The translations under genes were made by a program, and so were the position numbers. The notes under the pieces are model-generated. The model ran no database searches and was not told where the DNA came from. It worked only from the letters and a program-made list of their open reading frames with translations. A stretch of 64,000 bases of DNA from Celeribacter sp. PS-C1 (GTDB taxonomy: Bacteria; Pseudomonadota; Alphaproteobacteria; Rhodobacterales; Rhodobacteraceae), in assembly GCF_019429625.1 (NCBI RefSeq), contig NZ_JAHXRW010000005.1, positions 186,001 to 250,000 of the forward strand, read 5' to 3'. Positions 1-64,000 of this stretch are shown here, one piece after another (position 1 is the stretch's first letter; each line of letters begins with the position of its first letter).

Positions 1-2
1 TC

Positions 3-716
3 TCCGCGCCTGAGGAGTTGAACTTCCACACAGCGAAACGCCCGCAAGACCCGCGCGCCGAGTTCGGCCCGTCGGCCTGGGTGTCGCTGTCCGTCGGGCG
101 CAATCAACGTGCCGAGCCGCGCTGGCTTCTGCCGCTTCTGTGTCGGGCTGGCAATCTGGAGAAAGCCCAGATCGGCAAGATCCGCATGGAGGACGATGAG
201 ACCTTTGTGGAGTTGAAAGAGTCGGCTTTGGCAGGATTCATGGACCACATCGGCCCGAATGCGTCGCTCGAGGATGAGATCAATGTGACGGCTCTGCCAG
301 GCGCGCCGGCCTTTGCACCACGTCAAAGCCCTGCGGGGCGTCCCGGCAAGGGCGGCCCGAAGAAACGCTTCGACAAGCCGCGCGGCAACACCTCGTCTCA
401 GGAGTATCTTGAGGGGCAGGAGCGTCCGCAGCGCTCTTTTGACAAGAAGCCCGCAGGTCAGAGCGCCAACAAGAAACCCTATGAGAAAAAGCCCCGCAAG
501 GAACGCGACGATGCGGTTCATGCGCCCGCCAAACCTGCGCGCAAACCGCGTGCCGGTGGTGGTGCCGGAGCTGGGTCTGCCGGGACCGGTAAGCCCAAGG
601 CCAAGTTCGAGAAGCCGAAATTCGACCGCTCCAAACCCGCAGGCAAGAAACCGCATCGCAAAGGCGGTAAGCCGCCCGCGCGCGGGGGCGATGCCACGCC
701 GCGCCGCAAGGGCTGA
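3..716 (+). CDS. DEAD/DEAH-box RNA helicase, C-terminal part (gene cut by window edge)
   Basis: The frame is open from the left edge, so the N-terminal helicase core lies outside the window. The first ~85 visible residues (GPSAWVSLSVGRNQ, then AGNLEKAQIGKIRMEDDETF) fit the DbpA/CsdA-type RNA-binding domain that follows the RecA-like domains of bacterial DEAD-box helicases. The remaining ~130 residues are a Lys/Arg/Pro/Gly-rich, probably disordered tail with recurring Phe-Asp-Lys and Lys-Pro elements, typical of RNA-chaperoning helicases. The expected role is ATP-driven remodelling of RNA in ribosome assembly or cold adaptation. The DEAD motifs are not visible, so the class rests on the C-terminal domain and tail. 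A strong terminator follows. Confidence 0.8.
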   Translation, partial: SAPEELNFHTAKRPQDPRAEFGPSAWVSLSVGRNQRAEPRWLLPLLCRAGNLEKAQIGKIRMEDDETFVELKESALAGFMDHIGPNASLEDEINVTALPGAPAFAPRQSPAGRPGKGGPKKRFDKPRGNTSSQEYLEGQERPQRSFDKKPAGQSANKKPYEKKPRKERDDAVHAPAKPARKPRAGGGAGAGSAGTGKPKAKFEKPKFDRSKPAGKKPHRKGGKPPARGGDATPRRKG

Positions 717-743
717 GGCGGAGCCAGGATTAAGACAAAAACA

Positions 744-782
744 AACCCCCGGAGCTTGCGCTGCCGGGGGTTGTATTTTTTA
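744..782. terminator. Bidirectional Rho-independent terminator
   Basis: Arms AACCCCCGG and CCGGGGGTT enclose an 11-nt loop and are flanked by a T-rich tract on the right and an A-rich tract on the left. It lies between the convergent helicase gene and rpsU and can serve both. Confidence 0.85.
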
Positions 783-823
783 TAATGTCCTCGAAAGGAC
801 CGTTCGAAACGTCGAACTTGCTC

Positions 824-1030
824 TTAGAGCATGCCTTCGCGCTGAGCTTTTTTACGAGCCAGCTTGCGGGCACGGCGGACGGCCTCGGCCTTCTCGCGCG
901 CTTTCTTCACGGACGGTTTCTCGAAATGTTGCTTGAGCTTCATTTCACGGAAAACGCCTTCGCGTTGAAGTTTTTTCTTCAGAGCCCGAAGGGCCTGATC
1001 GACGTTGTTGTCACGAACGCTAACCTGCAT
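824..1030 (-). CDS. rpsU: 30S ribosomal protein S21
   Basis: This 68-residue protein starts [20 protein letters not shown] and continues as very basic helices with many Arg/Lys and a [16 protein letters not shown] segment, the S21 signature. S21 binds the small ribosomal subunit near the mRNA exit platform and helps translation initiation. The start follows a good ribosome-binding site (GGAAGGTGG on the minus strand). Length is normal for alphaproteobacterial S21. It is transcribed alone from a recognisable promoter and ends at a bidirectional terminator. Confidence 0.97.
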
Positions 1031-1081
1031 GTGGTGTCACCACCTTCCTAAGTTAGATTTGCAAAAATTGCAGGAGGTGGC

Positions 1082-1110
1082 CGTATAGCAAAGTCATCCT
1101 AGCTTGTCTA
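1082..1110 (-). promoter_or_regulatory. Sigma-70-type promoter of rpsU
   Basis: On the minus strand TAGACA (1105-1110), a 17-bp spacer and TATACG (1082-1087) give 5/6 and 4/6 matches to the -35 and -10 consensus. Transcription would start about 45 nt upstream of rpsU. Confidence 0.6.
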
Positions 1111-1142
1111 CTATGCCCGAGACCGTGAAGGAGGACAAAGAC

Positions 1143-1850
1143 ATGCCAACCACCGCTTATCCCGATCCGACCCGTGAAAAACTGCTCGATGCGGCGCTGA
1201 TTCATGTGGTTTTCGATGGTTGGGGACCGGAAACCTTCAAAGCGGCCGTGGCTGATTCGGATGTCTCCGAAGGCTTGGCGAAGGTCGCAGCCCCGCGCGG
1301 ATCGGTTGATCTGGCAGCGGCCTATCACAAACGCGGCGACCGGGAGATGGTGGCGGCGCTGGAGGCGGCGGACCTGTCGGACATGCGGTTTCGCGACCGA
1401 ATTGCGCATGCGGTTTGGATCCGGCTGCAATCGGTTGATCGCGAAGTGGTGCGGCGCGGCATGTCGCTTTTCTCGCTGCCGATCTACGCGCCTGAAGGGA
1501 CAAAGCTGCTGTGGGAAACAGCGGATGCGATCTGGACCTCTTTGGGCGACAATTCGAATGACGTGAACTGGTACACCAAACGCGCGACGCTGTCGGGCGT
1601 GTTTGCCTCGACGGTGCTGTTTTGGCTTGGTGACGACAGCGAAGGCTTTGTGGACACGAAGGCGTTCCTTGATCGTCGCATCGACGACGTGATGCAGATC
1701 GAAAAAGCCAAGGCGACCGTGCGCGACAACAAAATTCTGTCGGCAATGTTTGCGCTTCCAAATGCGGCCTTGTCGATGGTTAAGGCACCGGCAGGTGTGG
1801 GACGGGACGATGTCCCGGGAACGCAAACTGCCGGAGGGGCGTCTGAATGA
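1143..1850 (+). CDS. COQ9 family protein (ubiquinone biosynthesis accessory)
   Basis: This 235-residue protein begins MPTTAYPDPTREKLLDAAL. The TetR-like N-terminal helix and the following all-helical region fit the COQ9 family, whose eukaryotic member binds lipid and assists the COQ7 hydroxylase in ubiquinone synthesis. The chosen ATG has a near-ideal AAGGAGG seven bases upstream; upstream alternatives (TTG 1104, ATG 1113) lack one. The 3' end overlaps the quinone oxidoreductase gene by four bases (ATGA), so the two are co-translated, which suits a shared quinone theme. Its exact role in bacteria is inferred from the family. Confidence 0.85.
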   Translation: MPTTAYPDPTREKLLDAALIHVVFDGWGPETFKAAVADSDVSEGLAKVAAPRGSVDLAAAYHKRGDREMVAALEAADLSDMRFRDRIAHAVWIRLQSVDREVVRRGMSLFSLPIYAPEGTKLLWETADAIWTSLGDNSNDVNWYTKRATLSGVFASTVLFWLGDDSEGFVDTKAFLDRRIDDVMQIEKAKATVRDNKILSAMFALPNAALSMVKAPAGVGRDDVPGTQTAGGASE

Positions 1851-2833
1851 GCTTGCCTGAAATGATGCGCGCGGTCGAGATTTCCGAACCCGGTGGGCCG
1901 GAGGTTTTGAAGCCCTGCACCCGCCCATTGCCTGTGCCCAAAGCCGATGAGATCGTGATCAAACTGGCCTATGCGGGCGTGAACCGTCCTGATGCTCTGC
2001 AACGCGCGGGGCTTTATAATCCGCCGCCCGGAGCGTCTGATTTGCCCGGTCTTGAGGGCGCGGGGGAGGTCGTGGCCGTGGGGGCTGCGGTCAGTGATTG
2101 GGTGATTGGCGATCAGGTCTGCGCGCTCTTACCCGGCGGCGGTTACGCCGAATATGTCGCGACCCCTGCTGCGCATGCTTTGCCGGTGCCCAAGGGGATG
2201 TCTTTGGAAGAGGCTGCCTGCCTGCCCGAGACATTTTTCACGGTCTGGTCGAATGTCTTTATGCGTGGCGGTTTGCAGGCCGGAGAGCGGTTTTTGGTGC
2301 ATGGAGGTTCGTCTGGCATCGGTACGACGGCGATTCAACTCGCACGGGCCTTTGGTGCGCGCGTGTTCGCTACCGCGGGCTCTGATGAGAAATGCAAGGC
2401 CTGCGCGGGGCTGGGCGCCGAGCGCGCGATCAATTATCGCGAAGAGGATTTCGTCGACGTGGCGAAAGCCGAGGGCGGTATGAACCTGATCCTCGATATG
2501 GTCGGCGGCAACTATATCCCCCGCAATATCAAGGCGCTGGCGATGGAAGGCCGCTTGGTCAACATCGCGTTTCTGCAAGGCTCGAAAGCTGAAGTGAATT
2601 TCGCGCAGGTAATGATGAAGCGCCTGACGCTCACCGGCTCGACGCTGCGTCCGCAATCGGATGCGGCCAAGGCCAAGATCTCCTCGGCGCTTTTGACCAA
2701 AGTCTGGCCGCTCATCGAGGCGGGGCAGGTTGGTCCGGTGATGGACAGCACCTATGCCTTGGACGATGCCGCGAAAGCGCATGCGCATATGGAAAGCGGC
2801 GCGCATATCGGTAAGATCGTTCTCGAAATTTGA
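1847..2833 (+). CDS. NAD(P)H quinone oxidoreductase, zinc-independent MDR family (QOR-like)
   Basis: This 328-residue protein has a GroES-like N-terminal half (residues ~1-130, with AGVNRPDALQRAGLY and PGLEGAGEVVAVG) and a Rossmann domain with VHGGSSGIGTTAIQLA near residues 151-166, which binds NADPH. The zinc-ligand cysteines of alcohol dehydrogenases are absent, so it belongs to the quinone reductase/PIG3-like branch, which reduces quinones or enones with NADPH in the cytoplasm. The start overlaps the COQ9-family gene by ATGA. The stop codon is part of a long hairpin shared with the convergent RNase gene. Confidence 0.88.
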   Translation: MSLPEMMRAVEISEPGGPEVLKPCTRPLPVPKADEIVIKLAYAGVNRPDALQRAGLYNPPPGASDLPGLEGAGEVVAVGAAVSDWVIGDQVCALLPGGGYAEYVATPAAHALPVPKGMSLEEAACLPETFFTVWSNVFMRGGLQAGERFLVHGGSSGIGTTAIQLARAFGARVFATAGSDEKCKACAGLGAERAINYREEDFVDVAKAEGGMNLILDMVGGNYIPRNIKALAMEGRLVNIAFLQGSKAEVNFAQVMMKRLTLTGSTLRPQSDAAKAKISSALLTKVWPLIEAGQVGPVMDSTYALDDAAKAHAHMESGAHIGKIVLEI

Positions 2834-2886
2834 GTATTTGAGGCACAAAGGAAACCGCCTCGTCTCCTTTGTGCCAGAAATACTCA
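2831..2886. terminator. Long hairpin joining two convergent stop codons
   Basis: TGAGTATTT (2831-2839) pairs with AAATACTCA (2878-2886), and GGCACAAAGGA (2842-2852) pairs with TCCTTTGTGCC (2865-2875). Two unpaired bases per side separate the stems and the loop is 12 nt. The outer ends are the TGA of the quinone oxidoreductase and the reverse-strand TGA of the RNase T2 gene. It probably terminates or stabilises both transcripts. Confidence 0.7.
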
Positions 2887-3525
2887 GTCGATGGCCTCAA
2901 AAAGCGCATCGTCCAGCGTGCAGTCCCGAATGACATCCGCGCCGCATTTGCGCGGCTCCAGATCGCGGGTCAGGCAGATGCGGACTTCTTGGATGCGCGA
3001 GGCTTTGCAGGTCACGGTAATTTCATTGGGCTCAAACGCGGGGTTGTCCTTGAGAAAGGCGTCCTCAATCACGGAGGCGGGGAGTTTCACGTCGTCTTTG
3101 AGTTTGCGAAACACCTCGGGGCGGGTGATGCGGTTGTAGGCTTCACGCGAGAGGGCAAGAAAGTCCTGCGACGACAGGCCGGAGCAGCGGCCGTGTTTCT
3201 TCCATTGATACCAAGCCGCCCCTGATGTGCCCATGATGTCGGCCATGGTGGCGGTCTCGCGTTTCGACGGATCATGGGCGGTGGTGTTGCAATAAGACGG
3301 CCAGCCGCGTTCGTATTGCGGCCAGAGGCCATGCAGAACCCAGCCGAACTCCTGATCGCATTGCGGCGAGTTGCGCGCCTCACCCTCCAGCGCGCACCAT
3401 GTGGGAGACCAGGACAGCGACAGCACATAATAGTCGAAATCACCCGCGCGTTCACCATCGGCGAAACCGGCCGTGGCGGTCAAAAGCCCAAGCCCCATTA
3501 GGGCACTCACGATGCGTTGACGCAT
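2884..3525 (-). CDS. Ribonuclease T2 family protein, exported
   Basis: This 213-residue protein has a signal peptide (cleavage near TATAGFA-DG, residue ~22). It carries both catalytic segments of RNase T2: FGWVLHGLWPQ (CAS I, catalytic His) and YQWKKHGRC (CAS II, catalytic Lys-His). T2 enzymes cut single-stranded RNA through 2',3'-cyclic phosphate intermediates. Several Cys residues suit disulfides in the periplasm. In CAS II the usual His-Glu pair reads Tyr-Gln, which may lower or alter activity. It is a single gene, convergent with the quinone oxidoreductase. The CpdB-type phosphatase at 11.5-13.5 kb could process its products. Confidence 0.88.
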   Translation of the reverse strand: MRQRIVSALMGLGLLTATAGFADGERAGDFDYYVLSLSWSPTWCALEGEARNSPQCDQEFGWVLHGLWPQYERGWPSYCNTTAHDPSKRETATMADIMGTSGAAWYQWKKHGRCSGLSSQDFLALSREAYNRITRPEVFRKLKDDVKLPASVIEDAFLKDNPAFEPNEITVTCKASRIQEVRICLTRDLEPRKCGADVIRDCTLDDALFEAID

Positions 3526-3667
3526 TTTCTCTTTCCTCCGATTGCGATCCGCACTATACAGCGCGCAAGTTCCCCGACAACGAGAACCGTCCCCAGCCGG
3601 GGAAAGCCCTTTGAGGCGACGGGAAAGGTGTATCCGGGGAGAGCCGCATTTTTAAGGAGTGTGACCC

Positions 3668-4405
3668 ATGGCAAAACCGATTATGGCAAAGGCCACCGCT
3701 GTTTGGCTGGTCGACAACACCACGTTGAGCTTCAAACAGATCGCCGATTTCTGTGGTCTGCATGAGCTGGAAGTTCAGGGCATCGCCGATGGGGATGTCG
3801 CGGGCGGCGTGCGCGGGTTCGATCCGATCGCCAACAACCAGCTGACCGCTGACGAAATCAAAGCTGCGGAAGAAAACCCGCTGCACAAGCTGAAGCTCAA
3901 GTTCAACGCAGCGGCTCAAGGCGAAGAGAAACGCCGTGGCCCGCGCTACACGCCGCTGTCGAAGCGTCAGGACCGTCCGAATTCGATCCTCTGGCTGGTG
4001 AAATTCCACCCCGAGCTCTCCGACGGCCAGATCGCGAAACTCGTGGGCACCACCAAGCCGACGATCCAGTCGATCCGCGAGCGCACGCATTGGAACATTG
4101 CCAACATGCAGCCGATCGACCCGGTGGCTCTGGGCTTGTGTAAACAGACCGAGCTGGACGCCGCTGTGCAGAAAGCGTCGAAAAACCTCGCGGCTGGTAT
4201 GACGGATGACGAGCGTCGCAAGTTGTTGTCGACCGAAGATTCCTTGTCTGCTGATGCTGATGAGCCGAAAATTCCGACCGCGATTTCCGGTCTGGAGACC
4301 TTCTCTCTGTCGCAGGACGACGAAGATGAGAAGGACGAGAGCGTGCCGGATGCCGACAGCTTCTTTAACCTGCCGGATACGGATGACGAGGACGACGACG
4401 CCTAA
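3668..4405 (+). CDS. trcR: TrcR, DUF1013 cell-cycle transcriptional regulator
   Basis: This 245-residue protein matches the alphaproteobacterial DUF1013 family, named TrcR (cell-cycle transcriptional regulator): MAKPIMAKATAVWLVDNTTL opening, a helix-turn-helix-like stretch around LSFKQIADFCGLHELEVQGI, and a second around LSDGQIAKLVGTTKPTIQSI. The two HTH-like units suggest DNA binding. The C-terminal ~55 residues are strongly acidic (Asp/Glu-rich, ending TDDEDDDA) and probably unstructured. The start has AAGGAG eight bases upstream. It is a single gene ending at a strong terminator. The name is from family knowledge; DNA targets cannot be read here. Confidence 0.85.
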   Translation: MAKPIMAKATAVWLVDNTTLSFKQIADFCGLHELEVQGIADGDVAGGVRGFDPIANNQLTADEIKAAEENPLHKLKLKFNAAAQGEEKRRGPRYTPLSKRQDRPNSILWLVKFHPELSDGQIAKLVGTTKPTIQSIRERTHWNIANMQPIDPVALGLCKQTELDAAVQKASKNLAAGMTDDERRKLLSTEDSLSADADEPKIPTAISGLETFSLSQDDEDEKDESVPDADSFFNLPDTDDEDDDA

Positions 4406-4429
4406 GAGGCGCCTCCTCTGTAAAAACAA

Positions 4430-4459
4430 AACCCGGAGCCTTGGCTTCGGGTTTTTTGT
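4430..4459. terminator. Bidirectional Rho-independent terminator
   Basis: AACCCGGAGCC and GGCTTCGGGTT form an 11-bp stem (one G-U) with a 2-nt gap, followed by TTTTTTG on the plus strand and flanked by A-tracts on the other side. It serves trcR and the convergent recR operon. Confidence 0.9.
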
Positions 4460-4473
4460 TATCGGATGAGGTT

Positions 4474-5067
4474 TTAGAGGCGTTTGCGGGCCGTGAGTGC
4501 GGCGGTGATTGTGCCATCGTCGAGGTAATCAAGCTCGCCCCCGACCGGCACACCCTGGGCCAGTGAACTGACCTCGCAGCGGCCCGACAATTCGTCGGAA
4601 ATGTAATGCGCCGTGGTCTGGCCATCGACGGTGGCGCCCAGAGCGAGGATCACCTCGCGCACGTGTTCATCGATCACGCGTTGAACCAGTAGGGGAATCC
4701 GCAGTTCCTCCGGCCCGATGGCGTCGAGCGCCGAAAGCGTCCCGCCCAGCACATGGTAGCGACCTTTGAACACGCCTGCGCGCTCCATCGCCCAGAGATC
4801 GGAGACATCCTCAACAATACACAATTCGCCATTGGCGCGGCGCTCGTCGGCGCAGATGTCACAGAGATCGCCGGTGCCGATATTGCCGCAGCGCAGGCAT
4901 TCGCGCGCGCTGTCGGCGACCTGTTGCATGGACTGCGCCAAGGGCTGCATCAGGCGTCCGCGTTTCTGGATCAGGTGCAAAACGGCACGTCGCGCCGACC
5001 GGGGCCCAAGCCCCGGCAAACGCGCCATCAGATCAATCAGATCCTCGATGTCCTGCCGTCCGCTCAT
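4474..5067 (-). CDS. recR: Recombination mediator protein RecR
   Basis: This 197-residue protein has an N-terminal helix-hairpin-helix ([17 protein letters not shown]), a zinc finger with Cys57, Cys60, Cys69 and Cys72, and a Toprim domain starting near ELCIVED (residue 81). RecR works with RecF/RecO to load RecA on gapped DNA covered by SSB. The length is the family standard. It is the last gene of a dnaX-ybaB-recR minus-strand operon, only 3 bp after ybaB, an order conserved across many bacteria. The shared terminator at 4430-4459 ends the operon. Confidence 0.97.
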
Positions 5068-5070
5068 GTT

Positions 5071-5415
5071 TTAGAACGGCATTTTGAAATCAGCCGGAAG
5101 GCCAAGACCTTCGGTCAGGGATTTCATTTCGGTTTCTGACTTCTCGGCGGCTTTCGTCTGAGCATCCTTGATTGCGGCGAGGATTAGGTCCTCGACCACC
5201 TCTTTCTCATCGGGATGGAAAATCGACGGGTCGATGTCCAGCGCCGTGAGTTTGCCCTTGGCGGTTGCCGTGGCTTTCACCAGACCCGCGCCGCTTTCGC
5301 CCACCACGGTCATGGTGTCGAGCTTTTCCTGAAGCTCGGCCATATCCTTTTGCATTTGCTGGGCTTTTTTCATCATCCCGGCCATATCGCCGAGGCCGCC
5401 GAGGCCTTTGAACAT
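5071..5415 (-). CDS. YbaB/EbfC family nucleoid-associated protein
   Basis: This 114-residue protein begins MFKGLGGLGDMAGMMKKAQQ. The Gly-rich lead, the long helix (MQKDMAELQEKLD) and the central beta-sheet core (VKATATAKGKLTALDIDPSI) define the YbaB/EbfC family, small dimers that bind DNA and coat the nucleoid. A longer open frame continues upstream but overlaps dnaX and lacks family similarity. The ATG at 5413-5415 has GGAGAAACG upstream. Position between dnaX and recR is the classic arrangement and implies co-expression with replication and repair genes. Confidence 0.95.
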   Translation of the reverse strand: MFKGLGGLGDMAGMMKKAQQMQKDMAELQEKLDTMTVVGESGAGLVKATATAKGKLTALDIDPSIFHPDEKEVVEDLILAAIKDAQTKAAEKSETEMKSLTEGLGLPADFKMPF

Positions 5416-5446
5416 CACGTTTCTCCTAAGTTCATGCGGGCTGCGT

Positions 5447-7213
5447 TCACTCTTCGAACGGGTCCCATTCATCTTCGACTTCCTGAAGCGCCTCAGTGGC
5501 GGCCTCAGAGGCAATTTTTTCCGGGGTGCGAATATCGGAGATTTTCGCATCGGGGAACAGCTCGAACACTTTCGCCACTATGGGCTGTTTCATCGCTTCG
5601 GCACGCAGCGCCATCTCTTCGGCGTGTTCGATCTCGTAGATCGTGCGGACATCTTCGGGGGCCTCTGCGATGGTGATCATCCAGCGCACGCCGGTCAGGC
5701 GGTGAAGCCGGTCGGCCAAGCGTGGCGCAAGGTCCTGTGCGGCTTTGCCCCAAGGCTGAAACTCAATCCGCCCTGGCGCGTAGCGCGCGATGCGCATGTT
5801 TTCTTTTGCTTCGATCAACAGCGTGCCGGCGCGGTGTTCTTCGAGTAGGGCGACGACACTTTCGAAACTGGTGAAGCGGGCGAGAGAGGCCTCGGGGGCC
5901 AGAGCCGTCGCGGTCGCGGCGCCGGACGACATGGTTGCTCCATGGACCGGGCCGCGTGGTGCCCCCTGTGCGCTGCCCTGCGCATGTGTCGATCCACCGC
6001 CCGCAGGCGCACCGCCTCCCGCCGGACCGGAGGGCGGTCTGGGCGGCGGGTTTTGTTCATTGAGCTTGCGCACCAAATCTTCGGGCATCGGCAGGTCGGC
6101 GACATGGGTCAGCCGAATGATTGCCATCTCGGAGGCCATCATCGCGTTGGGCGCGGCGGAGACCTCTTCGATGGCTTTCAACAGCATTTGCCACATGCGC
6201 GACATCACCCGCATCGGCAGTTTTTCGGCCATTTCAAGCCCGCGTGCCCGTTCGTCGGGGCCGATGGTGGGGTCTTCGGCGGCGGATGGCGTGATCTTTA
6301 TCACCGACACCCAATGCGTAATCTCCGCCAGATCGCGCAGCACCGCCAGAGGATCGGCGCCATCGGCATATTGCCCGCCCAATTCCTCAAGCGCGCCCGC
6401 GGCATCGCCCGCCATGATCATGTCGAAAAGATCGAGCACACGGCCCCGGTCGGCAAGGCCGAGCATGGCGCGAACCTGATCGACGGTGGTTTCGCCAGCG
6501 CCATGGGAAATCGCCTGATCCAAAAGCGACAGTGCATCGCGCACGGAGCCTTCGGCGGCGCGGGTGATCAGCGCCAGCGCATCCTGCGCGACCTCTGAAC
6601 CTTCTTTTTTGGCGATCCCGGCAAGGTGGTTCATCATCACCTCCGGCTCGATCCGACGCAGATCGAAGCGCTGACAGCGCGACAGCACAGTCACCGGAAC
6701 CTTGCGAATCTCGGTCGTGGCGAAGATGAATTTGACGTGGGCAGGCGGTTCTTCGAGGGTCTTCAGGAGCGCGTTGAACGCACTCGTGGAGAGCATGTGC
6801 ACCTCGTCGATGATGTAGATTTTGTAGCGCGCCGAGGCCGCCCGGTAATGAACCGAATCGATGATCTCGCGAATGTCGCCGACACCCGTGCGCGATGCAG
6901 CGTCCATTTCCATCACGTCGACATGACGCCCCTCGGAGATTGCGACACAATGCTCGCAGACGCCACAGGGGTCTGTTGTCGGCATGCCGGTGCCATCGGG
7001 GCCAATGCAATTCATGCCCTTGGCGATGATCCGCGCGGTGGTGGTTTTGCCCGTGCCGCGAATGCCGGTCATGATAAACGCCTGCGCGATCCGGTCGGCG
7101 GCAAAGGCGTTTTTCAGGGTCCGCACCATGGCGTCCTGACCGATCAGATCGACAAAGGTTTCCGGGCGATATTTGCGCGCCAGTACCTTGTAGCCGGTGG
7201 TGGTGTCGGTCAT
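5447..7213 (-). CDS. dnaX: DNA polymerase III subunits gamma/tau
   Basis: This 588-residue clamp-loader ATPase has Walker A GIRGTGKTT near residues 50-58, a zinc module with Cys69, Cys83, Cys86 and Cys89, Walker B IIDEVHM near 134-140, and the SRC sensor motif in VLSRCQRF. A Gly/Pro-rich linker near residues 395-440 leads to a tau-specific C-terminal domain (~450-588) that would contact the polymerase. Start MTDTTTGYK follows AAAAGGG; an in-frame upstream extension lacks family features. I cannot identify a slippery site that would make a short gamma form. It heads the dnaX-ybaB-recR operon. Confidence 0.96.
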   Translation of the reverse strand: MTDTTTGYKVLARKYRPETFVDLIGQDAMVRTLKNAFAADRIAQAFIMTGIRGTGKTTTARIIAKGMNCIGPDGTGMPTTDPCGVCEHCVAISEGRHVDVMEMDAASRTGVGDIREIIDSVHYRAASARYKIYIIDEVHMLSTSAFNALLKTLEEPPAHVKFIFATTEIRKVPVTVLSRCQRFDLRRIEPEVMMNHLAGIAKKEGSEVAQDALALITRAAEGSVRDALSLLDQAISHGAGETTVDQVRAMLGLADRGRVLDLFDMIMAGDAAGALEELGGQYADGADPLAVLRDLAEITHWVSVIKITPSAAEDPTIGPDERARGLEMAEKLPMRVMSRMWQMLLKAIEEVSAAPNAMMASEMAIIRLTHVADLPMPEDLVRKLNEQNPPPRPPSGPAGGGAPAGGGSTHAQGSAQGAPRGPVHGATMSSGAATATALAPEASLARFTSFESVVALLEEHRAGTLLIEAKENMRIARYAPGRIEFQPWGKAAQDLAPRLADRLHRLTGVRWMITIAEAPEDVRTIYEIEHAEEMALRAEAMKQPIVAKVFELFPDAKISDIRTPEKIASEAATEALQEVEDEWDPFEE

Positions 7214-7288
7214 GCGAGGGCCCTTTTCTGTGTTCTGCTCTAAGGTAAGGGCGGGGACCTCTCCCCGCAACCTCATTTCAGAGTTGGA

Positions 7289-8332
7289 TCACTCGCCACG
7301 CCGGGCCTTTTTCGCCTTCATGGTGGTTTTCACCATTTTGGAGAATTTCCGCCCCCGCTCGCGGGCTTCTGCGATGGTCTCGGAGTTGCGGCTGTCCTCA
7401 TCCACCAGCTTGCGCCAACGCTCCACACGGTCCGGGTCGAGATCTCCGGCTTCTATCGCGCGACGCACGGCACAGCCCGGCTCCGTCTGGTGTTGGCAGT
7501 CGGAAAATTTACACTCTGTGGCGAGGTCCGTGATGTCCTCGAACAGCGTCGCGATGCCCTCAGAGGCGTCATGCAGCGCAAGTTCCCGCATGCCGGGCGT
7601 GTCGATCAGCCAGCCACCGGCGTGCATCCGGTGCATGGAGCGCGATGTCGTGGTGTGCCGCCCCTTGGCATCGTCCTCGCGGATGTCGCCGACCTCGATG
7701 TCTTCGCCAGTGAGGCCGCGCGCGATGGTGGATTTGCCCACACCCGACGAGCCAACGAGAGCAATCGTCTGACCCGTGCCGCAATAGGTTTCGAGGCGTG
7801 CGATGTCTTCGGGCGATTTGGCGTTGATCAAGAGGACTTCGGCTCCCTCATAGAGGGCCTTGGCGCGGTCTTCGTACACGTCGGCGGGCATGTCCTCTGG
7901 CTTGTCGGCCTTGGTGACGACGATCACCGGCGTGGCCTCCGCCTCAATCGCGATGGCGAGGTAGCGTTCAAGGCGCGCCTCGTTGAAATCGAGGTTGCAC
8001 GACGTGGTGATAAACAACGTGTCGATATTGGCGGCGATCAGCTGTGCCTGCGCCGCGAGACCGGCGGCTTTGCGGGAGATCACCGTCTTGCGGTCCAACA
8101 CGCGGATGAGCCGTTCACCATCGGTGAGGGCAAAATCGCCCACGGCCATATCGGTCGCAACATGATCGCCCGTGAGCGCGATTTCGCGGCGCTCCAACTC
8201 GGAGGTGAGCGCCACAACAGAGCGGCGGCGCACTTCGGAGAGGCGCACGGGCGTGAAGGATTCGACTTCGGTGAGGTCGAGCTGGCCGTTGAAAAACTGG
8301 GACCAGCCAAGCATATTGAGATTAGATGTCAT
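7289..8332 (-). CDS. rsgA: Ribosome small-subunit-dependent GTPase A
   Basis: This 347-residue protein has the circularly permuted GTPase order that marks RsgA/YjeQ: G4 TKAD (~140-143), then G1 GSSGVGKS (~194-201), then G3 DTPG (~244-247). A C-terminal zinc-binding domain has Cys274, Cys279, His281 and Cys287. An OB-fold lies before the GTPase. RsgA checks late 30S subunit maturation and releases RbfA. I chose the MTSNLNMLGW start because AAGGCAG precedes it; a start five codons upstream is possible. The basic, Lys-rich C-terminus (KMVKTTMKAKKARR) fits rRNA contact. Confidence 0.95.
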   Translation of the reverse strand: MTSNLNMLGWSQFFNGQLDLTEVESFTPVRLSEVRRRSVVALTSELERREIALTGDHVATDMAVGDFALTDGERLIRVLDRKTVISRKAAGLAAQAQLIAANIDTLFITTSCNLDFNEARLERYLAIAIEAEATPVIVVTKADKPEDMPADVYEDRAKALYEGAEVLLINAKSPEDIARLETYCGTGQTIALVGSSGVGKSTIARGLTGEDIEVGDIREDDAKGRHTTTSRSMHRMHAGGWLIDTPGMRELALHDASEGIATLFEDITDLATECKFSDCQHQTEPGCAVRRAIEAGDLDPDRVERWRKLVDEDSRNSETIAEARERGRKFSKMVKTTMKAKKARRGE

Positions 8333-8491
8333 GAGACTGCCTTGCAAAACGCGAAAGGGCTTCCGCGCCGAACGGGCGGCGGAAGGGAACGGTTTCGGGC
8401 AGTCCGATGATGGGAAAAGGCCTTAAGCGGCTGCCCGAGGGGCGTAAGCGACAATCATCAATTTCCTCCTCGGTTCGCATTAAGGTTTAGG

Positions 8492-8586
8492 TGAGAGGCT
8501 GGACAACGACCCAAGCGGGGCTCGTTACGGCTGCTTCCTTCCGGACCTGACCGGGTTGGCGAGGCGCTCGCCCGCGCCAACCTCTC
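8492..8586 (-). ncRNA. ffs: Signal recognition particle RNA (4.5S type)
   Basis: Read on the minus strand, the sequence holds the SRP RNA apical core GGTCAGGTCCGGAAGGAAGC, with the GGAA tetraloop and the asymmetric loop bound by Ffh. GAGAGG near the 5' end pairs with CCTCTC near the 3' end, and GTTGGCG/CGCCAAC strengthens the internal stem. About 95 nt is the usual size in alphaproteobacteria. The RNA guides Ffh-bound ribosomes to FtsY at the inner membrane. It fills most of the 346-bp gap between rsgA and the ABC permease; the rest of the gap shows only its promoter. Confidence 0.96.
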
Positions 8587-8593
8587 AAGGCGT

Positions 8594-8622
8594 TACATAA
8601 TGATGACACGCGAGGAAAGCAA
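8594..8622 (-). promoter_or_regulatory. Candidate promoter of the SRP RNA
   Basis: On the minus strand TTGCTT (8617-8622), a 17-bp spacer and TATGTA (8594-8599) lie seven bases before the inferred RNA 5' end, the expected spacing for a sigma-70 promoter. Confidence 0.5.
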
Positions 8623-8678
8623 GAGGCGCAAGACCGCCTCTCGCCATACGATTGTGAACCCCGTAGGCGTTCCGCTCA

Positions 8679-9443
8679 CTATCCCTGTGGACGCTCTGCC
8701 CAACCCGCAAAGATTTTCTCCAGCGCCACCACGATGTAGTAGAGCAGGATGCCGAGGAAGGCCAAAGCGATCAGCACGGCGAACATCAGCGGGTAATCCG
8801 CGTTGATCTTGCCGCTGTCGAACAGGTGGCCAAGGCCCTTGCCATGCGGCTCGACGATCTCCATCAGGTTGGTGCCGATGAAGGCGAGCGTCACCGCGAC
8901 CTTCAGCGCGCCGAAGAACTCCGGCAGGGTTTTCGGCAGGGCGATCTTCCAGAAAATCGTCCATTTCGATGCGCCCAGAGAACGCAGGATGTCGCGATAT
9001 TCCGGCTCCAGAGTCGAAAGCCCAATGGAGACCGCGACGGAGATCGGGAAGAACGAAATCATGAAGGCGATGAGCACGGTGTTCAGATCATGCTGGCCAA
9101 TGAGAATGAGCGCGATCACGGGGACGACGGTGGCTTTCGGAATGGCGTTGAAGCCCACAAGCAGCGGATAAAGCGCGTCGCGCATGGTGCGGGAAAAGCC
9201 CATGATCATGCCGATCAACGTGCCAAAAACGACGGCGACCAAAAGCCCGACGACGGTGCGCCAGAGGGTTTGCCATCCGTAAATCAGGAAGAGATTCCAA
9301 TATTTTGTATAGGCCGGGATCAGGTCGGAGGGGGAGGCCATTTTATAGTTTGGCCATTGGTTCACCCAGACGATGAATTCCCAGAAGGCGAGGAAAATGA
9401 GGATGGCGATGGTGGGCGTGGCGATCTTGCGGAAGGTTTTCAT
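8679..9443 (-). CDS. ABC importer permease, NitT/TauT (SsuC/TauC) type
   Basis: This 254-residue protein has about six membrane helices, starting with IATPTIAILIFLAFWEFIVW near residues 8-27. Its EAA-type coupling loop (DILRSLGASKWTIFWKIALP) matches single-permease importers of sulfonates, nitrate or pyrimidine precursors. It is the last gene of a minus-strand operon after the binding protein and the ATPase, and its ATG overlaps the ATPase stop by one base (TAATG). Substrate cannot be told from the permease; family members move small organic N or S compounds. Confidence 0.88.
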   Translation of the reverse strand: MKTFRKIATPTIAILIFLAFWEFIVWVNQWPNYKMASPSDLIPAYTKYWNLFLIYGWQTLWRTVVGLLVAVVFGTLIGMIMGFSRTMRDALYPLLVGFNAIPKATVVPVIALILIGQHDLNTVLIAFMISFFPISVAVSIGLSTLEPEYRDILRSLGASKWTIFWKIALPKTLPEFFGALKVAVTLAFIGTNLMEIVEPHGKGLGHLFDSGKINADYPLMFAVLIALAFLGILLYYIVVALEKIFAGWAERPQG

Positions 9444-10237
9444 TATGCGGCCTCCCCATCCGTGGCGCGGCCTTGCGCGATCTCAATCTGGTGGCGCAGG
9501 CGGTGCAAAATCTCGGTCGCCTCGGGTGTGTAGATCACCTCAAGATCGGTGCGTCCGTCGAGTTTGACGTTCTCCACATGCTGCGTCGTGGCGGGGCGGC
9601 CCGAGAGCACGATGACCTCATCGGCGAGATAAACGCTTTCGCGCAGATCGTGGGTGATCAAAACACCGGTAAAGGGTTCCTCGGCACGCAGCGCATGCAT
9701 GGTTTGCCATAGATCCTCACGGGTAAACGCGTCGAGCGCGCCGAAGGGTTCGTCCATGATCAACACGTCGGGTTTGTGTACGATGGCGCGACACAGGGAC
9801 GCCCGTTGGCGCATGCCGCCCGACAGTTCGGAGGGGCGTTTGTCCTCAAACCCTTCAAGGCCGACAAGCGCCAAAAGTTCGCGCCCGCGCTCTTCTTTCT
9901 GTTTCTTTGTCATCTTGTTCGGAACGATTTCCAGCGGCAACAACACGTTTTGCAGGATCGTCCGCCACTCCAACATCACCGGATTCTGAAAGGCCATGCC
10001 GACGGTCGAGCGCGGGCTGGTGACTTTTTCACCATGGAGCCAAACTTCGCCCTGATCGGGCTTCATCAGCCCGGCGACGAGTTTTGTCAGCGTGGATTTG
10101 CCACAACCCGATGGGCCGACCACGGCGCAGAAATCGCCTTCGGGGACGGAAATGTTGAGGTCGTCGAGAACGGGCAGGGGGCCGTTATCGGTTTTATAGG
10201 CGTGGGTCACGCCTTTGATGTCTATGAGGTTTGCCAT
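9443..10237 (-). CDS. ABC importer ATP-binding protein, NitT/TauT (SsuB/TauB) type
   Basis: This 264-residue ATPase has Walker A GPSGCGKST (residues 41-49), Q-loop FQNPVMLEWRT, signature LSGGMRQR, Walker B VLIMDEP and switch ITHDLRE. The LSGGMRQRASLCRA and MDEPFGALDAFTRE context is characteristic of the nitrate/sulfonate/taurine family. It powers the adjacent permease from the cytoplasmic side. The gene lies 83 bp after the binding-protein gene, with a stem-loop in between that may lower expression of the membrane components relative to the binding protein. Confidence 0.92.
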   Translation of the reverse strand: MANLIDIKGVTHAYKTDNGPLPVLDDLNISVPEGDFCAVVGPSGCGKSTLTKLVAGLMKPDQGEVWLHGEKVTSPRSTVGMAFQNPVMLEWRTILQNVLLPLEIVPNKMTKKQKEERGRELLALVGLEGFEDKRPSELSGGMRQRASLCRAIVHKPDVLIMDEPFGALDAFTREDLWQTMHALRAEEPFTGVLITHDLRESVYLADEVIVLSGRPATTQHVENVKLDGRTDLEVIYTPEATEILHRLRHQIEIAQGRATDGEAA

Positions 10238-10270
10238 TTTGTCCGGTCTTACCTTTTGCCCGCATGAAAA

Positions 10271-10301
10271 CGGGCGCGAGCCTGTAAAGGTCCCGCGCCC
10301 G
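10271..10301 (-). promoter_or_regulatory. Stem-loop between binding-protein and ATPase genes
   Basis: CGGGCGCG (10271-10278) pairs with CGCGCCCG (10294-10301) around a 15-nt loop. There is no clear T-run. It probably stabilises the 3' end of the binding-protein mRNA or attenuates read-through. Confidence 0.5.
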
Positions 10302-10320
10302 CCAAAGTTTTCCTGTGAGA

Positions 10321-11328
10321 TTACTTCAGCATGCGCGCGTCAGCGGCGGGCAGGTAGTCTTCGGTGAAGTAAAGGCTCGCATCGGGTTCTGCGTTGAACT
10401 CGTAGACCATTTTGAGTTGCTCAAGCGAGCCGGCAAAGCGCTCCGCATCAATCCCGCCCATGCCGTTTGCGGCGACATAGTCGGTGTAGACATTGCCCTC
10501 GAGCGCCAGTTCGAGGCGGCGAGTTTCAAGGTCCAGATCAGACGCCGGGTTGTACTTGATCATGTATTCAACGGCGGCTTTCGGATCGGACATGGCGTCT
10601 TTCCAGCCCATGGTTACGGCGGCCACAAAGTCTTTGACCGCATCCGGGTTCTCTGCGGCGAAATCCGTGTTCACGATCAGCGCGTTGCCGTAGAGGTTCA
10701 CACCATAATCGGACATCATGATCGTCGAGATGTCATCCTCCGGCACGCCGAGGCGCACAAGGTTCAGGAAGGACGAGAAGTTGAAGCCGGTGACGGCCGC
10801 GACCTTGCCCTCGGCGAGCATCGGCTCGCGGGTCGGGAAGCCGACGGGTTCGACGGTGATCGCGTCCATGTCGAGATCGTTCTCGGCGGCAAAGATCGGG
10901 AACTGCGCCCAGGCGCCATCCGGCGGCGGCGCACCAAGCACCTTGCCTTCAAGGTCTTTCGGCGCTTCGACGCCCAAGGATTTCCGACCGACCACGGCAA
11001 AGGCCGGGGCGTCATAGATCATCATCATGGCGATGACCGGCGCGCCGGGGTTTTGATCGAGGAATTTCACGAGGCTGTTGATGTCAGCCATGCCGACCGG
11101 AAACGCGCCGGTGGCGACTTTCGGAATCGCGTCGAGCGAGCCTTGGCCTGCGGAGATTTCGACGCTCAGATCGGCGTCGGAAAAGTAGCCTTTTTCCAGC
11201 GCTGTGAAATAGGGGGCAGCGGGGCCCTCGAATTTCCAGTCGAGCGCGAAAGGCATCGCGGTCTCGGCATAGGCGGCTGTCGCGGTCAGCGCGAAGGCAG
11301 CCATGGTGGTGATTGATTTGTAGAACAT
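10321..11328 (-). CDS. ABC importer periplasmic substrate-binding protein, NMT1/SsuA-like
   Basis: This 335-residue protein has a signal peptide cleaved after AYA (about residue 21). The mature part opens FALDWKFEGPAAPYFTALEKGYF, typical of NMT1/THI5-like and nitrate/sulfonate-binding proteins. Other family marks are the GMADINSL and FPTREPMLAEGK stretches. Likely ligands in this family are pyrimidine precursors, aliphatic sulfonates or nitrogenous bases; sequence alone does not decide. It is first in its operon, and a TGTATACA palindrome lies 85 bp upstream, a possible regulator site. Confidence 0.88.
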   Translation of the reverse strand: MFYKSITTMAAFALTATAAYAETAMPFALDWKFEGPAAPYFTALEKGYFSDADLSVEISAGQGSLDAIPKVATGAFPVGMADINSLVKFLDQNPGAPVIAMMMIYDAPAFAVVGRKSLGVEAPKDLEGKVLGAPPPDGAWAQFPIFAAENDLDMDAITVEPVGFPTREPMLAEGKVAAVTGFNFSSFLNLVRLGVPEDDISTIMMSDYGVNLYGNALIVNTDFAAENPDAVKDFVAAVTMGWKDAMSDPKAAVEYMIKYNPASDLDLETRRLELALEGNVYTDYVAANGMGGIDAERFAGSLEQLKMVYEFNAEPDASLYFTEDYLPAADARMLK

Positions 11329-11413
11329 GAATTTCCCCTGAAAAATCCTCTGTGTCGTTCCGGCTTAGAATGGCGCGCCATTCGGTCGCCTGCGAGATTG
11401 AGGTTCACAATCA

Positions 11414-11421
11414 TGTATACA
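11414..11421. promoter_or_regulatory. TGTATACA palindrome, candidate operator
   Basis: This perfect 8-bp palindrome lies in the promoter region of the NitT/TauT-type importer. The same octamer occurs upstream of urtA at 54290-54297. Such symmetric GTATAC cores are common in GntR-family operators; the assignment is inferred. Confidence 0.4.
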
Positions 11422-11477
11422 ACCTTAGCGGCTGCGTAAAAAAATGGCGGAAAAAATTTATTTGCCCATTTGGTAAA

Positions 11478-11503
11478 CAAAAAACGGCCACGTGATGTGG
11501 CCG
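11478..11503 (-). terminator. Rho-independent terminator of the 5'-nucleotidase gene
   Basis: On the minus strand CGGCCAC and GTGGCCG form a perfect 7-bp stem with a 5-nt loop, followed by TTTTTTG. It lies 35 bp after the stop codon at 11539. Confidence 0.88.
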
Positions 11504-11538
11504 CTTTGTCGATATGCGCTCAGTTCGACCAATTCGGG

Positions 11539-13515
11539 TCAGAGCGTGATGCGGAATTGTGCGAATCCGTCGGTGCCTTCGCCCGCGTCCTCAATCGCCA
11601 GACCTTTGAGATCGGAGAGATGGGTGCGCGCCGCAGGGCCGGTTTCGAACAGCACGGTGGTGTCCCCCAGAGGGGCCAGCGACCAGTTGTTGTCGGCGGT
11701 CGGATTGACGGTGCCTTGCTCGACGATATAGCGCACGATGATGTCGCGGTTGGTGTCAGGTCCTTCGAAAATCACCGTGGAGCCATCTGCGCCGGGGAAG
11801 GTGCCGCCGCCGCCCGCGCGGTAGTTGTTGGTGGCGACGATGAACTCCATGTCGTCGGTCACAGGTGCGCCGTCGAAGGTCAGATTGACGATCCGCGAGG
11901 CCGCGGGGTTCAGGGGGTCGCCGTTGGCATCGAACCGCGAAGGTTGTGAAATGTCGATCTGGTAGTCCACCCCGTCGATCACGTCGAAATTGTAGGAGGC
12001 AAAGTCGGGGTTCAACAGAACCGCGTCTGTTGCGCCTTTCGCGACCTGATTGAACATGCCTGCGGAGCGCTCCAACCAGCCTTTGAGGTCCGCGCCTGTG
12101 ATGCGCACGGCGCGGATGGTGTTCGGGTAGAGGTAAAGATCGGCGACGTTTTTGATTGCCACATCGCCGGGTGCGACATCGGTGTAATATTCGGGTCCGC
12201 CACGACCACCGGCCTTAAAGGGCGCGGCGGCGGAGAGAATTGGCAGGCCTTCGTGTTCGGTGCCTTTCATCATTTCGCCGATGTACCAAAGCTGGGCATT
12301 CGAGACGATTTGCACCGAAGGATCATCGGCAACGAGTGCGAAATAGGAATGCAGTGGGGCTGCGGTTTTGCCCACAGCGCGGCGCACATAAGCCAGTGTT
12401 TGGTCGTGGATGTCCTGCACAGAGGCCAGAACCGGCTCAACACTTTCTACCAGCGGCGTGATCGAACGGTCTTCCTCGCGGCGCGAAATCGGGCGCGTCT
12501 CGACCGTGCTGGTCACCACGCGCCAAGCCCCGCCTTCATATTCCAAGAGCAAATCCATCACGCCAAGATGCGAGCCCCAATAGCCGCCCATCACGGCGGG
12601 TTTGCCGTGGATCAGACCCTTTTCGCTGTCGACGGCGGCGTAGCCATCGAAGGTCGGCGACGGGAACACGAGGTGCGAGTGTCCGGTCAAAAGCGCATCC
12701 ACACCGTCGATCTCTGCGAGCGGCACGGAGGCGTTTTCCATGCCCTCGGTGTGATCGGCGGCGCCAATGCCGGAGTGGTTCAACGCGATGATGAGGTCGG
12801 CGCCTTTCTCCTTCATCTCTGGCACGTAGGCGCGAGCAGTCTCGACGATGTCGCGCGCGTTGACACTGCCTTCGAGGTTCTTGCGGTCCCACATCATAAT
12901 CTGTGGGGGCACAAAACCGATGAGGCCGATCTTGATCTTATGTGTTTCGCCTGCGCCATCGGTGATCTCGCGCTCCAAGATCACATAGGGCGGCAAAAGC
13001 GTGACGTCCTCGCGGGGCGTGGCGCCCATTTCCTTGACGACGTTGGCGGAGATCACCGGGTAGTCCGCGCCGGCCAGTGCTTTCATCAGAAAGTCGATGC
13101 CGTAGTTGAACTCGTGGTTGCCCAACGTCGAGGCGTCAAAGCCCAAGGTGTTCATCGCGGTGATGACAGGGTGCATGTCGCCCTCTTTCATCCCACGTTC
13201 ATAGGCGATGAAGTCGCCCATCGGATTGCCCTGCAAAAAATCGCCATTGTCCAAGAGCAGCGCATTGGTCGCCTCGACGCGAATATCATTTATATGCGCA
13301 GCGGTGCGGGCGAGGCCGACCGTGTCTACAGGCTTGTCGGCATAATAGTCATAGGGAAACACATGGACGTGCAAATCCGTGGTTTCCATAATCCGCAAAT
13401 GCGCCTGGTTGGCGTTGGCGCGGGCCGAAAAGGGATGAAGCGAAATCAAGGCAGTTCCTGCGATTGTGCCGGACAGAAAGCCACGGCGATTTATGTTTTT
13501 ATTCAGATGGTTCAT
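11539..13515 (-). CDS. cpdB: Bifunctional 2',3'-cyclic-nucleotide 2'-phosphodiesterase / nucleotidase, Tat-exported
   Basis: This 658-residue protein starts [20 protein letters not shown], a twin-arginine (Tat) signal followed by a hydrophobic stretch and ARANA. The metallophosphatase domain has the metal-binding motifs DLHVH (~47), [18 protein letters not shown] and GHSHLVF. The C-terminal 5'-nucleotidase domain follows from ~residue 400. Such enzymes hydrolyse 2',3'-cyclic nucleotides and 3'-/5'-nucleotides in the periplasm to nucleosides and phosphate. An upstream in-frame extension lacks a signal and is rejected. It is a single gene. Export by Tat suggests cytoplasmic folding with metal. 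It may use products of the RNase T2 encoded at 2.9-3.5 kb. Confidence 0.9.
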
Positions 13516-13660
13516 CTGGTTACCCCATGTCGTGAAACGGTGGCTGTATCTAGGTTGAGGCGACCATCCGTCCGTCACAAGACAAAGATGTGACGATCCC
13601 AAAATTTACCAAGACAATATCGTCAGGCAATCGATTTAGGTCTGCGATTTGAGCTATGTT

Positions 13661-13677
13661 TGCAACTTTAGGTTGCA
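13661..13677. promoter_or_regulatory. Inverted repeat TGCAAC-N5-GTTGCA
   Basis: A 6-bp dyad with a 5-bp centre lies in the 264-bp gap between the divergent 5'-nucleotidase and nudC genes. It could be an operator for either gene or chance; no known regulator motif is recognised. Confidence 0.25.
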
Positions 13678-13779
13678 TTGTTGTCTTTTGTCGTAAAATG
13701 GCAACAGGGCGCGTCACCTCGACAAGAGAGGGAGCTAGGTGACTTGGTTCCCGTGCTGCACCGGGCGTAAGCCAATCGC

Positions 13780-14727
13780 ATGAAACAGGAATTGGTGCCG
13801 CTTGCAGGCGGAGAATTGAACAGGGCGGCGCATCTGAGAGGTAAGGCCTCCGTGATGCGGGGTCAAATGGACGCGCTTGTCCTGCCGGTCTGGCGCGGGC
13901 ATGTGCCGACGGACGCGGAGGGCGCATTGGCGCTGATCGCGGCCGAGCGGTTTGAGGCGGCGCAGGCGTATGAGGTGTTCCTTGGCCTTTTGCCGGGCGG
14001 TCAGCCGGTTTTTGCCCGCGATGTGAGCGTGTTCGCGCCACTGGTGGCTGACGAGGAGGCTGCTCCCCCTTCGCCTTGGTCGACTGCGGGCGTGGCCTTT
14101 CAGGAGTTCGAGGGGCTGATCTTTCGCGACCTGCGCGCGGTGATGACCACGTTGACACCGCTTGAGGCGGAGATGGCAGGCACGGCGCGGGGGCTGTTCG
14201 AATGGCATCGCTCCCACGGCTTCTGTGCCGCGTGTGGCGTCAAAACCGAAATGTCTCAAGCCGGTTGGCAGCGGGAATGTCCCGCCTGCAGTGCCTCGCA
14301 TTTCCCGCGCACGGATCCCGTGGTGATCATGCTGGTGACCCATGGCAATTCCGTCCTGTTGGGGCGCAATGAGAACTGGCCGGAGCGGATGTATTCCCTC
14401 TTGGCCGGTTTCGTCGAGCCGGGCGAGCCCATTGAGGCGGCGGTGCGGCGCGAAGTCTATGAGGAGGCGGGCGTGCGCGTTGGCAAGGTCTCCTATGTCA
14501 CCAGCCAACCCTGGCCCTTCCCTGCGTCTTTGATGCTTGGCTGTCGGGCGGAGGCTCTGAGCACGGAGATCATCATTGATCCGGTCGAGATCGAGGATGC
14601 ACGCTGGGTGCGGCGTGAGGAGCTTGCCCGTGCGATGGTCGGCCTGCATGAAGACATCGCGCCCGCAAGAAAAGGTGCCATCGCGCAGGTTCTGATGGCC
14701 AAGTGGCTTGCGGATGATTGGGAATAA
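13780..14727 (+). CDS. nudC: NAD+ diphosphatase / NAD-cap RNA decapping Nudix hydrolase
   Basis: This 315-residue protein has an N-terminal NUDIX-like domain, a zinc ribbon with Cys149, Cys152, Cys167 and Cys170, and a Nudix box at ~210-232 (GFVEPGEPIEAAVRREVYEE). The SQPWPFP motif at ~242-248 is diagnostic for NADH pyrophosphatases. The enzyme splits NAD(H) to NMN(H) and AMP and removes NAD caps from RNA 5' ends. The length is somewhat above the E. coli enzyme because of the N-terminal part. A 39-bp gap separates it from the SRPBCC gene, so they may be co-transcribed. Confidence 0.94.
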   Translation: MKQELVPLAGGELNRAAHLRGKASVMRGQMDALVLPVWRGHVPTDAEGALALIAAERFEAAQAYEVFLGLLPGGQPVFARDVSVFAPLVADEEAAPPSPWSTAGVAFQEFEGLIFRDLRAVMTTLTPLEAEMAGTARGLFEWHRSHGFCAACGVKTEMSQAGWQRECPACSASHFPRTDPVVIMLVTHGNSVLLGRNENWPERMYSLLAGFVEPGEPIEAAVRREVYEEAGVRVGKVSYVTSQPWPFPASLMLGCRAEALSTEIIIDPVEIEDARWVRREELARAMVGLHEDIAPARKGAIAQVLMAKWLADDWE

Positions 14728-14766
14728 CGGAATAACGGATCGGCGGAAAATAGCAGGTAAGTAGGC

Positions 14767-15240
14767 ATGAAATTCTCGACCCGTCAGGACATTGAGGCTC
14801 CGGCCGCATTCGTGTTCGAACATCTCACGGATTTCGAAGGGCTGGAACGTCAGGCCATGCGCCGTGGGATCGCCGTGGCGCGCAAATCGCCCAAACAGCC
14901 GCGCGATGTCGGGGCAGGGTGGACGCTCAAGGTGCCGTTTCGCGGCAAAATCCGCGACCTCAACGCCGAGATCATCGCATGCGACGCGCCGAACACCCTG
15001 ACCGCGACGGCTGTGTCCGGTGGGTTGAATATGGAGATCAAAACCGAGCTCGTGCCGCTATCGCCGCAGCGCACGCGGGTGACGATTGGCTATGACGTGC
15101 GGCCCAAATCACTGTCTGCACGCATCCTTGTGCAATCGGTGAAGTTCGCAAAGAACACTTTGCAGAAACGCTTTGAGAAGCGGGTCAAGGCCTACTGCAC
15201 GCACCTGTCGGAACAATATCAGGGTGCGCCGAAGCGCTAA
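14767..15240 (+). CDS. SRPBCC-fold protein of unknown ligand
   Basis: This 157-residue protein begins MKFSTRQDIEAPAAFVFEHL, the first strand and helix of the START/SRPBCC (polyketide cyclase-like) fold. A basic C-terminal helix (FAKNTLQKRFEKRVKAYCTH) would close the ligand cavity. No signal peptide or membrane segment is seen. Members bind hydrophobic ligands or serve as chaperone-like lipid binders; the function here is unknown. It follows nudC closely and is convergent with pheA, 20 bp away. Confidence 0.75.
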   Translation: MKFSTRQDIEAPAAFVFEHLTDFEGLERQAMRRGIAVARKSPKQPRDVGAGWTLKVPFRGKIRDLNAEIIACDAPNTLTATAVSGGLNMEIKTELVPLSPQRTRVTIGYDVRPKSLSARILVQSVKFAKNTLQKRFEKRVKAYCTHLSEQYQGAPKR

Positions 15241-15260
15241 TCTGATCCGGTGCGTGGGGC

Positions 15261-16091
15261 TCAGGTCCGGCGCGGATCTGCCGGGTAAACGCCCAGAATT
15301 TCCACCATTTCAGTGAAATACCGCAGCTCGTCGAGGGCGAGGCGCACATTGGCGTCCTCGGGGTGACCTTCGATATCCGCATAGAATTGCGTCGCGGTGA
15401 AGACGCCGTCGACCATGTAGCTTTCCAGCTTGGTCATGTTGACGCCATTGGTCGCGAAGCCGCCCATCGCCTTGTAAAGCGCGGCGGGAATGTTGCGGAC
15501 GCGGAACATGAAGGCGGTGACCATCTTGTCGGCGCGGCGTTCATAATTCGGTTCGCGGGCCATAATCAGGAACCGCGTGGTGTTCAGTTTGTGGTCCTCG
15601 ATGTGACGCGCGAGGACGTCGAGGCCGAAAATTTCCCCCGCCAACTCAGAGGCAAAGGCACCGATCGCGGGATTGCCCTCTTCTTTCACCGACCGCGCGG
15701 CGGCGGCGTTGTCGGACCAGTTGACGGTGCTAATCCCGTGCTCACGGATAAAGCCGCGGGCTTGTCCCAAAAGGACGGACATGGCGCGGGCGCTTTTGAT
15801 GTCGGAGATCTTGGTGCCTGGCAGGCCCAAAAGGTTCACATGCACACGCACGAAGGTCTCGTCGATGATGTGAAGGCCGGAATCCGGCAACAGGTGATAG
15901 ACGTCCTGCACCCGACCATAGGTCGAATTCTCGACTGCAATCATGCCAAGTTCGGCAGCCCCCGAGCGCACGGCCTCCATCGCATCTTCGAACGTGGGGC
16001 AGGGCAGCGGCTCGTAATCCGGACGTGCATCCGCGCAGGCTTGGTGCGAATAAGAGCCGGGTTCCCCCTGAAATGCGATGCGAGCGGCCAT
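15261..16091 (-). CDS. pheA: Prephenate dehydratase (phenylalanine biosynthesis)
   Basis: This 276-residue protein begins MAARIAFQGEPGSYSHQACA, the conserved N-terminus of monofunctional prephenate dehydratases. The TRF motif appears in NTTRFLIM, essential for decarboxylation/dehydration of prephenate to phenylpyruvate. A C-terminal ACT domain starts near FMFRVRNIPAALYKAMGGF. Where many enzymes have ESRP in the ACT domain for phenylalanine binding, this one has ESYM, so feedback control may differ. There is no fused chorismate mutase. It is a single gene. Confidence 0.95.
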   Translation of the reverse strand: MAARIAFQGEPGSYSHQACADARPDYEPLPCPTFEDAMEAVRSGAAELGMIAVENSTYGRVQDVYHLLPDSGLHIIDETFVRVHVNLLGLPGTKISDIKSARAMSVLLGQARGFIREHGISTVNWSDNAAAARSVKEEGNPAIGAFASELAGEIFGLDVLARHIEDHKLNTTRFLIMAREPNYERRADKMVTAFMFRVRNIPAALYKAMGGFATNGVNMTKLESYMVDGVFTATQFYADIEGHPEDANVRLALDELRYFTEMVEILGVYPADPRRT

Positions 16092-16213
16092 TTTTATCCC
16101 TTTTCCTGCGTTTGAACTGCGCTAACTTGTCCGGGTTTCGGTCTTATACCTTGAAATGAATCATGGGAAGCGGGTAGATATCGCGCGACGAACCTATAGG
16201 AACGGAACGCAAT

Positions 16214-16732
16214 ATGTTCAACACTATGACCCTTACCAAGATCGTGGGCGGCGTATGCGGCACATTCTTGATCTTCCTTCTCGGCAACTGGGCCGCCACC
16301 TCCATCTATGCCATGGATGCCACCGGACATGACGGTGAGCATGCCCAAGCCTACGTCATCGCCACGGGCGACGATGAGGCTGTGGAAGAAGATGTGGTCG
16401 AAGTGAGCTTTGAAGAACTTCTGGCCTCTGCTGATCCGGCAAAAGGCGAGAAAGTCTTTGGCAAATGTAAAGCCTGTCACAAAGTCGACGGCTCGAACGG
16501 CACCGGTCCACACCTCGATGGTGTGTTTGGTCGTGACGTCGCCGCTGTCGGCGATTTCGCCTATTCTGATGCGATGGTGGGCCACGGCGGCGCATGGACC
16601 GCTGAGGCGCTCAGCGAGTTCCTTGCTGACCCGAAAGGCGTTGTGCCGGGCACCAAAATGTCTTTCGCAGGTCTGAAAAAGGTCGAAGATCGCGCCGACA
16701 TCGTGGCCTATCTTCAGTCGATCTCCGGCTAA
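16214..16732 (+). CDS. Membrane-anchored cytochrome c (CycM/cytochrome c-y-like)
   Basis: This 172-residue protein has an uncleaved N-terminal membrane anchor (residues ~8-33), an acidic linker (~40-65) and a class I cytochrome c domain with CKACH at 85-89 and the axial Met149 in GTKMSF. The layout matches CycM/cytochrome c552 or c-y of alphaproteobacteria, which carry electrons from the bc1 complex to terminal oxidases while tethered to the membrane. It is monocistronic with a strong terminator. It could donate electrons to the cbb3 oxidase encoded at 36.6-40 kb; that link is inferred. Confidence 0.9.
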   Translation: MFNTMTLTKIVGGVCGTFLIFLLGNWAATSIYAMDATGHDGEHAQAYVIATGDDEAVEEDVVEVSFEELLASADPAKGEKVFGKCKACHKVDGSNGTGPHLDGVFGRDVAAVGDFAYSDAMVGHGGAWTAEALSEFLADPKGVVPGTKMSFAGLKKVEDRADIVAYLQSISG

Positions 16733-16764
16733 ACCCCGTTGATCCGCCCGCACGCGGAACTTTT

Positions 16765-16797
16765 AAAACCCCCGCCGCTCTGGTGGGGGTTTTGTTT
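16765..16797 (+). terminator. Rho-independent terminator of the cytochrome c gene
   Basis: AAAACCCCCGCC pairs with GGTGGGGGTTTT (one G-U) around a 5-nt loop and is followed by TTTTG. Confidence 0.9.
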
Positions 16798-16927
16798 TGG
16801 GCAATATGAGTGATGCGTTCTCGATCACGTAAATTCGAGCGCATGTAACTTGCATCCGGGCGCTTTGGCACATTACCGTCTGTGCTAAGTGCAACCCATG
16901 TCCTCAAAGCCTCCCGGAGACCCGAAT

Positions 16928-18808
16928 ATGATCCAACGCCCCATCGCCCGCGTCTTTCCTGTCATGGCAACGCTTGGCCTTCTTTCGGGTGTCATGTCGC
17001 AAAGCGCTTGGGCGCAGGATGCGGAGATCATCACCTCGACCTGGTATTCCGAATGGGACGAGGCGAAATACGACCAGCCCTTCGACCATCTCGACTACGT
17101 CAACCCGGAGGCCCCGAAAGGCGGTGAGATCATTCTGGGCACAGTCGGCACGTTTGACAGTATGAACCCCTTCGCGACGCTGTCCGGCACGCCCGCCCTG
17201 CTGTCGAGCACGATGTATGAGCGTCTCATGACCTCGACGGCGGATGAGTTCAAATCGGCCAGCTATTGTGTGCTCTGCGAGACCATCGAATATCCCGAAA
17301 GCAAGGATTGGGTGATTTTTCACCTGCGCGACGACGTGACTTTTTCCGACGGCACGCCGATGACTGCCGAAGATGTGGTGTTCACCCACAACAAATTTAT
17401 CGCCGAAGGCACGCCGTCCTGGCGTTCGGGTGTTTCCGCGATGATCGAAAAGGTCGAAGCGCTCGATGATCTCACCGTTAAATTCACCTTTCAACCCGAC
17501 ATTCCGCGCAGCGGTCTGATCGGTCAGGCGGGCGCGACGATCGTAATGAAAAAGGCGTGGTTCGACGAAACTGGCCACCGGCTCGACGAAAAGCGATACG
17601 AGACGTCGCCGGGCACGGGGCCCTATATGCTGACCGCATATGATCCCGGCCAATGGGTCGAATACACTCGCAATCCCGACTATTGGGGCGCGGATCACCC
17701 GTTCAATGTGGGGCGCAACAATCTCGACACCATTCGTGTGACCTATTTTGGTGATACCATCGCGGCGTTTGAGGCCTTCAAAGCGGGCGACATCACCTTC
17801 CGTCAGGAGTTTTCCTCGCTGGTCTGGGCGACCAATTACGATTTCCCGGCGCTTGAGAATGGCTGGGTGAAAAAGGAAACTTTGCGTGACGGCAGCCTTC
17901 CAGGGGCCTCGGGGTTCCTGTTCAACTTGCGGCGCGAGAAATTGCAGGACCGCAATGTGCGTTTGGCGCTGGGGCTGATGTACAACTTCACCTGGACCAA
18001 CGAGACGCTGCAATATGGGCTGTTTTCCCAGCGCGAAAGCTTCTGGCAGACGCCGGACCTGATGGCGACCGGACGACCGGAGGGCAAGGAGCTTGCCGTG
18101 CTCGAAGGCGTGAAAGAAGATTTGCCCGAGGCAATCTTTACCGAAGAGGCCCTCTTGCCGCACACCTCTGGCGAGCGCTCGCTGGACCGTCGCAACATGC
18201 GTCAGGCCACGGCTCTGCTGGCTGAGGCGGGCTACACCCCCGGCGACGACGGCAAAATGCGCAACGCCGCGGGCGAGGTGCTATCGCTCGAGATACTGCA
18301 TTTCAGCCCGTCCTGGGACCGGATCATCAAACCCTATGTGGAAAACCTGACCGCGCTGGGCGTGGACGCGCGCTATAACCGGATCGACCCGAACCAGTAT
18401 CAGGCTCGTAAGCAAAGCTTTGATTACGACATGATCTTCGATGGCTATTCGAACGGGTTCGAGGAAGGCTCCGGTTTCTTGCAGAAATACGGCTGCGACG
18501 AAGTGGACGATATTTTCAATCCGGCCGGCTATTGCAGCCCGGCGATCGATAAGATCGGCAAGGAGCTTTTGAACGCGGAGACCTATGACGACATGGCCGC
18601 AATGGTTAAGGCGGCGGACCGGATCATGCGCCACGACTATTTCATCGTGCCTGCGCATATGAACGACAGCTATTGGGTCGCCTATTACGACATGTATGAG
18701 CACCCGTCCGAAGACATGATGCCGCCGCTTGATTTGGGCTTTCTGGATTTCTGGTGGGTCAATGCCGACCGCGAAGCGGAATTGCGCGCGGCAGGCGCAT
18801 TGAAGTAA
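16928..18808 (+). CDS. yejA: Peptide/microcin-type ABC importer, extracellular solute-binding protein (YejA-like)
   Basis: This ~626-residue SBP family 5 protein has an N-terminal signal (PVMATLGLLSGVMSQSAWAQ, cleaved after AWA). The opening DYVNPEAPKGGEIILGTVGT is typical of the YejA subgroup, as is the SYCVLCETIEYPESKDWV stretch. YejA delivers oligopeptides to YejBEF; in enterobacteria the system takes up microcin C. I chose the ATG at 16928 because GGAG lies nine bases upstream; in-frame starts at 16889/16898 would lengthen the signal n-region. It is the first of four genes in a tight operon. Confidence 0.92.
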   Translation: MIQRPIARVFPVMATLGLLSGVMSQSAWAQDAEIITSTWYSEWDEAKYDQPFDHLDYVNPEAPKGGEIILGTVGTFDSMNPFATLSGTPALLSSTMYERLMTSTADEFKSASYCVLCETIEYPESKDWVIFHLRDDVTFSDGTPMTAEDVVFTHNKFIAEGTPSWRSGVSAMIEKVEALDDLTVKFTFQPDIPRSGLIGQAGATIVMKKAWFDETGHRLDEKRYETSPGTGPYMLTAYDPGQWVEYTRNPDYWGADHPFNVGRNNLDTIRVTYFGDTIAAFEAFKAGDITFRQEFSSLVWATNYDFPALENGWVKKETLRDGSLPGASGFLFNLRREKLQDRNVRLALGLMYNFTWTNETLQYGLFSQRESFWQTPDLMATGRPEGKELAVLEGVKEDLPEAIFTEEALLPHTSGERSLDRRNMRQATALLAEAGYTPGDDGKMRNAAGEVLSLEILHFSPSWDRIIKPYVENLTALGVDARYNRIDPNQYQARKQSFDYDMIFDGYSNGFEEGSGFLQKYGCDEVDDIFNPAGYCSPAIDKIGKELLNAETYDDMAAMVKAADRIMRHDYFIVPAHMNDSYWVAYYDMYEHPSEDMMPPLDLGFLDFWWVNADREAELRAAGALK

Positions 18809-18858
18809 AAGGCCCCGAACGGCCAAGAGCAGATATAACAATCCGGTAAGGACGCTTC

Positions 18859-19956
18859 ATGGGAGCCTATATTCTACGGCGTTTGCTGCTGATCATTCCG
18901 ACGCTGATCGGGATCATGGTGGTGAACTTCGCGCTGACGCAATTCGTGCCGGGCGGTCCGGTCGAACAGGTGCTTGCCAATTTGCAAGGCGAAGGGGACG
19001 TGTTCGAGACGATCACGGGCGGTCAGGCCGATGCTGGGTCGACGAATGCGGCGGACAATGGGGCTTATCAAAGCGAATACGCTGGCGCGCGGGGACTTCC
19101 GCCCGAGTTTATCGCCGATCTCGAACGGCAATTCGGCCTCGACAAACCTCCGCTCGAGCGCTTTCTCACGATGATGTGGAATTACATGCGGTTCGACTTC
19201 GGGGAGAGCTATTTCAAATCCGAGGGGGTGCTTGATCTCGTCTGGGACAAATTGCCCGTGTCGATCTCTTTGGGGCTTTGGGCGACGCTGATTTCCTATC
19301 TGGTCTCCATTCCTTTGGGCATTCGCAAAGCCGTGAAGGACGGGTCGAAATTCGACACATGGACCTCCGGCATCATCATTGCCGCCTATGCGATCCCGAG
19401 CTTTCTGTTCGCGATCATGCTTTTGGTGCTCTTCGCAGGCGGCTCCTATTGGCAGATTTTCCCGCTGCGCGGCCTGACGTCTCCTGATTGGGATCAGATG
19501 TCCTTGCTGGGCAAGATCGGTGACTATTTCTGGCACATCACCCTTCCGGTTCTGGCCTCTGTGATTTCGTCCTTCGCGACGCTCACGCTTTTGACCAAGA
19601 ACTCCTTCCTTGATGAAATCCGCAAACAATATGTGGTCACCGCCAAGGCCAAGGGCCTGCCTGAATCTCGCGTCCTCTACGGACACGTTTTCCGCAATGC
19701 GATGATGATCGTGATCGCGGGCTTTCCGGGGTTGTTTCTGGGCGTGTTCTTCGGCGGATCGGTGATCATCGAGACGCTCTTCTCCCTCGATGGCTTGGGC
19801 CGTCTGGGCTATGAGGCTGCTCTCGCGCGGGACTATCCGGTGATCTTCGGCACGCTGTTCTTCTTTGGCCTGATCGGTCTGTTGATCGGCATTCTGTCGG
19901 ATCTGATGTACGTCTTTGTCGACCCGCGGATCGACTTTGAGCGGAGGGACACATGA
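18859..19956 (+). CDS. yejB: Peptide ABC importer permease (YejB-like)
   Basis: This 365-residue inner-membrane protein begins [20 protein letters not shown], the standard first helix of DppB/YejB permeases, and contains [16 protein letters not shown] long periplasmic segment (~40-110) is as in YejB. The C-terminal EAA loop ([20 protein letters not shown]) contacts the ATPase. About six helices are seen. It lies 50 bp after yejA and overlaps yejE by four bases (ATGA). Confidence 0.93.
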
Positions 19957-21059
19957 AGATGTCCGAACTCAATCGCCGTCGCTGGCGGAATTTCAAATCG
20001 AACCGCCGCGCGTATTGGTCGCTGATCATTTTCTCGATCCTCTTCGGTCTGTCGCTCTTTGCCGAGTTTCTGGCCAATGACAAACCGATCCTCGTGCAAT
20101 ATCGCGGCGGCTATTACATGCCGATCTTTAAATTCTACCCGGAAACCGAGTTCGGCGGCGATTTCAGGACCGAAGCCGTCTATCGCTACCCCGAGGTGCA
20201 GTGCCTGATCGAGACCGGCGGCATGGTCGACTGTTTCGATGATCCCGAGGCCTATCTCGAAGACGCCCAAGATGGCGTGGTCAATGGCGAAGAGATCGAG
20301 AAAGGCTGGATGATCTGGCCGCCCATTCGTTATTCCTACAACACGCAGGTCGAAGGACCGGGGGCCGCGCCTTCGCCGCCGACGCGGCAGAACTGGCTGG
20401 GCACGGATGACACCAAACGCGATGTCGTCGCGCGGGTGATCTACGGCTTCCGCCTGTCGATTTTCTTCACCCTCGTGGTCTCCATTGTCTCCTCGCTCAT
20501 CGGCATCATCGCCGGTGCGATCCAAGGCTTTTTCGGCGGACGCACCGATCTCATTTTCCAGCGTGTGCTGGAGATCTGGGGCGCGATGCCCGCGCTCTAT
20601 GTGATCATCATTCTCTTCGCCATTCTGGGACGAAGTTTCTGGCTGTTAGTCTTTGTCACCATTCTCTTCGGCTGGACCGCGCTTGTTGGCGTTGTGCGGG
20701 CCGAATTCCTGCGCGCACGGAATTTCGAATATATCCGGGCGGCGCGGGCCTTGGGCGTTGGCAACTGGACGATCATGTTCCGCCATATGTTGCCCAATGC
20801 GATGGTGGCGACACTGACCATGCTGCCCTTCATCGTGACCGGCAACATCGGCATGCTGGCCTCTCTCGACTTTTTGGGCTTTGGCCTGCCGTCCTCTGCG
20901 CCCTCTCTCGGCGAGTTGACGCTTCAGGCGAAACAAAACCTTCAGGCGCCTTGGCTCGCCTTCACCGCCTTTTTCACCTATGCCATCATGCTCTCGCTTC
21001 TGGTCTTCATTTTCGAAGGCGTGCGGGATGCGTTTGACCCGAGGAAGACCTTTCGATGA
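19953..21059 (+). CDS. yejE: Peptide ABC importer permease (YejE-like)
   Basis: This 368-residue permease of the DppC class begins with [20 protein letters not shown] before helix 1. It has a large periplasmic loop (~45-150, with [20 protein letters not shown]), which distinguishes YejE from shorter DppC proteins. The EAA motif is in [20 protein letters not shown]. It pairs with YejB to form the channel. Both ends overlap neighbours by ATGA, showing translational coupling. Confidence 0.93.
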
Positions 21060-22663
21060 GCCTTTTGGAATATGAGGACCTGCGGGTCGGCTTTCGGCAG
21101 GATGGCCAGGTGGTCGAGGCTGTCAAAGGCGTGTCTTTCTCGGTGGAGAAGGGCGAAACCGTCGCTTTGGTCGGCGAATCCGGTTCCGGCAAATCGGTGA
21201 CGGCGCTGTCTTGTGTGAACCTCTTGCCTGATACGGCCGTCACCAGTGGCTCGATCACCTATCAGGGGCAGGAGCTTGTAGGTGCCTCTGAGAATGAACT
21301 GCGCAAACTGCGCGGCAATGACATCAGCTTTATCTTTCAAGAGCCGATGACCTCGCTGAACCCGCTGCACACGCTGGAAAAACAGCTCTCCGAAGTGCTG
21401 CTCATTCACCATGGCATGACGGGTGTGGCCGCACGTGAGCGGGTAATCGAGCTATTGAAACAGGTTGGCATCCACGAACCGGAAAGCCGTCTCAAGGATT
21501 ACCCGCACCAGCTTTCTGGCGGTCAGCGTCAGCGGATCATGATCGCGATGGCGCTCGCGAACCGCCCTGAATTGCTGATCGCTGATGAGCCGACGACCGC
21601 GCTCGATGTGACCATTCAGGCGCAGATTCTCGAACTTCTGGCCGAGCTGAAACAGAGCCTCGGCATGTCGATGCTCTTCATCACCCACGACCTGAACATC
21701 GTGCGCAAATTCGCCGATCGGGTCTGTGTCATGAAGAATGGAGAGATCGTCGAGACCGGTGTGACGAAAGAGATTTTCGACAATCCGCAACACCCCTACA
21801 CGCAGATGCTTTTGGCCGCCGAGGCCTCCGGTCATCCCGATCCCGTGCCTGCAGAGGCCGAAGTCGTGGCCGAGACCAAAGACCTGCGCATCTGGTTCCC
21901 GATTCAGCGCGGCTTTCTGCGTAAAACGGTGGGTTATGTGAAGGCGGTGAACGCCGCCACGCTTTCGGTCCGTGCGGGCGAAACCGTGGGTATTGTGGGC
22001 GAATCCGGGTCGGGCAAAACGACTCTGGCGCTCGCGATGATGCGACTGATTTCCTCGCAAGGGCCTGTGGTGGTTCTGGGGCAGGACATTCAAGGTTGGT
22101 CCAATCGCCAATTGCGCCCGTTGCGCGCCGATATGCAGATCGTGTTCCAAGACCCCTACGGCTCGCTGTCGCCCCGCATGACGGTGGCACAAATCATCGC
22201 CGAGGGGCTTGGCGTGCACCATGTCGAAGGCTACGCCTCCGTCGAGGCGGCGGTGATCGACATCATGCGCGAGGTTGGCCTCGATCCCGAGACCCGGCAT
22301 CGCTACCCGCACGAATTCTCCGGCGGTCAGCGTCAGCGCATCGCCATTGCCCGAGCGATGATTCTGCGCCCGCGTTTGGTGGTCTTGGACGAACCGACCT
22401 CTGCGCTCGACATGACAGTGCAGGTGCAGATTGTGGAGCTGCTGCGCAAGCTGCAGGTGAAACACAAACTGGCTTATCTGTTCATTTCGCATGACCTGCG
22501 TGTGGTACGCGCGCTGTCGCATCAGGTGCTTGTGATGAAGCGTGGCGATGTGGTCGAGATGGGCACGGCGGAAGAAATTTTCGAGACTCCGAAAGAGGCC
22601 TATACCAAGGCGCTTGTGAGTGCTGCGCTCGATCTGAAGGTGGAAGAGGGCGCGGGCGTCTGA
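21056..22663 (+). CDS. yejF: Peptide ABC importer, fused double ATPase (YejF-like)
   Basis: This 535-residue protein has two complete ATPase halves: Walker A GESGSGKS near residues 41-48 and again near ~316-323, signatures LSGGQRQR and FSGGQRQR, Walker B LLIADEPTTALD and LVVLDEPTSALD. Each half ends in an oligopeptide/dipeptide C-terminal extension (NPQHPYTQMLLAAE; TPKEAYTKALVSAA). The fused form is the YejF/GsiA type, replacing separate DppD and DppF. It is the last gene of the operon, followed by a terminator hairpin. Confidence 0.95.
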   Translation: MSLLEYEDLRVGFRQDGQVVEAVKGVSFSVEKGETVALVGESGSGKSVTALSCVNLLPDTAVTSGSITYQGQELVGASENELRKLRGNDISFIFQEPMTSLNPLHTLEKQLSEVLLIHHGMTGVAARERVIELLKQVGIHEPESRLKDYPHQLSGGQRQRIMIAMALANRPELLIADEPTTALDVTIQAQILELLAELKQSLGMSMLFITHDLNIVRKFADRVCVMKNGEIVETGVTKEIFDNPQHPYTQMLLAAEASGHPDPVPAEAEVVAETKDLRIWFPIQRGFLRKTVGYVKAVNAATLSVRAGETVGIVGESGSGKTTLALAMMRLISSQGPVVVLGQDIQGWSNRQLRPLRADMQIVFQDPYGSLSPRMTVAQIIAEGLGVHHVEGYASVEAAVIDIMREVGLDPETRHRYPHEFSGGQRQRIAIARAMILRPRLVVLDEPTSALDMTVQVQIVELLRKLQVKHKLAYLFISHDLRVVRALSHQVLVMKRGDVVEMGTAEEIFETPKEAYTKALVSAALDLKVEEGAGV

Positions 22664-22692
22664 CACCGCTCCTCTTCATGTTCCGGACGTAA

Positions 22693-22720
22693 AAAAGGCG
22701 ACCTGCAAGGGGCGCCTTTT
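22693..22720. terminator. Bidirectional terminator between yejF and the carboxypeptidase gene
   Basis: AAAAGGCG (22693-22700) pairs with CGCCTTTT (22713-22720). T-tracts follow on both strands, longer (TTTTTT) on the minus strand. Confidence 0.75.
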
Positions 22721-22747
22721 CGCATTCTATGAAGTGGTTTCGGACGC

Positions 22748-24343
22748 TTAAGACGGGCCAACCGTCGAGCATTCCGTGCCGCGCGCCTCAAGGCGACGAC
22801 AGGTCATCGCGGCCATATCCTCCGTCATGCCGAGGAAATTCGCGTCAAAGCCACGGTTGGTCCGCACCACCTTGCGCAGCGCGCCGTCGAGCATTTCGAT
22901 CTCCGTCAGAGCGGTTTTCAAGAGCTCCTTGCGGGCGGCATATTCGGAATTATACGTCCCGATGTTGATCCCCCAATAGCGGTTGCCGGAGGTCGAGATC
23001 CGCGTGACGATTTCTGGTGCGATCTCCGGGGTCACGGTCGAGGCCACAGTGGTCTCAGGCGTGAGCACAGCAGCGGTCGGCTCGACAGAGGCGAGTTGGA
23101 TCCGCTCCGGACGGGGCAGGGGGGAGATGCTGGGCGCGGCCGGGGCACTGATCGGCACAATCGACGGTGTCGGAGCCTGCTGCGCACGCGCCGTTTCCGC
23201 CAAAAGCGTGGTGGCCTCATCCGCAGCGCTGGTCGCTGCGGCCAAAAGGGCGGCCTCTTCCTCGGCTTTGGTCAAAGCATTGAGCACATCATCCGAGGCG
23301 GCGAGGAGCATTTCCTCCTCCTCCGGGGCCAGGCCTTGAATAGGACGCGGTTTTGGCAGCGGGCTGGACGTCATCTTGATGTTCACGCGAATGACCTTGG
23401 AGGCTACACGCGGGTCGTCTTGGGTGCCAGCGACCATGACGGCGCCGCCGACCTTGCCCAGATAGGGCGGTTTGGCGGGTTTCGAGACGGCGACACGGTT
23501 GGGCGCACGTTTAAAGCCCAAGTCCATAAGCTCGGCCACTTTGGCATTGCGCGACACGGTGGAGCGCCCGCCGAATACGGTGGTGATGATGCGCTCGTCG
23601 CCACGATGCGCCGAAGCCACGAGGTTGAACCCGGCGGCGGAGGTGTAGCCGGTTTTGATCCCATCCGCACCGGCGTAGGAGTTCAGGAAGCGGGTGTTGG
23701 TGTGGTTCACGGTGCGCACGCCGGCATCGGCGGTCTGACGCGAGAAGATGTTGTAATATTCCGGGTAGTCGTAGAACAGGTGGCGCCCCAGAACGGTCAT
23801 GTCACGGGCGGTCGACAGGTGACCTGCCTCGGTCAGACCATGCGCGTTCTTGAACGTCGTGCGCGACATGCCAAGCTCCTTGGCAGTGCGGTTCATCCGG
23901 CGGGCAAATGCGGCTTCGGAGCCTTCGATCGCCTCGCCAATCGCGGTTGCGGCATCGTTGGCGGATTTCACGGCTGCGGCGCGAATGAGGTAGCGCAGCT
24001 TGATTTTCTGACCCGGCTTGAGCCCAAGTTTCGACGGCGGCTCAGCAGCGGCGTTGCGCGATACGGTGACCAGATCGTCGAGGCCGATCTCGCCATGCTC
24101 GACCGCCTCGAAAGCGATGTAGAGCGTCATCATTTTGGTGAGAGAGGCGGGATGCAATCGCGTGTCGGCGTTGGTGGCATGCAGCACCTTGCCGTTGCGG
24201 GCATCCATCACGAGGGCCGCATATTCGGCCGCCATGGCGCGAGAGGTCACAGAGACCATCATCGCGAATGCGATTAGTAGGAGAGGAAAAATACGCCCTG
24301 AAACGGCACGCAGGACACCCCGCGCTTGCACGTTGCTCTTCAT
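22748..24343 (-). CDS. D-alanyl-D-alanine carboxypeptidase with C-terminal SPOR domain
   Basis: This 531-residue protein has a signal peptide (to SRAMAA-E, ~residue 39). The peptidase S11 motifs are all present: SLTK (Ser67-Lys70), SAN (127-129) and KTG in ADGIKTGYTS. The second half has a Pro/Ala-rich linker and ends in a SPOR-like domain (~450-528; WGINIGTYNSEYAARKELLK), which binds denuded glycan at the septum. The enzyme trims the terminal D-Ala of muropeptides in the periplasm; the SPOR part should target it to the division site. It is a single gene. Confidence 0.93.
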   Translation of the reverse strand: MKSNVQARGVLRAVSGRIFPLLLIAFAMMVSVTSRAMAAEYAALVMDARNGKVLHATNADTRLHPASLTKMMTLYIAFEAVEHGEIGLDDLVTVSRNAAAEPPSKLGLKPGQKIKLRYLIRAAAVKSANDAATAIGEAIEGSEAAFARRMNRTAKELGMSRTTFKNAHGLTEAGHLSTARDMTVLGRHLFYDYPEYYNIFSRQTADAGVRTVNHTNTRFLNSYAGADGIKTGYTSAAGFNLVASAHRGDERIITTVFGGRSTVSRNAKVAELMDLGFKRAPNRVAVSKPAKPPYLGKVGGAVMVAGTQDDPRVASKVIRVNIKMTSSPLPKPRPIQGLAPEEEEMLLAASDDVLNALTKAEEEAALLAAATSAADEATTLLAETARAQQAPTPSIVPISAPAAPSISPLPRPERIQLASVEPTAAVLTPETTVASTVTPEIAPEIVTRISTSGNRYWGINIGTYNSEYAARKELLKTALTEIEMLDGALRKVVRTNRGFDANFLGMTEDMAAMTCRRLEARGTECSTVGPS

Positions 24344-24518
24344 GATAACTCTGCCTCGTCATGCCGGATCATTTCGCCCAGCTTATAAAAGTAACGGTAG
24401 CACAAGCTTTGGTCCGAGAAAACAATGAATTTTCAAGGGTTTTCAGGGGGTGCAGACTTGCAACGCCAAATGTGGTGTTCCGGGTTTGCTAAAATACCAA
24501 ATCAGGCCCTGTTCCGGC

Positions 24519-25226
24519 TTAAGTTTTTTGAATCGTCTCAATCAGGGCGGGCAATTCGGTCAAGCGCGGCAATTCGTGAAAGCGCGGATGTCCCGTCGGC
24601 GCCTCGGCATGTTCGATTTCCCAGGTGAAATTATGCGGCACAAAAACGCCCCAAGCGCCGGCCTCAATGGGCGGAATGACGTCGGATTTCATCGAATTCC
24701 CGACCATCATGGCGCGCTCGGGGGCGACATTATGGCGGGCGAAGATGGTGCTGTAGACGGCGGGCGTCTTGGCGGAGACCACCTCGATCCCATCGAAGAG
24801 ATCGCCCAGTCCGGATTGTGCCAATTTGCGTTCCTGATCCAAAAGATCGCCTTTGGTGACCAAGAGAATCTCATAGTTCTCGGCCAGCGCGCCGACGGTT
24901 TCTTCGACGCCCTCAAGCAAGTGAATCGGATGGCGCAGCATCTCTTGCCCCGCCGAAATCAATTCCTGAATCACGGAGGCAGGCACGCGTTCCTCGGTCA
25001 CCTCGATGGCGGTTTCGATCATCGACAGAACAAATCCTTTGATGCCGAATCCGTAGGCCCCAAGGTTGCGACGCTCGGCGGCCAGAAGCCGCTCAGAAAG
25101 ATGATCCGGCTCGGTGAAGTTCGCCAAAAGGGCGGCGAAACGCTCCTGTGTGATGCGGAAAAACTGTTCGTTTTCCCAGAGCGTGTCGTCGGCATCAAAG
25201 GCGATCGTGGCGAGTTTTTCGGTCAT
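24519..25226 (-). CDS. HAD-superfamily hydrolase
   Basis: This 235-residue protein has HAD motif I FDADDTLW (Asp11 nucleophile, Asp13), motif II VTKGD, a motif III Lys in VVSAKTP and motif [11 protein letters not shown]1-type helical cap lies between motifs I and II. Such proteins are cytoplasmic phosphatases of sugar phosphates or nucleotides; the substrate is not evident. The gap to the carboxypeptidase gene (175 bp) shows no other feature. It is divergent from clpS. Confidence 0.88.
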
Positions 25227-25341
25227 CCGGTTGGCGCTCCTTTACCGGTTTGGGCATAACGCTCTTTATTCATGCGCAAAAGGGGCTATATATCGGCAAA
25301 GGCAAACCCAAATCCACGATAGGCGACAATCGGAGGCCCGA

Positions 25342-25689
25342 GTGATCCTCGCACCGCAGATGATGGCTGACAATGACGACCGTTCGGATGAGGACGGCGA
25401 AGTCGGACTTGCGCTCAAACCCAAGCCCAAGACAAAGCGCCCGCCGCTCTACAAAGTCATGTTGCTCAACGACGATTACACGCCGATGGAATTTGTCGTG
25501 CTGGTGCTGGAGCGGTTCTTCGGAATCGGCCATGCGCAGGCGACAGAGATTATGTTGACCGTGCACAAAAAGGGCCTCGCCGTGGTCGGTGTATTCCCGC
25601 ACGAGATCGCCGAGACCAAGGTCACGCAGGTTATGGATTTTTCCCGCCGCCATCAGCATCCGCTGCAATGCACCATGGAAAAGGAATAG
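25342..25689 (+). CDS. clpS: ATP-dependent Clp protease adaptor ClpS
   Basis: This 115-residue protein has an N-terminal flexible extension (~1-35) followed by the ClpS core with [20 protein letters not shown] and the later [13 protein letters not shown]. ClpS hands N-degron substrates to ClpAP. GTG at 25342 is the best start: GGAGG lies five bases upstream, while ATGs at 25360 and 25363 have no such site. The gene is followed 18 bp later by the methyltransferase gene; clpA is not in the window. Alphaproteobacteria often carry two ClpS paralogues; which one this is cannot be told. Confidence 0.93.
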
Positions 25690-25707
25690 GCGTTTCGCCT
25701 TTCGGAC

Positions 25708-26682
25708 ATGGTGTCTCCGCGTCTCTCCCTTCTGCTAGACGGAGCCGTCCCGGCCCGTGTCGTGGTCTATCGACCGCGCTCCGACGCTGATCTTTCCGCG
25801 CTAAAAGGTGCTGAGGTTCAGATCGTGCAGGGGTTCAAACCCGATGTCGACGCCTTCAAAGCACAAGGCTATGAGGTTGTGACCGAAGCAGACGGTCAAT
25901 TCGATCTCGCCATCATCGCTGTGCCGCGCGCCAAGGCGGAAGCTCGTGCCTTGATTGCAGATGCCGCCCTGCGCGCGGATCAGGTCATTGTCGACGGCCA
26001 AAAGACCGACGGCATCGACAGCATTTGGAAAGACATCAAGAAACGGGTCGAGACGCAGGTCGTCTCCAAAGCGCATGGCAAGGCGATCCGTTTCTCGGGA
26101 GGTGACTTTTCAGATTGGGCCAATCCCGGCCCGCTGCACCTGATCGAGGGCTTCACCACCCGTTTGGGCGTGTTCTCCGTCGACCGTATCGACAAGGCGT
26201 CCGAGGCGCTGGCCGAGGCTTTGCCCGCGAAACTTCCGGCGCGTATCGCCGATCTCGGCGCGGGCTGGGGCTATCTGTCCCGCGCGATTTTGACGCGCGA
26301 AGGTGTGAAAGAGCTACATCTGGTCGAGGCCGAAGCCGCCGCGATTGCCTCTGCCAAAGACAATATCACGGACGACCGCGCGCAGTTCCATTGGGAAGAC
26401 GCTACCAAATTCAAGCCGCCGCATCTTTTGGACGCGGTGATCATGAACCCGCCGTTTCACACCACGCGGGCGGCCGATCCGGCACTGGGTCAGGCCTTTA
26501 TCACGGCGGCGGCAGGCATGCTCACGCCGCAGGGCCAGCTTTGGCTGGTCGCGAATCGACAGCTGCCTTATGAGGCAACACTTGCCTCACTCTTTGGCAC
26601 GGTCGATGAGATTGCCGTCACGGGTGGTTTCAAATTGCTTCACGCTGCGAAACCCCTTCGCAGGGCCGCCACAAAGCTTTAG
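25708..26682 (+). CDS. RsmC/RlmG-like class I SAM-dependent methyltransferase
   Basis: This 324-residue protein has a duplicated-fold layout: a degenerate N-terminal half (~1-150) and a catalytic C-terminal half with DLGAGWGYLS (182-191) for SAM and MNPPFH near 246-251. The NPPF motif marks N-methyltransferases of exocyclic amino groups; with this architecture the family methylates guanine N2 in rRNA (RsmC on 16S G1207, RlmG on 23S). The exact target is inferred. It is co-directional with clpS 18 bp upstream. Confidence 0.87.
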   Translation: MVSPRLSLLLDGAVPARVVVYRPRSDADLSALKGAEVQIVQGFKPDVDAFKAQGYEVVTEADGQFDLAIIAVPRAKAEARALIADAALRADQVIVDGQKTDGIDSIWKDIKKRVETQVVSKAHGKAIRFSGGDFSDWANPGPLHLIEGFTTRLGVFSVDRIDKASEALAEALPAKLPARIADLGAGWGYLSRAILTREGVKELHLVEAEAAAIASAKDNITDDRAQFHWEDATKFKPPHLLDAVIMNPPFHTTRAADPALGQAFITAAAGMLTPQGQLWLVANRQLPYEATLASLFGTVDEIAVTGGFKLLHAAKPLRRAATKL

Positions 26683-26712
26683 TCTCGGCGCTAACACAAC
26701 AGGGAGTCTCTG

Positions 26713-27525
26713 ATGAGCTTTTCGATTGAGGGCAAGGTGGCCATCGTCACAGGTGCCGCCAATGGCGTCGGTCTTTCCGTGGCACGGCATTTTCTGGAGC
26801 AAGGCGCCTATGTGATGTGTGCCGACATGGACGAGGCCAGCCTGATCGCCGAATACGGTGAAGAGGCGGAGGCCGAAGAGACCAAACTGGCCTATTTCGC
26901 CGGGGATTTGCGTCAAAAGCTCACCATCGCGAATCTGCTGTCTGCGACGATTGATGCCTTTGACGGGGTCGACATCCTCGTGAATGCCTCGCGTCAGGTC
27001 TTGATGAGCGATCCGCTGTCCGTCGAAGAGGACAATGTCGCCGATCTGCTTGAACAGAACCTGATGACTTCGCTGCGCCTGACGCAACAGGTGGCGAAGT
27101 GGATGATCAAGAATTCTGAGAAATCCGAGGATGAGGAAGGCTTGGTCGGCTCCATCGTCAACCTGTCGTCCATCGCGGCGCGGCGGTGTCAGCCGGAGCT
27201 TCTGGCCTTTTCCATTTCCTCGGCGGCGGTCGATCAGATGACACGTGCCATGGCGGTGTCACTAGCGCCGCATCGGATTCGCGTGAACGCTGTGGCTTTC
27301 GGGTCGGTGATGAGTTCGAGCCTTAAGGATATGTTGGCCGAAAACCCCGATTACCGTGGCGAGATCGTGTCGAAAACACCTTTGGGGCGCGTCGCCCCCG
27401 CCTCGGAAGTGGCGGAGACGGTGCAATATCTCACGTCGGATTGTTCGGGCTTCATGACAGGGCAAATCCTGACGGTGGACGGTGGCCGGACCCTTGTGGA
27501 TCCGGTGCTTGCGCCCACGCACTGA
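26713..27525 (+). CDS. SDR-family protein with altered active site
   Basis: This 270-residue protein has a clear SDR Rossmann fold: TGAANGVG (13-20) for the dinucleotide, an NAS motif in DILVNASRQ, VNLSS with Ser153, and the C-terminal SGFMTGQILTVDGGRTL. The catalytic YxxxK is replaced: the segment reads LLAFSISSAAVDQM, so Tyr is Phe166 and Lys is Ser170. It may therefore be non-catalytic, use another mechanism, or act as a binding or regulatory protein. The start has AGGGAG upstream. It is 3 bp from the convergent lipoprotein gene. Confidence 0.85.
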   Translation: MSFSIEGKVAIVTGAANGVGLSVARHFLEQGAYVMCADMDEASLIAEYGEEAEAEETKLAYFAGDLRQKLTIANLLSATIDAFDGVDILVNASRQVLMSDPLSVEEDNVADLLEQNLMTSLRLTQQVAKWMIKNSEKSEDEEGLVGSIVNLSSIAARRCQPELLAFSISSAAVDQMTRAMAVSLAPHRIRVNAVAFGSVMSSSLKDMLAENPDYRGEIVSKTPLGRVAPASEVAETVQYLTSDCSGFMTGQILTVDGGRTLVDPVLAPTH

Positions 27526-27528
27526 GCC

Positions 27529-27903
27529 TTATTCAGGATACTGGATCTTACAGGAGTCGATGGCGGCCTGTGCCTGAACCGAAAGTTGCGCCTCTTTCTT
27601 TTTGAGAGCGGCGAGTTTCGCGGCCTCGGCATCAAGGTCGATGGATTTCGGCACGCGGCGCGTCTCGATGTCAGGTTCACGGCAGAAGATCGCTTTGCCC
27701 TCATCCGTGGTACCACAGCGCCGGATGTCATAGTCGACATACTGCTGTTCGACCAAGGCGTAGCCACGCGACAGATTGCCTTCGGCTTCAGCGATAAAGC
27801 CCTGCACCTGACGCAAATCTTTCGTGGCGCGCGAGATGCACATCTGTTGTTCAGAACAGGCCGCGAGCAGCGGAACAATGGCAAGGGGAATGAGCCAACG
27901 CAT
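27529..27903 (-). CDS. Small predicted lipoprotein of unknown function
   Basis: This 124-residue protein begins MRWLIPLAIVPLLAACSEQQ. The lipobox LLAAC gives Cys17 as the lipidated residue; Ser at +2 suggests outer-membrane sorting. The mature part has four further Cys residues, helical charged segments (AEAAKLAALKKKEAQL) and ends YPE. AAGGAGACT before the ATG supports this start over a longer open frame. I do not recognise a named family. It is convergent with the SDR gene and divergent from hemF. Confidence 0.75.
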   Translation of the reverse strand: MRWLIPLAIVPLLAACSEQQMCISRATKDLRQVQGFIAEAEGNLSRGYALVEQQYVDYDIRRCGTTDEGKAIFCREPDIETRRVPKSIDLDAEAAKLAALKKKEAQLSVQAQAAIDSCKIQYPE

Positions 27904-28030
27904 AACAAGTCTCCTTTTGACGTTACACGCTACCATAGCGCCTTTCCGTCGCAGGGGAAGGGAACTTGCCGCCGCCACAGGATTGCTGTTACCTCTGGCA
28001 TGCTGCGCAGAAAGATAAGGACCACGCCCG

Positions 28031-28924
28031 ATGAGCCACGACATGACGACCGAAAAACAGCGTGCCAGCGCTTGGTTTCGTAGCCTGCGCGATCAGATCG
28101 TCGCGGCCTTTGAGGCATTGGAAGACACTCAGCTGAGCGGTCCGTTTGCAGGGCAGTCTGCGGGGCGGTTCGAAGCGACCGAGACGCAGCGCGAGTCGGA
28201 GGACGGCTCAGACGCGGGCGGCGGTCTGATGTCCGTCATGCGCGGCGGACGCGTCTTCGAGAAGGTCGGCGTCAATGTCTCCACCGTCTACGGCACTCTG
28301 GGAGAGCGTGCGCAAATGGCGATGGCCGCGCGCAAAGGCTTGCCGGGGATGAAGGACGATCCGCGCTTTTGGGCGGCGGGCATTTCCTTGGTCGCTCATA
28401 TGCAGAACCCGCATACGCCCGCCGTGCACATGAACACGCGGATGTTCTGGACGCCACATGGCTGGTGGTTCGGTGGTGGCTCCGATTTGAATCCGTGCAT
28501 CGAATATGACGAGGATACGGCGGCGTTTCATGCGGTGCAAAAAGAACATTGTGATCGCCATGACCCGGAATACTACCCGCGCTTCAAAGCTTGGGCGGAC
28601 GAGTATTTCTACATTCCGCACCGAGGTCGTGCGCGCGGGGTCGGGGGCATTTTCTACGACGATCTCAACACAGGCGACTGGGAAAAGGACTTTGCTTTCA
28701 CCCAAGACGTGGGCCGCGCCTTCCTTCCGGCCTTCCTCGGCGTGACAGAAAAGCGCAGGGACACACCGTGGTCGGAGGCGGACAAGGAGCGCCAACTCGT
28801 CCATCGTGGCCTCTATGCCGAATATAATCTTGTCTATGATCGGGGCACGAAATTCGGGCTCGAGACCGGGCACAACCCGGATGCGGTTTTGATGTCTCTG
28901 CCGCCGATGGCGAAATGGGTGTGA
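28031..28924 (+). CDS. hemF: Coproporphyrinogen III oxidase, oxygen-dependent
   Basis: This 297-residue protein carries HemF landmarks: GGRVFEKVGVN, NPHTPAVHMNTRMF, the GGGSDLNP region and FYIPHRGRARGVGGIFYDDL. It converts coproporphyrinogen III to protoporphyrinogen IX with O2. The start at 28031 could also be 28043, four codons later. The same reaction without oxygen is covered by HemN at 33-34.5 kb. The LysE-family gene follows after 5 bp and is probably co-transcribed. Confidence 0.96.
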   Translation: MSHDMTTEKQRASAWFRSLRDQIVAAFEALEDTQLSGPFAGQSAGRFEATETQRESEDGSDAGGGLMSVMRGGRVFEKVGVNVSTVYGTLGERAQMAMAARKGLPGMKDDPRFWAAGISLVAHMQNPHTPAVHMNTRMFWTPHGWWFGGGSDLNPCIEYDEDTAAFHAVQKEHCDRHDPEYYPRFKAWADEYFYIPHRGRARGVGGIFYDDLNTGDWEKDFAFTQDVGRAFLPAFLGVTEKRRDTPWSEADKERQLVHRGLYAEYNLVYDRGTKFGLETGHNPDAVLMSLPPMAKWV

Positions 28925-28929
28925 TCTGA

Positions 28930-29538
28930 ATGTTCGGCGAGGGGCTCTGGGCTTTTCTTCTGACCTCTGTGGCGATTGAGGCGACGCCGGGGCCGAACAT
29001 GGCCTATCTCATCGTTTTGGCCGCGATCGAAGGACGCCGTGCAGGCTATGCCGCGGTCGCAGGTGTCGCACTTGGGTTGTTGATCGTCGGGGTACTCGCG
29101 GCGATGGGGGTGGCGGCTTTGATCTCTGCTTCGCCCCTGGCGTTTCAGGTGCTCAGATGGGCTGGCGTCGCCTATCTTTTGTGGCTGGCCTATGATGCCT
29201 GGCGTCCGGAAAAGGCGGAGCCCAACGCTTTCGCTGGCAAGCATGCACGCTATTTTCGGCGCGGATTGATCGTCAATCTGCTGAACCCGAAGGCGGCGGT
29301 GTTTTATGTGGCGATGCTGCCGCAATTCGTCTCGCCGGGCGGGCCGATCCTCGCACAGACCATGACGTTGTCGGTGATCTATGTGGCGGTGGCGACGCTT
29401 GTGCATCTGAGTTTGGTGACGCTCGCCGATCTGGCGCATGGCACTTTGACCGATCCGAAACGCCGCCAAATCGTGCGACGCGCGATGGCGCTCGCTCTGG
29501 TCGCCATCGCCGTGTGGTTCGCGTTCAAAACCGCCTGA
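28930..29538 (+). CDS. LysE/RhtB-family amino acid exporter
   Basis: This 202-residue membrane protein has about six helices and the family opening: LLTSVAIEATPGPNMAYLIV, where the TPGP motif is diagnostic, and a later LIVNLLNPKAAVFYVAMLPQ. Members export amino acids or their derivatives; the substrate is not evident. It is 5 bp after hemF. Its stop abuts the reverse-strand stop of hemE with no spacer. Confidence 0.88.
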   Translation: MFGEGLWAFLLTSVAIEATPGPNMAYLIVLAAIEGRRAGYAAVAGVALGLLIVGVLAAMGVAALISASPLAFQVLRWAGVAYLLWLAYDAWRPEKAEPNAFAGKHARYFRRGLIVNLLNPKAAVFYVAMLPQFVSPGGPILAQTMTLSVIYVAVATLVHLSLVTLADLAHGTLTDPKRRQIVRRAMALALVAIAVWFAFKTA

Positions 29539-29547
29539 TCAGGCGGT
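29530..29547. repeat. 18-bp perfect palindrome over abutting stop codons
   Basis: ACCGCCTGATCAGGCGGT reads the same on both strands. Its centre TGATCA is the stop of the exporter gene directly followed by the reverse stop of hemE; both proteins end Thr-Ala. Confidence 0.9.
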
Positions 29548-30573
29548 CTCTCGCAATGTCTCAATCATCAGGCTCACGTTGTCCGGGTCCGCATCCGGTG
29601 TGATGCCGTGGCCGAGGTTGAAGATATGCGGGCCTTTTGAGAAGGCGTCGCGCACATGGCGCACCTCGTCGATCAGGGCCTGACCGCCCGTCACCATATG
29701 CGAGGATGCCAGGTTGCCCTGCACACAGCCGTCCACCTGCACATGTTCGGCGCCCCATTCGGGCGTCACAGAATTGTCGAGCGCAACACAATCAACGCCG
29801 GTTTTCTTGTGAAAGCCGATGTAGCCGTCGCCCGCTTCGCGCGGAAAACCGATCACCGGAATGTCGCCGTGACGGCGTTTCAATTCGCGGGTGATGATGC
29901 GCGCTGGCTCGACTGCGTATTTTTCAAAGGCTTCGCCCTTGAGGCTTCCGGCCCAACTGTCGAAAATTTTCACCACTTCTGCGCCTGCGCGGATTTGCAT
30001 GTCTAGATATTCGATGGTCGAGACGGTAAGAAGGTCGATGACCTTCTCGAACAAGGCATTGTTGCCTTCGCGGAGCGTATGCGCAGGCCCTTGATCCGGC
30101 GTGCCACGCCCGGCGATCATATAGGTCGCGACGGTCCAGGGCGCGCCGGCGAAGCCGATGAGCGTCGTTTCTTTTGGCAGCTCGGTCGAGAGGATTCTCA
30201 CGGTCTCATAGATCGGCGAGAGCTTGTCGTGGATGTCATCCTTGCCCTTGAGCTTGGCGAAATCCGCGTCTTCGGTGATGGTCGACAGGCGCGGGCCTTC
30301 GCCGGTGACGAACCAGAGATCGGCGCCCAATGCCTGCGGCAGCAAGAGGATGTCGGCAAAGAGGATCGCGGCGTCAAAGCCGAACCGACGGATCGGCTGC
30401 AAAGTCACCTCGGCGGCCAGATCGGAGTTATAGCACAGCGACAGGAAATCCCCGGCCTCGGCCCGCGTCGCGCGGTACTCTGGCAGATACCGTCCGGCCT
30501 GACGCATCATCCAGATCGGCGGCACCTTTTGCGTTTCGCCTTTCAGAGCTTTCAGGATCGTCTTGTCGGTCAT
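29539..30573 (-). CDS. hemE: Uroporphyrinogen decarboxylase
   Basis: This 344-residue enzyme begins [20 protein letters not shown] and contains the substrate-binding signature [17 protein letters not shown] and a Gly-rich [17 protein letters not shown] stretch. It removes four acetate carboxyls from uroporphyrinogen III. The open frame continues far upstream across hemC, but the family start is the ATG at 30571-30573. It is divergent from hemC across a 114-bp shared promoter region, a common arrangement in Rhodobacteraceae. Confidence 0.97.
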
Positions 30574-30687
30574 CTGGGCCTCCCATTCATACTGCCCCGC
30601 ACTGGTCCCTGCCTTGCGCGGATTTGTCAAGCGCACAAGGCACTTTCCCCGCTTGTCAGGCCGATCCGCCGCAGGTAAGCCTTGGCC

Positions 30688-31632
30688 ATGACTTTGACGC
30701 TTCCGACCCCCGCTCAACCGCTGAAAATCGGCACCCGTGGCTCCCCGCTTGCGCTGGCGCAGGCCTATGAGACGCGCGCGCTGTTGATGCAGGCTTTCGA
30801 TCTGCCCGAAGCGGCCTTTGAGATCGTCGCGATCTCCACGCGCGGTGATCGGGTGCAGGACCGCGCGCTGCGCGAGTTGGGCGGCAAAGGTTTGTTCTCC
30901 AAAGAGATCGAAGACCGGCTGTTGAATGGCGAGGTCGATATTGCGGTGCATTCGACGAAAGACATGTCGGTGCAACAGCCCGAGGGGCTGGTGCTCGGCA
31001 CGTTCTTGGAGCGTGAAAACCCTTTTGATGCCTTCATCACATTGGATGGCAAGGCGCTCGCCGACCTGCCGCAGGGCGCGACCGTTGGGTCGTCCTCTCT
31101 GCGCCGCAAAGCGCAGTTGTTGAACAAGCGGCCCGATCTCAAGGTCGTGGAATTCCGCGGCTCGGTTCAGACCCGTTTGTCCAAACTCGAAGAGGGCGTG
31201 GCCGACGCCACCTTCCTCGCCATGGCTGGGCTCAATCGTCTGGGCTATGACGACGTGCCGCGTCAGGCGGTCAGCGCCGAAGAGATGCTCCCCGCCGTGG
31301 CGCAAGGCGCGATTTCGATTGAGCATCGCGAGGCCGACAGTGACATCGCCGAGATGCTCGCCGCGCTGCACCATGTGCCGACGGGACAGGCGATGGCCTG
31401 TGAACGCGCGTTTCTGGCCAAACTCGACGGCTCTTGTCAGACCCCGATAGCGGGTCTGGCGCAGATCGAGGGGGGCACGCTTCGGCTGCGTGGAGAGATC
31501 CTGCGCACCGATGGCTCTGAGAGCCTGATGGATGAAATCTCCGGTCCGGTTGAAGACGGCGCTGCGATGGGGATTGAACTGGCGACAAAGCTTTTGGAGC
31601 GCGCTGGCGCCGGGTTCTTTGACTGGAAATAA
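30688..31632 (+). CDS. hemC: Hydroxymethylbilane synthase (porphobilinogen deaminase)
   Basis: This 314-residue enzyme has the family opening [17 protein letters not shown], the catalytic region VHSTKDM, RRKAQLL and Cys250 in [11 protein letters not shown], which carries the dipyrromethane cofactor. It polymerises four porphobilinogens to hydroxymethylbilane. ATG at 30688 fits the family length better than the TTG two codons upstream. It is divergent from hemE; the stop is 3 bp from the convergent oxidase gene. Confidence 0.96.
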
Positions 31633-31635
31633 CGC

Positions 31636-33030
31636 TTAGGGCAGCGTCTTTCCGGGATTCAAAATCCCTTTCGGGTCAAAGGCCGCCTTCACCGCGCGCA
31701 TCATCTCCAAAGCCACCGGGTCCTTCCGCCGCCGCATCGACGGCAATTTCGACAGCCCGATGCCATGTTCGGCAGAAAAACTGCCGCGCATGTCTTTGAC
31801 GATGTCCTCCACCGCTTCCATCAACGGATCGGCCAGATCATCCGTGCTCGGATAGATCGTGTAGTGAATGTTGCCGTCGCCCAGATGGGCCACGACACAG
31901 GTGCCGAAGCCGGGATCAACCGCGCGCAGCGTGGTCTCGGCGCGGCTCAGGAAGGTTTCGATCTGATCCAGAGGCAGGCAGAGGTCGTTGATCACCACCG
32001 GCTTGATCGCCACCGATATTTCCGCCGCCGCCTCGCGAATTTCCCACATTACACGGCGTTGCGCCTCGCTCTGTGCCAATGCCGCGTCGAGTACGAGGCC
32101 TTCTTCGAACATCTCGCCCAGCGTCTCTTCGAGATGCGCGCTGAGCGGCAGCTGACCGGTCTCATCGGGGGTGCAATCCCGCGCCATGGTCGAGGCGACT
32201 TCCAGGAAAATCGTATGTTCCTGATCATGGCCCAAAGGTGGGGTCAGGTCGGCGCGGAAGCGTTTCAAATTCGCCATATAGTCGCGCGGCATATACTCAA
32301 ACGCCTCGACCATGCCGCCCGTGCGGGTTTGCAGCGCGTTCAAGAGATCGAGCGCGGCGGAGAGGTCCGGCACGGTGACCATGGCGGAGGCATAGGCCAA
32401 GGGCTGCGGTTCCAGTTTCAACACGGCGGCGGTGATCACGCCCAATGTGCCTTCGGAGCCGATGATCAGATCGCGCAGGTCATAGCCCGAATTGTCTTTG
32501 TGCAGCTCGCTCATGAGATCAAGCACACGGCCATCGGCCAAAACGACTTCGATGCCGAGACAGAGATCGCGGGTGTTGCCATAGCGCAGTACGTTGGAGC
32601 CGCCCGCGTTGGAGGCCAGAGTGCCGCCGATCCGCGCGGAGCCTTTCGCGCCAAAGGTCATCGGATAGGTCAGGCCATGCTCGGCGGTGGCATCGTGCAG
32701 GTTTTGCAGGATCACACCCGCCTCAACCACAGCGAGGCGGGCTTCGGGACGGATCTCGCGGATGGTTTGCATCCGGTCGAGGGAGAGGACCAAGGCACCG
32801 TCTGCTGCGGTGGCGCCGGTCAGTCCGGTGTTGCCGCCCATCGGCACCACGGGTGTGCCGGTCTCATGGCAAAGGGCCAGAATGGCGGAGACCTCTTCGG
32901 TCGTGGCAGGGCGCACCACGGCCCGCGGGGTGGTTTCATATTTCCCGACCCAATCGCGACCATAGGGCAGGGCGTCTTCGCCCGTGAGCACATGCGGCGT
33001 GATGGATTGAAGGCGGGAAATAATGTCCAT
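31636..33030 (-). CDS. FAD-linked oxidase (GlcD / D-lactate or 2-hydroxyacid dehydrogenase type)
   Basis: This 464-residue flavoprotein has a PCMH/VAO-type FAD-binding domain with PVVPMGGNTGLTGA (~60-73), GTLASNAGGSNVLRYGNTRD and SEGTLGVITAAVLKL. The C-terminal FAD-oxidase cap ends GSFSAEHGIGLSKL and FDPKGILNPGKTLP, typical of GlcD/D2HGDH-type enzymes that oxidise D-2-hydroxyacids. Candidate substrates are glycolate, D-lactate or D-2-hydroxyglutarate. No glcE or glcF lies next to it, which favours a stand-alone dehydrogenase. It is convergent with hemC. Confidence 0.9.
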   Translation of the reverse strand: MDIISRLQSITPHVLTGEDALPYGRDWVGKYETTPRAVVRPATTEEVSAILALCHETGTPVVPMGGNTGLTGATAADGALVLSLDRMQTIREIRPEARLAVVEAGVILQNLHDATAEHGLTYPMTFGAKGSARIGGTLASNAGGSNVLRYGNTRDLCLGIEVVLADGRVLDLMSELHKDNSGYDLRDLIIGSEGTLGVITAAVLKLEPQPLAYASAMVTVPDLSAALDLLNALQTRTGGMVEAFEYMPRDYMANLKRFRADLTPPLGHDQEHTIFLEVASTMARDCTPDETGQLPLSAHLEETLGEMFEEGLVLDAALAQSEAQRRVMWEIREAAAEISVAIKPVVINDLCLPLDQIETFLSRAETTLRAVDPGFGTCVVAHLGDGNIHYTIYPSTDDLADPLMEAVEDIVKDMRGSFSAEHGIGLSKLPSMRRRKDPVALEMMRAVKAAFDPKGILNPGKTLP

Positions 33031-33096
33031 GGTCGGTCTCCGGTTGTTGCACCGGGTGTCCAGTAATTCAAAGGGGAAGGCAAGGGGCGGACAGCA

Positions 33097-33121
33097 AAAG
33101 ACCCGCCATAAGCGGGTCTTT
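33097..33121 (-). terminator. Rho-independent terminator of hemN
   Basis: AAAGACCCGC and GCGGGTCTTT form a perfect 10-bp stem with a 5-nt loop, followed by a T on the minus strand (TTTT including stem). It lies 20 bp after the hemN stop. Confidence 0.88.
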
Positions 33122-33141
33122 GAATAGCCAGGGAGGGGCGG

Positions 33142-34497
33142 TCAAACCGCTGAGGAATGCTGTGCCTGTGTCATGTCATAGGCATCGAAATGCCGTGCGA
33201 TCATGCGGGTGAGCGGCCGGGCCTCTTCGCGAATAACGATGCGCTCCGGCGAGATGTCGAGCATCTCGGGGAAGGCCTCTTGCACGCAGGTCGCAAAGGC
33301 GTCGAACCCTTCGGCGGAGAGGCCAAAATTCTGGGCCAACTCCTCCGCTTCGACGCGGAAATCGCACATCAAGGCTTCGATGATGCGGCCACGCAGGTGA
33401 TCTTCCGGCGAGAACACATGGCCCTTCGCGATGGGCAGCTTTCCGGCGCGCACTTCGGCCTGATATTTCGAGGTCGAGGGCTGGTTCTGGGCATAGCCTT
33501 GCGGGTATTTTGCGATCGAAGATGCGCCAACGCCGACCATGGTCGGGCATTTGTCGTCGGTGTAGCCTTGGAAATTGCGGCGCAACTTGCCGGTGCGCAG
33601 CGCAACTTCGAGGCCGTCGCCTTTTTTCGCAAAATGGTCGATGCCGATCTCGACATAATCGTCCCAGACAAAGAGATCGCGCGCGATGTTGAACAGCTCA
33701 AGCCGCTCTTCGGGCGTTGGCAGCGCGTCGGTCGGGATCATATTCTGACGCCGCGCCATCCACGGCACATGGGCATAGCCGAAAAGCGCCACGCGGTCGG
33801 GCGACAGCGACAGAAGTTTTTGCACGCTCTCGGAGATTTTCTCCGGGCTTTGGCCGGGCAGGCCGTAGAGAATATCGGCATTGAGCGAGCGAATGCCCCG
33901 CGCGCGCAAACCGTCCACGGCGGCTTTCGTTGTCTCATAAGACTGAATGCGGCCGATGGTCTCCTGAATCTCGGGGTCGAAATCCTGTACGCCGATGGAA
34001 GCGCGGTTCATGCCCGCGGCAGCCAGCGCATCGAGACGGGCGTCGTCGATCTCGTTCGGGTCGACCTCGACGGAGAACTCATAGTCCCGGGCGAAAGGCG
34101 CGACATCGCGGATGGCGGCGGAGAGATCAGTGATCATCTCGGCTTCCAACAAGGTCGGCGTGCCGCCACCCCAGTGCAAATGCCCGATTTCAATGCCTTC
34201 GGGAAGCTGGGCCTTGATCAGCGCCAGTTCGGCTTTGAGCGTCTCGACATAGGTGGCCACGGGGCCAGCCGTGCTCGTGCCCTGCGTGCGGCAGGCGCAG
34301 AACCAGCACAGGCGCCGACAAAATGGCACATGGACATAGAGTGAGATCGGCTGTGCAGAATCTAGGGTCTTCAGCCAGCCTTTCACATCCTCCGCAGAGG
34401 TTGTGTTGCCAAAATGCGGCGCTGTCGGATAGCTCGTGTACCGTGGCACACGGGCATCGAAGAGGCCAAGCTTGCGGAGTTGCGTGTGTTTGTTCAT
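33142..34497 (-). CDS. hemN: Oxygen-independent coproporphyrinogen III oxidase (radical SAM)
   Basis: This 451-residue enzyme has the radical-SAM cluster motif CRRLCWFC (Cys60, Cys64, Cys67), the HWGGGTPT motif for SAM, and SVEVDPNEI and LNADILYGLPGQ further on. The opening YTSYPTAPHF is diagnostic for true HemN rather than the HemW paralogue. It makes protoporphyrinogen IX without oxygen. ATG at 34495-34497 is used; a longer frame overlaps the FNR box. The FNR box at 34533-34546 lies between hemN and fnrL and predicts control by oxygen. Confidence 0.96.
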   Translation of the reverse strand: MNKHTQLRKLGLFDARVPRYTSYPTAPHFGNTTSAEDVKGWLKTLDSAQPISLYVHVPFCRRLCWFCACRTQGTSTAGPVATYVETLKAELALIKAQLPEGIEIGHLHWGGGTPTLLEAEMITDLSAAIRDVAPFARDYEFSVEVDPNEIDDARLDALAAAGMNRASIGVQDFDPEIQETIGRIQSYETTKAAVDGLRARGIRSLNADILYGLPGQSPEKISESVQKLLSLSPDRVALFGYAHVPWMARRQNMIPTDALPTPEERLELFNIARDLFVWDDYVEIGIDHFAKKGDGLEVALRTGKLRRNFQGYTDDKCPTMVGVGASSIAKYPQGYAQNQPSTSKYQAEVRAGKLPIAKGHVFSPEDHLRGRIIEALMCDFRVEAEELAQNFGLSAEGFDAFATCVQEAFPEMLDISPERIVIREEARPLTRMIARHFDAYDMTQAQHSSAV

Positions 34498-34532
34498 AGG
34501 GATACGCTCTAGTGAATCATAGATTTGGCGCA

Positions 34533-34546
34533 TTGACCCAGATCAA
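34533..34546. promoter_or_regulatory. FNR box between hemN and fnrL
   Basis: TTGACCCAGATCAA matches TTGAY-N4-RTCAA exactly. The centre is 42 bp from the hemN start codon and 24 bp from the fnrL start codon, so one site probably serves both divergent genes, including fnrL autoregulation. Confidence 0.88.
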
Positions 34547-34563
34547 GAATTGCGAGCGCACAG

Positions 34564-35304
34564 ATGAGCGACATGACATTTGACCACAAGGAATGCGGTT
34601 CCTGCCCGATCCGCCACCGTGCCGTTTGTGCGCGGTGCGAGGCGGATGAACTCGAAGAACTCGATGCGATCAAATACTATCGCTCTTACGAAGCAGGTCA
34701 GCCGATTGTTTGGTCCGGGGATCGTATGGATTTCGTGGCCTCCGTTGTAACCGGCGTGGCCTCTCTGAGCCAGGCGATGGAAGACGGACGGACCCAGATG
34801 GTGGGGCTTTTGCTGCCGTCGGATTTTCTTGGACGTCCTGGGCGCGACGCGGCGCCTTATGATGTGGTCGCGGTGTCGAACCTCACGCTCTGTTGTTTCC
34901 GCCGCAAACCGTTTGAACAAATGATGCTGCGCACGCCGCATGTCAGCCAGCGCCTGTTGGAAATGACGCTCGACGAATTGGACGCGGCGCGGGAATGGAT
35001 GCTGATTCTCGGGCGTAAGACCGCGCGGGAAAAGATCGCCTCGCTCCTCGCTATCATTGCGCGACGCGAAGCCTCTCTTGAGCTGACCACCGCAGGCGAT
35101 GGCATGGATTTCGAGCTGCCGCTGACGCGAGAGGCGATGGCGGATTATCTCGGGCTGACGCTTGAAACCGTGTCGCGCCAGATCTCTGCGCTGAAACGCG
35201 ATGGGGTGATCACGCTTGAGGGCAAGCGCAAGGTGGTGATTCCCGATTACGACCGGCTTCAGATTGAAACCGGTGACGACACCGATGGCGGCTTGATGAT
35301 CTGA
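34564..35304 (+). CDS. fnrL: FnrL, oxygen-responsive Crp/Fnr-family transcription factor
   Basis: This 246-residue regulator has N-terminal Cys11, Cys14, Cys22 and Cys25 plus Cys110/Cys111, supplying the ligands of an oxygen-labile [4Fe-4S] cluster. A cyclic-nucleotide-type beta-roll (~35-125), a dimerisation helix (~125-165) and a winged HTH follow, with ETVSR (201-205) as recognition residues. Glu201, Ser204 and Arg205 are the contacts that read TTGA in FNR proteins. It matches the four FNR boxes in this region. It is divergent from hemN and ends at a strong terminator. Confidence 0.96.
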   Translation: MSDMTFDHKECGSCPIRHRAVCARCEADELEELDAIKYYRSYEAGQPIVWSGDRMDFVASVVTGVASLSQAMEDGRTQMVGLLLPSDFLGRPGRDAAPYDVVAVSNLTLCCFRRKPFEQMMLRTPHVSQRLLEMTLDELDAAREWMLILGRKTAREKIASLLAIIARREASLELTTAGDGMDFELPLTREAMADYLGLTLETVSRQISALKRDGVITLEGKRKVVIPDYDRLQIETGDDTDGGLMI

Positions 35305-35324
35305 GCCTCTGAGATGCGAGACAT

Positions 35325-35352
35325 AAAAAACGCGCCCTCAGGCGCGTTTTTT
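35325..35352. terminator. Bidirectional Rho-independent terminator
   Basis: AAAAAACGCGCC pairs with GGCGCGTTTTTT around CTCA. T-tracts run on both strands, so it ends fnrL and the convergent usp gene. Confidence 0.93.
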
Positions 35353-35372
35353 TATTTTCTATCAACGAGATG

Positions 35373-36212
35373 TCAGTGCGACATCAGCACCGGAAGCTCG
35401 GCAAGCTCGAGCATATGCCGTGTTGCGCCACCCAAGATGGATTCGCGAAAGCGCGAATGGCCATAGGCGCCCATCACCAGCATATCGGCGTCCTTGTCGG
35501 TCAATTGCCGCATCAGAACGTCGGAAACGCGGGGCATGGTTTTCGCGAGCACGGAAACCTCTGCACGCACGCCGTGACGTACGAGCATCTGACACAGAGA
35601 GCCACCCGGGTCGGAGCGGTCGGGGCCGTGTTGCGGCGGGTCGATGATGGTGATGTCCACCAGATCGGCCTTTTGCAGGATCGGGAGCGCAGAGCGCACA
35701 GCGCCAAGAGCTTCGGCGCTTTCGTTCCAAGCCACGACCACGCGGTCGATGTTTTCGGGCACATTCACGCCATCGGGAACGACGAGCACGGGCACATGGC
35801 CGGAGAAGAGCGCGGCTTCGAGAATCTCTTCGTGTTCATGTCCGCGACCGGCACCGTAGGGACGGGGCAGGACGACCACGTCGGAGAAACGCAGGAAATG
35901 CGCGAGCTGCGGGGTCAGGCCAGCCATTTGGGCCGTCACCGGATTGGTGACCCAAGGGATCTCCTCGGCTTTGAGGTAAGCGTTGACTTCTTCCTCGATT
36001 TTTTTGCTGTCGGCCTGCGCCTGCTGCAGGTTGTCCTGCAGCGCCATGGCGTTGGTGCCAGCGTAATAAAAGCCCGGCTGCGTCCGGTCGAGACCGAGGC
36101 AGATCACGTCGAGGTGCCCCTCTTCGCGTCGGGCCAGAGCCACCGCCGCATCAAGAGCGTGACGGTCGGCGTCCATGTTGCACATGATGGTTGTGATGGT
36201 TTTGAAGGGCAT
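35373..36212 (-). CDS. Universal stress protein, tandem UspA domains
   Basis: This 279-residue protein has two USP-fold halves: ~1-150, opening MPFKTITTIMCNMDADRHAL, and ~155-279, with VVVAWNESAEALGAVRSALP and a G-2x-G-9x-G-like nucleotide loop in LVMGAYGHSRFRESILGGAT. The second half looks able to bind ATP. USPs of this kind are often induced by oxygen limitation. GGAGGCGGAC before the ATG supports this start. An FNR box 66 bp upstream predicts FnrL control. Confidence 0.92.
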   Translation of the reverse strand: MPFKTITTIMCNMDADRHALDAAVALARREEGHLDVICLGLDRTQPGFYYAGTNAMALQDNLQQAQADSKKIEEEVNAYLKAEEIPWVTNPVTAQMAGLTPQLAHFLRFSDVVVLPRPYGAGRGHEHEEILEAALFSGHVPVLVVPDGVNVPENIDRVVVAWNESAEALGAVRSALPILQKADLVDITIIDPPQHGPDRSDPGGSLCQMLVRHGVRAEVSVLAKTMPRVSDVLMRQLTDKDADMLVMGAYGHSRFRESILGGATRHMLELAELPVLMSH

Positions 36213-36277
36213 GTCCGCCTCCATTCGCGTGTCTGTTGGTTCTAAACAAACCATGCGTCTGTTCGACAATCATAGCA

Positions 36278-36291
36278 TTGATTGAGATCAA
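36278..36291. promoter_or_regulatory. FNR box upstream of the universal stress gene
   Basis: TTGATTGAGATCAA fits TTGAY-N4-RTCAA. With a centre at -41.5, transcription would start ~30 nt before the usp start codon. Confidence 0.88.
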
Positions 36292-36457
36292 CAAAAATGC
36301 CGCGATTTTCGACATACGCACGCGAGGGTTGCATTTTGCCTTTGTGAAATGGCCAAGACAGGGCAGACTTGCCCATGCGAACAGGGCTGCGACGGATGAT
36401 CGCGGTTCTAGAGAGAGACTGGGAATTCTTCGTAGAAAAATCCTAAATGTGAGTGTT

Positions 36458-36471
36458 TTGACTCAGATCAA
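36458..36471. promoter_or_regulatory. FNR box upstream of ccoN
   Basis: TTGACTCAGATCAA fits the FNR consensus. A -41.5 position gives a start near 36506 and a ~70-nt leader before ccoN. Confidence 0.9.
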
Positions 36472-36577
36472 GGCTGGTCACAGAGATGTGAGACAAACCG
36501 CTCACTGTCGGCACCCGTGGGTCGAATGCGGGACGACTATGCCCAGAGAACAGGGCGAATGAACGAAGGGACGCAAC

Positions 36578-38173
36578 ATGTGGAACTATATTAAGCTGGC
36601 AGTGCTGGGGATCGCCGTGATTCTCTTCGGCCTTGCCGCCAACTACGGGCGTGATTTTGCCTATCAGGTGCACGCGCTCATCTTTATGGCCGCTGCAGCC
36701 ATCACCTTTATTTACACCCTGCGCACGACAGGTGACGTCAAACCGGCTCCGACCGGGTATCTTGACGGCGTTGTGCGCGCCGGTGTCATCGCCACCGCCG
36801 GCTGGGGCGTTGTGGGCTTCCTCGCAGGGACGTTCATTGCCTTCCAGCTTGCTTTCCCGCAGTTGAACTTCGAGTTCCTGCAAGGATACGGCAACTTCGG
36901 GCGTCTGCGCCCTCTGCACACCTCCGCGGTGATTTTCGCCTTTGGCGGTAACGCCTTGATCGCGTCCTCCTTCTACGTGGTGCAGCGCACCTCGGCGGCG
37001 CGTCTTTGGGGCGGCAACCTCGGCTGGTTCGTGTTCTGGGGTTACAACCTCTTCATCGTTTTGGCCGCGACCGGCTATCTGATGGGGGTGACCCAGTCGA
37101 AAGAATACGCCGAACCGGAATGGTACATCGACCTCTGGCTGACCATCGTTTGGGTGGCCTACCTGCTGGCGTTCATGGGCACGATCTTTAAGCGTAAAGA
37201 AAAGCACATCTACGTCGCCAACTGGTTCTACCTGTCCTTCATCATCACCATCGCGATGCTGCACATCGTCAATAACCTGGCTGTGCCGATCTCCATTCTG
37301 GGCTCGCGCTCCGTCATGGTGATGTCCGGCGTACAAGACGCGATGACCCAGTGGTGGTACGGCCACAACGCTGTGGGCTTCTTCCTGACCGCAGGCTTCC
37401 TGGGCATGATGTATTACTTCGTGCCGAAACAAGCCGAACGTCCGGTGTTCTCCTACAAACTGTCGATCATCCACTTCTGGGCGCTGATCTTCCTTTATAT
37501 CTGGGCCGGTCCGCACCACCTGCACTACACCGCGCTGCCCGACTGGGCCTCGACGCTGGGCATGGTGTTCTCTGTGATCCTCTGGATGCCTTCTTGGGGC
37601 GGCATGATCAACGGTCTGATGACGCTGTCTGGCGCATGGGACAAACTGCGCACCGATCCGGTGATCCGTATGATGGTGATCTCCATCGGCTTCTACGGCA
37701 TGTCGACCTTTGAAGGTCCGATGATGTCGATCCGGGCTGTGAACTCGCTGTCTCACTACACCGACTGGACCATCGGTCACGTGCACTCCGGTGCTCTGGG
37801 CTGGAACGGTATGATCACCTTTGGCGCACTCTACTTCCTCGTGCCGCGCCTGTGGAACCGTGAGCGTCTCTACTCTCTCGGCCTCGTGTCCTGGCACTTC
37901 TGGCTCGCCACCATCGGCATCGTGCTCTACGCCGCTTCGATGTGGGTGACCGGTATCATGGAAGGCCTGATGTGGCGCGAAGTCGACAGCCAAGGCTTCC
38001 TCGTGAACGCCTTTGCCGACACCGTGTCCGCCAAGTATCCGATGTATGTGGTGCGTGCTATGGGCGGGGTGCTCTACCTCACCGGTGCGATCATCATGTG
38101 CTACAACCTCGTCATGACCGTGCGTCGCAGCCCCGTGAAAGCGGTTGAGCCTGCTGCCGTGCCGGCCGAATAA
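36578..38173 (+). CDS. ccoN: cbb3-type cytochrome c oxidase subunit I
   Basis: This 531-residue protein has about 12 membrane helices and the haem-copper oxidase histidines, among them [12 protein letters not shown] near residue 112 (low-spin haem), [13 protein letters not shown] (CuB) and [13 protein letters not shown]. The active site reduces O2 to water with very high affinity and pumps protons. The length is typical. It leads the ccoNOQP operon, with an FNR box at the promoter. ccoO follows after 15 bp. Confidence 0.97.
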
Positions 38174-38188
38174 GGGAGGGTTTCGACT

Positions 38189-38914
38189 ATGGCTCTCATT
38201 GATAAGCATAAGATCATCGAAACCAACGGGACTCTTCTCATGGTTGGCGCCCTTCTGGTCGTCACCGTGGGCGGGATCGTCGAGATCGCTCCGCTGTTCT
38301 ACCTGGAAAACACCATCGAGGATGTGGAGGGCGTGCGCCCCTACTCCCCGCTGGAGCTCACCGGTCGGGAAATCTACGTGCGTGAAGGCTGTTATGTCTG
38401 TCACTCGCAGATGATCCGCCCGATGCGCGACGAGGTGGAGCGTTACGGTCACTACTCGCTGGCAGCGGAATCGAAATACGATCACCCGTTCCAGTGGGGC
38501 TCCAAACGGACCGGTCCTGACCTTGCCCGTGTGGGCGGTCGTTATTCGGACGCGTGGCATGTGGATCACCTCACCAACCCGCAATCTGTTGTCCCGGAAT
38601 CGGTTATGCCGAAATACGGGTTCCTCTCCGATCGTTACATCGATGCCGAATATATCGAGGATCTGATGTCGACTCACCGGATCGTGGGTGTGCCTTACAC
38701 CGACGAGATGATCGAGGTCGCGAAAGAAGACTTTGCAGCGCAGGCTGACCCGTGGGCCGACACCGATGGCCTTATGGAACGCTACCCCGGCGCTGTCGTG
38801 TCCAACTTCGACGGTCAAGACGGTATCACCGAGATGGATGCCCTCATCGCCTATATGCAGATGCTCGGAACGCTGGTCGACTTCTCGACCTTTACGCCCG
38901 ACGCGTCTCGCTGA
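38189..38914 (+). CDS. ccoO: cbb3-type cytochrome c oxidase subunit II
   Basis: This 241-residue monohaem cytochrome c has one N-terminal membrane anchor (~15-35) and the haem motif CYVCH (68-72) in [14 protein letters not shown]; the axial Met is probably in [11 protein letters not shown]. It passes electrons from CcoP to CcoN. Another family mark is [20 protein letters not shown]. It lies 15 bp after ccoN and 11 bp before ccoQ. Confidence 0.97.
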
Positions 38915-38925
38915 GGAGACACGAG

Positions 38926-39105
38926 ATGGATTATCACATCCTTCGCGAATTTGCCGACAGCTGGGTGCTCTTGGCCATGTTCCTGTTCTTTGTGGGCGTC
39001 GTGTTCTGGGCGTTTCGCCCGGGCTCCCGCAAAGAACATCGTGACACGGCCGACATCATCTTCCGGCATGAAGACAAACCCGCCGAAAAGGAGGCGAGGA
39101 CATGA
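38926..39105 (+). CDS. ccoQ: cbb3-type oxidase small subunit CcoQ
   Basis: This 59-residue protein begins MDYHILREFADSWVLLAMFL. One membrane helix (~13-31) and a charged tail (PGSRKEHRDTADIIFRHEDK) are the CcoQ pattern; the protein stabilises the oxidase. ATG at 38926 is preceded by GAGGAGAC. A longer frame upstream overlaps ccoO and is not real. The last four bases overlap ccoP (ATGA). Confidence 0.93.
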   Translation: MDYHILREFADSWVLLAMFLFFVGVVFWAFRPGSRKEHRDTADIIFRHEDKPAEKEART

Positions 39106-39983
39106 GCAATAAGAAAGACGTGGAAACCACGGGCCACTCGTGGGACGGGATCGAAGAACTGAACAACCCGCTTCCCCGTTGGTGGCTTTACACCTTCTAT
39201 CTCTGCATCATCTGGGGCATCGCCTACACCATCGCCATGCCCGCATGGCCGCTGGTCAAAGGCGCCACTGCCGGGATGCTCGGCTGGTCGACCCGCGCCG
39301 AGGTGGCCGGCAAGATCGCCTCTTTCGAGGAGATGAACGCAGCTGTGAACGCAGAGCTCGCAGCCGCCGACATCACCGCGATCGAGGTGGGCTCCGACGT
39401 ACACAACTATGGTGTGAACATGGGCGCTGCCGTGTTCCGGGCCAACTGTTCGCAGTGTCACGGCTCCGGGGCTGCTGGCAACGTGGGCTACCCGAACCTG
39501 TTGGACAACGACTGGCTCTGGGGTGGCACCATCGACGAGGTTGCCTATACCGTTCAGCACGGCGTTCGTAACGAAACCGACGAAGCCCGCTACTCCGAGA
39601 TGCCGAAATTCGGCGCCGACGAGTTGCTGACCGAAGAGGAAATCGATCAGGCCGTGGCCTTCGCCATGTCCCTGTCCGACCCCGAAGGCGACGGTACCAA
39701 CCTCGTGGGCGGCACCTATGATGTCGACCTTGCGGCCGCTGGTGCAGAAGTCTTCGAGATCAACTGTTCCTCCTGCCACGGCGAAGACGGCACCGGCGAC
39801 ATCTACCAAGGTGCGCCGAACCTGACCGACGCCATCTGGCTCTATGGTGGCGATCATGACGCAGTCTATGAAACGGTCTTCAACGCCCGTTTCGGCGTGA
39901 TGCCCGCTTGGGGTCAGCGTCTGACGCAAGCCGAAGTCAACGCAGCCGCACTCTACGTCCACCAGCTGGGCGGCGGTCAATAA
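39102..39983 (+). CDS. ccoP: cbb3-type cytochrome c oxidase subunit III (dihaem)
   Basis: This 293-residue protein has an N-terminal anchor (WWLYTFYLCIIWGIAYTIAM, ~27-46) and two cytochrome c domains with CSQCH (116-120) and CSSCH (222-226). It accepts electrons from soluble or membrane cytochromes and feeds CcoO. The opening DGIEELNNPLPRWW is typical. It overlaps ccoQ and ends the operon; a terminator follows ~90 bp downstream. Confidence 0.97.
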   Translation: MSNKKDVETTGHSWDGIEELNNPLPRWWLYTFYLCIIWGIAYTIAMPAWPLVKGATAGMLGWSTRAEVAGKIASFEEMNAAVNAELAAADITAIEVGSDVHNYGVNMGAAVFRANCSQCHGSGAAGNVGYPNLLDNDWLWGGTIDEVAYTVQHGVRNETDEARYSEMPKFGADELLTEEEIDQAVAFAMSLSDPEGDGTNLVGGTYDVDLAAAGAEVFEINCSSCHGEDGTGDIYQGAPNLTDAIWLYGGDHDAVYETVFNARFGVMPAWGQRLTQAEVNAAALYVHQLGGGQ

Positions 39984-40073
39984 CACCGGCATCCGGGCGG
40001 CAACGTCCGGGTTGCGGCACCGGCCCTTGATCCTGTTCGCGCGTTTCTTCGGGGTCGGTGTCCACAAATTTTG

Positions 40074-40106
40074 AAAGCCGCGGCACGTCAGCGCCGCGGC
40101 TTTTTC
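40074..40106 (+). terminator. Rho-independent terminator of ccoNOQP
   Basis: AAAGCCGCGGC (40074-40084) and GCCGCGGCTTT (40093-40103) form an 11-bp stem with an 8-nt loop, followed by TTC. Confidence 0.85.
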
Positions 40107-40200
40107 TATCGATGTTCTGTTCGCGTCGGCAGGTGTGAGGCAGGATGTCGCATGAAAAAGGCGTGTTTTTAATGCATCTTTGTCCAAGGGTCACAAAAGT

Positions 40201-40214
40201 TTGATTCACATCAA
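40201..40214. promoter_or_regulatory. FNR box upstream of ccoG
   Basis: TTGATTCACATCAA fits the consensus exactly. A -41.5 position puts the start about 30 nt before ccoG, giving ccoGHIS its own FnrL-controlled promoter. Confidence 0.9.
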
Positions 40215-40278
40215 GGCTCTGTACAGCCCTCGCCCGCAATAAGGTGCAAACGCGAACAGTGTGAAAAGGCAATGCTCC

Positions 40279-41724
40279 ATGAGCTCTACCGACACCCCCC
40301 CCGAAGAAAAACTTTACGCCTCTCGCGAGCCGGTGTTCCCGCGTCGTGTGAAGGGTAAGTTTCGGAATCTCAAATGGATCATCATGGCGATCACGCTGGG
40401 AATTTATTACCTCTCGCCGTGGATCCGGTGGAACCGTGGGCCTGAGCTGCCGGATCAGGCGATCCTGATCGATCTGGCCAACCGTCGCTTTTTCTTCTTC
40501 TGGATCGAGATTTGGCCGCATGAATTCTATTTCATTGCCGGTCTGTTGATCATGGCGGGGCTTGGTCTTTTCCTGTTCACCTCCGCTGCCGGGCGTGTGT
40601 GGTGTGGCTATGCCTGCCCGCAAACCGTCTGGACGGACCTTTTCATTTTGGTTGAACGCTGGATCGAAGGCGACCGCAACGCGCGTTTGCGTCTGCATCG
40701 CCAAAAGAAATGGGATTTGCGCAAAGTCCGCCTGCGGGTGGTCAAGTATATAACTTGGATTCTCATCGGTCTGGCGACCGGCGGGGCTTGGGTGTTCTAT
40801 TTCACCGATGCGCCGACGCTTTTGGTCGATTTGGTGACCGGAAATGCGCATCCGATCGCCTATTTGACCATGGCGATCCTGACCGCTACGACCGTCTTTT
40901 TCGGCGCTATCGCGCGCGAACAAATCTGTATCTATGCGTGCCCTTGGCCGCGGATTCAGGCTGCGATGATGGACGAAGACACACTCGTTGTTGGCTATCG
41001 TCACTGGCGAGGGGAGCCGCGCGGCAAACATCGCAAGGGCGCAGGCGCCGAGAACCTTGGCGATTGTATTGATTGTATGGCCTGTGTGAACGTTTGCCCG
41101 ATGGGCATCGACATTCGCGACGGCCAGCAACTTGAGTGCATCACCTGCGCGCTCTGCATCGACGCTTGCGACGAGATGATGGACAAGATCGGCAAGCCGC
41201 GGGGTCTGATCGACTACATGGCGCTGACCGACGAGCCGCGCGAGATCGCCGGCCAAGAGCCGAAACCCGTCTGGAAGCACATCTTCCGCCCGCGCACCAT
41301 TCTTTACACCGTGCTCTGGTCCGGCGTTGGCGTGGCGCTTTTGTTCGCGCTGTTCATCCGTGCCGATATTGATATGACCGTGGCGCCGGTGCGTAACCCG
41401 ACCTACGTCCTGCAATCCGATGGTGCGATCCGCAACATTTACGACCTGCGTCTGCGCAACAAACATGGCGAAACCCGCGAGTTCCGTGTTAGTGTCACCG
41501 GCAACGACGCTCTGACGGTGACGTTGCAGGATTCCGACACGGATGCCGGCGATACCATCCCGGTGAACGCCGACGAAATGCGGATCGTGCGCGCCTATGT
41601 CGAAGCACCCGCAGGGTCAAAACCCGCGATGTCTGACCGCACGGAGTTCACCTTCTGGGTCGAAGACGACGTGTCCAACGAGCGCGTTTCCGTGGACTCG
41701 GTATTCAATGGGCGAGGACAGTAA
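40279..41724 (+). CDS. ccoG: cbb3 oxidase assembly ferredoxin CcoG (FixG/RdxA)
   Basis: This 481-residue membrane protein has about five helices, NosR/NapH-like CP motifs (CGYACPQT; CIYACPWPR), and two [4Fe-4S] binding motifs: CIDCMACVNVCP and CITCALCIDACD. A C-terminal Ig-like FixG domain (~360-481) lies in the periplasm. It takes part in copper handling (Cu(II) reduction) for cbb3 assembly. ATG at 40279 was preferred to a GTG six codons upstream. It is first in ccoGHIS; ccoH follows after 3 bp. Confidence 0.95.
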   Translation: MSSTDTPPEEKLYASREPVFPRRVKGKFRNLKWIIMAITLGIYYLSPWIRWNRGPELPDQAILIDLANRRFFFFWIEIWPHEFYFIAGLLIMAGLGLFLFTSAAGRVWCGYACPQTVWTDLFILVERWIEGDRNARLRLHRQKKWDLRKVRLRVVKYITWILIGLATGGAWVFYFTDAPTLLVDLVTGNAHPIAYLTMAILTATTVFFGAIAREQICIYACPWPRIQAAMMDEDTLVVGYRHWRGEPRGKHRKGAGAENLGDCIDCMACVNVCPMGIDIRDGQQLECITCALCIDACDEMMDKIGKPRGLIDYMALTDEPREIAGQEPKPVWKHIFRPRTILYTVLWSGVGVALLFALFIRADIDMTVAPVRNPTYVLQSDGAIRNIYDLRLRNKHGETREFRVSVTGNDALTVTLQDSDTDAGDTIPVNADEMRIVRAYVEAPAGSKPAMSDRTEFTFWVEDDVSNERVSVDSVFNGRGQ

Positions 41725-41727
41725 AAC

Positions 41728-42201
41728 ATGGCACGCGAAATCACTGGAAAAGAGATTACTGGCAAACACGTCCTCATCATCACTGTATCGGCCTTTGCCG
41801 TCATCATTGGTGTGAACATCTTCATGGCCGTGCAGGCCGTGAAGACCTTTCCGGGCCTCGAGACCGCAAACTCTTATGGCGTCTCCCAGACCTTCAATCG
41901 TGACAAAGAGGCACAGGAATCCCTGGGGTGGACCGTCGAAGCGGTGGACGATCAGGAGAACCTGTTCGTCTATATCCGCGATGCGGAGGGCAACCCTGTC
42001 GAAGTCGCTGAAATCAGCGGCACCTTGGGGCGCGCGACCACCGTGGTGGACGATCAAGATCCAGAGTTCGTGTTCAACGGCGAGGCATATGTGGCCAAAA
42101 CGGGCATGCTGGCCGAGGGCAACTGGAACTACCGCATGGTCGCCAAGGCGGCTGATGGCACGCATTTCACCCAGCGCGTCGTCATTCATGTGAAGCGCTG
42201 A
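41728..42201 (+). CDS. ccoH: cbb3 oxidase assembly protein CcoH (FixH)
   Basis: This 157-residue protein has one N-terminal membrane helix (HVLIITVSAFAVIIGVNIFM, ~12-31) and a periplasmic FixH domain with NSYGVSQTFNRDKEAQESLG and a C-terminal GNWNYRMVAKAADGTHFTQR. It is needed for late cbb3 assembly. It is coupled to ccoG (3 bp) and ccoI (16 bp). Confidence 0.94.
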   Translation: MAREITGKEITGKHVLIITVSAFAVIIGVNIFMAVQAVKTFPGLETANSYGVSQTFNRDKEAQESLGWTVEAVDDQENLFVYIRDAEGNPVEVAEISGTLGRATTVVDDQDPEFVFNGEAYVAKTGMLAEGNWNYRMVAKAADGTHFTQRVVIHVKR

Positions 42202-42217
42202 GCGCGGGAGACCAAGC

Positions 42218-44395
42218 ATGTCTGAGGTCCAAATCTCGGCCTGTCCGGCCTGTGTCGCCGCTCCCGCCGCCGAAGAGGCGGCGCATGCGCGCGATGTGCG
42301 TGACACGCGTTTCGTTCTGTCCCTGCCTGCGATCTACTGCGCGGCCTGTATTTCGGGCGTCGAGCGCGAGTTGACGAAACAGCCGGGGGTGCGCGCCGCG
42401 CGGGTCAACCTGACCCTGAAACGCGCGCAGATCGAAGCTGACGAAGACGTCTCCGTCGACACATTGATAGGCGCGCTGACCCGCGCGGGCTATGAGGCCT
42501 ATGAACTGGACGCGGGCGCGATTTCGGCGACCGAGACGGACAAGAAAGGCCGCGCCATCCTGACCCGCATCGCAGTCTCCGGCTTTGCGATGATGAATGT
42601 GATGCTTCTATCCGTCGCGGTCTGGTCCGGTGCCTCCGATGTCACCCGCGACCTGTTCCACTGGATTTCCGCAGCCATTGCGTTGCCCGCTATTGCCTAT
42701 GCCGCGCAACCGTTCTTCGGCTCGGCCTGGACCGCGCTGCGGGCCAAGCGCCTCAATATGGATGTGCCGATTTCACTCGCGATCCTTTTGGCGGGTGGCA
42801 TGTCTCTCTTCGAGACGATGGAATCCGGGCGTCACGCCTATTTCGATGCGGCGCTTTCGCTGACGTTCTTCCTTTTGGCCGGGCGCTATCTCGATTACCG
42901 CACCCGCTCCGTGGCCCGCTCCGCTGCCGAAGAACTTGCCGCCCTCGAAGTGCCCCGCGCCACCTTGGCCGATGGCACGGTGGTGTCGATCACCGATCTG
43001 GCCAAGGGCGCTTTGGTGCGTGTCGTGCCCGGCGCTCGCGTGCCGGTGGACGGCATCGTCGTCGAAGGCGCCTCCGAGCTGGACCGTTCCCTTTTGACCG
43101 GCGAAAGCCTTCCGGTTGAGGCGGGCGTCGATACCATCGTCTCGGCAGGTGAGGTGAATTTGACCGGCCCTCTAGTGGTGAAAGTGACCGCCGCAGGCGA
43201 AGATAGTTCACTGCACCGCATGGCCGATCTCGTCGCCATGGCGGAAACCTCGCGCAACAGATACACCTCTCTCGCCGACCGCGCGGCGCAGATTTATGCG
43301 CCTGTCGTGCATCTCTTGGCGCTGTTTGCTTTTGTCGGCTGGATGATCGGCACCGGTGATGTGCGTCATTCTTTGAACATCGCGGTTGCGGTTCTCATCA
43401 TCACCTGTCCCTGTGCCTTGGGTCTCGCTGTGCCTGCTGTGACCACAGCTGCCTCAGGGCGTCTGTTCCGGTCCGGTATGTTGATCAAATCCGCCACAGC
43501 GCTTGAGCGTCTCGCCGAGGTGGACACGGTGGTTTTCGACAAGACCGGCACTCTGACCGAGGGCAAGCCGGAGCTGTCGAACCTCTCCGAAATCCCGCCG
43601 CTCGCACGCGGCGTGGCGATGGCCTTGGCTGCGGGATCTGCGCATCCTTTGTCCGCGGCGCTTTATGATGCCACACGTGCCGCCGACGTGACCCCGGCCA
43701 ACGTGACCAATATCGTTGAGGTGCCGGGGCAGGGTGTCGAGGGCAAATTGAACGGCGAAACTGTGCGCCTTGGCCGTGCAGCTTGGCTCGGCGCTGCGGC
43801 GCTGTCGCAGACCGCCACCTACCTCAAGATCGGCGAGGACGCGCCCGTTGCCTTTGCCTTCGTCGATCACCTGCGTGATGGCGCCGCCGAGGCGGTCGCC
43901 GCGTTGAAACGTCAGGGCAAGGATGTGGTCCTGCTCTCTGGCGATGCGCCCGCTGCCGTGGCCGACATTGCCCGGCGGATCGGGATCGAAGCCTGGGATG
44001 CGGAATGCCTGCCGGAGACCAAAGCGCTGCGGGTGGGCGAATTGACCCGCTCCGGCCGCAAGGTTCTGATGGTTGGCGATGGCCTCAACGACACCGCAGC
44101 ACTTGCCGCCGCCCATGTGTCGATCTCGCCGGCCTCTGCTTTGGAGGCGACGCGGGTCGTCTCCGACATGGTGCTTCTGGGCAAAACGCTTGAACCTCTG
44201 GGCGAGGCCACGCAGGTCGCTGTCTCCGCCACCAAGCGGATCAAGGAAAACTTCAACATCGCGACGCTCTACAACCTGATCGCTGTGCCGATTGCTCTGG
44301 CCGGTTTCGCTACGCCTCTGGCGGCGGCCTTGGCCATGTCGTTCAGTTCGATCACCGTGTCGCTCAACGCACTTCGCCTCAGAGGAAAATCATGA
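42218..44395 (+). CDS. ccoI: Copper-transporting P1B-type ATPase for cbb3 oxidase (FixI)
   Basis: This 725-residue P-type ATPase has an N-terminal CPAC (9-12), an HMA metal-binding domain with CAAC (41-44), eight predicted helices, the CPC translocation motif (ITCPCALGLAVPA), the phosphorylation site DKTGTLTEG and GDGLNDTAAL. It exports Cu(I) to the periplasm for CuB insertion in CcoN rather than for detoxification. It overlaps ccoS by ATGA. Confidence 0.96.
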   Translation: MSEVQISACPACVAAPAAEEAAHARDVRDTRFVLSLPAIYCAACISGVERELTKQPGVRAARVNLTLKRAQIEADEDVSVDTLIGALTRAGYEAYELDAGAISATETDKKGRAILTRIAVSGFAMMNVMLLSVAVWSGASDVTRDLFHWISAAIALPAIAYAAQPFFGSAWTALRAKRLNMDVPISLAILLAGGMSLFETMESGRHAYFDAALSLTFFLLAGRYLDYRTRSVARSAAEELAALEVPRATLADGTVVSITDLAKGALVRVVPGARVPVDGIVVEGASELDRSLLTGESLPVEAGVDTIVSAGEVNLTGPLVVKVTAAGEDSSLHRMADLVAMAETSRNRYTSLADRAAQIYAPVVHLLALFAFVGWMIGTGDVRHSLNIAVAVLIITCPCALGLAVPAVTTAASGRLFRSGMLIKSATALERLAEVDTVVFDKTGTLTEGKPELSNLSEIPPLARGVAMALAAGSAHPLSAALYDATRAADVTPANVTNIVEVPGQGVEGKLNGETVRLGRAAWLGAAALSQTATYLKIGEDAPVAFAFVDHLRDGAAEAVAALKRQGKDVVLLSGDAPAAVADIARRIGIEAWDAECLPETKALRVGELTRSGRKVLMVGDGLNDTAALAAAHVSISPASALEATRVVSDMVLLGKTLEPLGEATQVAVSATKRIKENFNIATLYNLIAVPIALAGFATPLAAALAMSFSSITVSLNALRLRGKS

Positions 44396-44550
44396 ACGTA
44401 CTCGTCTATCTCATCCCGATTTCGATCTTTCTCGGCGGGCTTGGGCTTGCGGGGTTTTTCTGGTCGATCCGCTCGCGCCAATATGACGACCCGGACGGCG
44501 ATGCGAACCGCATCCTCACCGGCGATTATGACGATCACCCAAAGCCCTGA
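44392..44550 (+). CDS. ccoS: cbb3 oxidase maturation protein CcoS
   Basis: This 52-residue protein begins MNVLVYLIPISIFLGGLGLA. One helix (~4-25) and the conserved FFWSIRSRQYDDPDGDANRI define CcoS, which is required for cofactor insertion into cbb3. It overlaps ccoI by four bases and ends 6 bp before the convergent tesA gene. It is below the length cutoff of many gene finders. Confidence 0.95.
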   Translation: MNVLVYLIPISIFLGGLGLAGFFWSIRSRQYDDPDGDANRILTGDYDDHPKP

Positions 44551-44556
44551 ACGACC

Positions 44557-45240
44557 TCACTCTCGCGCCAGTTCGGCGAGTTCGGCAACCGTTGGGCCCA
44601 TCGCCTCGACAATGACCGACACGCCTGTCGCATTCGGGTGGATGCCGTCCGGCTGCATATGGGTGTCGAGCACCTGTTCCCAAGGCGCCAAATCGGTCAG
44701 AGGTTTCAGAAACCCTTCGAAATGGAGGGTGCCGAACTCTTCGGCCAGCTCCGGATAGATTGCATCGAATTGTGCCTTATAGTCGGCGCCGTAATTGCCG
44801 GGGGCCTGCATGCCGACCAGAAGGACGGGAATGTCTTTCGCCTCTGCGGCCTGCAAAATTCCGGTGAGATTGGCGCGCGACAGCTCCGGCGACAGCCCGC
44901 GTAATAGGTCATTGCCGCCGAGGGCCACGATCATCCCGTCGATATCCGGCGTCAAACTCCAATCGACCCGGCTCAGTCCCCCCGCCGTCGTGTCGCCAGA
45001 CACGCCCGCGTTAACGATGGTCGCCTCCGCCTCATGCGCATCAAGCCAACGTTGCAACTGCGCCGTGAACCCGTCTTGTTGAATGAGTCCGTAACCCTGT
45101 GTCAGACTGTCGCCGAGAGCCACGATGCGCACAGGTTCGGCGGCAGCCATCGCGGGCAGGCCAATCAAGACAATCTTGACCAAGATACGTGAGAGATGGT
45201 TGCCGAGGCGGCGTGTGGCCCCATATGTGTCACAGATCAA
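44557..45240 (-). CDS. tesA: Arylesterase / acyl-CoA thioesterase I-type GDSL hydrolase
   Basis: This 227-residue SGNH hydrolase has block I GDSLTQGYG (Ser45), Gly block II, GGNDLLRG (block III Asn) and DGIHPNATG (block V Asp/His). A signal peptide ends near AMAAA-EP (residue ~34), so it acts in the periplasm on esters or acyl thioesters. The start is TTG at 45240, supported by GAGGAG eight bases upstream. It is divergent from the YbbA-type ATPase gene with only 25 bp between starts, the conserved tesA-ybbA-ybbP arrangement. Confidence 0.9.
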   Translation of the reverse strand: MICDTYGATRRLGNHLSRILVKIVLIGLPAMAAAEPVRIVALGDSLTQGYGLIQQDGFTAQLQRWLDAHEAEATIVNAGVSGDTTAGGLSRVDWSLTPDIDGMIVALGGNDLLRGLSPELSRANLTGILQAAEAKDIPVLLVGMQAPGNYGADYKAQFDAIYPELAEEFGTLHFEGFLKPLTDLAPWEQVLDTHMQPDGIHPNATGVSVIVEAMGPTVAELAELARE

Positions 45241-45265
45241 TAAGATATCTCCTCAAGGACCCAAC

Positions 45266-45949
45266 ATGACAGAGCCGATCATCGCCACCCAAGACATCCA
45301 GCTGTCTCTGGATGGCAATGCGGGGCCAGTCGACATTTTGCGCGGCATTTCACTGGAGGTCAAACGTGGCGAGACGCTTGGGCTTGTTGGGCCGTCTGGG
45401 TCCGGCAAGTCATCGCTCCTCATGGTTTTGGGTGGGCTGGAACGGGCCAGCGGCGGTCGGGTGTCGGTGCTCGGGCGCGATCTGAGCGCGATGAACGAGG
45501 ATCAACTGGCGCAGTTTCGCAGAGATCATATGGGGGTGGTGTTCCAGTCTTTCCACCTCATTCCGACGATGACGGCTTTGGAAAATGTGGCGATCCCGCT
45601 GGAGCTTGCGGGCGTGGCTGATGCCTTCGAGCGCGCGCGGGCGGAGTTGGAGGCCGTGGGGCTCGGTGCGCGGGCAGATCATTACCCGGCGCAAATGTCG
45701 GGCGGCGAACAGCAGCGTGTCGCCTTGGCGCGGGCCTCTGCGCCGCGTCCGGAATTGCTTTTGGCGGATGAGCCGACCGGCAATCTCGACGGCACGACGG
45801 GCGAGGCGATCATGGAGCTGTTGATGGGCTTGCGGGATCGTCATGGGGCAACCTTGGTCATGGTGACGCATTCCCCGGACCTCGCGGCGCGCTGTGACCG
45901 TGTTGTTCGGTTGCGCGACGGTCGGCTTGATGCGGAGCCACAGGCGTGA
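45266..45949 (+). CDS. ybbA: ABC transporter ATPase, YbbA/LolD-like
   Basis: This 227-residue ATPase has Walker A GPSGSGKS, signature [14 protein letters not shown], Walker [13 protein letters not shown] and the switch VTHSPDLA. The MacB/LolD subclass partners with FtsX-type permeases. Start ATG at 45266 is preceded by AAGGA. It overlaps the permease gene by GTGA and, next to tesA, forms the YbbA-YbbP-type system, whose role is thought to be handling of lipophilic compounds or lipoproteins. Confidence 0.93.
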
Positions 45950-48462
45950 GCACGCGGCTGGCATGGACCATCGCCCGGCGCGAATTGCGTGCGGGCGTCA
46001 AAGGGTTTCGGGTTCTGATCCTCAGCCTTCTGTTAGGCGTTGCGGCAATCGCGGCGGTGACCTCCGTGCGCGACGGGATTTCCAGAGGCCTCGCACGCGA
46101 AGGGGCGGCGCTCTTGGGCGGCGATGCGGAGATGGAATTCACCTATCGCTTTGCCACCGAGGACGAGCGCGCCTGGATGGAAGATCACTCTCTGGCGCTT
46201 TCCGAGATTGCTGATTTCCGCTCGATGCTGGGCGCGGGGGAGGAACGCGCGCTGACGCAGGTGAAAGCCGTCGATGGCGCCTATCCCCTGATCGGCACGG
46301 TTGGGCTTTCGCCGGATATTCCGCTGTCTGAGGCGCTGGCCGGTCAGGACGGTGTGCCCGGCATTGTGCTGGATCGCATGTTATTCGAACGGCTGGGCCT
46401 TGAGATCGGCGACCGAGTGACCTTGGCCGATGTGCCCTTTGTCGTCATGGCCGAGCTGACCCGCGAACCGGATGGAGCGGGCGCGGGGTTCTCGCTTGGG
46501 CCGCGCAGCATCACCTCTTTGAGTTCCTTGCAAGGCTCTGGCCTTTTGGCGCCTGGCACCCTGTTCGAAAGCGCTTACCGGCTCGACCTGCCGGACAACA
46601 CGGATCTCGATGCCCTCAAAGCCCGTGCCGAGGTCGAGGTTGCTTCCGGCGGTTTTCGGTGGCGCGATTCCCGCAACGGTGCCCCCGGCGTGAACCGATT
46701 CGTGGATCGGCTCGGCTCCTTTCTGGTGCTCGTCGGTCTGGCGGGGTTGGCGGTCGGCGGCGTCGGTGTTTCTGCCGCTGTGCGCGCCTATCTGGATCGC
46801 AAAATCTCGGTCATCGCCACGTTGAAAACCCTTGGCGCCGAGCGGCGCACCATTTTTCTCACCTATGCGTTTCAGATCGGCACATTGTCGGGGTTTGCCA
46901 TTCTGGGCGGGCTCATCATAGGTGCGTTACTTCCGCTGATCGCTTTCCCGATCATCCGCACGCTTCTGCCGGTGCCGGTCGAGGCGACGCCGCATCTCAT
47001 GCCTCTCGTTGAGGCCGCGCTCTACGGCCTCTTCGCCAGCGCGATTTTTGTGCTATGGCCTTTGGCACGGGCCGAACGTATTCGTCCGGCGGCCCTCTAT
47101 CGCGATGCGTTTTTCGGCCTGAAGGGCTGGCCGCGTTGGCCTTATCTTGTGGCGATTGTCCTGCTGATTGCCTCACTCGTAGGTGTGGCCGTCAGTTTTT
47201 CCGACAGCAAAAGTCTTGTGCTCTGGGCCTTCGCTGGGCTGGCCGTCGCCTTCGTGTTTCTCGTGTTGGCGGGCCGTGCCCTAACCGCGATTGCGCGCCG
47301 TCTGTCTCGTTGGCGTGGTGCGCCTTTGCCCCTGCGTCTCGCTCTCGGTTCCATCGGCGGACCTGGGGGCGAAGCGGTGTCTGTCGTGCTCTCTCTTGGG
47401 CTCGGGCTCACGGTGCTCTCCGCCATCGGTCAGATCGACGCCAATATGCGCGGCGCCATTGCGCAGGAATTGCCGGAACGCGCGCCGTCCTATTATGTCG
47501 TCGATATTCAACCGGATCAGATCGACGGCCTCACCGCGCGGGTCACAGGTGATCCCGGCGTCACCCGGTTCGAAAGTGCGCCGATGCTCAGAGGTCTGAT
47601 CACCCAGATCAACGGTCGCGATGCCCAAGAGGTCGCAGGTCCTCACTGGGTGCTGCGCGGAGATCGGGGCATCACCTATGCTGAGACACCGCCCGACAAC
47701 ACCGAGGTGACCGACGGTGCATGGTGGCGCGCAGAAGACAGCACGCCGCAGATCAGTTTTGCTGCCGAAGAAGCTGCAGAAATGGGATTGAAGCTCGGCG
47801 ATGAGATGACGGTCAACATCCTCGGGCGCGACATCACCGGGACGATCACCTCGTTTCGGAATGTGGACTTTTCCGGCGCGGGCATGGGCTTTGTCTTGAC
47901 CATGAATCCTGTCGCCCTCGCCGGTGCGCCGCACACATGGATCGCGACGATCTATGCCGAAGAGGAAGCCGAAGCGCCGCTGATCCGCGATCTTGCGCGC
48001 GCCTATCCGAACATCACCACGATCCGTGTGCGCGATGCCATCGACCGTGTGGTCTCTGTGCTTCAAAGCATCGCGAGCGCCACGACCTTGGGGGCAATCG
48101 CGACGCTGGTGACCGGTGCCGTGGTCTTGATCGGCACGGCTGCGGCGGGCGAAGAGCGTCGGCGCTATGAGGCGGCGGTGTTGAAAACCCTAGGCGCACG
48201 GCGGGCGCGGATTTTGACAAGTTTTGCGTTGCGCGCGTTGATCCTTGGTTTGGGTGCTGGTTTGGTTGCCTTGGTCTCTGGCGCGACGGCGGCTTGGGCG
48301 GTGCTTCATTTCGTGATGGAGGCCGGTTTCACCCTGTCTCTTGGTGCGGCGCTTTGGATCATAATCGGCGGCATTTTTGTGACGTCTTTGACGTCGCTCT
48401 TGTTCTCATGGCGCGCCATGCGGGTGCGCCCCGCACGTGTGTTGCGGAGTGCAGAGAGTTAA
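45946..48462 (+). CDS. ybbP: FtsX-like ABC permease, YbbP type
   Basis: This 838-residue protein has the ten-helix architecture of YbbP: two FtsX domains (~250-400 and ~710-835), each with helices around YLDRKISVIATLKTLGAERR and RRYEAAVLKTLGARRARILT, plus large periplasmic MacB-like domains (~45-240 and ~490-690). The opening AWTIARRELRAGVKGFRVLI is typical. Start is GTG overlapping the ATPase stop (GTGA). It ends 9 bp from the convergent ackA with no visible hairpin between. Confidence 0.92.
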   Translation: MSTRLAWTIARRELRAGVKGFRVLILSLLLGVAAIAAVTSVRDGISRGLAREGAALLGGDAEMEFTYRFATEDERAWMEDHSLALSEIADFRSMLGAGEERALTQVKAVDGAYPLIGTVGLSPDIPLSEALAGQDGVPGIVLDRMLFERLGLEIGDRVTLADVPFVVMAELTREPDGAGAGFSLGPRSITSLSSLQGSGLLAPGTLFESAYRLDLPDNTDLDALKARAEVEVASGGFRWRDSRNGAPGVNRFVDRLGSFLVLVGLAGLAVGGVGVSAAVRAYLDRKISVIATLKTLGAERRTIFLTYAFQIGTLSGFAILGGLIIGALLPLIAFPIIRTLLPVPVEATPHLMPLVEAALYGLFASAIFVLWPLARAERIRPAALYRDAFFGLKGWPRWPYLVAIVLLIASLVGVAVSFSDSKSLVLWAFAGLAVAFVFLVLAGRALTAIARRLSRWRGAPLPLRLALGSIGGPGGEAVSVVLSLGLGLTVLSAIGQIDANMRGAIAQELPERAPSYYVVDIQPDQIDGLTARVTGDPGVTRFESAPMLRGLITQINGRDAQEVAGPHWVLRGDRGITYAETPPDNTEVTDGAWWRAEDSTPQISFAAEEAAEMGLKLGDEMTVNILGRDITGTITSFRNVDFSGAGMGFVLTMNPVALAGAPHTWIATIYAEEEAEAPLIRDLARAYPNITTIRVRDAIDRVVSVLQSIASATTLGAIATLVTGAVVLIGTAAAGEERRRYEAAVLKTLGARRARILTSFALRALILGLGAGLVALVSGATAAWAVLHFVMEAGFTLSLGAALWIIIGGIFVTSLTSLLFSWRAMRVRPARVLRSAES

Positions 48463-48471
48463 ACCACGGGC

Positions 48472-49635
48472 TTAATGCGCGGGGACAAGCGCCTTGGCCA
48501 CGGCATTGGCGATCACCTGTTCCTCGTCCGTTGGCATAACGAAGACAGGCGTGGCGCCTTTGGAAATCAGGGTGGCGTTTCGGGCGTTGGCTTCGACATC
48601 GGGTTCGATGCCCAAAAAGCCTAGCCGGTCGATGATCTGGAGGCGAATATTGGGAGAATTTTCTCCGATGCCGCCACAGAAGACGAGCGCATCAATGCCC
48701 GAAAGCGTCGCCGCCATGGCGCCAATCTCGCGCCGCACGCGGTAGACGAAATACTCGACTGCATCCTTGGCGCCCTGTTCGTCCGAGGCTTCGAGAACCT
48801 GCATGTCATGGCTGATGCCCGACAGGCCCAAGAGCCCGGATTCGTAATAAAGCATGTGGGTCAACTCATTTGCCGTCATCCCCTCTGTCTCCATGAGATA
48901 CAAAAGGATGCCGGGGTCGAGGTGGCCCGAGCGGGTGGACATCGGGATGCCATCCAGGGGCGAAAACCCCATGGATGACGAGATCGACACCCCGTTGTTG
49001 ACCGCGCAAATTGACGCGCCACTGCCAAGGTGACACATGATGATCCGCTTGCCGTGCAATTCGGGATGGTCGCGGACAAGTTGATGCGAGACGTAATCGT
49101 AGCTCAGCCCGTGAAAACCGTAGCGTTTCACGCCCTGTTGGTAATATTTGCGCGGGATGGCGTAGATGTCGTTTTCCCAAGGGTGGTTGCGGTGAAAGGC
49201 CGTGTCGAAACAGCCGATTTGCAGCGCATAGGGAAAGGCCTCTTTGGCCGCATCGACCGCCGACAGGTTGTGCGGTTGGTGTAGAGGGGCCAGCGGATTG
49301 AAGGTCGCGAGATCAGCCAGCACGTCTTGGGTCAATTCCGTGGGGGTGGCGCGCAGGGGGCCGCCATGGACGATCCGGTGCCCGACGCCCGCGACGTCTT
49401 GGCCATCGAGCAGAGGTGTGATTTCGGCCAAAATGACCTCAAGTGCTTGGGTTTGATCCCCCGCATCAATGAGTTTCGTTTCCGTCGGCCCGCCGGATTT
49501 GAATTTGAAACTGGGGGTCGATCCGATGCCCTGCACCAGACCTTGCGCCAGACAATCCGGCGTTTCGCCAGAGGTGTAGAGCGCGAATTTAACCGAAGAA
49601 GAGCCCGCGTTGATCGTGAGAATGCGTTGACCCAT
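48472..49635 (-). CDS. ackA: Acetate kinase
   Basis: This 387-residue ASKHA kinase has the opening ILTINAGSSSVKFALY, VGHRIVHGG, the FDTAFH acetate-pocket motif, RYGFHGLSYDYV, MCHLGSGASICAV and VFCGGIGENSPNIR. It interconverts acetate/ATP and acetyl phosphate. ATG at 49633-49635 shares its first base with the last base of the pta fusion stop, so the two are coupled. Together they form the Pta-Ack pathway. A longer upstream frame is discarded. Confidence 0.96.
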   Translation of the reverse strand: MGQRILTINAGSSSVKFALYTSGETPDCLAQGLVQGIGSTPSFKFKSGGPTETKLIDAGDQTQALEVILAEITPLLDGQDVAGVGHRIVHGGPLRATPTELTQDVLADLATFNPLAPLHQPHNLSAVDAAKEAFPYALQIGCFDTAFHRNHPWENDIYAIPRKYYQQGVKRYGFHGLSYDYVSHQLVRDHPELHGKRIIMCHLGSGASICAVNNGVSISSSMGFSPLDGIPMSTRSGHLDPGILLYLMETEGMTANELTHMLYYESGLLGLSGISHDMQVLEASDEQGAKDAVEYFVYRVRREIGAMAATLSGIDALVFCGGIGENSPNIRLQIIDRLGFLGIEPDVEANARNATLISKGATPVFVMPTDEEQVIANAVAKALVPAH

Positions 49636-51026
49636 CAGGTGATCTCCCGCGCACGTTTCGCGTGAAGGGCAGCGACGGCACAGGAGGCCAGTCGCGATTT
49701 GTCGCTGTCGGAGCGCGAGTTCAACACGATTGGACACCGCGCGCCGATCACCACACCGGCAGCTTCGGCGTGCGCGATGAATGTCAATTCTTTGGCGAGC
49801 ATATTGCCGCTTTCAAGGTTCGGCACGACGAGGATTTCGGCATGTCCTGCGACAACACCTCTGAGCCCTTTGGTCTTGGCTGCGGTCAGGCTGACTGCAT
49901 TGTCCATGGCGAGCGGGCCGTCCACGATCCCGCCTTTGATCTGGTCACGATCCGCCATTTTCGAGAGCGCCGCCGCATCCAAGGTGGATGGGATTTTAGG
50001 ATTGACGGTTTCGACGGCGGAAAGGACGCCCACTTTCGGGGTGTCGATGCCGAGGCTGATCGCCAGATCGATCGCGTTTTGCACAATGTCGACTTTGGTC
50101 GGCAGGTCCGGCGCGATGTTGATGGCGGCGTCCGAGACCATCAGAAGATGATCGAGACCGGGCACATCCATCACGAAAATATGGCTGAGCCGACGCCCGG
50201 TTTTGAGGCCGCCATTCGAACTGAGGATGGGGCGCAAGAGATCGTCGGTGTGCAGGTGGCCTTTCATGATCGCGCTGGCGCGGGCTGCGCGCACCATGGT
50301 GACGGCCAGTTGCGCTGCCTCGCGATGTGTTGTGCAATGGATCAATTCGATGCCATCGAGAGACAGCCCAAGTTCTTTGGCTGTGCTGCGGATCTTATCC
50401 TGGTCGCCCAAGAGGATAGGGGTGATCAGCTTGTGGTCCGCCGCCATCATGGCGCCACGCAGCGAGTTCGGTTCTTCCGGGGCGACCACGGCCATACGCG
50501 TGGCGGGGAGATCAGCGGTCATTTCAAGCAATTTGTCGAAATGACGATGGCTTTCGACCGTTAGCCCCGGGACATCATGAATATCGAAACTTTCATGTGT
50601 TTCGGGGGCGATCACCTCGGCTTCGCCTTCGACCAAGAGGGTGCCGTCGGCGAGAGAGACCGTGGTTTCGAAAATCGCACTTCGCGCATCGCCCTTGTGG
50701 ATCAGTTTGACCCGAGCGATCAACTCATCGCCTGCATGCGCGCGTCCAAGAAATTTAAGATTTTGCGATTTGTAGAGGGTTCCAGGGCCAGGCAGGTTGT
50801 TGCCCAGCACTGCGGAAATGAGAGAGCCGACCCAGAAAGACGGTGCGACGGCTTCAGGTTTGCCATCTTTGTCGCCATCTTCGCGTGGCAGGTGCATCGG
50901 GTTCAGGTTGCCGGAGGCATGGGCGAATACGTAGAGATCATCCGCGGCGCAAAGGCGTCGGACTTCGGCCTCCATTCCGACCTGAAGCTGATCGAAGGGG
51001 ACATTCTGGAATACGGTCACGTGCAA
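49635..51026 (-). CDS. MaoC-like domain fused to phosphate acetyltransferase (bifunctional enoyl-CoA hydratase/Pta)
   Basis: This 463-residue protein has an N-terminal hot-dog MaoC domain (~1-150; AHASGNLNPMHLPRED) and a C-terminal PTA/PTB domain (~165-463) with AAQLAVTMVRAARASAIMKG and LMVSDAAINIAPDL. The Pta part forms acetyl phosphate from acetyl-CoA, or butyryl phosphate. In the hydratase motif DxNPxH the Asp is Asn40 while His45 stays, so hydratase activity is doubtful and the domain may bind CoA only. It is first in the operon with ackA. Confidence 0.9.
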   Translation of the reverse strand: MHVTVFQNVPFDQLQVGMEAEVRRLCAADDLYVFAHASGNLNPMHLPREDGDKDGKPEAVAPSFWVGSLISAVLGNNLPGPGTLYKSQNLKFLGRAHAGDELIARVKLIHKGDARSAIFETTVSLADGTLLVEGEAEVIAPETHESFDIHDVPGLTVESHRHFDKLLEMTADLPATRMAVVAPEEPNSLRGAMMAADHKLITPILLGDQDKIRSTAKELGLSLDGIELIHCTTHREAAQLAVTMVRAARASAIMKGHLHTDDLLRPILSSNGGLKTGRRLSHIFVMDVPGLDHLLMVSDAAINIAPDLPTKVDIVQNAIDLAISLGIDTPKVGVLSAVETVNPKIPSTLDAAALSKMADRDQIKGGIVDGPLAMDNAVSLTAAKTKGLRGVVAGHAEILVVPNLESGNMLAKELTFIAHAEAAGVVIGARCPIVLNSRSDSDKSRLASCAVAALHAKRAREIT

Positions 51027-51166
51027 TCCTTGCTGTGCTGGAATGATCGGTTAGGGCTAAATGCATCCATACGACCCTTATCTTCCTTGAGGCATATCAA
51101 GGTTTTACCAGTTTTTATGGCCACATGACATATCTTGATTTTCCTTGTCGCATCTGAACTCGCCTG

Positions 51167-51213
51167 GGGGCAAAAGGTGGGCATCTGCGTAGTTTGGCAT
51201 CACCTTTTGCCCC
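51167..51213 (-). terminator. Long hairpin downstream of the chemoreceptor gene
   Basis: GGGGCAAAAGGTG (51167-51179) pairs perfectly with CACCTTTTGCCCC (51201-51213) across a 21-nt loop, 8 bp after the chemoreceptor stop. No T-run follows, so it may stabilise or terminate the transcript. Confidence 0.55.
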
Positions 51214-51221
51214 GGGTAAGA

Positions 51222-54026
51222 TCATGATGCCAAAGACACAGGCGCTTCTGCATTATCCACGAGCGATTGCTCGTCGGAGGTGTCGCTTAAAACAAACTGC
51301 GCAACAATGTCGTTGAGGGTAGACGCCTCATTTGCAAGCGAGAAACTGGCAGCAGTGGTCTGCTCGAACATGGCTGCATTTTGTTGTGTGGTTTGATCGA
51401 GATTGGCGACGGCGCTGTTGATCTCGGAAATCCCCGCAGATTGCTGTTCCGCAGAGGTGGCGATTTCCGCCATATGTGTCGAAATGACGGACACATCCTG
51501 AACAATGGAACGCAGCGCTTCGCCCGTTTGGTCGACAAGTGTGACGCCACGACCGACTTCCTGACCGGAGACAGAAATCAGGGAATTGATCTCTCGGGCC
51601 GCTTCTGAAGAGCGTTGCGCCACTGCGCGGACCTCAGAGGCCACGACTGCAAAACCCCGACCGGCATCTCCTGCGCGCGCCGCTTCGACCCCGGCATTGA
51701 GCGCCAGAAGGTTCGTTTGGAACGCGATATCGTCGATTACTGAGATGATTTTCGAGATCTTCTCGGAGGAATCCGAGATTGCGTCCATCGCGGAGATTGC
51801 TTGCTGCACGACAGAGCTTGCGTTTTGTGCATTTGCCTTTGCGCCGCTCACCGTGTCGTTGGCGGAGGCTGCACCATCGGCGGCGGATTTGACGGCGGCG
51901 GTCAACTCTGTCAGCGCCGACGCTGTTTCTCCCAACATGGAGGCGGCGCGTTCGGTCCGTTGGGACAGATCATTCGCAGCATTCGAAATTTCGCTTGAGT
52001 TGGTGTGGATCGTCTGTGACGTCCCCGATAGTTGTTCGACCACAGAGCGCAGGGACAGGACGGCAGCATTGTAGTCCTGACGCAGCTGCTCATAGCCATC
52101 GGGGAAGACATGATCGATCGTCAGGCGCACGTCCCCCTTTGACAGGCGGCGCAGGCCATCCGCCAAGGCATCGACCACCATGGTTTGTTCGGCATGACGG
52201 GCTTTGCGCTCTGCTTCGGCGGCGTCTTCAAGCTTCCGGCGATCGGCTTCTGAACGGGCTTCCTGCTCTCTTTCTCGGCGCTCTTGTTCGAGTGCGCGTT
52301 GTTGTTCCGCCGCTTCGCGCGCACGTTCGTCTTCGGCGGCTCGGGCCTTTGCTTCGACTTCTTTTTGTTTGCGTTGGGCGGTTTCTGCCTCCATGCGCTC
52401 TTTCTCAACCAAATTGTTACGGAACACGCTTAAGGCGGAGAACAGTCGAGCAATCTCACCGTAGCGACCTCCAACCCGTTTTATTTCGGTCATTTCCCCG
52501 ACGGCAAGGCGTTCGGTGCTCGTCGTCACCGCGCTTAGCGGTCGCATGATGAAGAGATAGGTCAGAATAGGGGCGGCCAGAACGACCGCAATGGCAAAGG
52601 CGGTGATGCCGCTCATGGTGTTCGAGGCATTTTGCGCGGTGGACATCAACACTTGGCTTGCGTTTGAGATGTCCGCAATCGAGTCGCCGGAAATCTGGAC
52701 TACGATGTCGGAAATGTTCAGAAGATCCTCTGACACGGCGGAGGTGGCCAGAAATCCTTCGCTTCGGGCCGTCAGAGTTCTGAGGCGGGTGGCAAGGAGT
52801 CCGGTTTCTGGATCTACCTGCGTCAATATCGAAGACAAGATGCCATGAAGTTCTTTTGGAAGCTCGGCGATATCCGCCTCGAGCTTTGGCGTGATTTCAT
52901 CGATTTCGAACTGAAGCGCCTGAATATAGCCGCTGTTGTTGGAGGCTGCCCCTTGCATGGCCTTGATCAGAACGGTTTTGATGGTCGTGTCAAAGCGCGC
53001 CAAATCGGTGATGCGGCGCACGTCGGTGTCCAAAAGACCCTTGAGCACCGCCTCATTTGTGTTCAACGCATCGGCACTTTCCTTGTCCAAGGTGGCCAAT
53101 GTTTGCTCGACAATGCGAGACACTTCGGCATCGAGATCGTTTTGTGCCGCGTGCAATAGTCGAGCACGTATTTTCATCTCGGATGGAGAAAGGCTCAGAA
53201 ATTCTGTGGGGAAAGCCATCGCATCGCGTAGCGTGCCGACATAGGCCTTCGCCACTTTGTTGTCCGCCATCTCATTCAAAATCGTGTCGATCCGCGCCTG
53301 TCCTGCAAGGGCCTTTTCATGAAGTTCGGAGCGCAAACCGACATCATTGGTCTCGAGCAAGGACTGCGTCAAACCGACAGACAGATTGAGCTCGGCTTTC
53401 ATCATCAGAGCGAGTTTGAGCGCATCGACATCGCGTTTGAGCAGTTGGCTCAGGTTGCGGCTTGATTTCGAGGTCGCGGTGTTGCCCGCAAGGAGGAGCG
53501 AAAACGACGCGCTCTCGATCCGGCTCTGCAAATCGTCACCGAGGGTGCGCGCATCCTGGCTCAATTGTGCGAGTGCCTGCATGTTCAGTTTCTGCGCCGC
53601 AAGCTCCTGTTCGCGCGCCTGTTCTAGAGTGGTGAGGTTGGTCACGAGCGTTGTCATCTCGTCCTCAAGCCCCGGATATTTCGTGTGATCAACCTCTTCC
53701 ATGTGACGCTGGAGATGTGCGTTGGCTTCGTTGACCTCATCCAATGCGCCCTGAATTGCTAAATGGGAGTTCGTGATCAGCAAGGTGTTCACGGTGTCCT
53801 TGAGAGACGAGACGGAATTGGAAATTTCAGAGGCGGTTTCCAGCGGCGGCAAGGATGACGTCACCAGAGTTTCGGCCTCGTCATTGATCGTGGAAATCAA
53901 AGATCCAGAGACGAGTATGGCCGCCAGGGTCGTGCCCACCAAGGCAAATAGAATCCCGAAAATTTTCGCGGCGACAGAGCCGAAAATGTTGCCAATACGA
54001 TTTTTCAAGTCATGCGTTGTCGTCAT
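51222..54026 (-). CDS. Methyl-accepting chemotaxis protein with large periplasmic domain
   Basis: This ~934-residue receptor has TM1 (~22-44), a ~425-residue all-helical periplasmic sensor, TM2 (~472-494), a HAMP domain (~495-548), a long Glu/Arg/Lys-rich coiled coil (~550-612), a second HAMP-like unit (~614-665) and a signalling domain ending in the conserved hairpin [20 protein letters not shown]. The hairpin binds CheA/CheW. ATG at 54024-54026 is used; a TTG four codons upstream is possible. No other che genes are nearby. The C-terminus lacks a CheR-binding pentapeptide that I can recognise. Confidence 0.92.
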
Positions 54027-54547
54027 CTGATCCAACACTTTCCAGTCGTTATGTTCATTTTGGTTGGCGGTCCGGGCATCGAACCAAGCGTGTGGAGGAT
54101 GGCAGCAAGCTCCTAATTTTGTGTTTAGAGCTGCTTTGCGCGCTTAAATCGCAGGCAGAGGCTGGGATTCGCACCATTGCGCCACGCGGCGTGGGCTTTT
54201 GGTGGCGCGCATCAAAGCGTCAATGGGGCGCTTTGAGTGGCTAAAAAATGAGCACATTATGCTGTGGGTGCATTTGCGACCTGTTCGCTTGTATACAGTC
54301 TTGTGTGCGCGTTTGAACCAACTCCAGACTTCATGTGCGGCGCGTGATGAGCCTCCGGCCTCAGGGTTTCAGATGGATCACCACACGTTGCGGGGACATG
54401 TGCGAAAGGCTCTCTGGCCTGAGCACAGAAGATGTAAATCTTTAACGCTGCATAAGGGGGCTGTTGGCGTTTTATCCATAAAAAACAAAAAGATGGATAT
54501 CTCATTCGTGAGGGGCGCTACAGCTCTGCGGCTTCCAACAAGGGAAC
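54027..54547. other. 521-bp intergenic region upstream of urtA
   Basis: I see no gene. It holds the TGTATACA palindrome at 54290-54297 and a hairpin with arms TCAAAGCG (54212-54219) and CGCTTTGA (54229-54236). The stretch around 54151-54190 resembles a tRNA T-arm but does not fold as a tRNA. It should contain the promoters of the chemoreceptor and urt genes. Confidence 0.7.
54290..54297. promoter_or_regulatory. TGTATACA palindrome upstream of urtA, candidate operator
   Basis: This is the same 8-bp palindrome as at 11414-11421, here as TTGTATACAG, about 250 bp before urtA. It is a possible GntR-type operator; inferred. Confidence 0.4.
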
Positions 54548-55843
54548 ATGGAAGTGAAAACTCAACTCAAAGCCACACTGGCCTCTGCTCTGTTTGCAAG
54601 CACCGCAATTGCCTCTGGGGCCATGGCCGCCGACTGCCCAGTGAAAGTGGGCGTGCTGCACTCGCTGTCGGGCACGATGGCCATTTCGGAAACCACCTTG
54701 AAAGACACCATGCTGATGCTCGTCGAGCAACAGAACGCCAAAGGTGGTGTTTTGGGCTGTGAGATCGAAGCCGTCGTGGTCGACCCGGCCTCCGACTGGC
54801 CGTTGTTCGCGGAGAAGGCGCGTGAGCTGCTGACCGTGCATGACGTCGATGTCATGTTTGGCAACTGGACCTCCGTGTCGCGCAAATCCGTCCTGCCGGT
54901 TATCGAAGAACTGAACGGCCTTCTGTTCTACCCGGTGCAGTACGAAGGTGAGGAATCGTCGAAGAACGTGTTCTACACCGGCGCCGCGCCGAACCAGCAG
55001 GCGATCCCTGCCACCGACTATTTCCTCGATGAGCTTGGTGTTGAGAAGTTCGCTCTGCTCGGCACGGACTACGTTTATCCGCGCACCACGAACAACATCC
55101 TCGAAGCCTATCTGAAAGACAAAGGCATCGCGGAAGAAGATATCTTCGTGAACTACACCCCCTTCGGCCATTCCGACTGGTCCAAGATCGTGGCCGACGT
55201 CGTGGCACTTGGCGCCGATGGTAAAAAGGTGGGTGTGATCTCAACCATCAACGGTGACGCGAACATCGGTTTCTACAAAGAACTCGCCGCTGCGGGCGTT
55301 TCTGCGGATGATATTCCGGTTGTGGCCTTCTCCGTGGGCGAAGAGGAACTCTCCGGTCTCGACACTTCCAACCTCGTCGGTCACCTCGCCGCTTGGAACT
55401 ATTTCATGTCCGCCGACACCGAAGAGAATGCCTCCTTCATCGAGGCTTGGCATGCGTTCATTGGGGATGACGCCCGTGTGACCAACGACCCGATGGAAGC
55501 CCACTACATCGGCTTCAACATGTGGGTGAATGCCGTCGAAGCCGCCGGTTCCACCGATGTCGATGCCGTGCGCGCCGAGATGTATGGTCAGGAATTCCCG
55601 AACCTCACGGGCGGCACCGCCATCATGAACGTGAACCATCACCTCTCGAAACCGGTGCTGATCGGTGAGATTCTCGAAGACGGTCAGTTCGACATCATTT
55701 CCCAGACCGAAGAGGTACCGGGCGATGCATGGACCGATTACCTGCCGGAAAGCGCTGTGCTGGTCTCCGATTGGAAAGACCTCGGTTGCGGCATGTACAA
55801 CACCGAGACAGAAACCTGCGTTCAGCTCAAATCCAACTACTAA
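54548..55843 (+). CDS. urtA: Urea ABC importer, periplasmic binding protein
   Basis: This 431-residue protein has a signal peptide (to GAMA-ADC, ~27). The mature opening VKVGVLHSLSGTMAISETTL and the later GNWTSVSRKSVLPVIEELNG, LLFYPVQYEGEE and NYFMSADTEENASF are hallmarks of UrtA/FmdD rather than of LivK. It binds urea, or short-chain amides in the FmdD variant. It is followed by a hairpin and then urtBCDE, the canonical order. Confidence 0.95.
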   Translation: MEVKTQLKATLASALFASTAIASGAMAADCPVKVGVLHSLSGTMAISETTLKDTMLMLVEQQNAKGGVLGCEIEAVVVDPASDWPLFAEKARELLTVHDVDVMFGNWTSVSRKSVLPVIEELNGLLFYPVQYEGEESSKNVFYTGAAPNQQAIPATDYFLDELGVEKFALLGTDYVYPRTTNNILEAYLKDKGIAEEDIFVNYTPFGHSDWSKIVADVVALGADGKKVGVISTINGDANIGFYKELAAAGVSADDIPVVAFSVGEEELSGLDTSNLVGHLAAWNYFMSADTEENASFIEAWHAFIGDDARVTNDPMEAHYIGFNMWVNAVEAAGSTDVDAVRAEMYGQEFPNLTGGTAIMNVNHHLSKPVLIGEILEDGQFDIISQTEEVPGDAWTDYLPESAVLVSDWKDLGCGMYNTETETCVQLKSNY

Positions 55844-55861
55844 GCTGACCTGAACGATCCG

Positions 55862-55885
55862 GAAGGGCGGCCTGCGCCGCCCTTC
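55862..55885 (+). promoter_or_regulatory. Stem-loop between urtA and urtB
   Basis: GAAGGGCGGC and GCCGCCCTTC form a perfect 10-bp stem with a 4-nt loop, followed by TTCCTCCCTC. It probably acts as a partial terminator or 3' stabiliser, keeping urtA expression above that of the membrane genes. Confidence 0.65.
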
Positions 55886-55929
55886 TTCCTCCCTCTTGGG
55901 CTTCTCAGCTCTCTTTCGAAAGACGTTTC

Positions 55930-57885
55930 ATGCTTCGCAGCTTTCTCGCAGCTTGCCTGCTGTTGCTGTCCTGTCTCTCCTCCGCTCAGGCACAGGACCG
56001 AACCATTCAAGATGTGCTGCAAGAGCACGCCGAAATCATTGCTCAATCCTCACGCCGCACCATCGGTCCGGCAATTGATGCCATCGCGGGCTCCGGTCTG
56101 CCCGCGGCGCAGGATGTGCTGCAAGCGTGGCAAGCCAAGGACATGTGGCAACGGGAAAGCGACGGGCTGTTCTTCAAGGCCGAGAGGATCGACAGCTCGA
56201 CCTATGATCTCATCGATTTTGCCACGGGCGAAAGCGTGGGCAGTGCCAGTAAAGACGATCTCGAGCAGCTGAAGCCGAACTCCGGCATCCGCGCCATGAT
56301 CGGCGCGGCTTTGGTACAGTTCCAACTGAACGACCCCGATCCCGAGCGCCGCCGCGAGGCGCTTTTGGCCATTCAGCGCGACGGCGAGGCCTCTCACCTC
56401 CCTCCGCTGCGGGCCTCGATTGAGGGCGAGACCGATCCTGAGATCAAAGCGCTCAAGGAAACCACCGAGCGGCTTTTGACCATTTCCTACGACTCGAATG
56501 AGACCGCGCGGGTTCAGGCCATCGAAGGCTTCAAAGGCTCGCTTTCACTGGATGCGCGGGCGGCCCTCAATCCGGTTCTGACGACGAAAATCGTCTCTGC
56601 AGATGGTCTCTCGGAGAGTGCCAATATCAAACGTGAACTCCGAGCCGGGTCGCGTGATCTGTCTGTCGAAGAGGCTTATGACCTCTTGGTGTCTGCCGGT
56701 CTAATTGAAACTCAGCCCAGTTTGGCTGAGCGCAAATCCGCGCTGGAGAGCAATATTGAAAACGGCGCTGTTGCAGGCGTGCCGCTGGCCGAATTGAGCA
56801 CACAAGCGGCTCGCGACCGTGCCTACGCGAGTCTGGCGCAAGAGGGCGTTGTGCCTGCGTTCGATCCGAATTTCACGATGGAAGAGGCCGTCACGGGCGC
56901 GCGCTTTGCTGAGGTCTACGACGAGCCCTCAGAGGCCGTCACCGATGCAGCTGAGGCGACGCTCACCTCAATCAACCGTGCTGTCGGGCTGAACCAGTTT
57001 TTCGATCTGTCTCTCGATGGTCTGTCTCTCGCCTCGATCTATTTCCTCGCCGCTATCGGCTTGGCGATCACCTTCGGCGTCATGGGCGTGATCAACATGG
57101 CGCATGGCGAATTCATCATGATGGGTGCCTACACTGGCTATGTCGTGCAGCAGATCGTGCCGGATTATACCGTCTCCATCATCCTCGCGATCCCATTGGC
57201 CTTTGCCGTCACCTTTGCCGCAGGTGTGGCGATGGAACGGCTGATCATTCGCTGGCTTTATAACCGGCCTTTGGAGACGCTTTTGGCGACCTTCGGCGTC
57301 TCAATCGCGCTGCAACAACTTGCCAAGAACATCTTCGGCACGCAGGCCCGCCCTCTGACCTCTCCCGGTTGGCTCGACGGTGCGCTGTCCTTCAACGACG
57401 TTGTGTCGATCTCCTATATCCGCATCGCGATCTTCATCCTCGCGCTGATCTTCTTGGGCGTTTTCCTCTTCATCATGAAAAAAACCCGCCTCGGTCTTGA
57501 GACCCGCGCAGTGACACAAAACCCGCGTATGGCGGCCTCAATGGGGATCAACCCCGACAAGGTGAACATGCTGACCTTCGGCCTCGGGTCGGGCATCGCC
57601 GGCATCGCTGGGGTGGCGATCGGGCTCTATGCGAAAGTGACCTCCGAGCTGGGCTCCGACTATATCGTCCAAAGCTTCATGACCGTGGTCGTCGGTGGCG
57701 TTGGCAACATCTGGGGCACGCTCTTGGGCGCCACCATGATCGGCTTCCTGCAAAAGGGCATCGAATGGTTCAACCCGTCGAACACACTGGCGGCGCAGAC
57801 CTACATGATCGTCTTCATCATCATTTTCATTCAGTTCCGACCCAAGGGCATCATCGCCCTCAAGGGCCGGGCCGCCGGCGATTAA
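55930..57885 (+). CDS. urtB: Urea ABC importer permease UrtB with long N-terminal periplasmic domain
   Basis: This 651-residue protein has a signal peptide (LLLLSCLSSAQA), then ~320 residues of helical, HEAT-like periplasmic sequence, and from ~355 a LivH-type permease with AIGLAITFGVMGVINMAHGE and VVGGVGNIWGTLLGA. The permease part is of standard length; the N-terminal extension is longer than in many UrtB proteins. It forms the channel with UrtC. urtC follows after 13 bp. Confidence 0.93.
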   Translation: MLRSFLAACLLLLSCLSSAQAQDRTIQDVLQEHAEIIAQSSRRTIGPAIDAIAGSGLPAAQDVLQAWQAKDMWQRESDGLFFKAERIDSSTYDLIDFATGESVGSASKDDLEQLKPNSGIRAMIGAALVQFQLNDPDPERRREALLAIQRDGEASHLPPLRASIEGETDPEIKALKETTERLLTISYDSNETARVQAIEGFKGSLSLDARAALNPVLTTKIVSADGLSESANIKRELRAGSRDLSVEEAYDLLVSAGLIETQPSLAERKSALESNIENGAVAGVPLAELSTQAARDRAYASLAQEGVVPAFDPNFTMEEAVTGARFAEVYDEPSEAVTDAAEATLTSINRAVGLNQFFDLSLDGLSLASIYFLAAIGLAITFGVMGVINMAHGEFIMMGAYTGYVVQQIVPDYTVSIILAIPLAFAVTFAAGVAMERLIIRWLYNRPLETLLATFGVSIALQQLAKNIFGTQARPLTSPGWLDGALSFNDVVSISYIRIAIFILALIFLGVFLFIMKKTRLGLETRAVTQNPRMAASMGINPDKVNMLTFGLGSGIAGIAGVAIGLYAKVTSELGSDYIVQSFMTVVVGGVGNIWGTLLGATMIGFLQKGIEWFNPSNTLAAQTYMIVFIIIFIQFRPKGIIALKGRAAGD

Positions 57886-57898
57886 GAGGGATTGATCC

Positions 57899-59125
57899 AT
57901 GGAAATCTTCAAGAAAAACCCCTCCCTCCCGGTGTTCATCGCGGCTCTCGCAATCTTCACGCTCGCGGTCACCTTCATGTCGGAGGCCTACGGCACCGGC
58001 GCGCTCTCGACCTCTTTCGTCAAGACATTGGGCAAGACGCTTTGCCTCGCTCTGGTGGCTATCGCGATGGATCTGGTCTGGGGCTACACGGGCATCCTCT
58101 CCTTGGGCCATTTCGCGTTTTTCGGGCTGGGCGGCTATATGATCGGCATGTGGCTGATGTATGCACGCACCGAGATCATCGTGATCGAAAGCATGGCCAA
58201 TGCGCCCATTCCACCAACGCCGTCGGAAATCTCGGACGCCATCGGGACGCAGATTTTCGGTGTCGTCGGCTCTTCGGATTTTCCGCTGATTTGGACGTTT
58301 GCGCATAGTTTCTGGGCGCAGATCGCTTTGGTCGTGTTGGTTCCCGGCATCCTCGCGCTGGTCTTCGGCTGGCTGGCCTTCCGCTCGCGGGTCACGGGCG
58401 TCTACCTGTCGATCCTGACCCAGGCGATGACCCTCGCTTTGTCGCTCTACCTCTTCCAGAACGACAGCGGCTTGCGCGGCAACAACGGCTTGTCCGGCCT
58501 GCAAAACCTGCCCGGCGCGGATGCGATCTCGCAGGACAATATTTCGATCTGGTTCTTCTGGGCCTCGGCCTTCGCGCTTCTGCTCACCTATCTGATCGCC
58601 GCCTTCATTGTGTCCGGTAAGTTCGGCTCCGTCATTCGCGGTATCCGAGATGACGAGGCACGGGTGCGGTTCTTGGGCTACTCGGTCGAAGGCTTCAAAC
58701 TCTTCGTCTTTACCCTCACCGCCGTGATCGCGGCCATCGGCGGCGCGCTCTATTATCCGCAAGCGGGCATCATCAACCCCGCCGAGATCGCGCCCATCGC
58801 CTCCATCTATCTCGCGGTCTGGGTCGCCATCGGCGGGCGTGGCCGCATCTACGGCGCGGTGATCGGCGCCGGGTTCGTATCGCTCGTCTCGACCTATTTC
58901 ACAGGCGGGCAAGCGCCCGACATCAACCTCGGGTTCTATACGATCAAATGGGTTGATTGGTGGCTGGTGCTTCTGGGCCTGTCCTTCGTTTTGGTCACCC
59001 TGTTCGCACCGAAAGGCATCGGCGGGTTGTTCGACCTGATCACGCATCGCATGTCGCCGACCCGGCACGGCCTGCCGCTTGGTCCGGATAAAGGCAGCTT
59101 GCGCGAAGAGGAGGCAGAGAAATGA
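57899..59125 (+). CDS. urtC: Urea ABC importer permease UrtC
   Basis: This 408-residue LivM-type permease has about ten helices, with LVWGYTGILSLGHFAFFGLG near residue 60 and AWVAIGGRGRIYG-like VWVAIGGRGRIYGAVIGAGF later. The segment NDSGLRGNNGLSGLQNLPG is a UrtC mark. The cytoplasmic tail (RHGLPLGPDKGSLREEEAEK) is short. It overlaps urtD by ATGA. Confidence 0.94.
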   Translation: MEIFKKNPSLPVFIAALAIFTLAVTFMSEAYGTGALSTSFVKTLGKTLCLALVAIAMDLVWGYTGILSLGHFAFFGLGGYMIGMWLMYARTEIIVIESMANAPIPPTPSEISDAIGTQIFGVVGSSDFPLIWTFAHSFWAQIALVVLVPGILALVFGWLAFRSRVTGVYLSILTQAMTLALSLYLFQNDSGLRGNNGLSGLQNLPGADAISQDNISIWFFWASAFALLLTYLIAAFIVSGKFGSVIRGIRDDEARVRFLGYSVEGFKLFVFTLTAVIAAIGGALYYPQAGIINPAEIAPIASIYLAVWVAIGGRGRIYGAVIGAGFVSLVSTYFTGGQAPDINLGFYTIKWVDWWLVLLGLSFVLVTLFAPKGIGGLFDLITHRMSPTRHGLPLGPDKGSLREEEAEK

Positions 59126-59871
59126 GCAATACAGGCACACTTCTGGAAGTCTCCGGCATTTCCGTCTCTTTCGATGGGTTTAAGGCGATCAACAATCTGT
59201 CCTTCGAGATCGGTCCCGCAGAAATGCGCGCCATCATCGGACCCAACGGGGCGGGCAAGACGACCTTTATGGACATCGTGACCGGCAAGACGAAACCTGA
59301 TGAGGGCAAGGTCTTGTGGGGCGAGCTGTCGCGCAATCTCATCGGCATGAATGAGGCCAAGATCGCCCGCGCCGGGATCGGGCGGAAATTCCAGCGCCCG
59401 ACGGTGTTCGAGGACCAGACCGTGTTCGAAAACCTGCTGATGGCGGTCAAGAACGACCGCAATCCGCTCAAGGTTCTGTTCTTTCGACCGAAGTTCAAGG
59501 ATTTGGCAAAGGTCGAGGAACTGGCCGCCGAGATCGGTCTCTCCGATCAGTTGGAGCGCAAATCCGGCGAGCTGTCGCACGGGCAAAAGCAATGGCTGGA
59601 GATCGGCATGCTCTTAGCGCAGGATCCTAAGCTTTTGCTGGTCGATGAACCCGCCGCCGGGATGACCTTGGGCGAGCGCGAACACACGACTGACATCCTG
59701 AAAGAGGCCGCAAAAACCCGCGCCGTGGTGGTGGTCGAACACGATATGGAGTTCGTTCGGCGCCTCGACTGCAAGGTCACTGTGTTGCATGAGGGGTCGG
59801 TTCTGGCCGAAGGCTCTTTGGATCATGTGACGCAAAACCAAGACGTGATTGACGTCTATTTGGGTCGATAA
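59122..59871 (+). CDS. urtD: Urea ABC importer ATPase UrtD
   Basis: This 249-residue LivG-like ATPase has Walker A GPNGAGKT, the Q-loop region IGRKFQRPTVFEDQTVFENL, signature LSHGQKQWLEIG (the LSHGQKQW form is typical of UrtD) and Walker B LLLVDEPAAGM. It overlaps urtC by ATGA; urtE follows after 12 bp. Confidence 0.95.
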   Translation: MSNTGTLLEVSGISVSFDGFKAINNLSFEIGPAEMRAIIGPNGAGKTTFMDIVTGKTKPDEGKVLWGELSRNLIGMNEAKIARAGIGRKFQRPTVFEDQTVFENLLMAVKNDRNPLKVLFFRPKFKDLAKVEELAAEIGLSDQLERKSGELSHGQKQWLEIGMLLAQDPKLLLVDEPAAGMTLGEREHTTDILKEAAKTRAVVVVEHDMEFVRRLDCKVTVLHEGSVLAEGSLDHVTQNQDVIDVYLGR

Positions 59872-59883
59872 GGAGAGAATACC

Positions 59884-60582
59884 ATGCTTGATGTGAAAAA
59901 CCTCTCTCTCCACTATGGCGGCTCGCAAATCCTTTATGACGTGGACATTTCGGCCGAGGCCGGAAAGGTCACATGTGTCATGGGCACAAACGGCGTTGGC
60001 AAAACTTCATTGCTCAAGGCAATCTCCGGCACCCATCCGCGGTCTGGTGGCTCGATGATGCTCGATGGCGAGGATGTCGGGCGCGCGCCTGCGCATGATC
60101 TGGCCAAGAAAGGCCTCGCGGTGGTGCCGCAGGGGCGGATGATCTTTCCGCTTTTGACCGTGCGGGAGAATCTTGAGAGCGGGTTCACCTGTTTGCCGAA
60201 GTCCGAACATTTCATCCCCGATGAAATCTTCGAGCTGTTTCCGATCCTCAAGGAGTTCATGAACCGGCGCGGCGGCGACCTTTCGGGCGGTCAGCAACAG
60301 CAGTTGGCCATTGCCCGCGCGTTGATCATCAAGCCAAAGCTATTGCTGCTCGATGAGCCGACTGAGGGGATTCAGCCCAATATCATCCAACAAATCGGCC
60401 GCGTGATCTCGCTTTTGCGGGACCGTGGCGACATGGCGATTGTGCTGGTCGAACAGTATTTCGAGTTCGCTTACGACCTTGCCGATAGCCTTGTTTTCAT
60501 GGAGCGGGGGCGTGTGACCTCGACCCACGACAAGGCCGATATTTCTAAGGAAGAGGCCGCTAAAGTCTTCCGTATCGCCTGA
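59884..60582 (+). CDS. urtE: Urea ABC importer ATPase UrtE
   Basis: This 232-residue LivF-like ATPase has Walker A GTNGVGKT, signature LSGGQQQQLAIARA, Walker B LLLLDEPTEGIQPNII and the UrtE feature VEQYFEFAYDLADS. It ends the urtABCDE operon. No urease genes lie within the window. A 44-bp palindrome sits 24 bp downstream. Confidence 0.95.
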   Translation: MLDVKNLSLHYGGSQILYDVDISAEAGKVTCVMGTNGVGKTSLLKAISGTHPRSGGSMMLDGEDVGRAPAHDLAKKGLAVVPQGRMIFPLLTVRENLESGFTCLPKSEHFIPDEIFELFPILKEFMNRRGGDLSGGQQQQLAIARALIIKPKLLLLDEPTEGIQPNIIQQIGRVISLLRDRGDMAIVLVEQYFEFAYDLADSLVFMERGRVTSTHDKADISKEEAAKVFRIA

Positions 60583-60606
60583 AAAATCCCACTCCAATCA
60601 ATGGTT

Positions 60607-60650
60607 TCCATTTTGGCGCTGCAGCAAATTTGCCGCAGCGCCAAAATGGA
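60607..60650. repeat. Near-perfect 44-bp palindrome between urtE and the LacI-family gene
   Basis: TCCATTTTGGCGCTGC (60607-60622) pairs with GCAGCGCCAAAATGGA (60635-60650). The centre holds GCAAATTTGC (60624-60633), itself palindromic; only 60623/60634 (A against C) does not pair. No T-run follows. It may end urtE transcription, protect its 3' end, or bind a dimeric protein. Confidence 0.9.
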
Positions 60651-60671
60651 CTAATTGATAAAAACGCATTG

Positions 60672-60687
60672 CCGAAACCGGTTTCGG
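60672..60687. promoter_or_regulatory. LacI-type operator, 16-bp perfect palindrome
   Basis: CCGAAACCGGTTTCGG has the central CG and the GAAACC/GGTTTC arms typical of LacI/GalR-family sites. It lies 31 bp before the regulator's start, indicating autoregulation of the sugar-uptake operon. Confidence 0.8.
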
Positions 60688-60718
60688 GGTTTCTTGTGAT
60701 GGAGAGGAGGCGAATCAC

Positions 60719-61840
60719 GTGAGGTCAGACGTAAAACCGGATCGACGCTCCCGCGACAATGCGCGGGTGACGATTACCGATCTTTCTCAGGCGCTCAGCC
60801 TGACGAAGGGAACGGTCTCCCGTGCTTTGAACGGCTACCCGGATATTTCTGAAACCACCCGCATTCGCGTCATTCGTGCCGCTCAAGCTATGGGCTATCG
60901 CCCGATGAGCCAGGCGCAGGCGATCAAGACCGGGCGCAGCTGTTCTTTGGGTCTTGTGATCGAGCTTTCCGAACATGACGCCCATGCGCCGTTTCTAGCC
61001 GAATTCCTTGCAGGCCTGACCCAAGCCGCTTCCGCTGAGGGTTGGACGCTCACCATCGCGACCTCTGAGAGCGAAGGTGATACCTTGCGGATCATGCGCG
61101 ACCTGATTTTGCACCGCAAAGCCGACGGGTTCATCTTGCCGCGTGTGCTGTGGGACGATCCGCGGATCGCCTTTCTGGATCGCGAAAATGCGCCTTATAT
61201 TTGCTACGGGCGCAGCAAAAATCACGCTGATACTTCTTATTTTGATGCTCTAAGTGAGAAGTCCATGGCCGAGGCCGTGACCTGGTTGGCCCAATTGGGG
61301 CATGAGCGGATTGCTTACATCGGCTCCGCCAGCCATTACGCCTATTCGCATCTGCGCCGCGACGGCTATCGCGCCGGTCTGATACAAGAAGGCTTGGATT
61401 TTGATCCCGCCTTGATGATCGAAGAGGTGCTGGACCCGGAAGAAGCCGCCAAGGCCACGCGTCAGCTGTTGGCGATGGAGCAACCGCCCACCGCAATTCT
61501 CTGCGCCACCGACACTCTGGCGCGCGGGGTTTATGATGTCGCCCATGCGCTGGATCTCAAGATCGGGTCGGATCTGTCGATCATCGGCTATGACGGCTCG
61601 CCCGAGGCGCAGGCGATGTGGCCGCGTCTCGCAACCTTTGCTGTCGACAATCGAAAAGCCGGCGCGGCTTTGGGCGCGATGCTGATGGCGCGGGTGCGCG
61701 ATCTCAACGCGCCGCTTCAACAAGACCTTATTGCCGCAGAATTTCGTCCGGGGGGCTCTACGGGCCGCCCGGACAAGACGTCAGAAGAACTGGCGCACCA
61801 TGTGATCCGCCTGTCGGCCGATACCATTCGTAACGATTAA
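60719..61840 (+). CDS. LacI-family transcriptional regulator of the adjacent sugar importer
   Basis: This 373-residue regulator has the LacI HTH: VTITDLSQALSLTKGTVSRA followed by the hinge NGYPDISETTRIRVIRAAQA and MGYRP. The C-terminal periplasmic-binding-like domain (~75-345) binds a sugar inducer. GTG at 60719 has GGAGG eight bases upstream. The 16-bp operator sits just before it. It is co-directional with the sugar importer genes 24 bp downstream, so it probably controls them; it resembles AglR of the alpha-glucoside systems, but the sugar is not proven. Confidence 0.9.
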   Translation: MRSDVKPDRRSRDNARVTITDLSQALSLTKGTVSRALNGYPDISETTRIRVIRAAQAMGYRPMSQAQAIKTGRSCSLGLVIELSEHDAHAPFLAEFLAGLTQAASAEGWTLTIATSESEGDTLRIMRDLILHRKADGFILPRVLWDDPRIAFLDRENAPYICYGRSKNHADTSYFDALSEKSMAEAVTWLAQLGHERIAYIGSASHYAYSHLRRDGYRAGLIQEGLDFDPALMIEEVLDPEEAAKATRQLLAMEQPPTAILCATDTLARGVYDVAHALDLKIGSDLSIIGYDGSPEAQAMWPRLATFAVDNRKAGAALGAMLMARVRDLNAPLQQDLIAAEFRPGGSTGRPDKTSEELAHHVIRLSADTIRND

Positions 61841-61864
61841 ATGCATCAACTCAGGGAGAGAGCG

Positions 61865-63214
61865 ATGACACTCAAGAAACACATCCTTCTGACAACGGCG
61901 GCGACCGCGCTCGCGTTGACCAGCTTTGCGGCGAGCGCCGACACGTTGCGGTTCTGGACCACCGAGGAACAGCCGGATCGTTTGGCGAAACAAGAAGAGA
62001 TGGCCAAGGCGTTTGAAGAGCAAACTGGCACGGCTGTTGAGGTGATCCCGGTGACCGAGGCCGAGCTTGGCACGCGGGCCACCGCCGCCTTTGCTGCGGG
62101 TGATTTGCCGGATGTGATCTATCACACGTTGCAATATGCGCTGCCTTGGGCTGAGGCGGGGATCCTTGATATGGATGCCGCCACCGATGTGATCGAAGAG
62201 CTGGGTGTCGACACCTTCGCCCCTGGCGCTCTGGGCATGGCGGCGATGGATGATGGCTATGCCTCCGTGCCGGTCGATGGCTGGACCCAGATGATCGTCT
62301 ATCGCAAGGACCTCTTCGACGAGGCAGGTCTTGAGGCACCGACCTCCTATGCCGCTGTCGAAGCCGCACTTGAAAAGCTCCACAACCCGCCGGAAATGTA
62401 TGGCTTCGTTGCCGCGACCAAGGTGGACGAAAACTTTATGTCGCAGGTATTGGAACATGTTTTCCTCGCCAATGGTGTGAGCCCTGTGAACGAGGGCGGT
62501 TTTGCTCCGCTTGATGAAGCGAAAACCACCGAAGTGCTTGATTTCTATAAAGCTATAGCCGAAGCCTCGCCTCCGGGTGATCTCTATTGGGACCAGTCCC
62601 GCACGCTCTACTTCTCTGGCAATGCGGCGATGATCATCTGGTCGCCCTTTATCCTTGATGAGTTGGCCGGTCTACGCGACAGCGCTCCGCCCACGATCAA
62701 CGATGATCCGACCTCCGGCGAACTGGCCTCGAAAACCGGCATTGTGACGACCTTCTCCGGTCCGTCCAACCCGGACGGCGCGGCCTGGGGCGACATCCGC
62801 TATTTCGGCATCACGTCGGATGCGGATACCGACGCTGCAGAGCAATTCGTGATGTATTCCATGGATGAGGGCTATACCCAGACGCTGTCCATCGCACCTG
62901 AGGGCAAGTTCCCGGTGCGTCGTGGCACGGCTGATGATCCTGAGCTGTTCTCAAAGGCATGGGCCGAGCTTCCCGCCGGCGTCGACCGCAAAGCGCCGCT
63001 GGGTGAGCTTTATGCGCAGGACATGATCGACGAGATCGTTGGTGGCCTTGACGTGGCGCAGCGTTGGGGTGTGACCGAAGGTCAACTGACGCTCGCGTCC
63101 AAGATGATCAACTCTCAGGTCATCAACCGCGTGGTGCGCGAATATATCGACGGTGAAATCGACGCGGCCGCTGCCGTGGCCGAGATGAACGCCGAACTGG
63201 GCGCGATCGAATAA
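61865..63214 (+). CDS. Sugar ABC importer, extracellular binding protein (family 1)
   Basis: This 449-residue protein has a signal peptide (LALTSFAASA-DT, ~25). The mature part opens TLRFWTTEEQPDRLAKQEEM, then FAAGDLPDVIYHTLQYALPW, typical of SBP family 1 sugar-binding proteins. ATG at 61865 is supported by GGGAGAG upstream; the ATG at 61841 would add eight residues. It is likely to bind an oligosaccharide. It is the first transport gene after the LacI-type gene. Confidence 0.88.
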   Translation: MTLKKHILLTTAATALALTSFAASADTLRFWTTEEQPDRLAKQEEMAKAFEEQTGTAVEVIPVTEAELGTRATAAFAAGDLPDVIYHTLQYALPWAEAGILDMDAATDVIEELGVDTFAPGALGMAAMDDGYASVPVDGWTQMIVYRKDLFDEAGLEAPTSYAAVEAALEKLHNPPEMYGFVAATKVDENFMSQVLEHVFLANGVSPVNEGGFAPLDEAKTTEVLDFYKAIAEASPPGDLYWDQSRTLYFSGNAAMIIWSPFILDELAGLRDSAPPTINDDPTSGELASKTGIVTTFSGPSNPDGAAWGDIRYFGITSDADTDAAEQFVMYSMDEGYTQTLSIAPEGKFPVRRGTADDPELFSKAWAELPAGVDRKAPLGELYAQDMIDEIVGGLDVAQRWGVTEGQLTLASKMINSQVINRVVREYIDGEIDAAAAVAEMNAELGAIE

Positions 63215-63223
63215 GCGCTTATC

Positions 63224-63246
63224 GGGGGTGCGGCTCACGCACCCCC
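63224..63246 (+). promoter_or_regulatory. Stem-loop between sugar-binding protein and permease genes
   Basis: GGGGGTGCG and CGCACCCCC form a perfect 9-bp stem with a 5-nt loop, followed by TCTCTTTC. It is likely to protect the upstream mRNA or attenuate permease expression. Confidence 0.65.
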
Positions 63247-63275
63247 TCTCTTTCAGAACAGACAGGGAGTTTTCC

Positions 63276-64000
63276 ATGTCGGACATCGGACCTCCGCGCG
63301 GGGCCGGGCCTTTGGCCCGTTCCGAAGCGCGCCTCGCTTGGGGGCTTTTGACCCCTACGATTTTAGCCGTTTCACTGGTCGTAATTCTGCCGCTTCTGGC
63401 GATCTTCTGGATTTCCGTGAAACCCGTCTCACTGTCGGATTTGCGGGCACCGGAAACGGTTGTGCGCGAAGACCTGCGTGGGCGCCCTGCGGCACCGGGC
63501 GACGAGGCGACGCTCCGATACCGGCTGCGCAACTCGTCTCCGAGTTCCGAAATCACTGGCGTGACCTTGGAAGACAGCTGGCCCGAGGGTCTCGCGCTCG
63601 CGGGTGAGTTGGACCCGCGTTGTCAGATCGCCGAGGGGATTTTGTCCTGTGATCTGGGCGATTGGGAGGGCGGCTATCGTGAGACGCTGAATATCCCTGT
63701 CGTGACCGAGCAGGCGTGGTTCGATACGGATGGCGATGTCGAGGACACGCCGGTTGAAGTCGATGGCAAAGCCTCTTTCGTGCTCACCAATGGTGAATTT
63801 ACATTGAAGAATTTTGTGTCCGTATTTGACGGCGGCGAGTTCTTTAACGTCCTTGGAGTAACCCTATTTTACACGGTCTTCGGCACGGTGGGGGCGCTGG
63901 TCATGGGGCTTTTCGCCTCCATGTTGCTCAATCACTCCTTCAAGGGCCAAGGCATTCTGCGCGGGCTTTACCTTTTTCCCTATGTGGCGCCGGTGATTGC
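63276..64000 (+). CDS. Sugar ABC importer permease (MalF-like), cut by window edge
   Basis: The frame stays open to the right edge (241 codons seen). Residues ~19-47 form the first helix (LAWGLLTPTILAVSLVVILP). An insert of about 130 residues follows before FTLKNFVSVF at ~178, where the usual MalF-type permease domain resumes (GVTLFYTVFGTVGALVMGLF). The insert contains RLRNSSPSSEITGVTLEDSW and two Cys, resembling a beta-rich DUF11-type domain. It has AGGGAG upstream and follows the binding protein gene by 61 bp. Confidence 0.87.
   Translation, partial: MSDIGPPRGAGPLARSEARLAWGLLTPTILAVSLVVILPLLAIFWISVKPVSLSDLRAPETVVREDLRGRPAAPGDEATLRYRLRNSSPSSEITGVTLEDSWPEGLALAGELDPRCQIAEGILSCDLGDWEGGYRETLNIPVVTEQAWFDTDGDVEDTPVEVDGKASFVLTNGEFTLKNFVSVFDGGEFFNVLGVTLFYTVFGTVGALVMGLFASMLLNHSFKGQGILRGLYLFPYVAPVI

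Follow-up and report, generated by a model that had tools for sequence, protein, structure and literature searches.

A palindrome between the urt and agl operons of Celeribacter sp. PS-C1 as a probable pair of inverted PhaR-type boxes

The 44-bp palindrome that separates the urtABCDE operon from a sugar operon in Celeribacter sp. PS-C1 is probably a head-to-head pair of PhaR-type boxes located just upstream of the aglR-aglE promoter and its operator, a reading to which we assign a probability of about 0.57 on the basis of sequence. Each arm would make up one box, TTTGGC-GCT-GCAGCA on the left and its mirror on the right. The palindrome is best described as a putative variant that would work like a PhaR operator and not as a proven member of that class, because the arms in the window (the whole stretch of 64,000 nucleotides analysed here) fail the exact core of the R. 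sphaeroides site. The features of this region are listed in Table 1.

Table 1. Positions of the palindrome, its boxes and the neighbouring features in the window
Feature	Position	Strand	Remarks
urtE, last gene of urtABCDE	59884..60582	+	TIGR03410
Outer stem, 5' side ATCAAT	60597..60602	+	RNA fold; 5 of 6 pairs invariant in 8 loci
Near-perfect palindrome	60607..60650	.	44 bp; 21 of 22 pairs; longest stem of the window; unique
Left PhaR-type box TTTGGC-GCT-GCAGCA	60612..60626	+	1 mismatch to TTYTGCRNYGCRGCA; matrix 9.3 over 60608-60630
Right PhaR-type box TTTGGC-GCT-GCGGCA	60631..60645	-	matrix 5.9 over 60627-60649
Outer stem, 3' side ATTGAT	60654..60659	+	RNA fold; pairing across 8 loci
Presumed -35 TTGCCG, overlapped by operator	60669..60674	+	inferred from conservation
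Operator CCGAAACCGGTTTCGG of the LacI-type regulator	60672..60687	.	starts 22 positions after the last base of the palindrome
LacI-type regulator, here aglR (inferred label)	60719..61840	+	PF00356 and sugar-binding domains
Sugar ABC transporter binding protein, here aglE (inferred label)	61841..63214	+	PF01547

The gene order is urtABCDE, palindrome, operator, LacI-type regulator and sugar-binding protein, where UrtA-E were assigned by TIGR03407-03411 and the palindrome begins 24 nt past the urtE stop. The first-pass annotation had placed the palindrome between the urt operon and a LacI-controlled sugar operon, and this placement agrees with the profile matches and with the positions of the two flanking genes. 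The nearest solved structures to the aglE product are sugar-binding proteins, and the regulator is 95% and 93% identical to those of C. naphthalenivorans EaN35-2 and Celeribacter sp. HF31, the nearest named records in a comparison from which the own genome was perhaps excluded. The names aglR and aglE are presumptive because neither protein matched an NCBIfam equivalog at cut-off and the operator departs from the AglR consensus in print, nnntcAAAGCGCTTTgannn (accessible text of PMC4052901). Together with its preceding TTG, this operator was found in 22 of the 198 family genomes, and all 22 loci carry both a regulator match and an aglE match. A sigma-70 consensus scan found no promoter, and a terminator scan flagged the operator itself, in a region with 2 found against 1.4 expected. 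The palindrome was also considered as a second site of the LacI-type regulator and this was rejected; it bears no likeness to the operator downstream, as had been observed at first pass. Elsewhere in the urt operon, a hairpin of 10 bp, with CTGC in the loop and TTCCTCCC after it, is located between urtA and urtB (55862-55885), where it perhaps sets the ratio of binding-protein to permease mRNA.

The two arms of the palindrome (60607-60628 and 60629-60650) are 95% complementary with 0 nt between them, and the nested palindrome at the centre, GCAAATTTGC, occupies 60624-60633, so that the coordinates and pairing described earlier were reproduced. The perfect stem of 16 bp (12-nt apical part) is the longest within the window, where eight dinucleotide shuffles of the window gave a maximum of 11 bp. 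The RNA fold of 60583-60680 was calculated at -38.7 kcal/mol (z = -7.37) for the + strand and -45.8 kcal/mol (z = -6.46) for the - strand, and the + strand fold gains an outer stem, ATCAAT with ATTGAT, which was absent from the earlier annotation. A reading of ATCAA...TTGAT as an FnrL-type site, whose motif we take to be similar, was discarded since the halves are about 50 bp apart. The first pass had also suggested that the arm might be a dispersed repeat. A 151-base query with the palindrome against the own genome (3.87 Mb) recovered no sequence other than the query and its reverse arm, and the two exact genome matches of the arm word CCATTTTGGCGCTGC are the two arms; among the matches listed, 25 further places differ by one or two mismatches, a number close to the control. 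A REP/MITE-like repeat is thus not supported, there being no further copy in the own genome. No Rfam family reached its gathering score, and the five matches (E up to 1) were to microRNA families and scored far below the respective cut-offs.

PhaR sites have been described as CTGCNNNGCAG in R. sphaeroides and as YGCRNYGCR with AT-rich arms in S. meliloti (accessible text of PMC12542648), and as NGCN3GC[GA]N3 in B. diazoefficiens (accessible text of PMC10888616). The phaR gene (PF07879) is present in 19 of the 20 Celeribacter genomes, including the own genome (G000), where it scores 98.6 bits. The phasin gene beside phaR is preceded by two boxes, 28-30 bp apart, in all 18 aligned Celeribacter loci; these boxes come from 18 of 22 rows, as four (L087, L106, L107 and L108) gave no alignment to the own phasin and were omitted. 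All 36 spacers of the phasin boxes were observed to be RNY. The box type of the palindrome is found twice before the own phasin gene too, as TTCTGC-GCC-GCAGCA and TTCTGC-ACT-GCGGCA. A matrix was built solely from these 36 phasin boxes and is therefore independent of the palindrome.

When the whole 64 kb are scored with this matrix, the left arm comes fourth, behind three unrelated places, and the right arm ninth, with a score short of the 99.99% quantile (6.46). The distance between the box centres is 19 bp, and they precede the operator by about 34 and 53 bp. Nine of the 12 loci in which urtE adjoins aglR (L003-L011) have their two best intergenic sites exactly 19 bp apart, with a maximum of 19.7 in L011 and a weak right arm of 0.4 in L008. 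In the intergenic stretch of the other three, L012 has no box (best -3.7) and L013 and L014 reach 2.7 and 2.4. The own genome holds 60 places within one mismatch of TTYTGCRNYGCRGCA (a complete set of 62 rows, reduced to places by eye), and just two pairs of these lie less than 50 bp apart, one in the phasin promoter and the other in the palindrome. The palindrome pair counts for less because its second arm is not independent of the first. At two mismatches, for which the listing is partial, TTYTGCRNYGCRGCA is hardly enriched in the own genome (610 against 515 in the control). As for the published sites, the exact R. sphaeroides core was not found in the arms of the window (TGGC-GCT-GCAG and TGGC-GCT-GCGG), which each miss 2 of its 8 fixed bases; it is present in L009, L010, L011 (left arm), L021 and L043. 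Against the S. meliloti pattern, the arms (GGC-GCT-GCA and GGC-GCT-GCG) miss the first Y alone.

The conservation of the element was examined in the 20 Celeribacter genomes by a nucleotide search, where a gene is taken as lacking if none was found at that sensitivity. The genes urtE and aglR adjoin in 12 genomes (L003-L014) and lie 19 kb apart in one (G007; L015 and L021), while urtE alone occurs in four (L016-L019), aglR alone in one (G018, L020) and neither in two. All 12 urt-agl loci were aligned, and a second alignment was made of eight of them, with L008, L012, L013 and L014 dropped after inspection for poor boxes or alignment. In the eight-locus alignment, the central part of the palindrome shows the invariant pattern GC...GCAG.A....TGC.GC...GC, which corresponds to two inverted boxes, each with a GC-RNY-GC core. 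Invariant columns make up 17 of 24 in the box halves, none of six in the spacers, none of four in the middle and 4 of 10 in the outer stem, although the eight loci are related and invariance is not independent per locus. All 16 three-base spacers are purine-N-pyrimidine, and all three spacer pairs are kept in only four of the eight loci. The contrast between box halves and spacers cannot come from pairing alone because both sit in the same stem. Of the 21 columns 3' of the palindrome, 16 do not vary, as a promoter region would show. Furthermore, the urt-agl loci with the 19-bp box pair include some that are only 77-82% identical over the flanking kilobase. The palindrome is conserved in related loci; the first pass had named a lack of conservation, together with no effect on transcript ends or protein binding, as what would refute its inference, and the first half of this does not apply. 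Among the roles proposed there (3' transcript protection, a cruciform or a double protein-binding site), the last is the best supported, by the invariant columns, the RNY spacers and the likeness to the boxes before the phasin gene.

Where a box occurs, it goes with aglR: boxes precede aglR without urt, and the four loci with urtE alone all score below -9 by the phasin matrix. As an example, L021 carries a box of 16.1, and in other genera boxes before aglR without urt score 16.8 (L043, Litoreibacter), 14.9 (L170), 11.8 (L046) and 10.9 (L065), all four located 21-32 bp from the operator. L020 has no good box at the expected place and 7.9 elsewhere in its stretch, and urtE without adjoining aglR in L015 scores 4.5. 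Scores of at least 10 occur in 4 of 58 aglR promoters and in 3 of 732 background windows; the aglR promoter of the window scores 9.3. The 58 distinct aglR loci include that of the window and were defined by a regulator match of at least 38% identity with an operator within 260 bp; operator places without a locus were added as exact matches only (19 stretches), with 1-mismatch ones left out. Most other genera are without a box, as 53 of the 58 promoters score below 8. The ten best sites excluding the window's own (down to 3.4) were all observed no more than 52 bp from the operator, in a stretch of 200 bp. An element tied to urt alone was dropped, since boxes are present before the regulator without urt. 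In L021, where another gene precedes aglR, a T-run stem and a single box form separate features. About 20 bases past the urtE stop of the same genome, with aglR 19 kb away, lies a box-like palindrome, CTTCTGCGTCGCAG (L015), and its aglR retains TTTTCTGCGACGCAGCA (L021); these two are a possible trace of a split between urt and agl.

The alternative that survives best, though we consider it rather unlikely, is an RNA hairpin which ends the urt transcript, either as a 3'-protecting stem or as a terminator with a poor U-tract that is perhaps helped by Rho, the likeness to the boxes being incidental or secondary. The strength of the + strand fold and its position soon after the urtE stop agree with this, and no other strong stem is found between urtE and the operator. 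Two relatives in which urtE has a different neighbour (L016 and L018) carry an ordinary stem with a TTTT run at the corresponding place. Across the eight loci, 89.9% of cells are paired with a covariation score of 0.231, and none of 500 shuffles and no slid version reached the observed values for paired cells, for doubly changed cells or for covariation. Both sides change in 8 of the 25 pairs, four of which lie outside the boxes. With 12 loci, 80.6% are paired with 10 doubly changed pairs, and none of 500 shuffles beat the covariation score. By pairing and covariation score, the hairpin part of the first-pass inference may hold, yet two of the five measures were unremarkable: shuffles reached the number of doubly changed pairs in 91 of 500 cases (8 loci) and 28 of 500 (12 loci), and the number of pair types in 147 and 51 of 500 respectively. 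Related sequences can also beat all shuffles in such a covariation test without structure, and the consensus energy for 12 loci is weak (-6.26, to which covariation contributes -0.17).

The letters that follow and make up the stem argue further against a hairpin as the main function. No U-tract is present: CTAATTGA follows the stem with 3 T in 8 bases, in line with the lack of a T-run recorded earlier, and the terminator scan omits the palindrome. The spacers are fully paired in half of the eight loci and vary in every column, yet the box letters of the same stem are fixed, and boxes precede the regulator also where urt is missing. A 12-bp stem at 35325-35352 of the window, AAAAAACGCGCC with a CTCA loop followed by TATTTTCT, is an ordinary terminator, which indicates that U-tract terminators are in use in this genome.

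The pairing of the hairpin seems partly kept for its own sake, since the covariation outside the boxes is not accounted for by the boxes alone, and the element may thus have an additional function where the urt transcript ends. An improbable extension is a dual use, where the DNA would hold PhaR on two boxes to tune agl sugar uptake to the PHB store and the RNA, or PhaR as a roadblock, would end or trim the urt transcript. If true, the PHB state would set carbon import and couple or insulate nitrogen import via a single element, with protein site and hairpin in the same letters but separable by mutation.

Also improbable is a double site of another regulator with a similar TGC-N3-GCA preference. 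The evidence for PhaR comes from letters and not from protein, and the arms carry GGC against TGC in the phasin boxes; however, this box type was found beside phaR at all aligned phasin loci, and the RNY rule is shared. Template switching is a mechanism by which a sequence can be copied in inverted orientation, and a single box copied in this way, with a second arm of no present function, would account for the joint changes in the arms and for the single boxes in L021 and other genera, but this is very improbable given the two sites at exactly 19 bp in nine of 12 loci, some of them diverged over the flanking kilobase as described above.

Under the preferred reading of two inverted PhaR-type boxes, the LacI-type regulator would act as a repressor at the operator that overlaps the -35 region, and PhaR, bound farther upstream, would convey the PHB state of the cell as an additional signal. 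As granules form, PhaR would be drawn onto them and off the DNA, and sugar uptake would shift with carbon storage. PHB granules titrate PhaR (accessible text of PMC12542648), and in Ralstonia eutropha PhaR is a repressor of one phasin gene and an activator of another (PMC12849132). PhaR binding at the palindrome, the sign of its effect and the promoter itself are inferred here, and the position upstream of the -35 suits activation at least as well as repression. If true, the sensor of carbon storage would control a sugar importer in marine Rhodobacteraceae. In an S. meliloti phaR mutant, the levels of several sugar ABC transporter proteins decrease (accessible text of PMC12542648); the main text of that paper, as far as it is accessible, does not contain the terms agl or glucoside. 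A term search of the accessible main text of PMC5343134 and PMC4344238 gave no PhaR, and our literature search on PhaR together with AglR, alpha-glucosides, Rhodobacteraceae or Celeribacter found no published report of a link between PhaR and agl sugar uptake.

Other PhaR-type boxes were also observed in the own genome. An exact pattern match (matrix 11.0) lies between diverging genes for crotonyl-CoA carboxylase/reductase and a methylmalonyl-CoA-mutase-like protein, and strong boxes precede genes for an HpcH/HpaI lyase (24.0), biotin carboxylase (23.5) and a DEAD helicase (22.4), and a further box of 15.8 is located close to the start of a YjbH-like gene. Their places include G000:C2:96127 and C2:108962 (crotonyl-CoA carboxylase/reductase and HpcH/HpaI lyase) and C12:216332 and C36:141178 (biotin carboxylase and YjbH-like). 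To judge from these matches, PhaR possibly controls genes of ethylmalonyl-CoA metabolism as a regulon. The genes of carbon metabolism among them would fit a PHB regulon, and the helicase and several other strong matches are without an evident link.

In comparison with known systems, the palindrome resembles 3'-end hairpins and intrinsic terminators as a strong stem with covarying pairs soon after a stop codon, but differs from them in having no U-tract, invariant box letters in the stem and a position directly upstream of the promoter of another operon. It shares its intergenic stretch with an operator of the kind bound by AglR, a LacI-family protein (accessible text of PMC4052901), 22 positions downstream; the palindrome is unlike both this local operator and the printed consensus, from which the local operator itself departs. 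Unlike the PhaR (AniA) sites of phasin promoters, the two copies are inverted, 19 bp and not 28-30 bp apart as in Celeribacter phasin promoters, and form a near-perfect palindrome with a strong stem; the arms have GGC at the place of TGC in the phasin boxes, and the target is a sugar operon. With those same PhaR sites, the palindrome shares the GC-RNY-GC core, the outer AT-rich flank, the presence of two copies near a promoter and a phaR gene in the genome.
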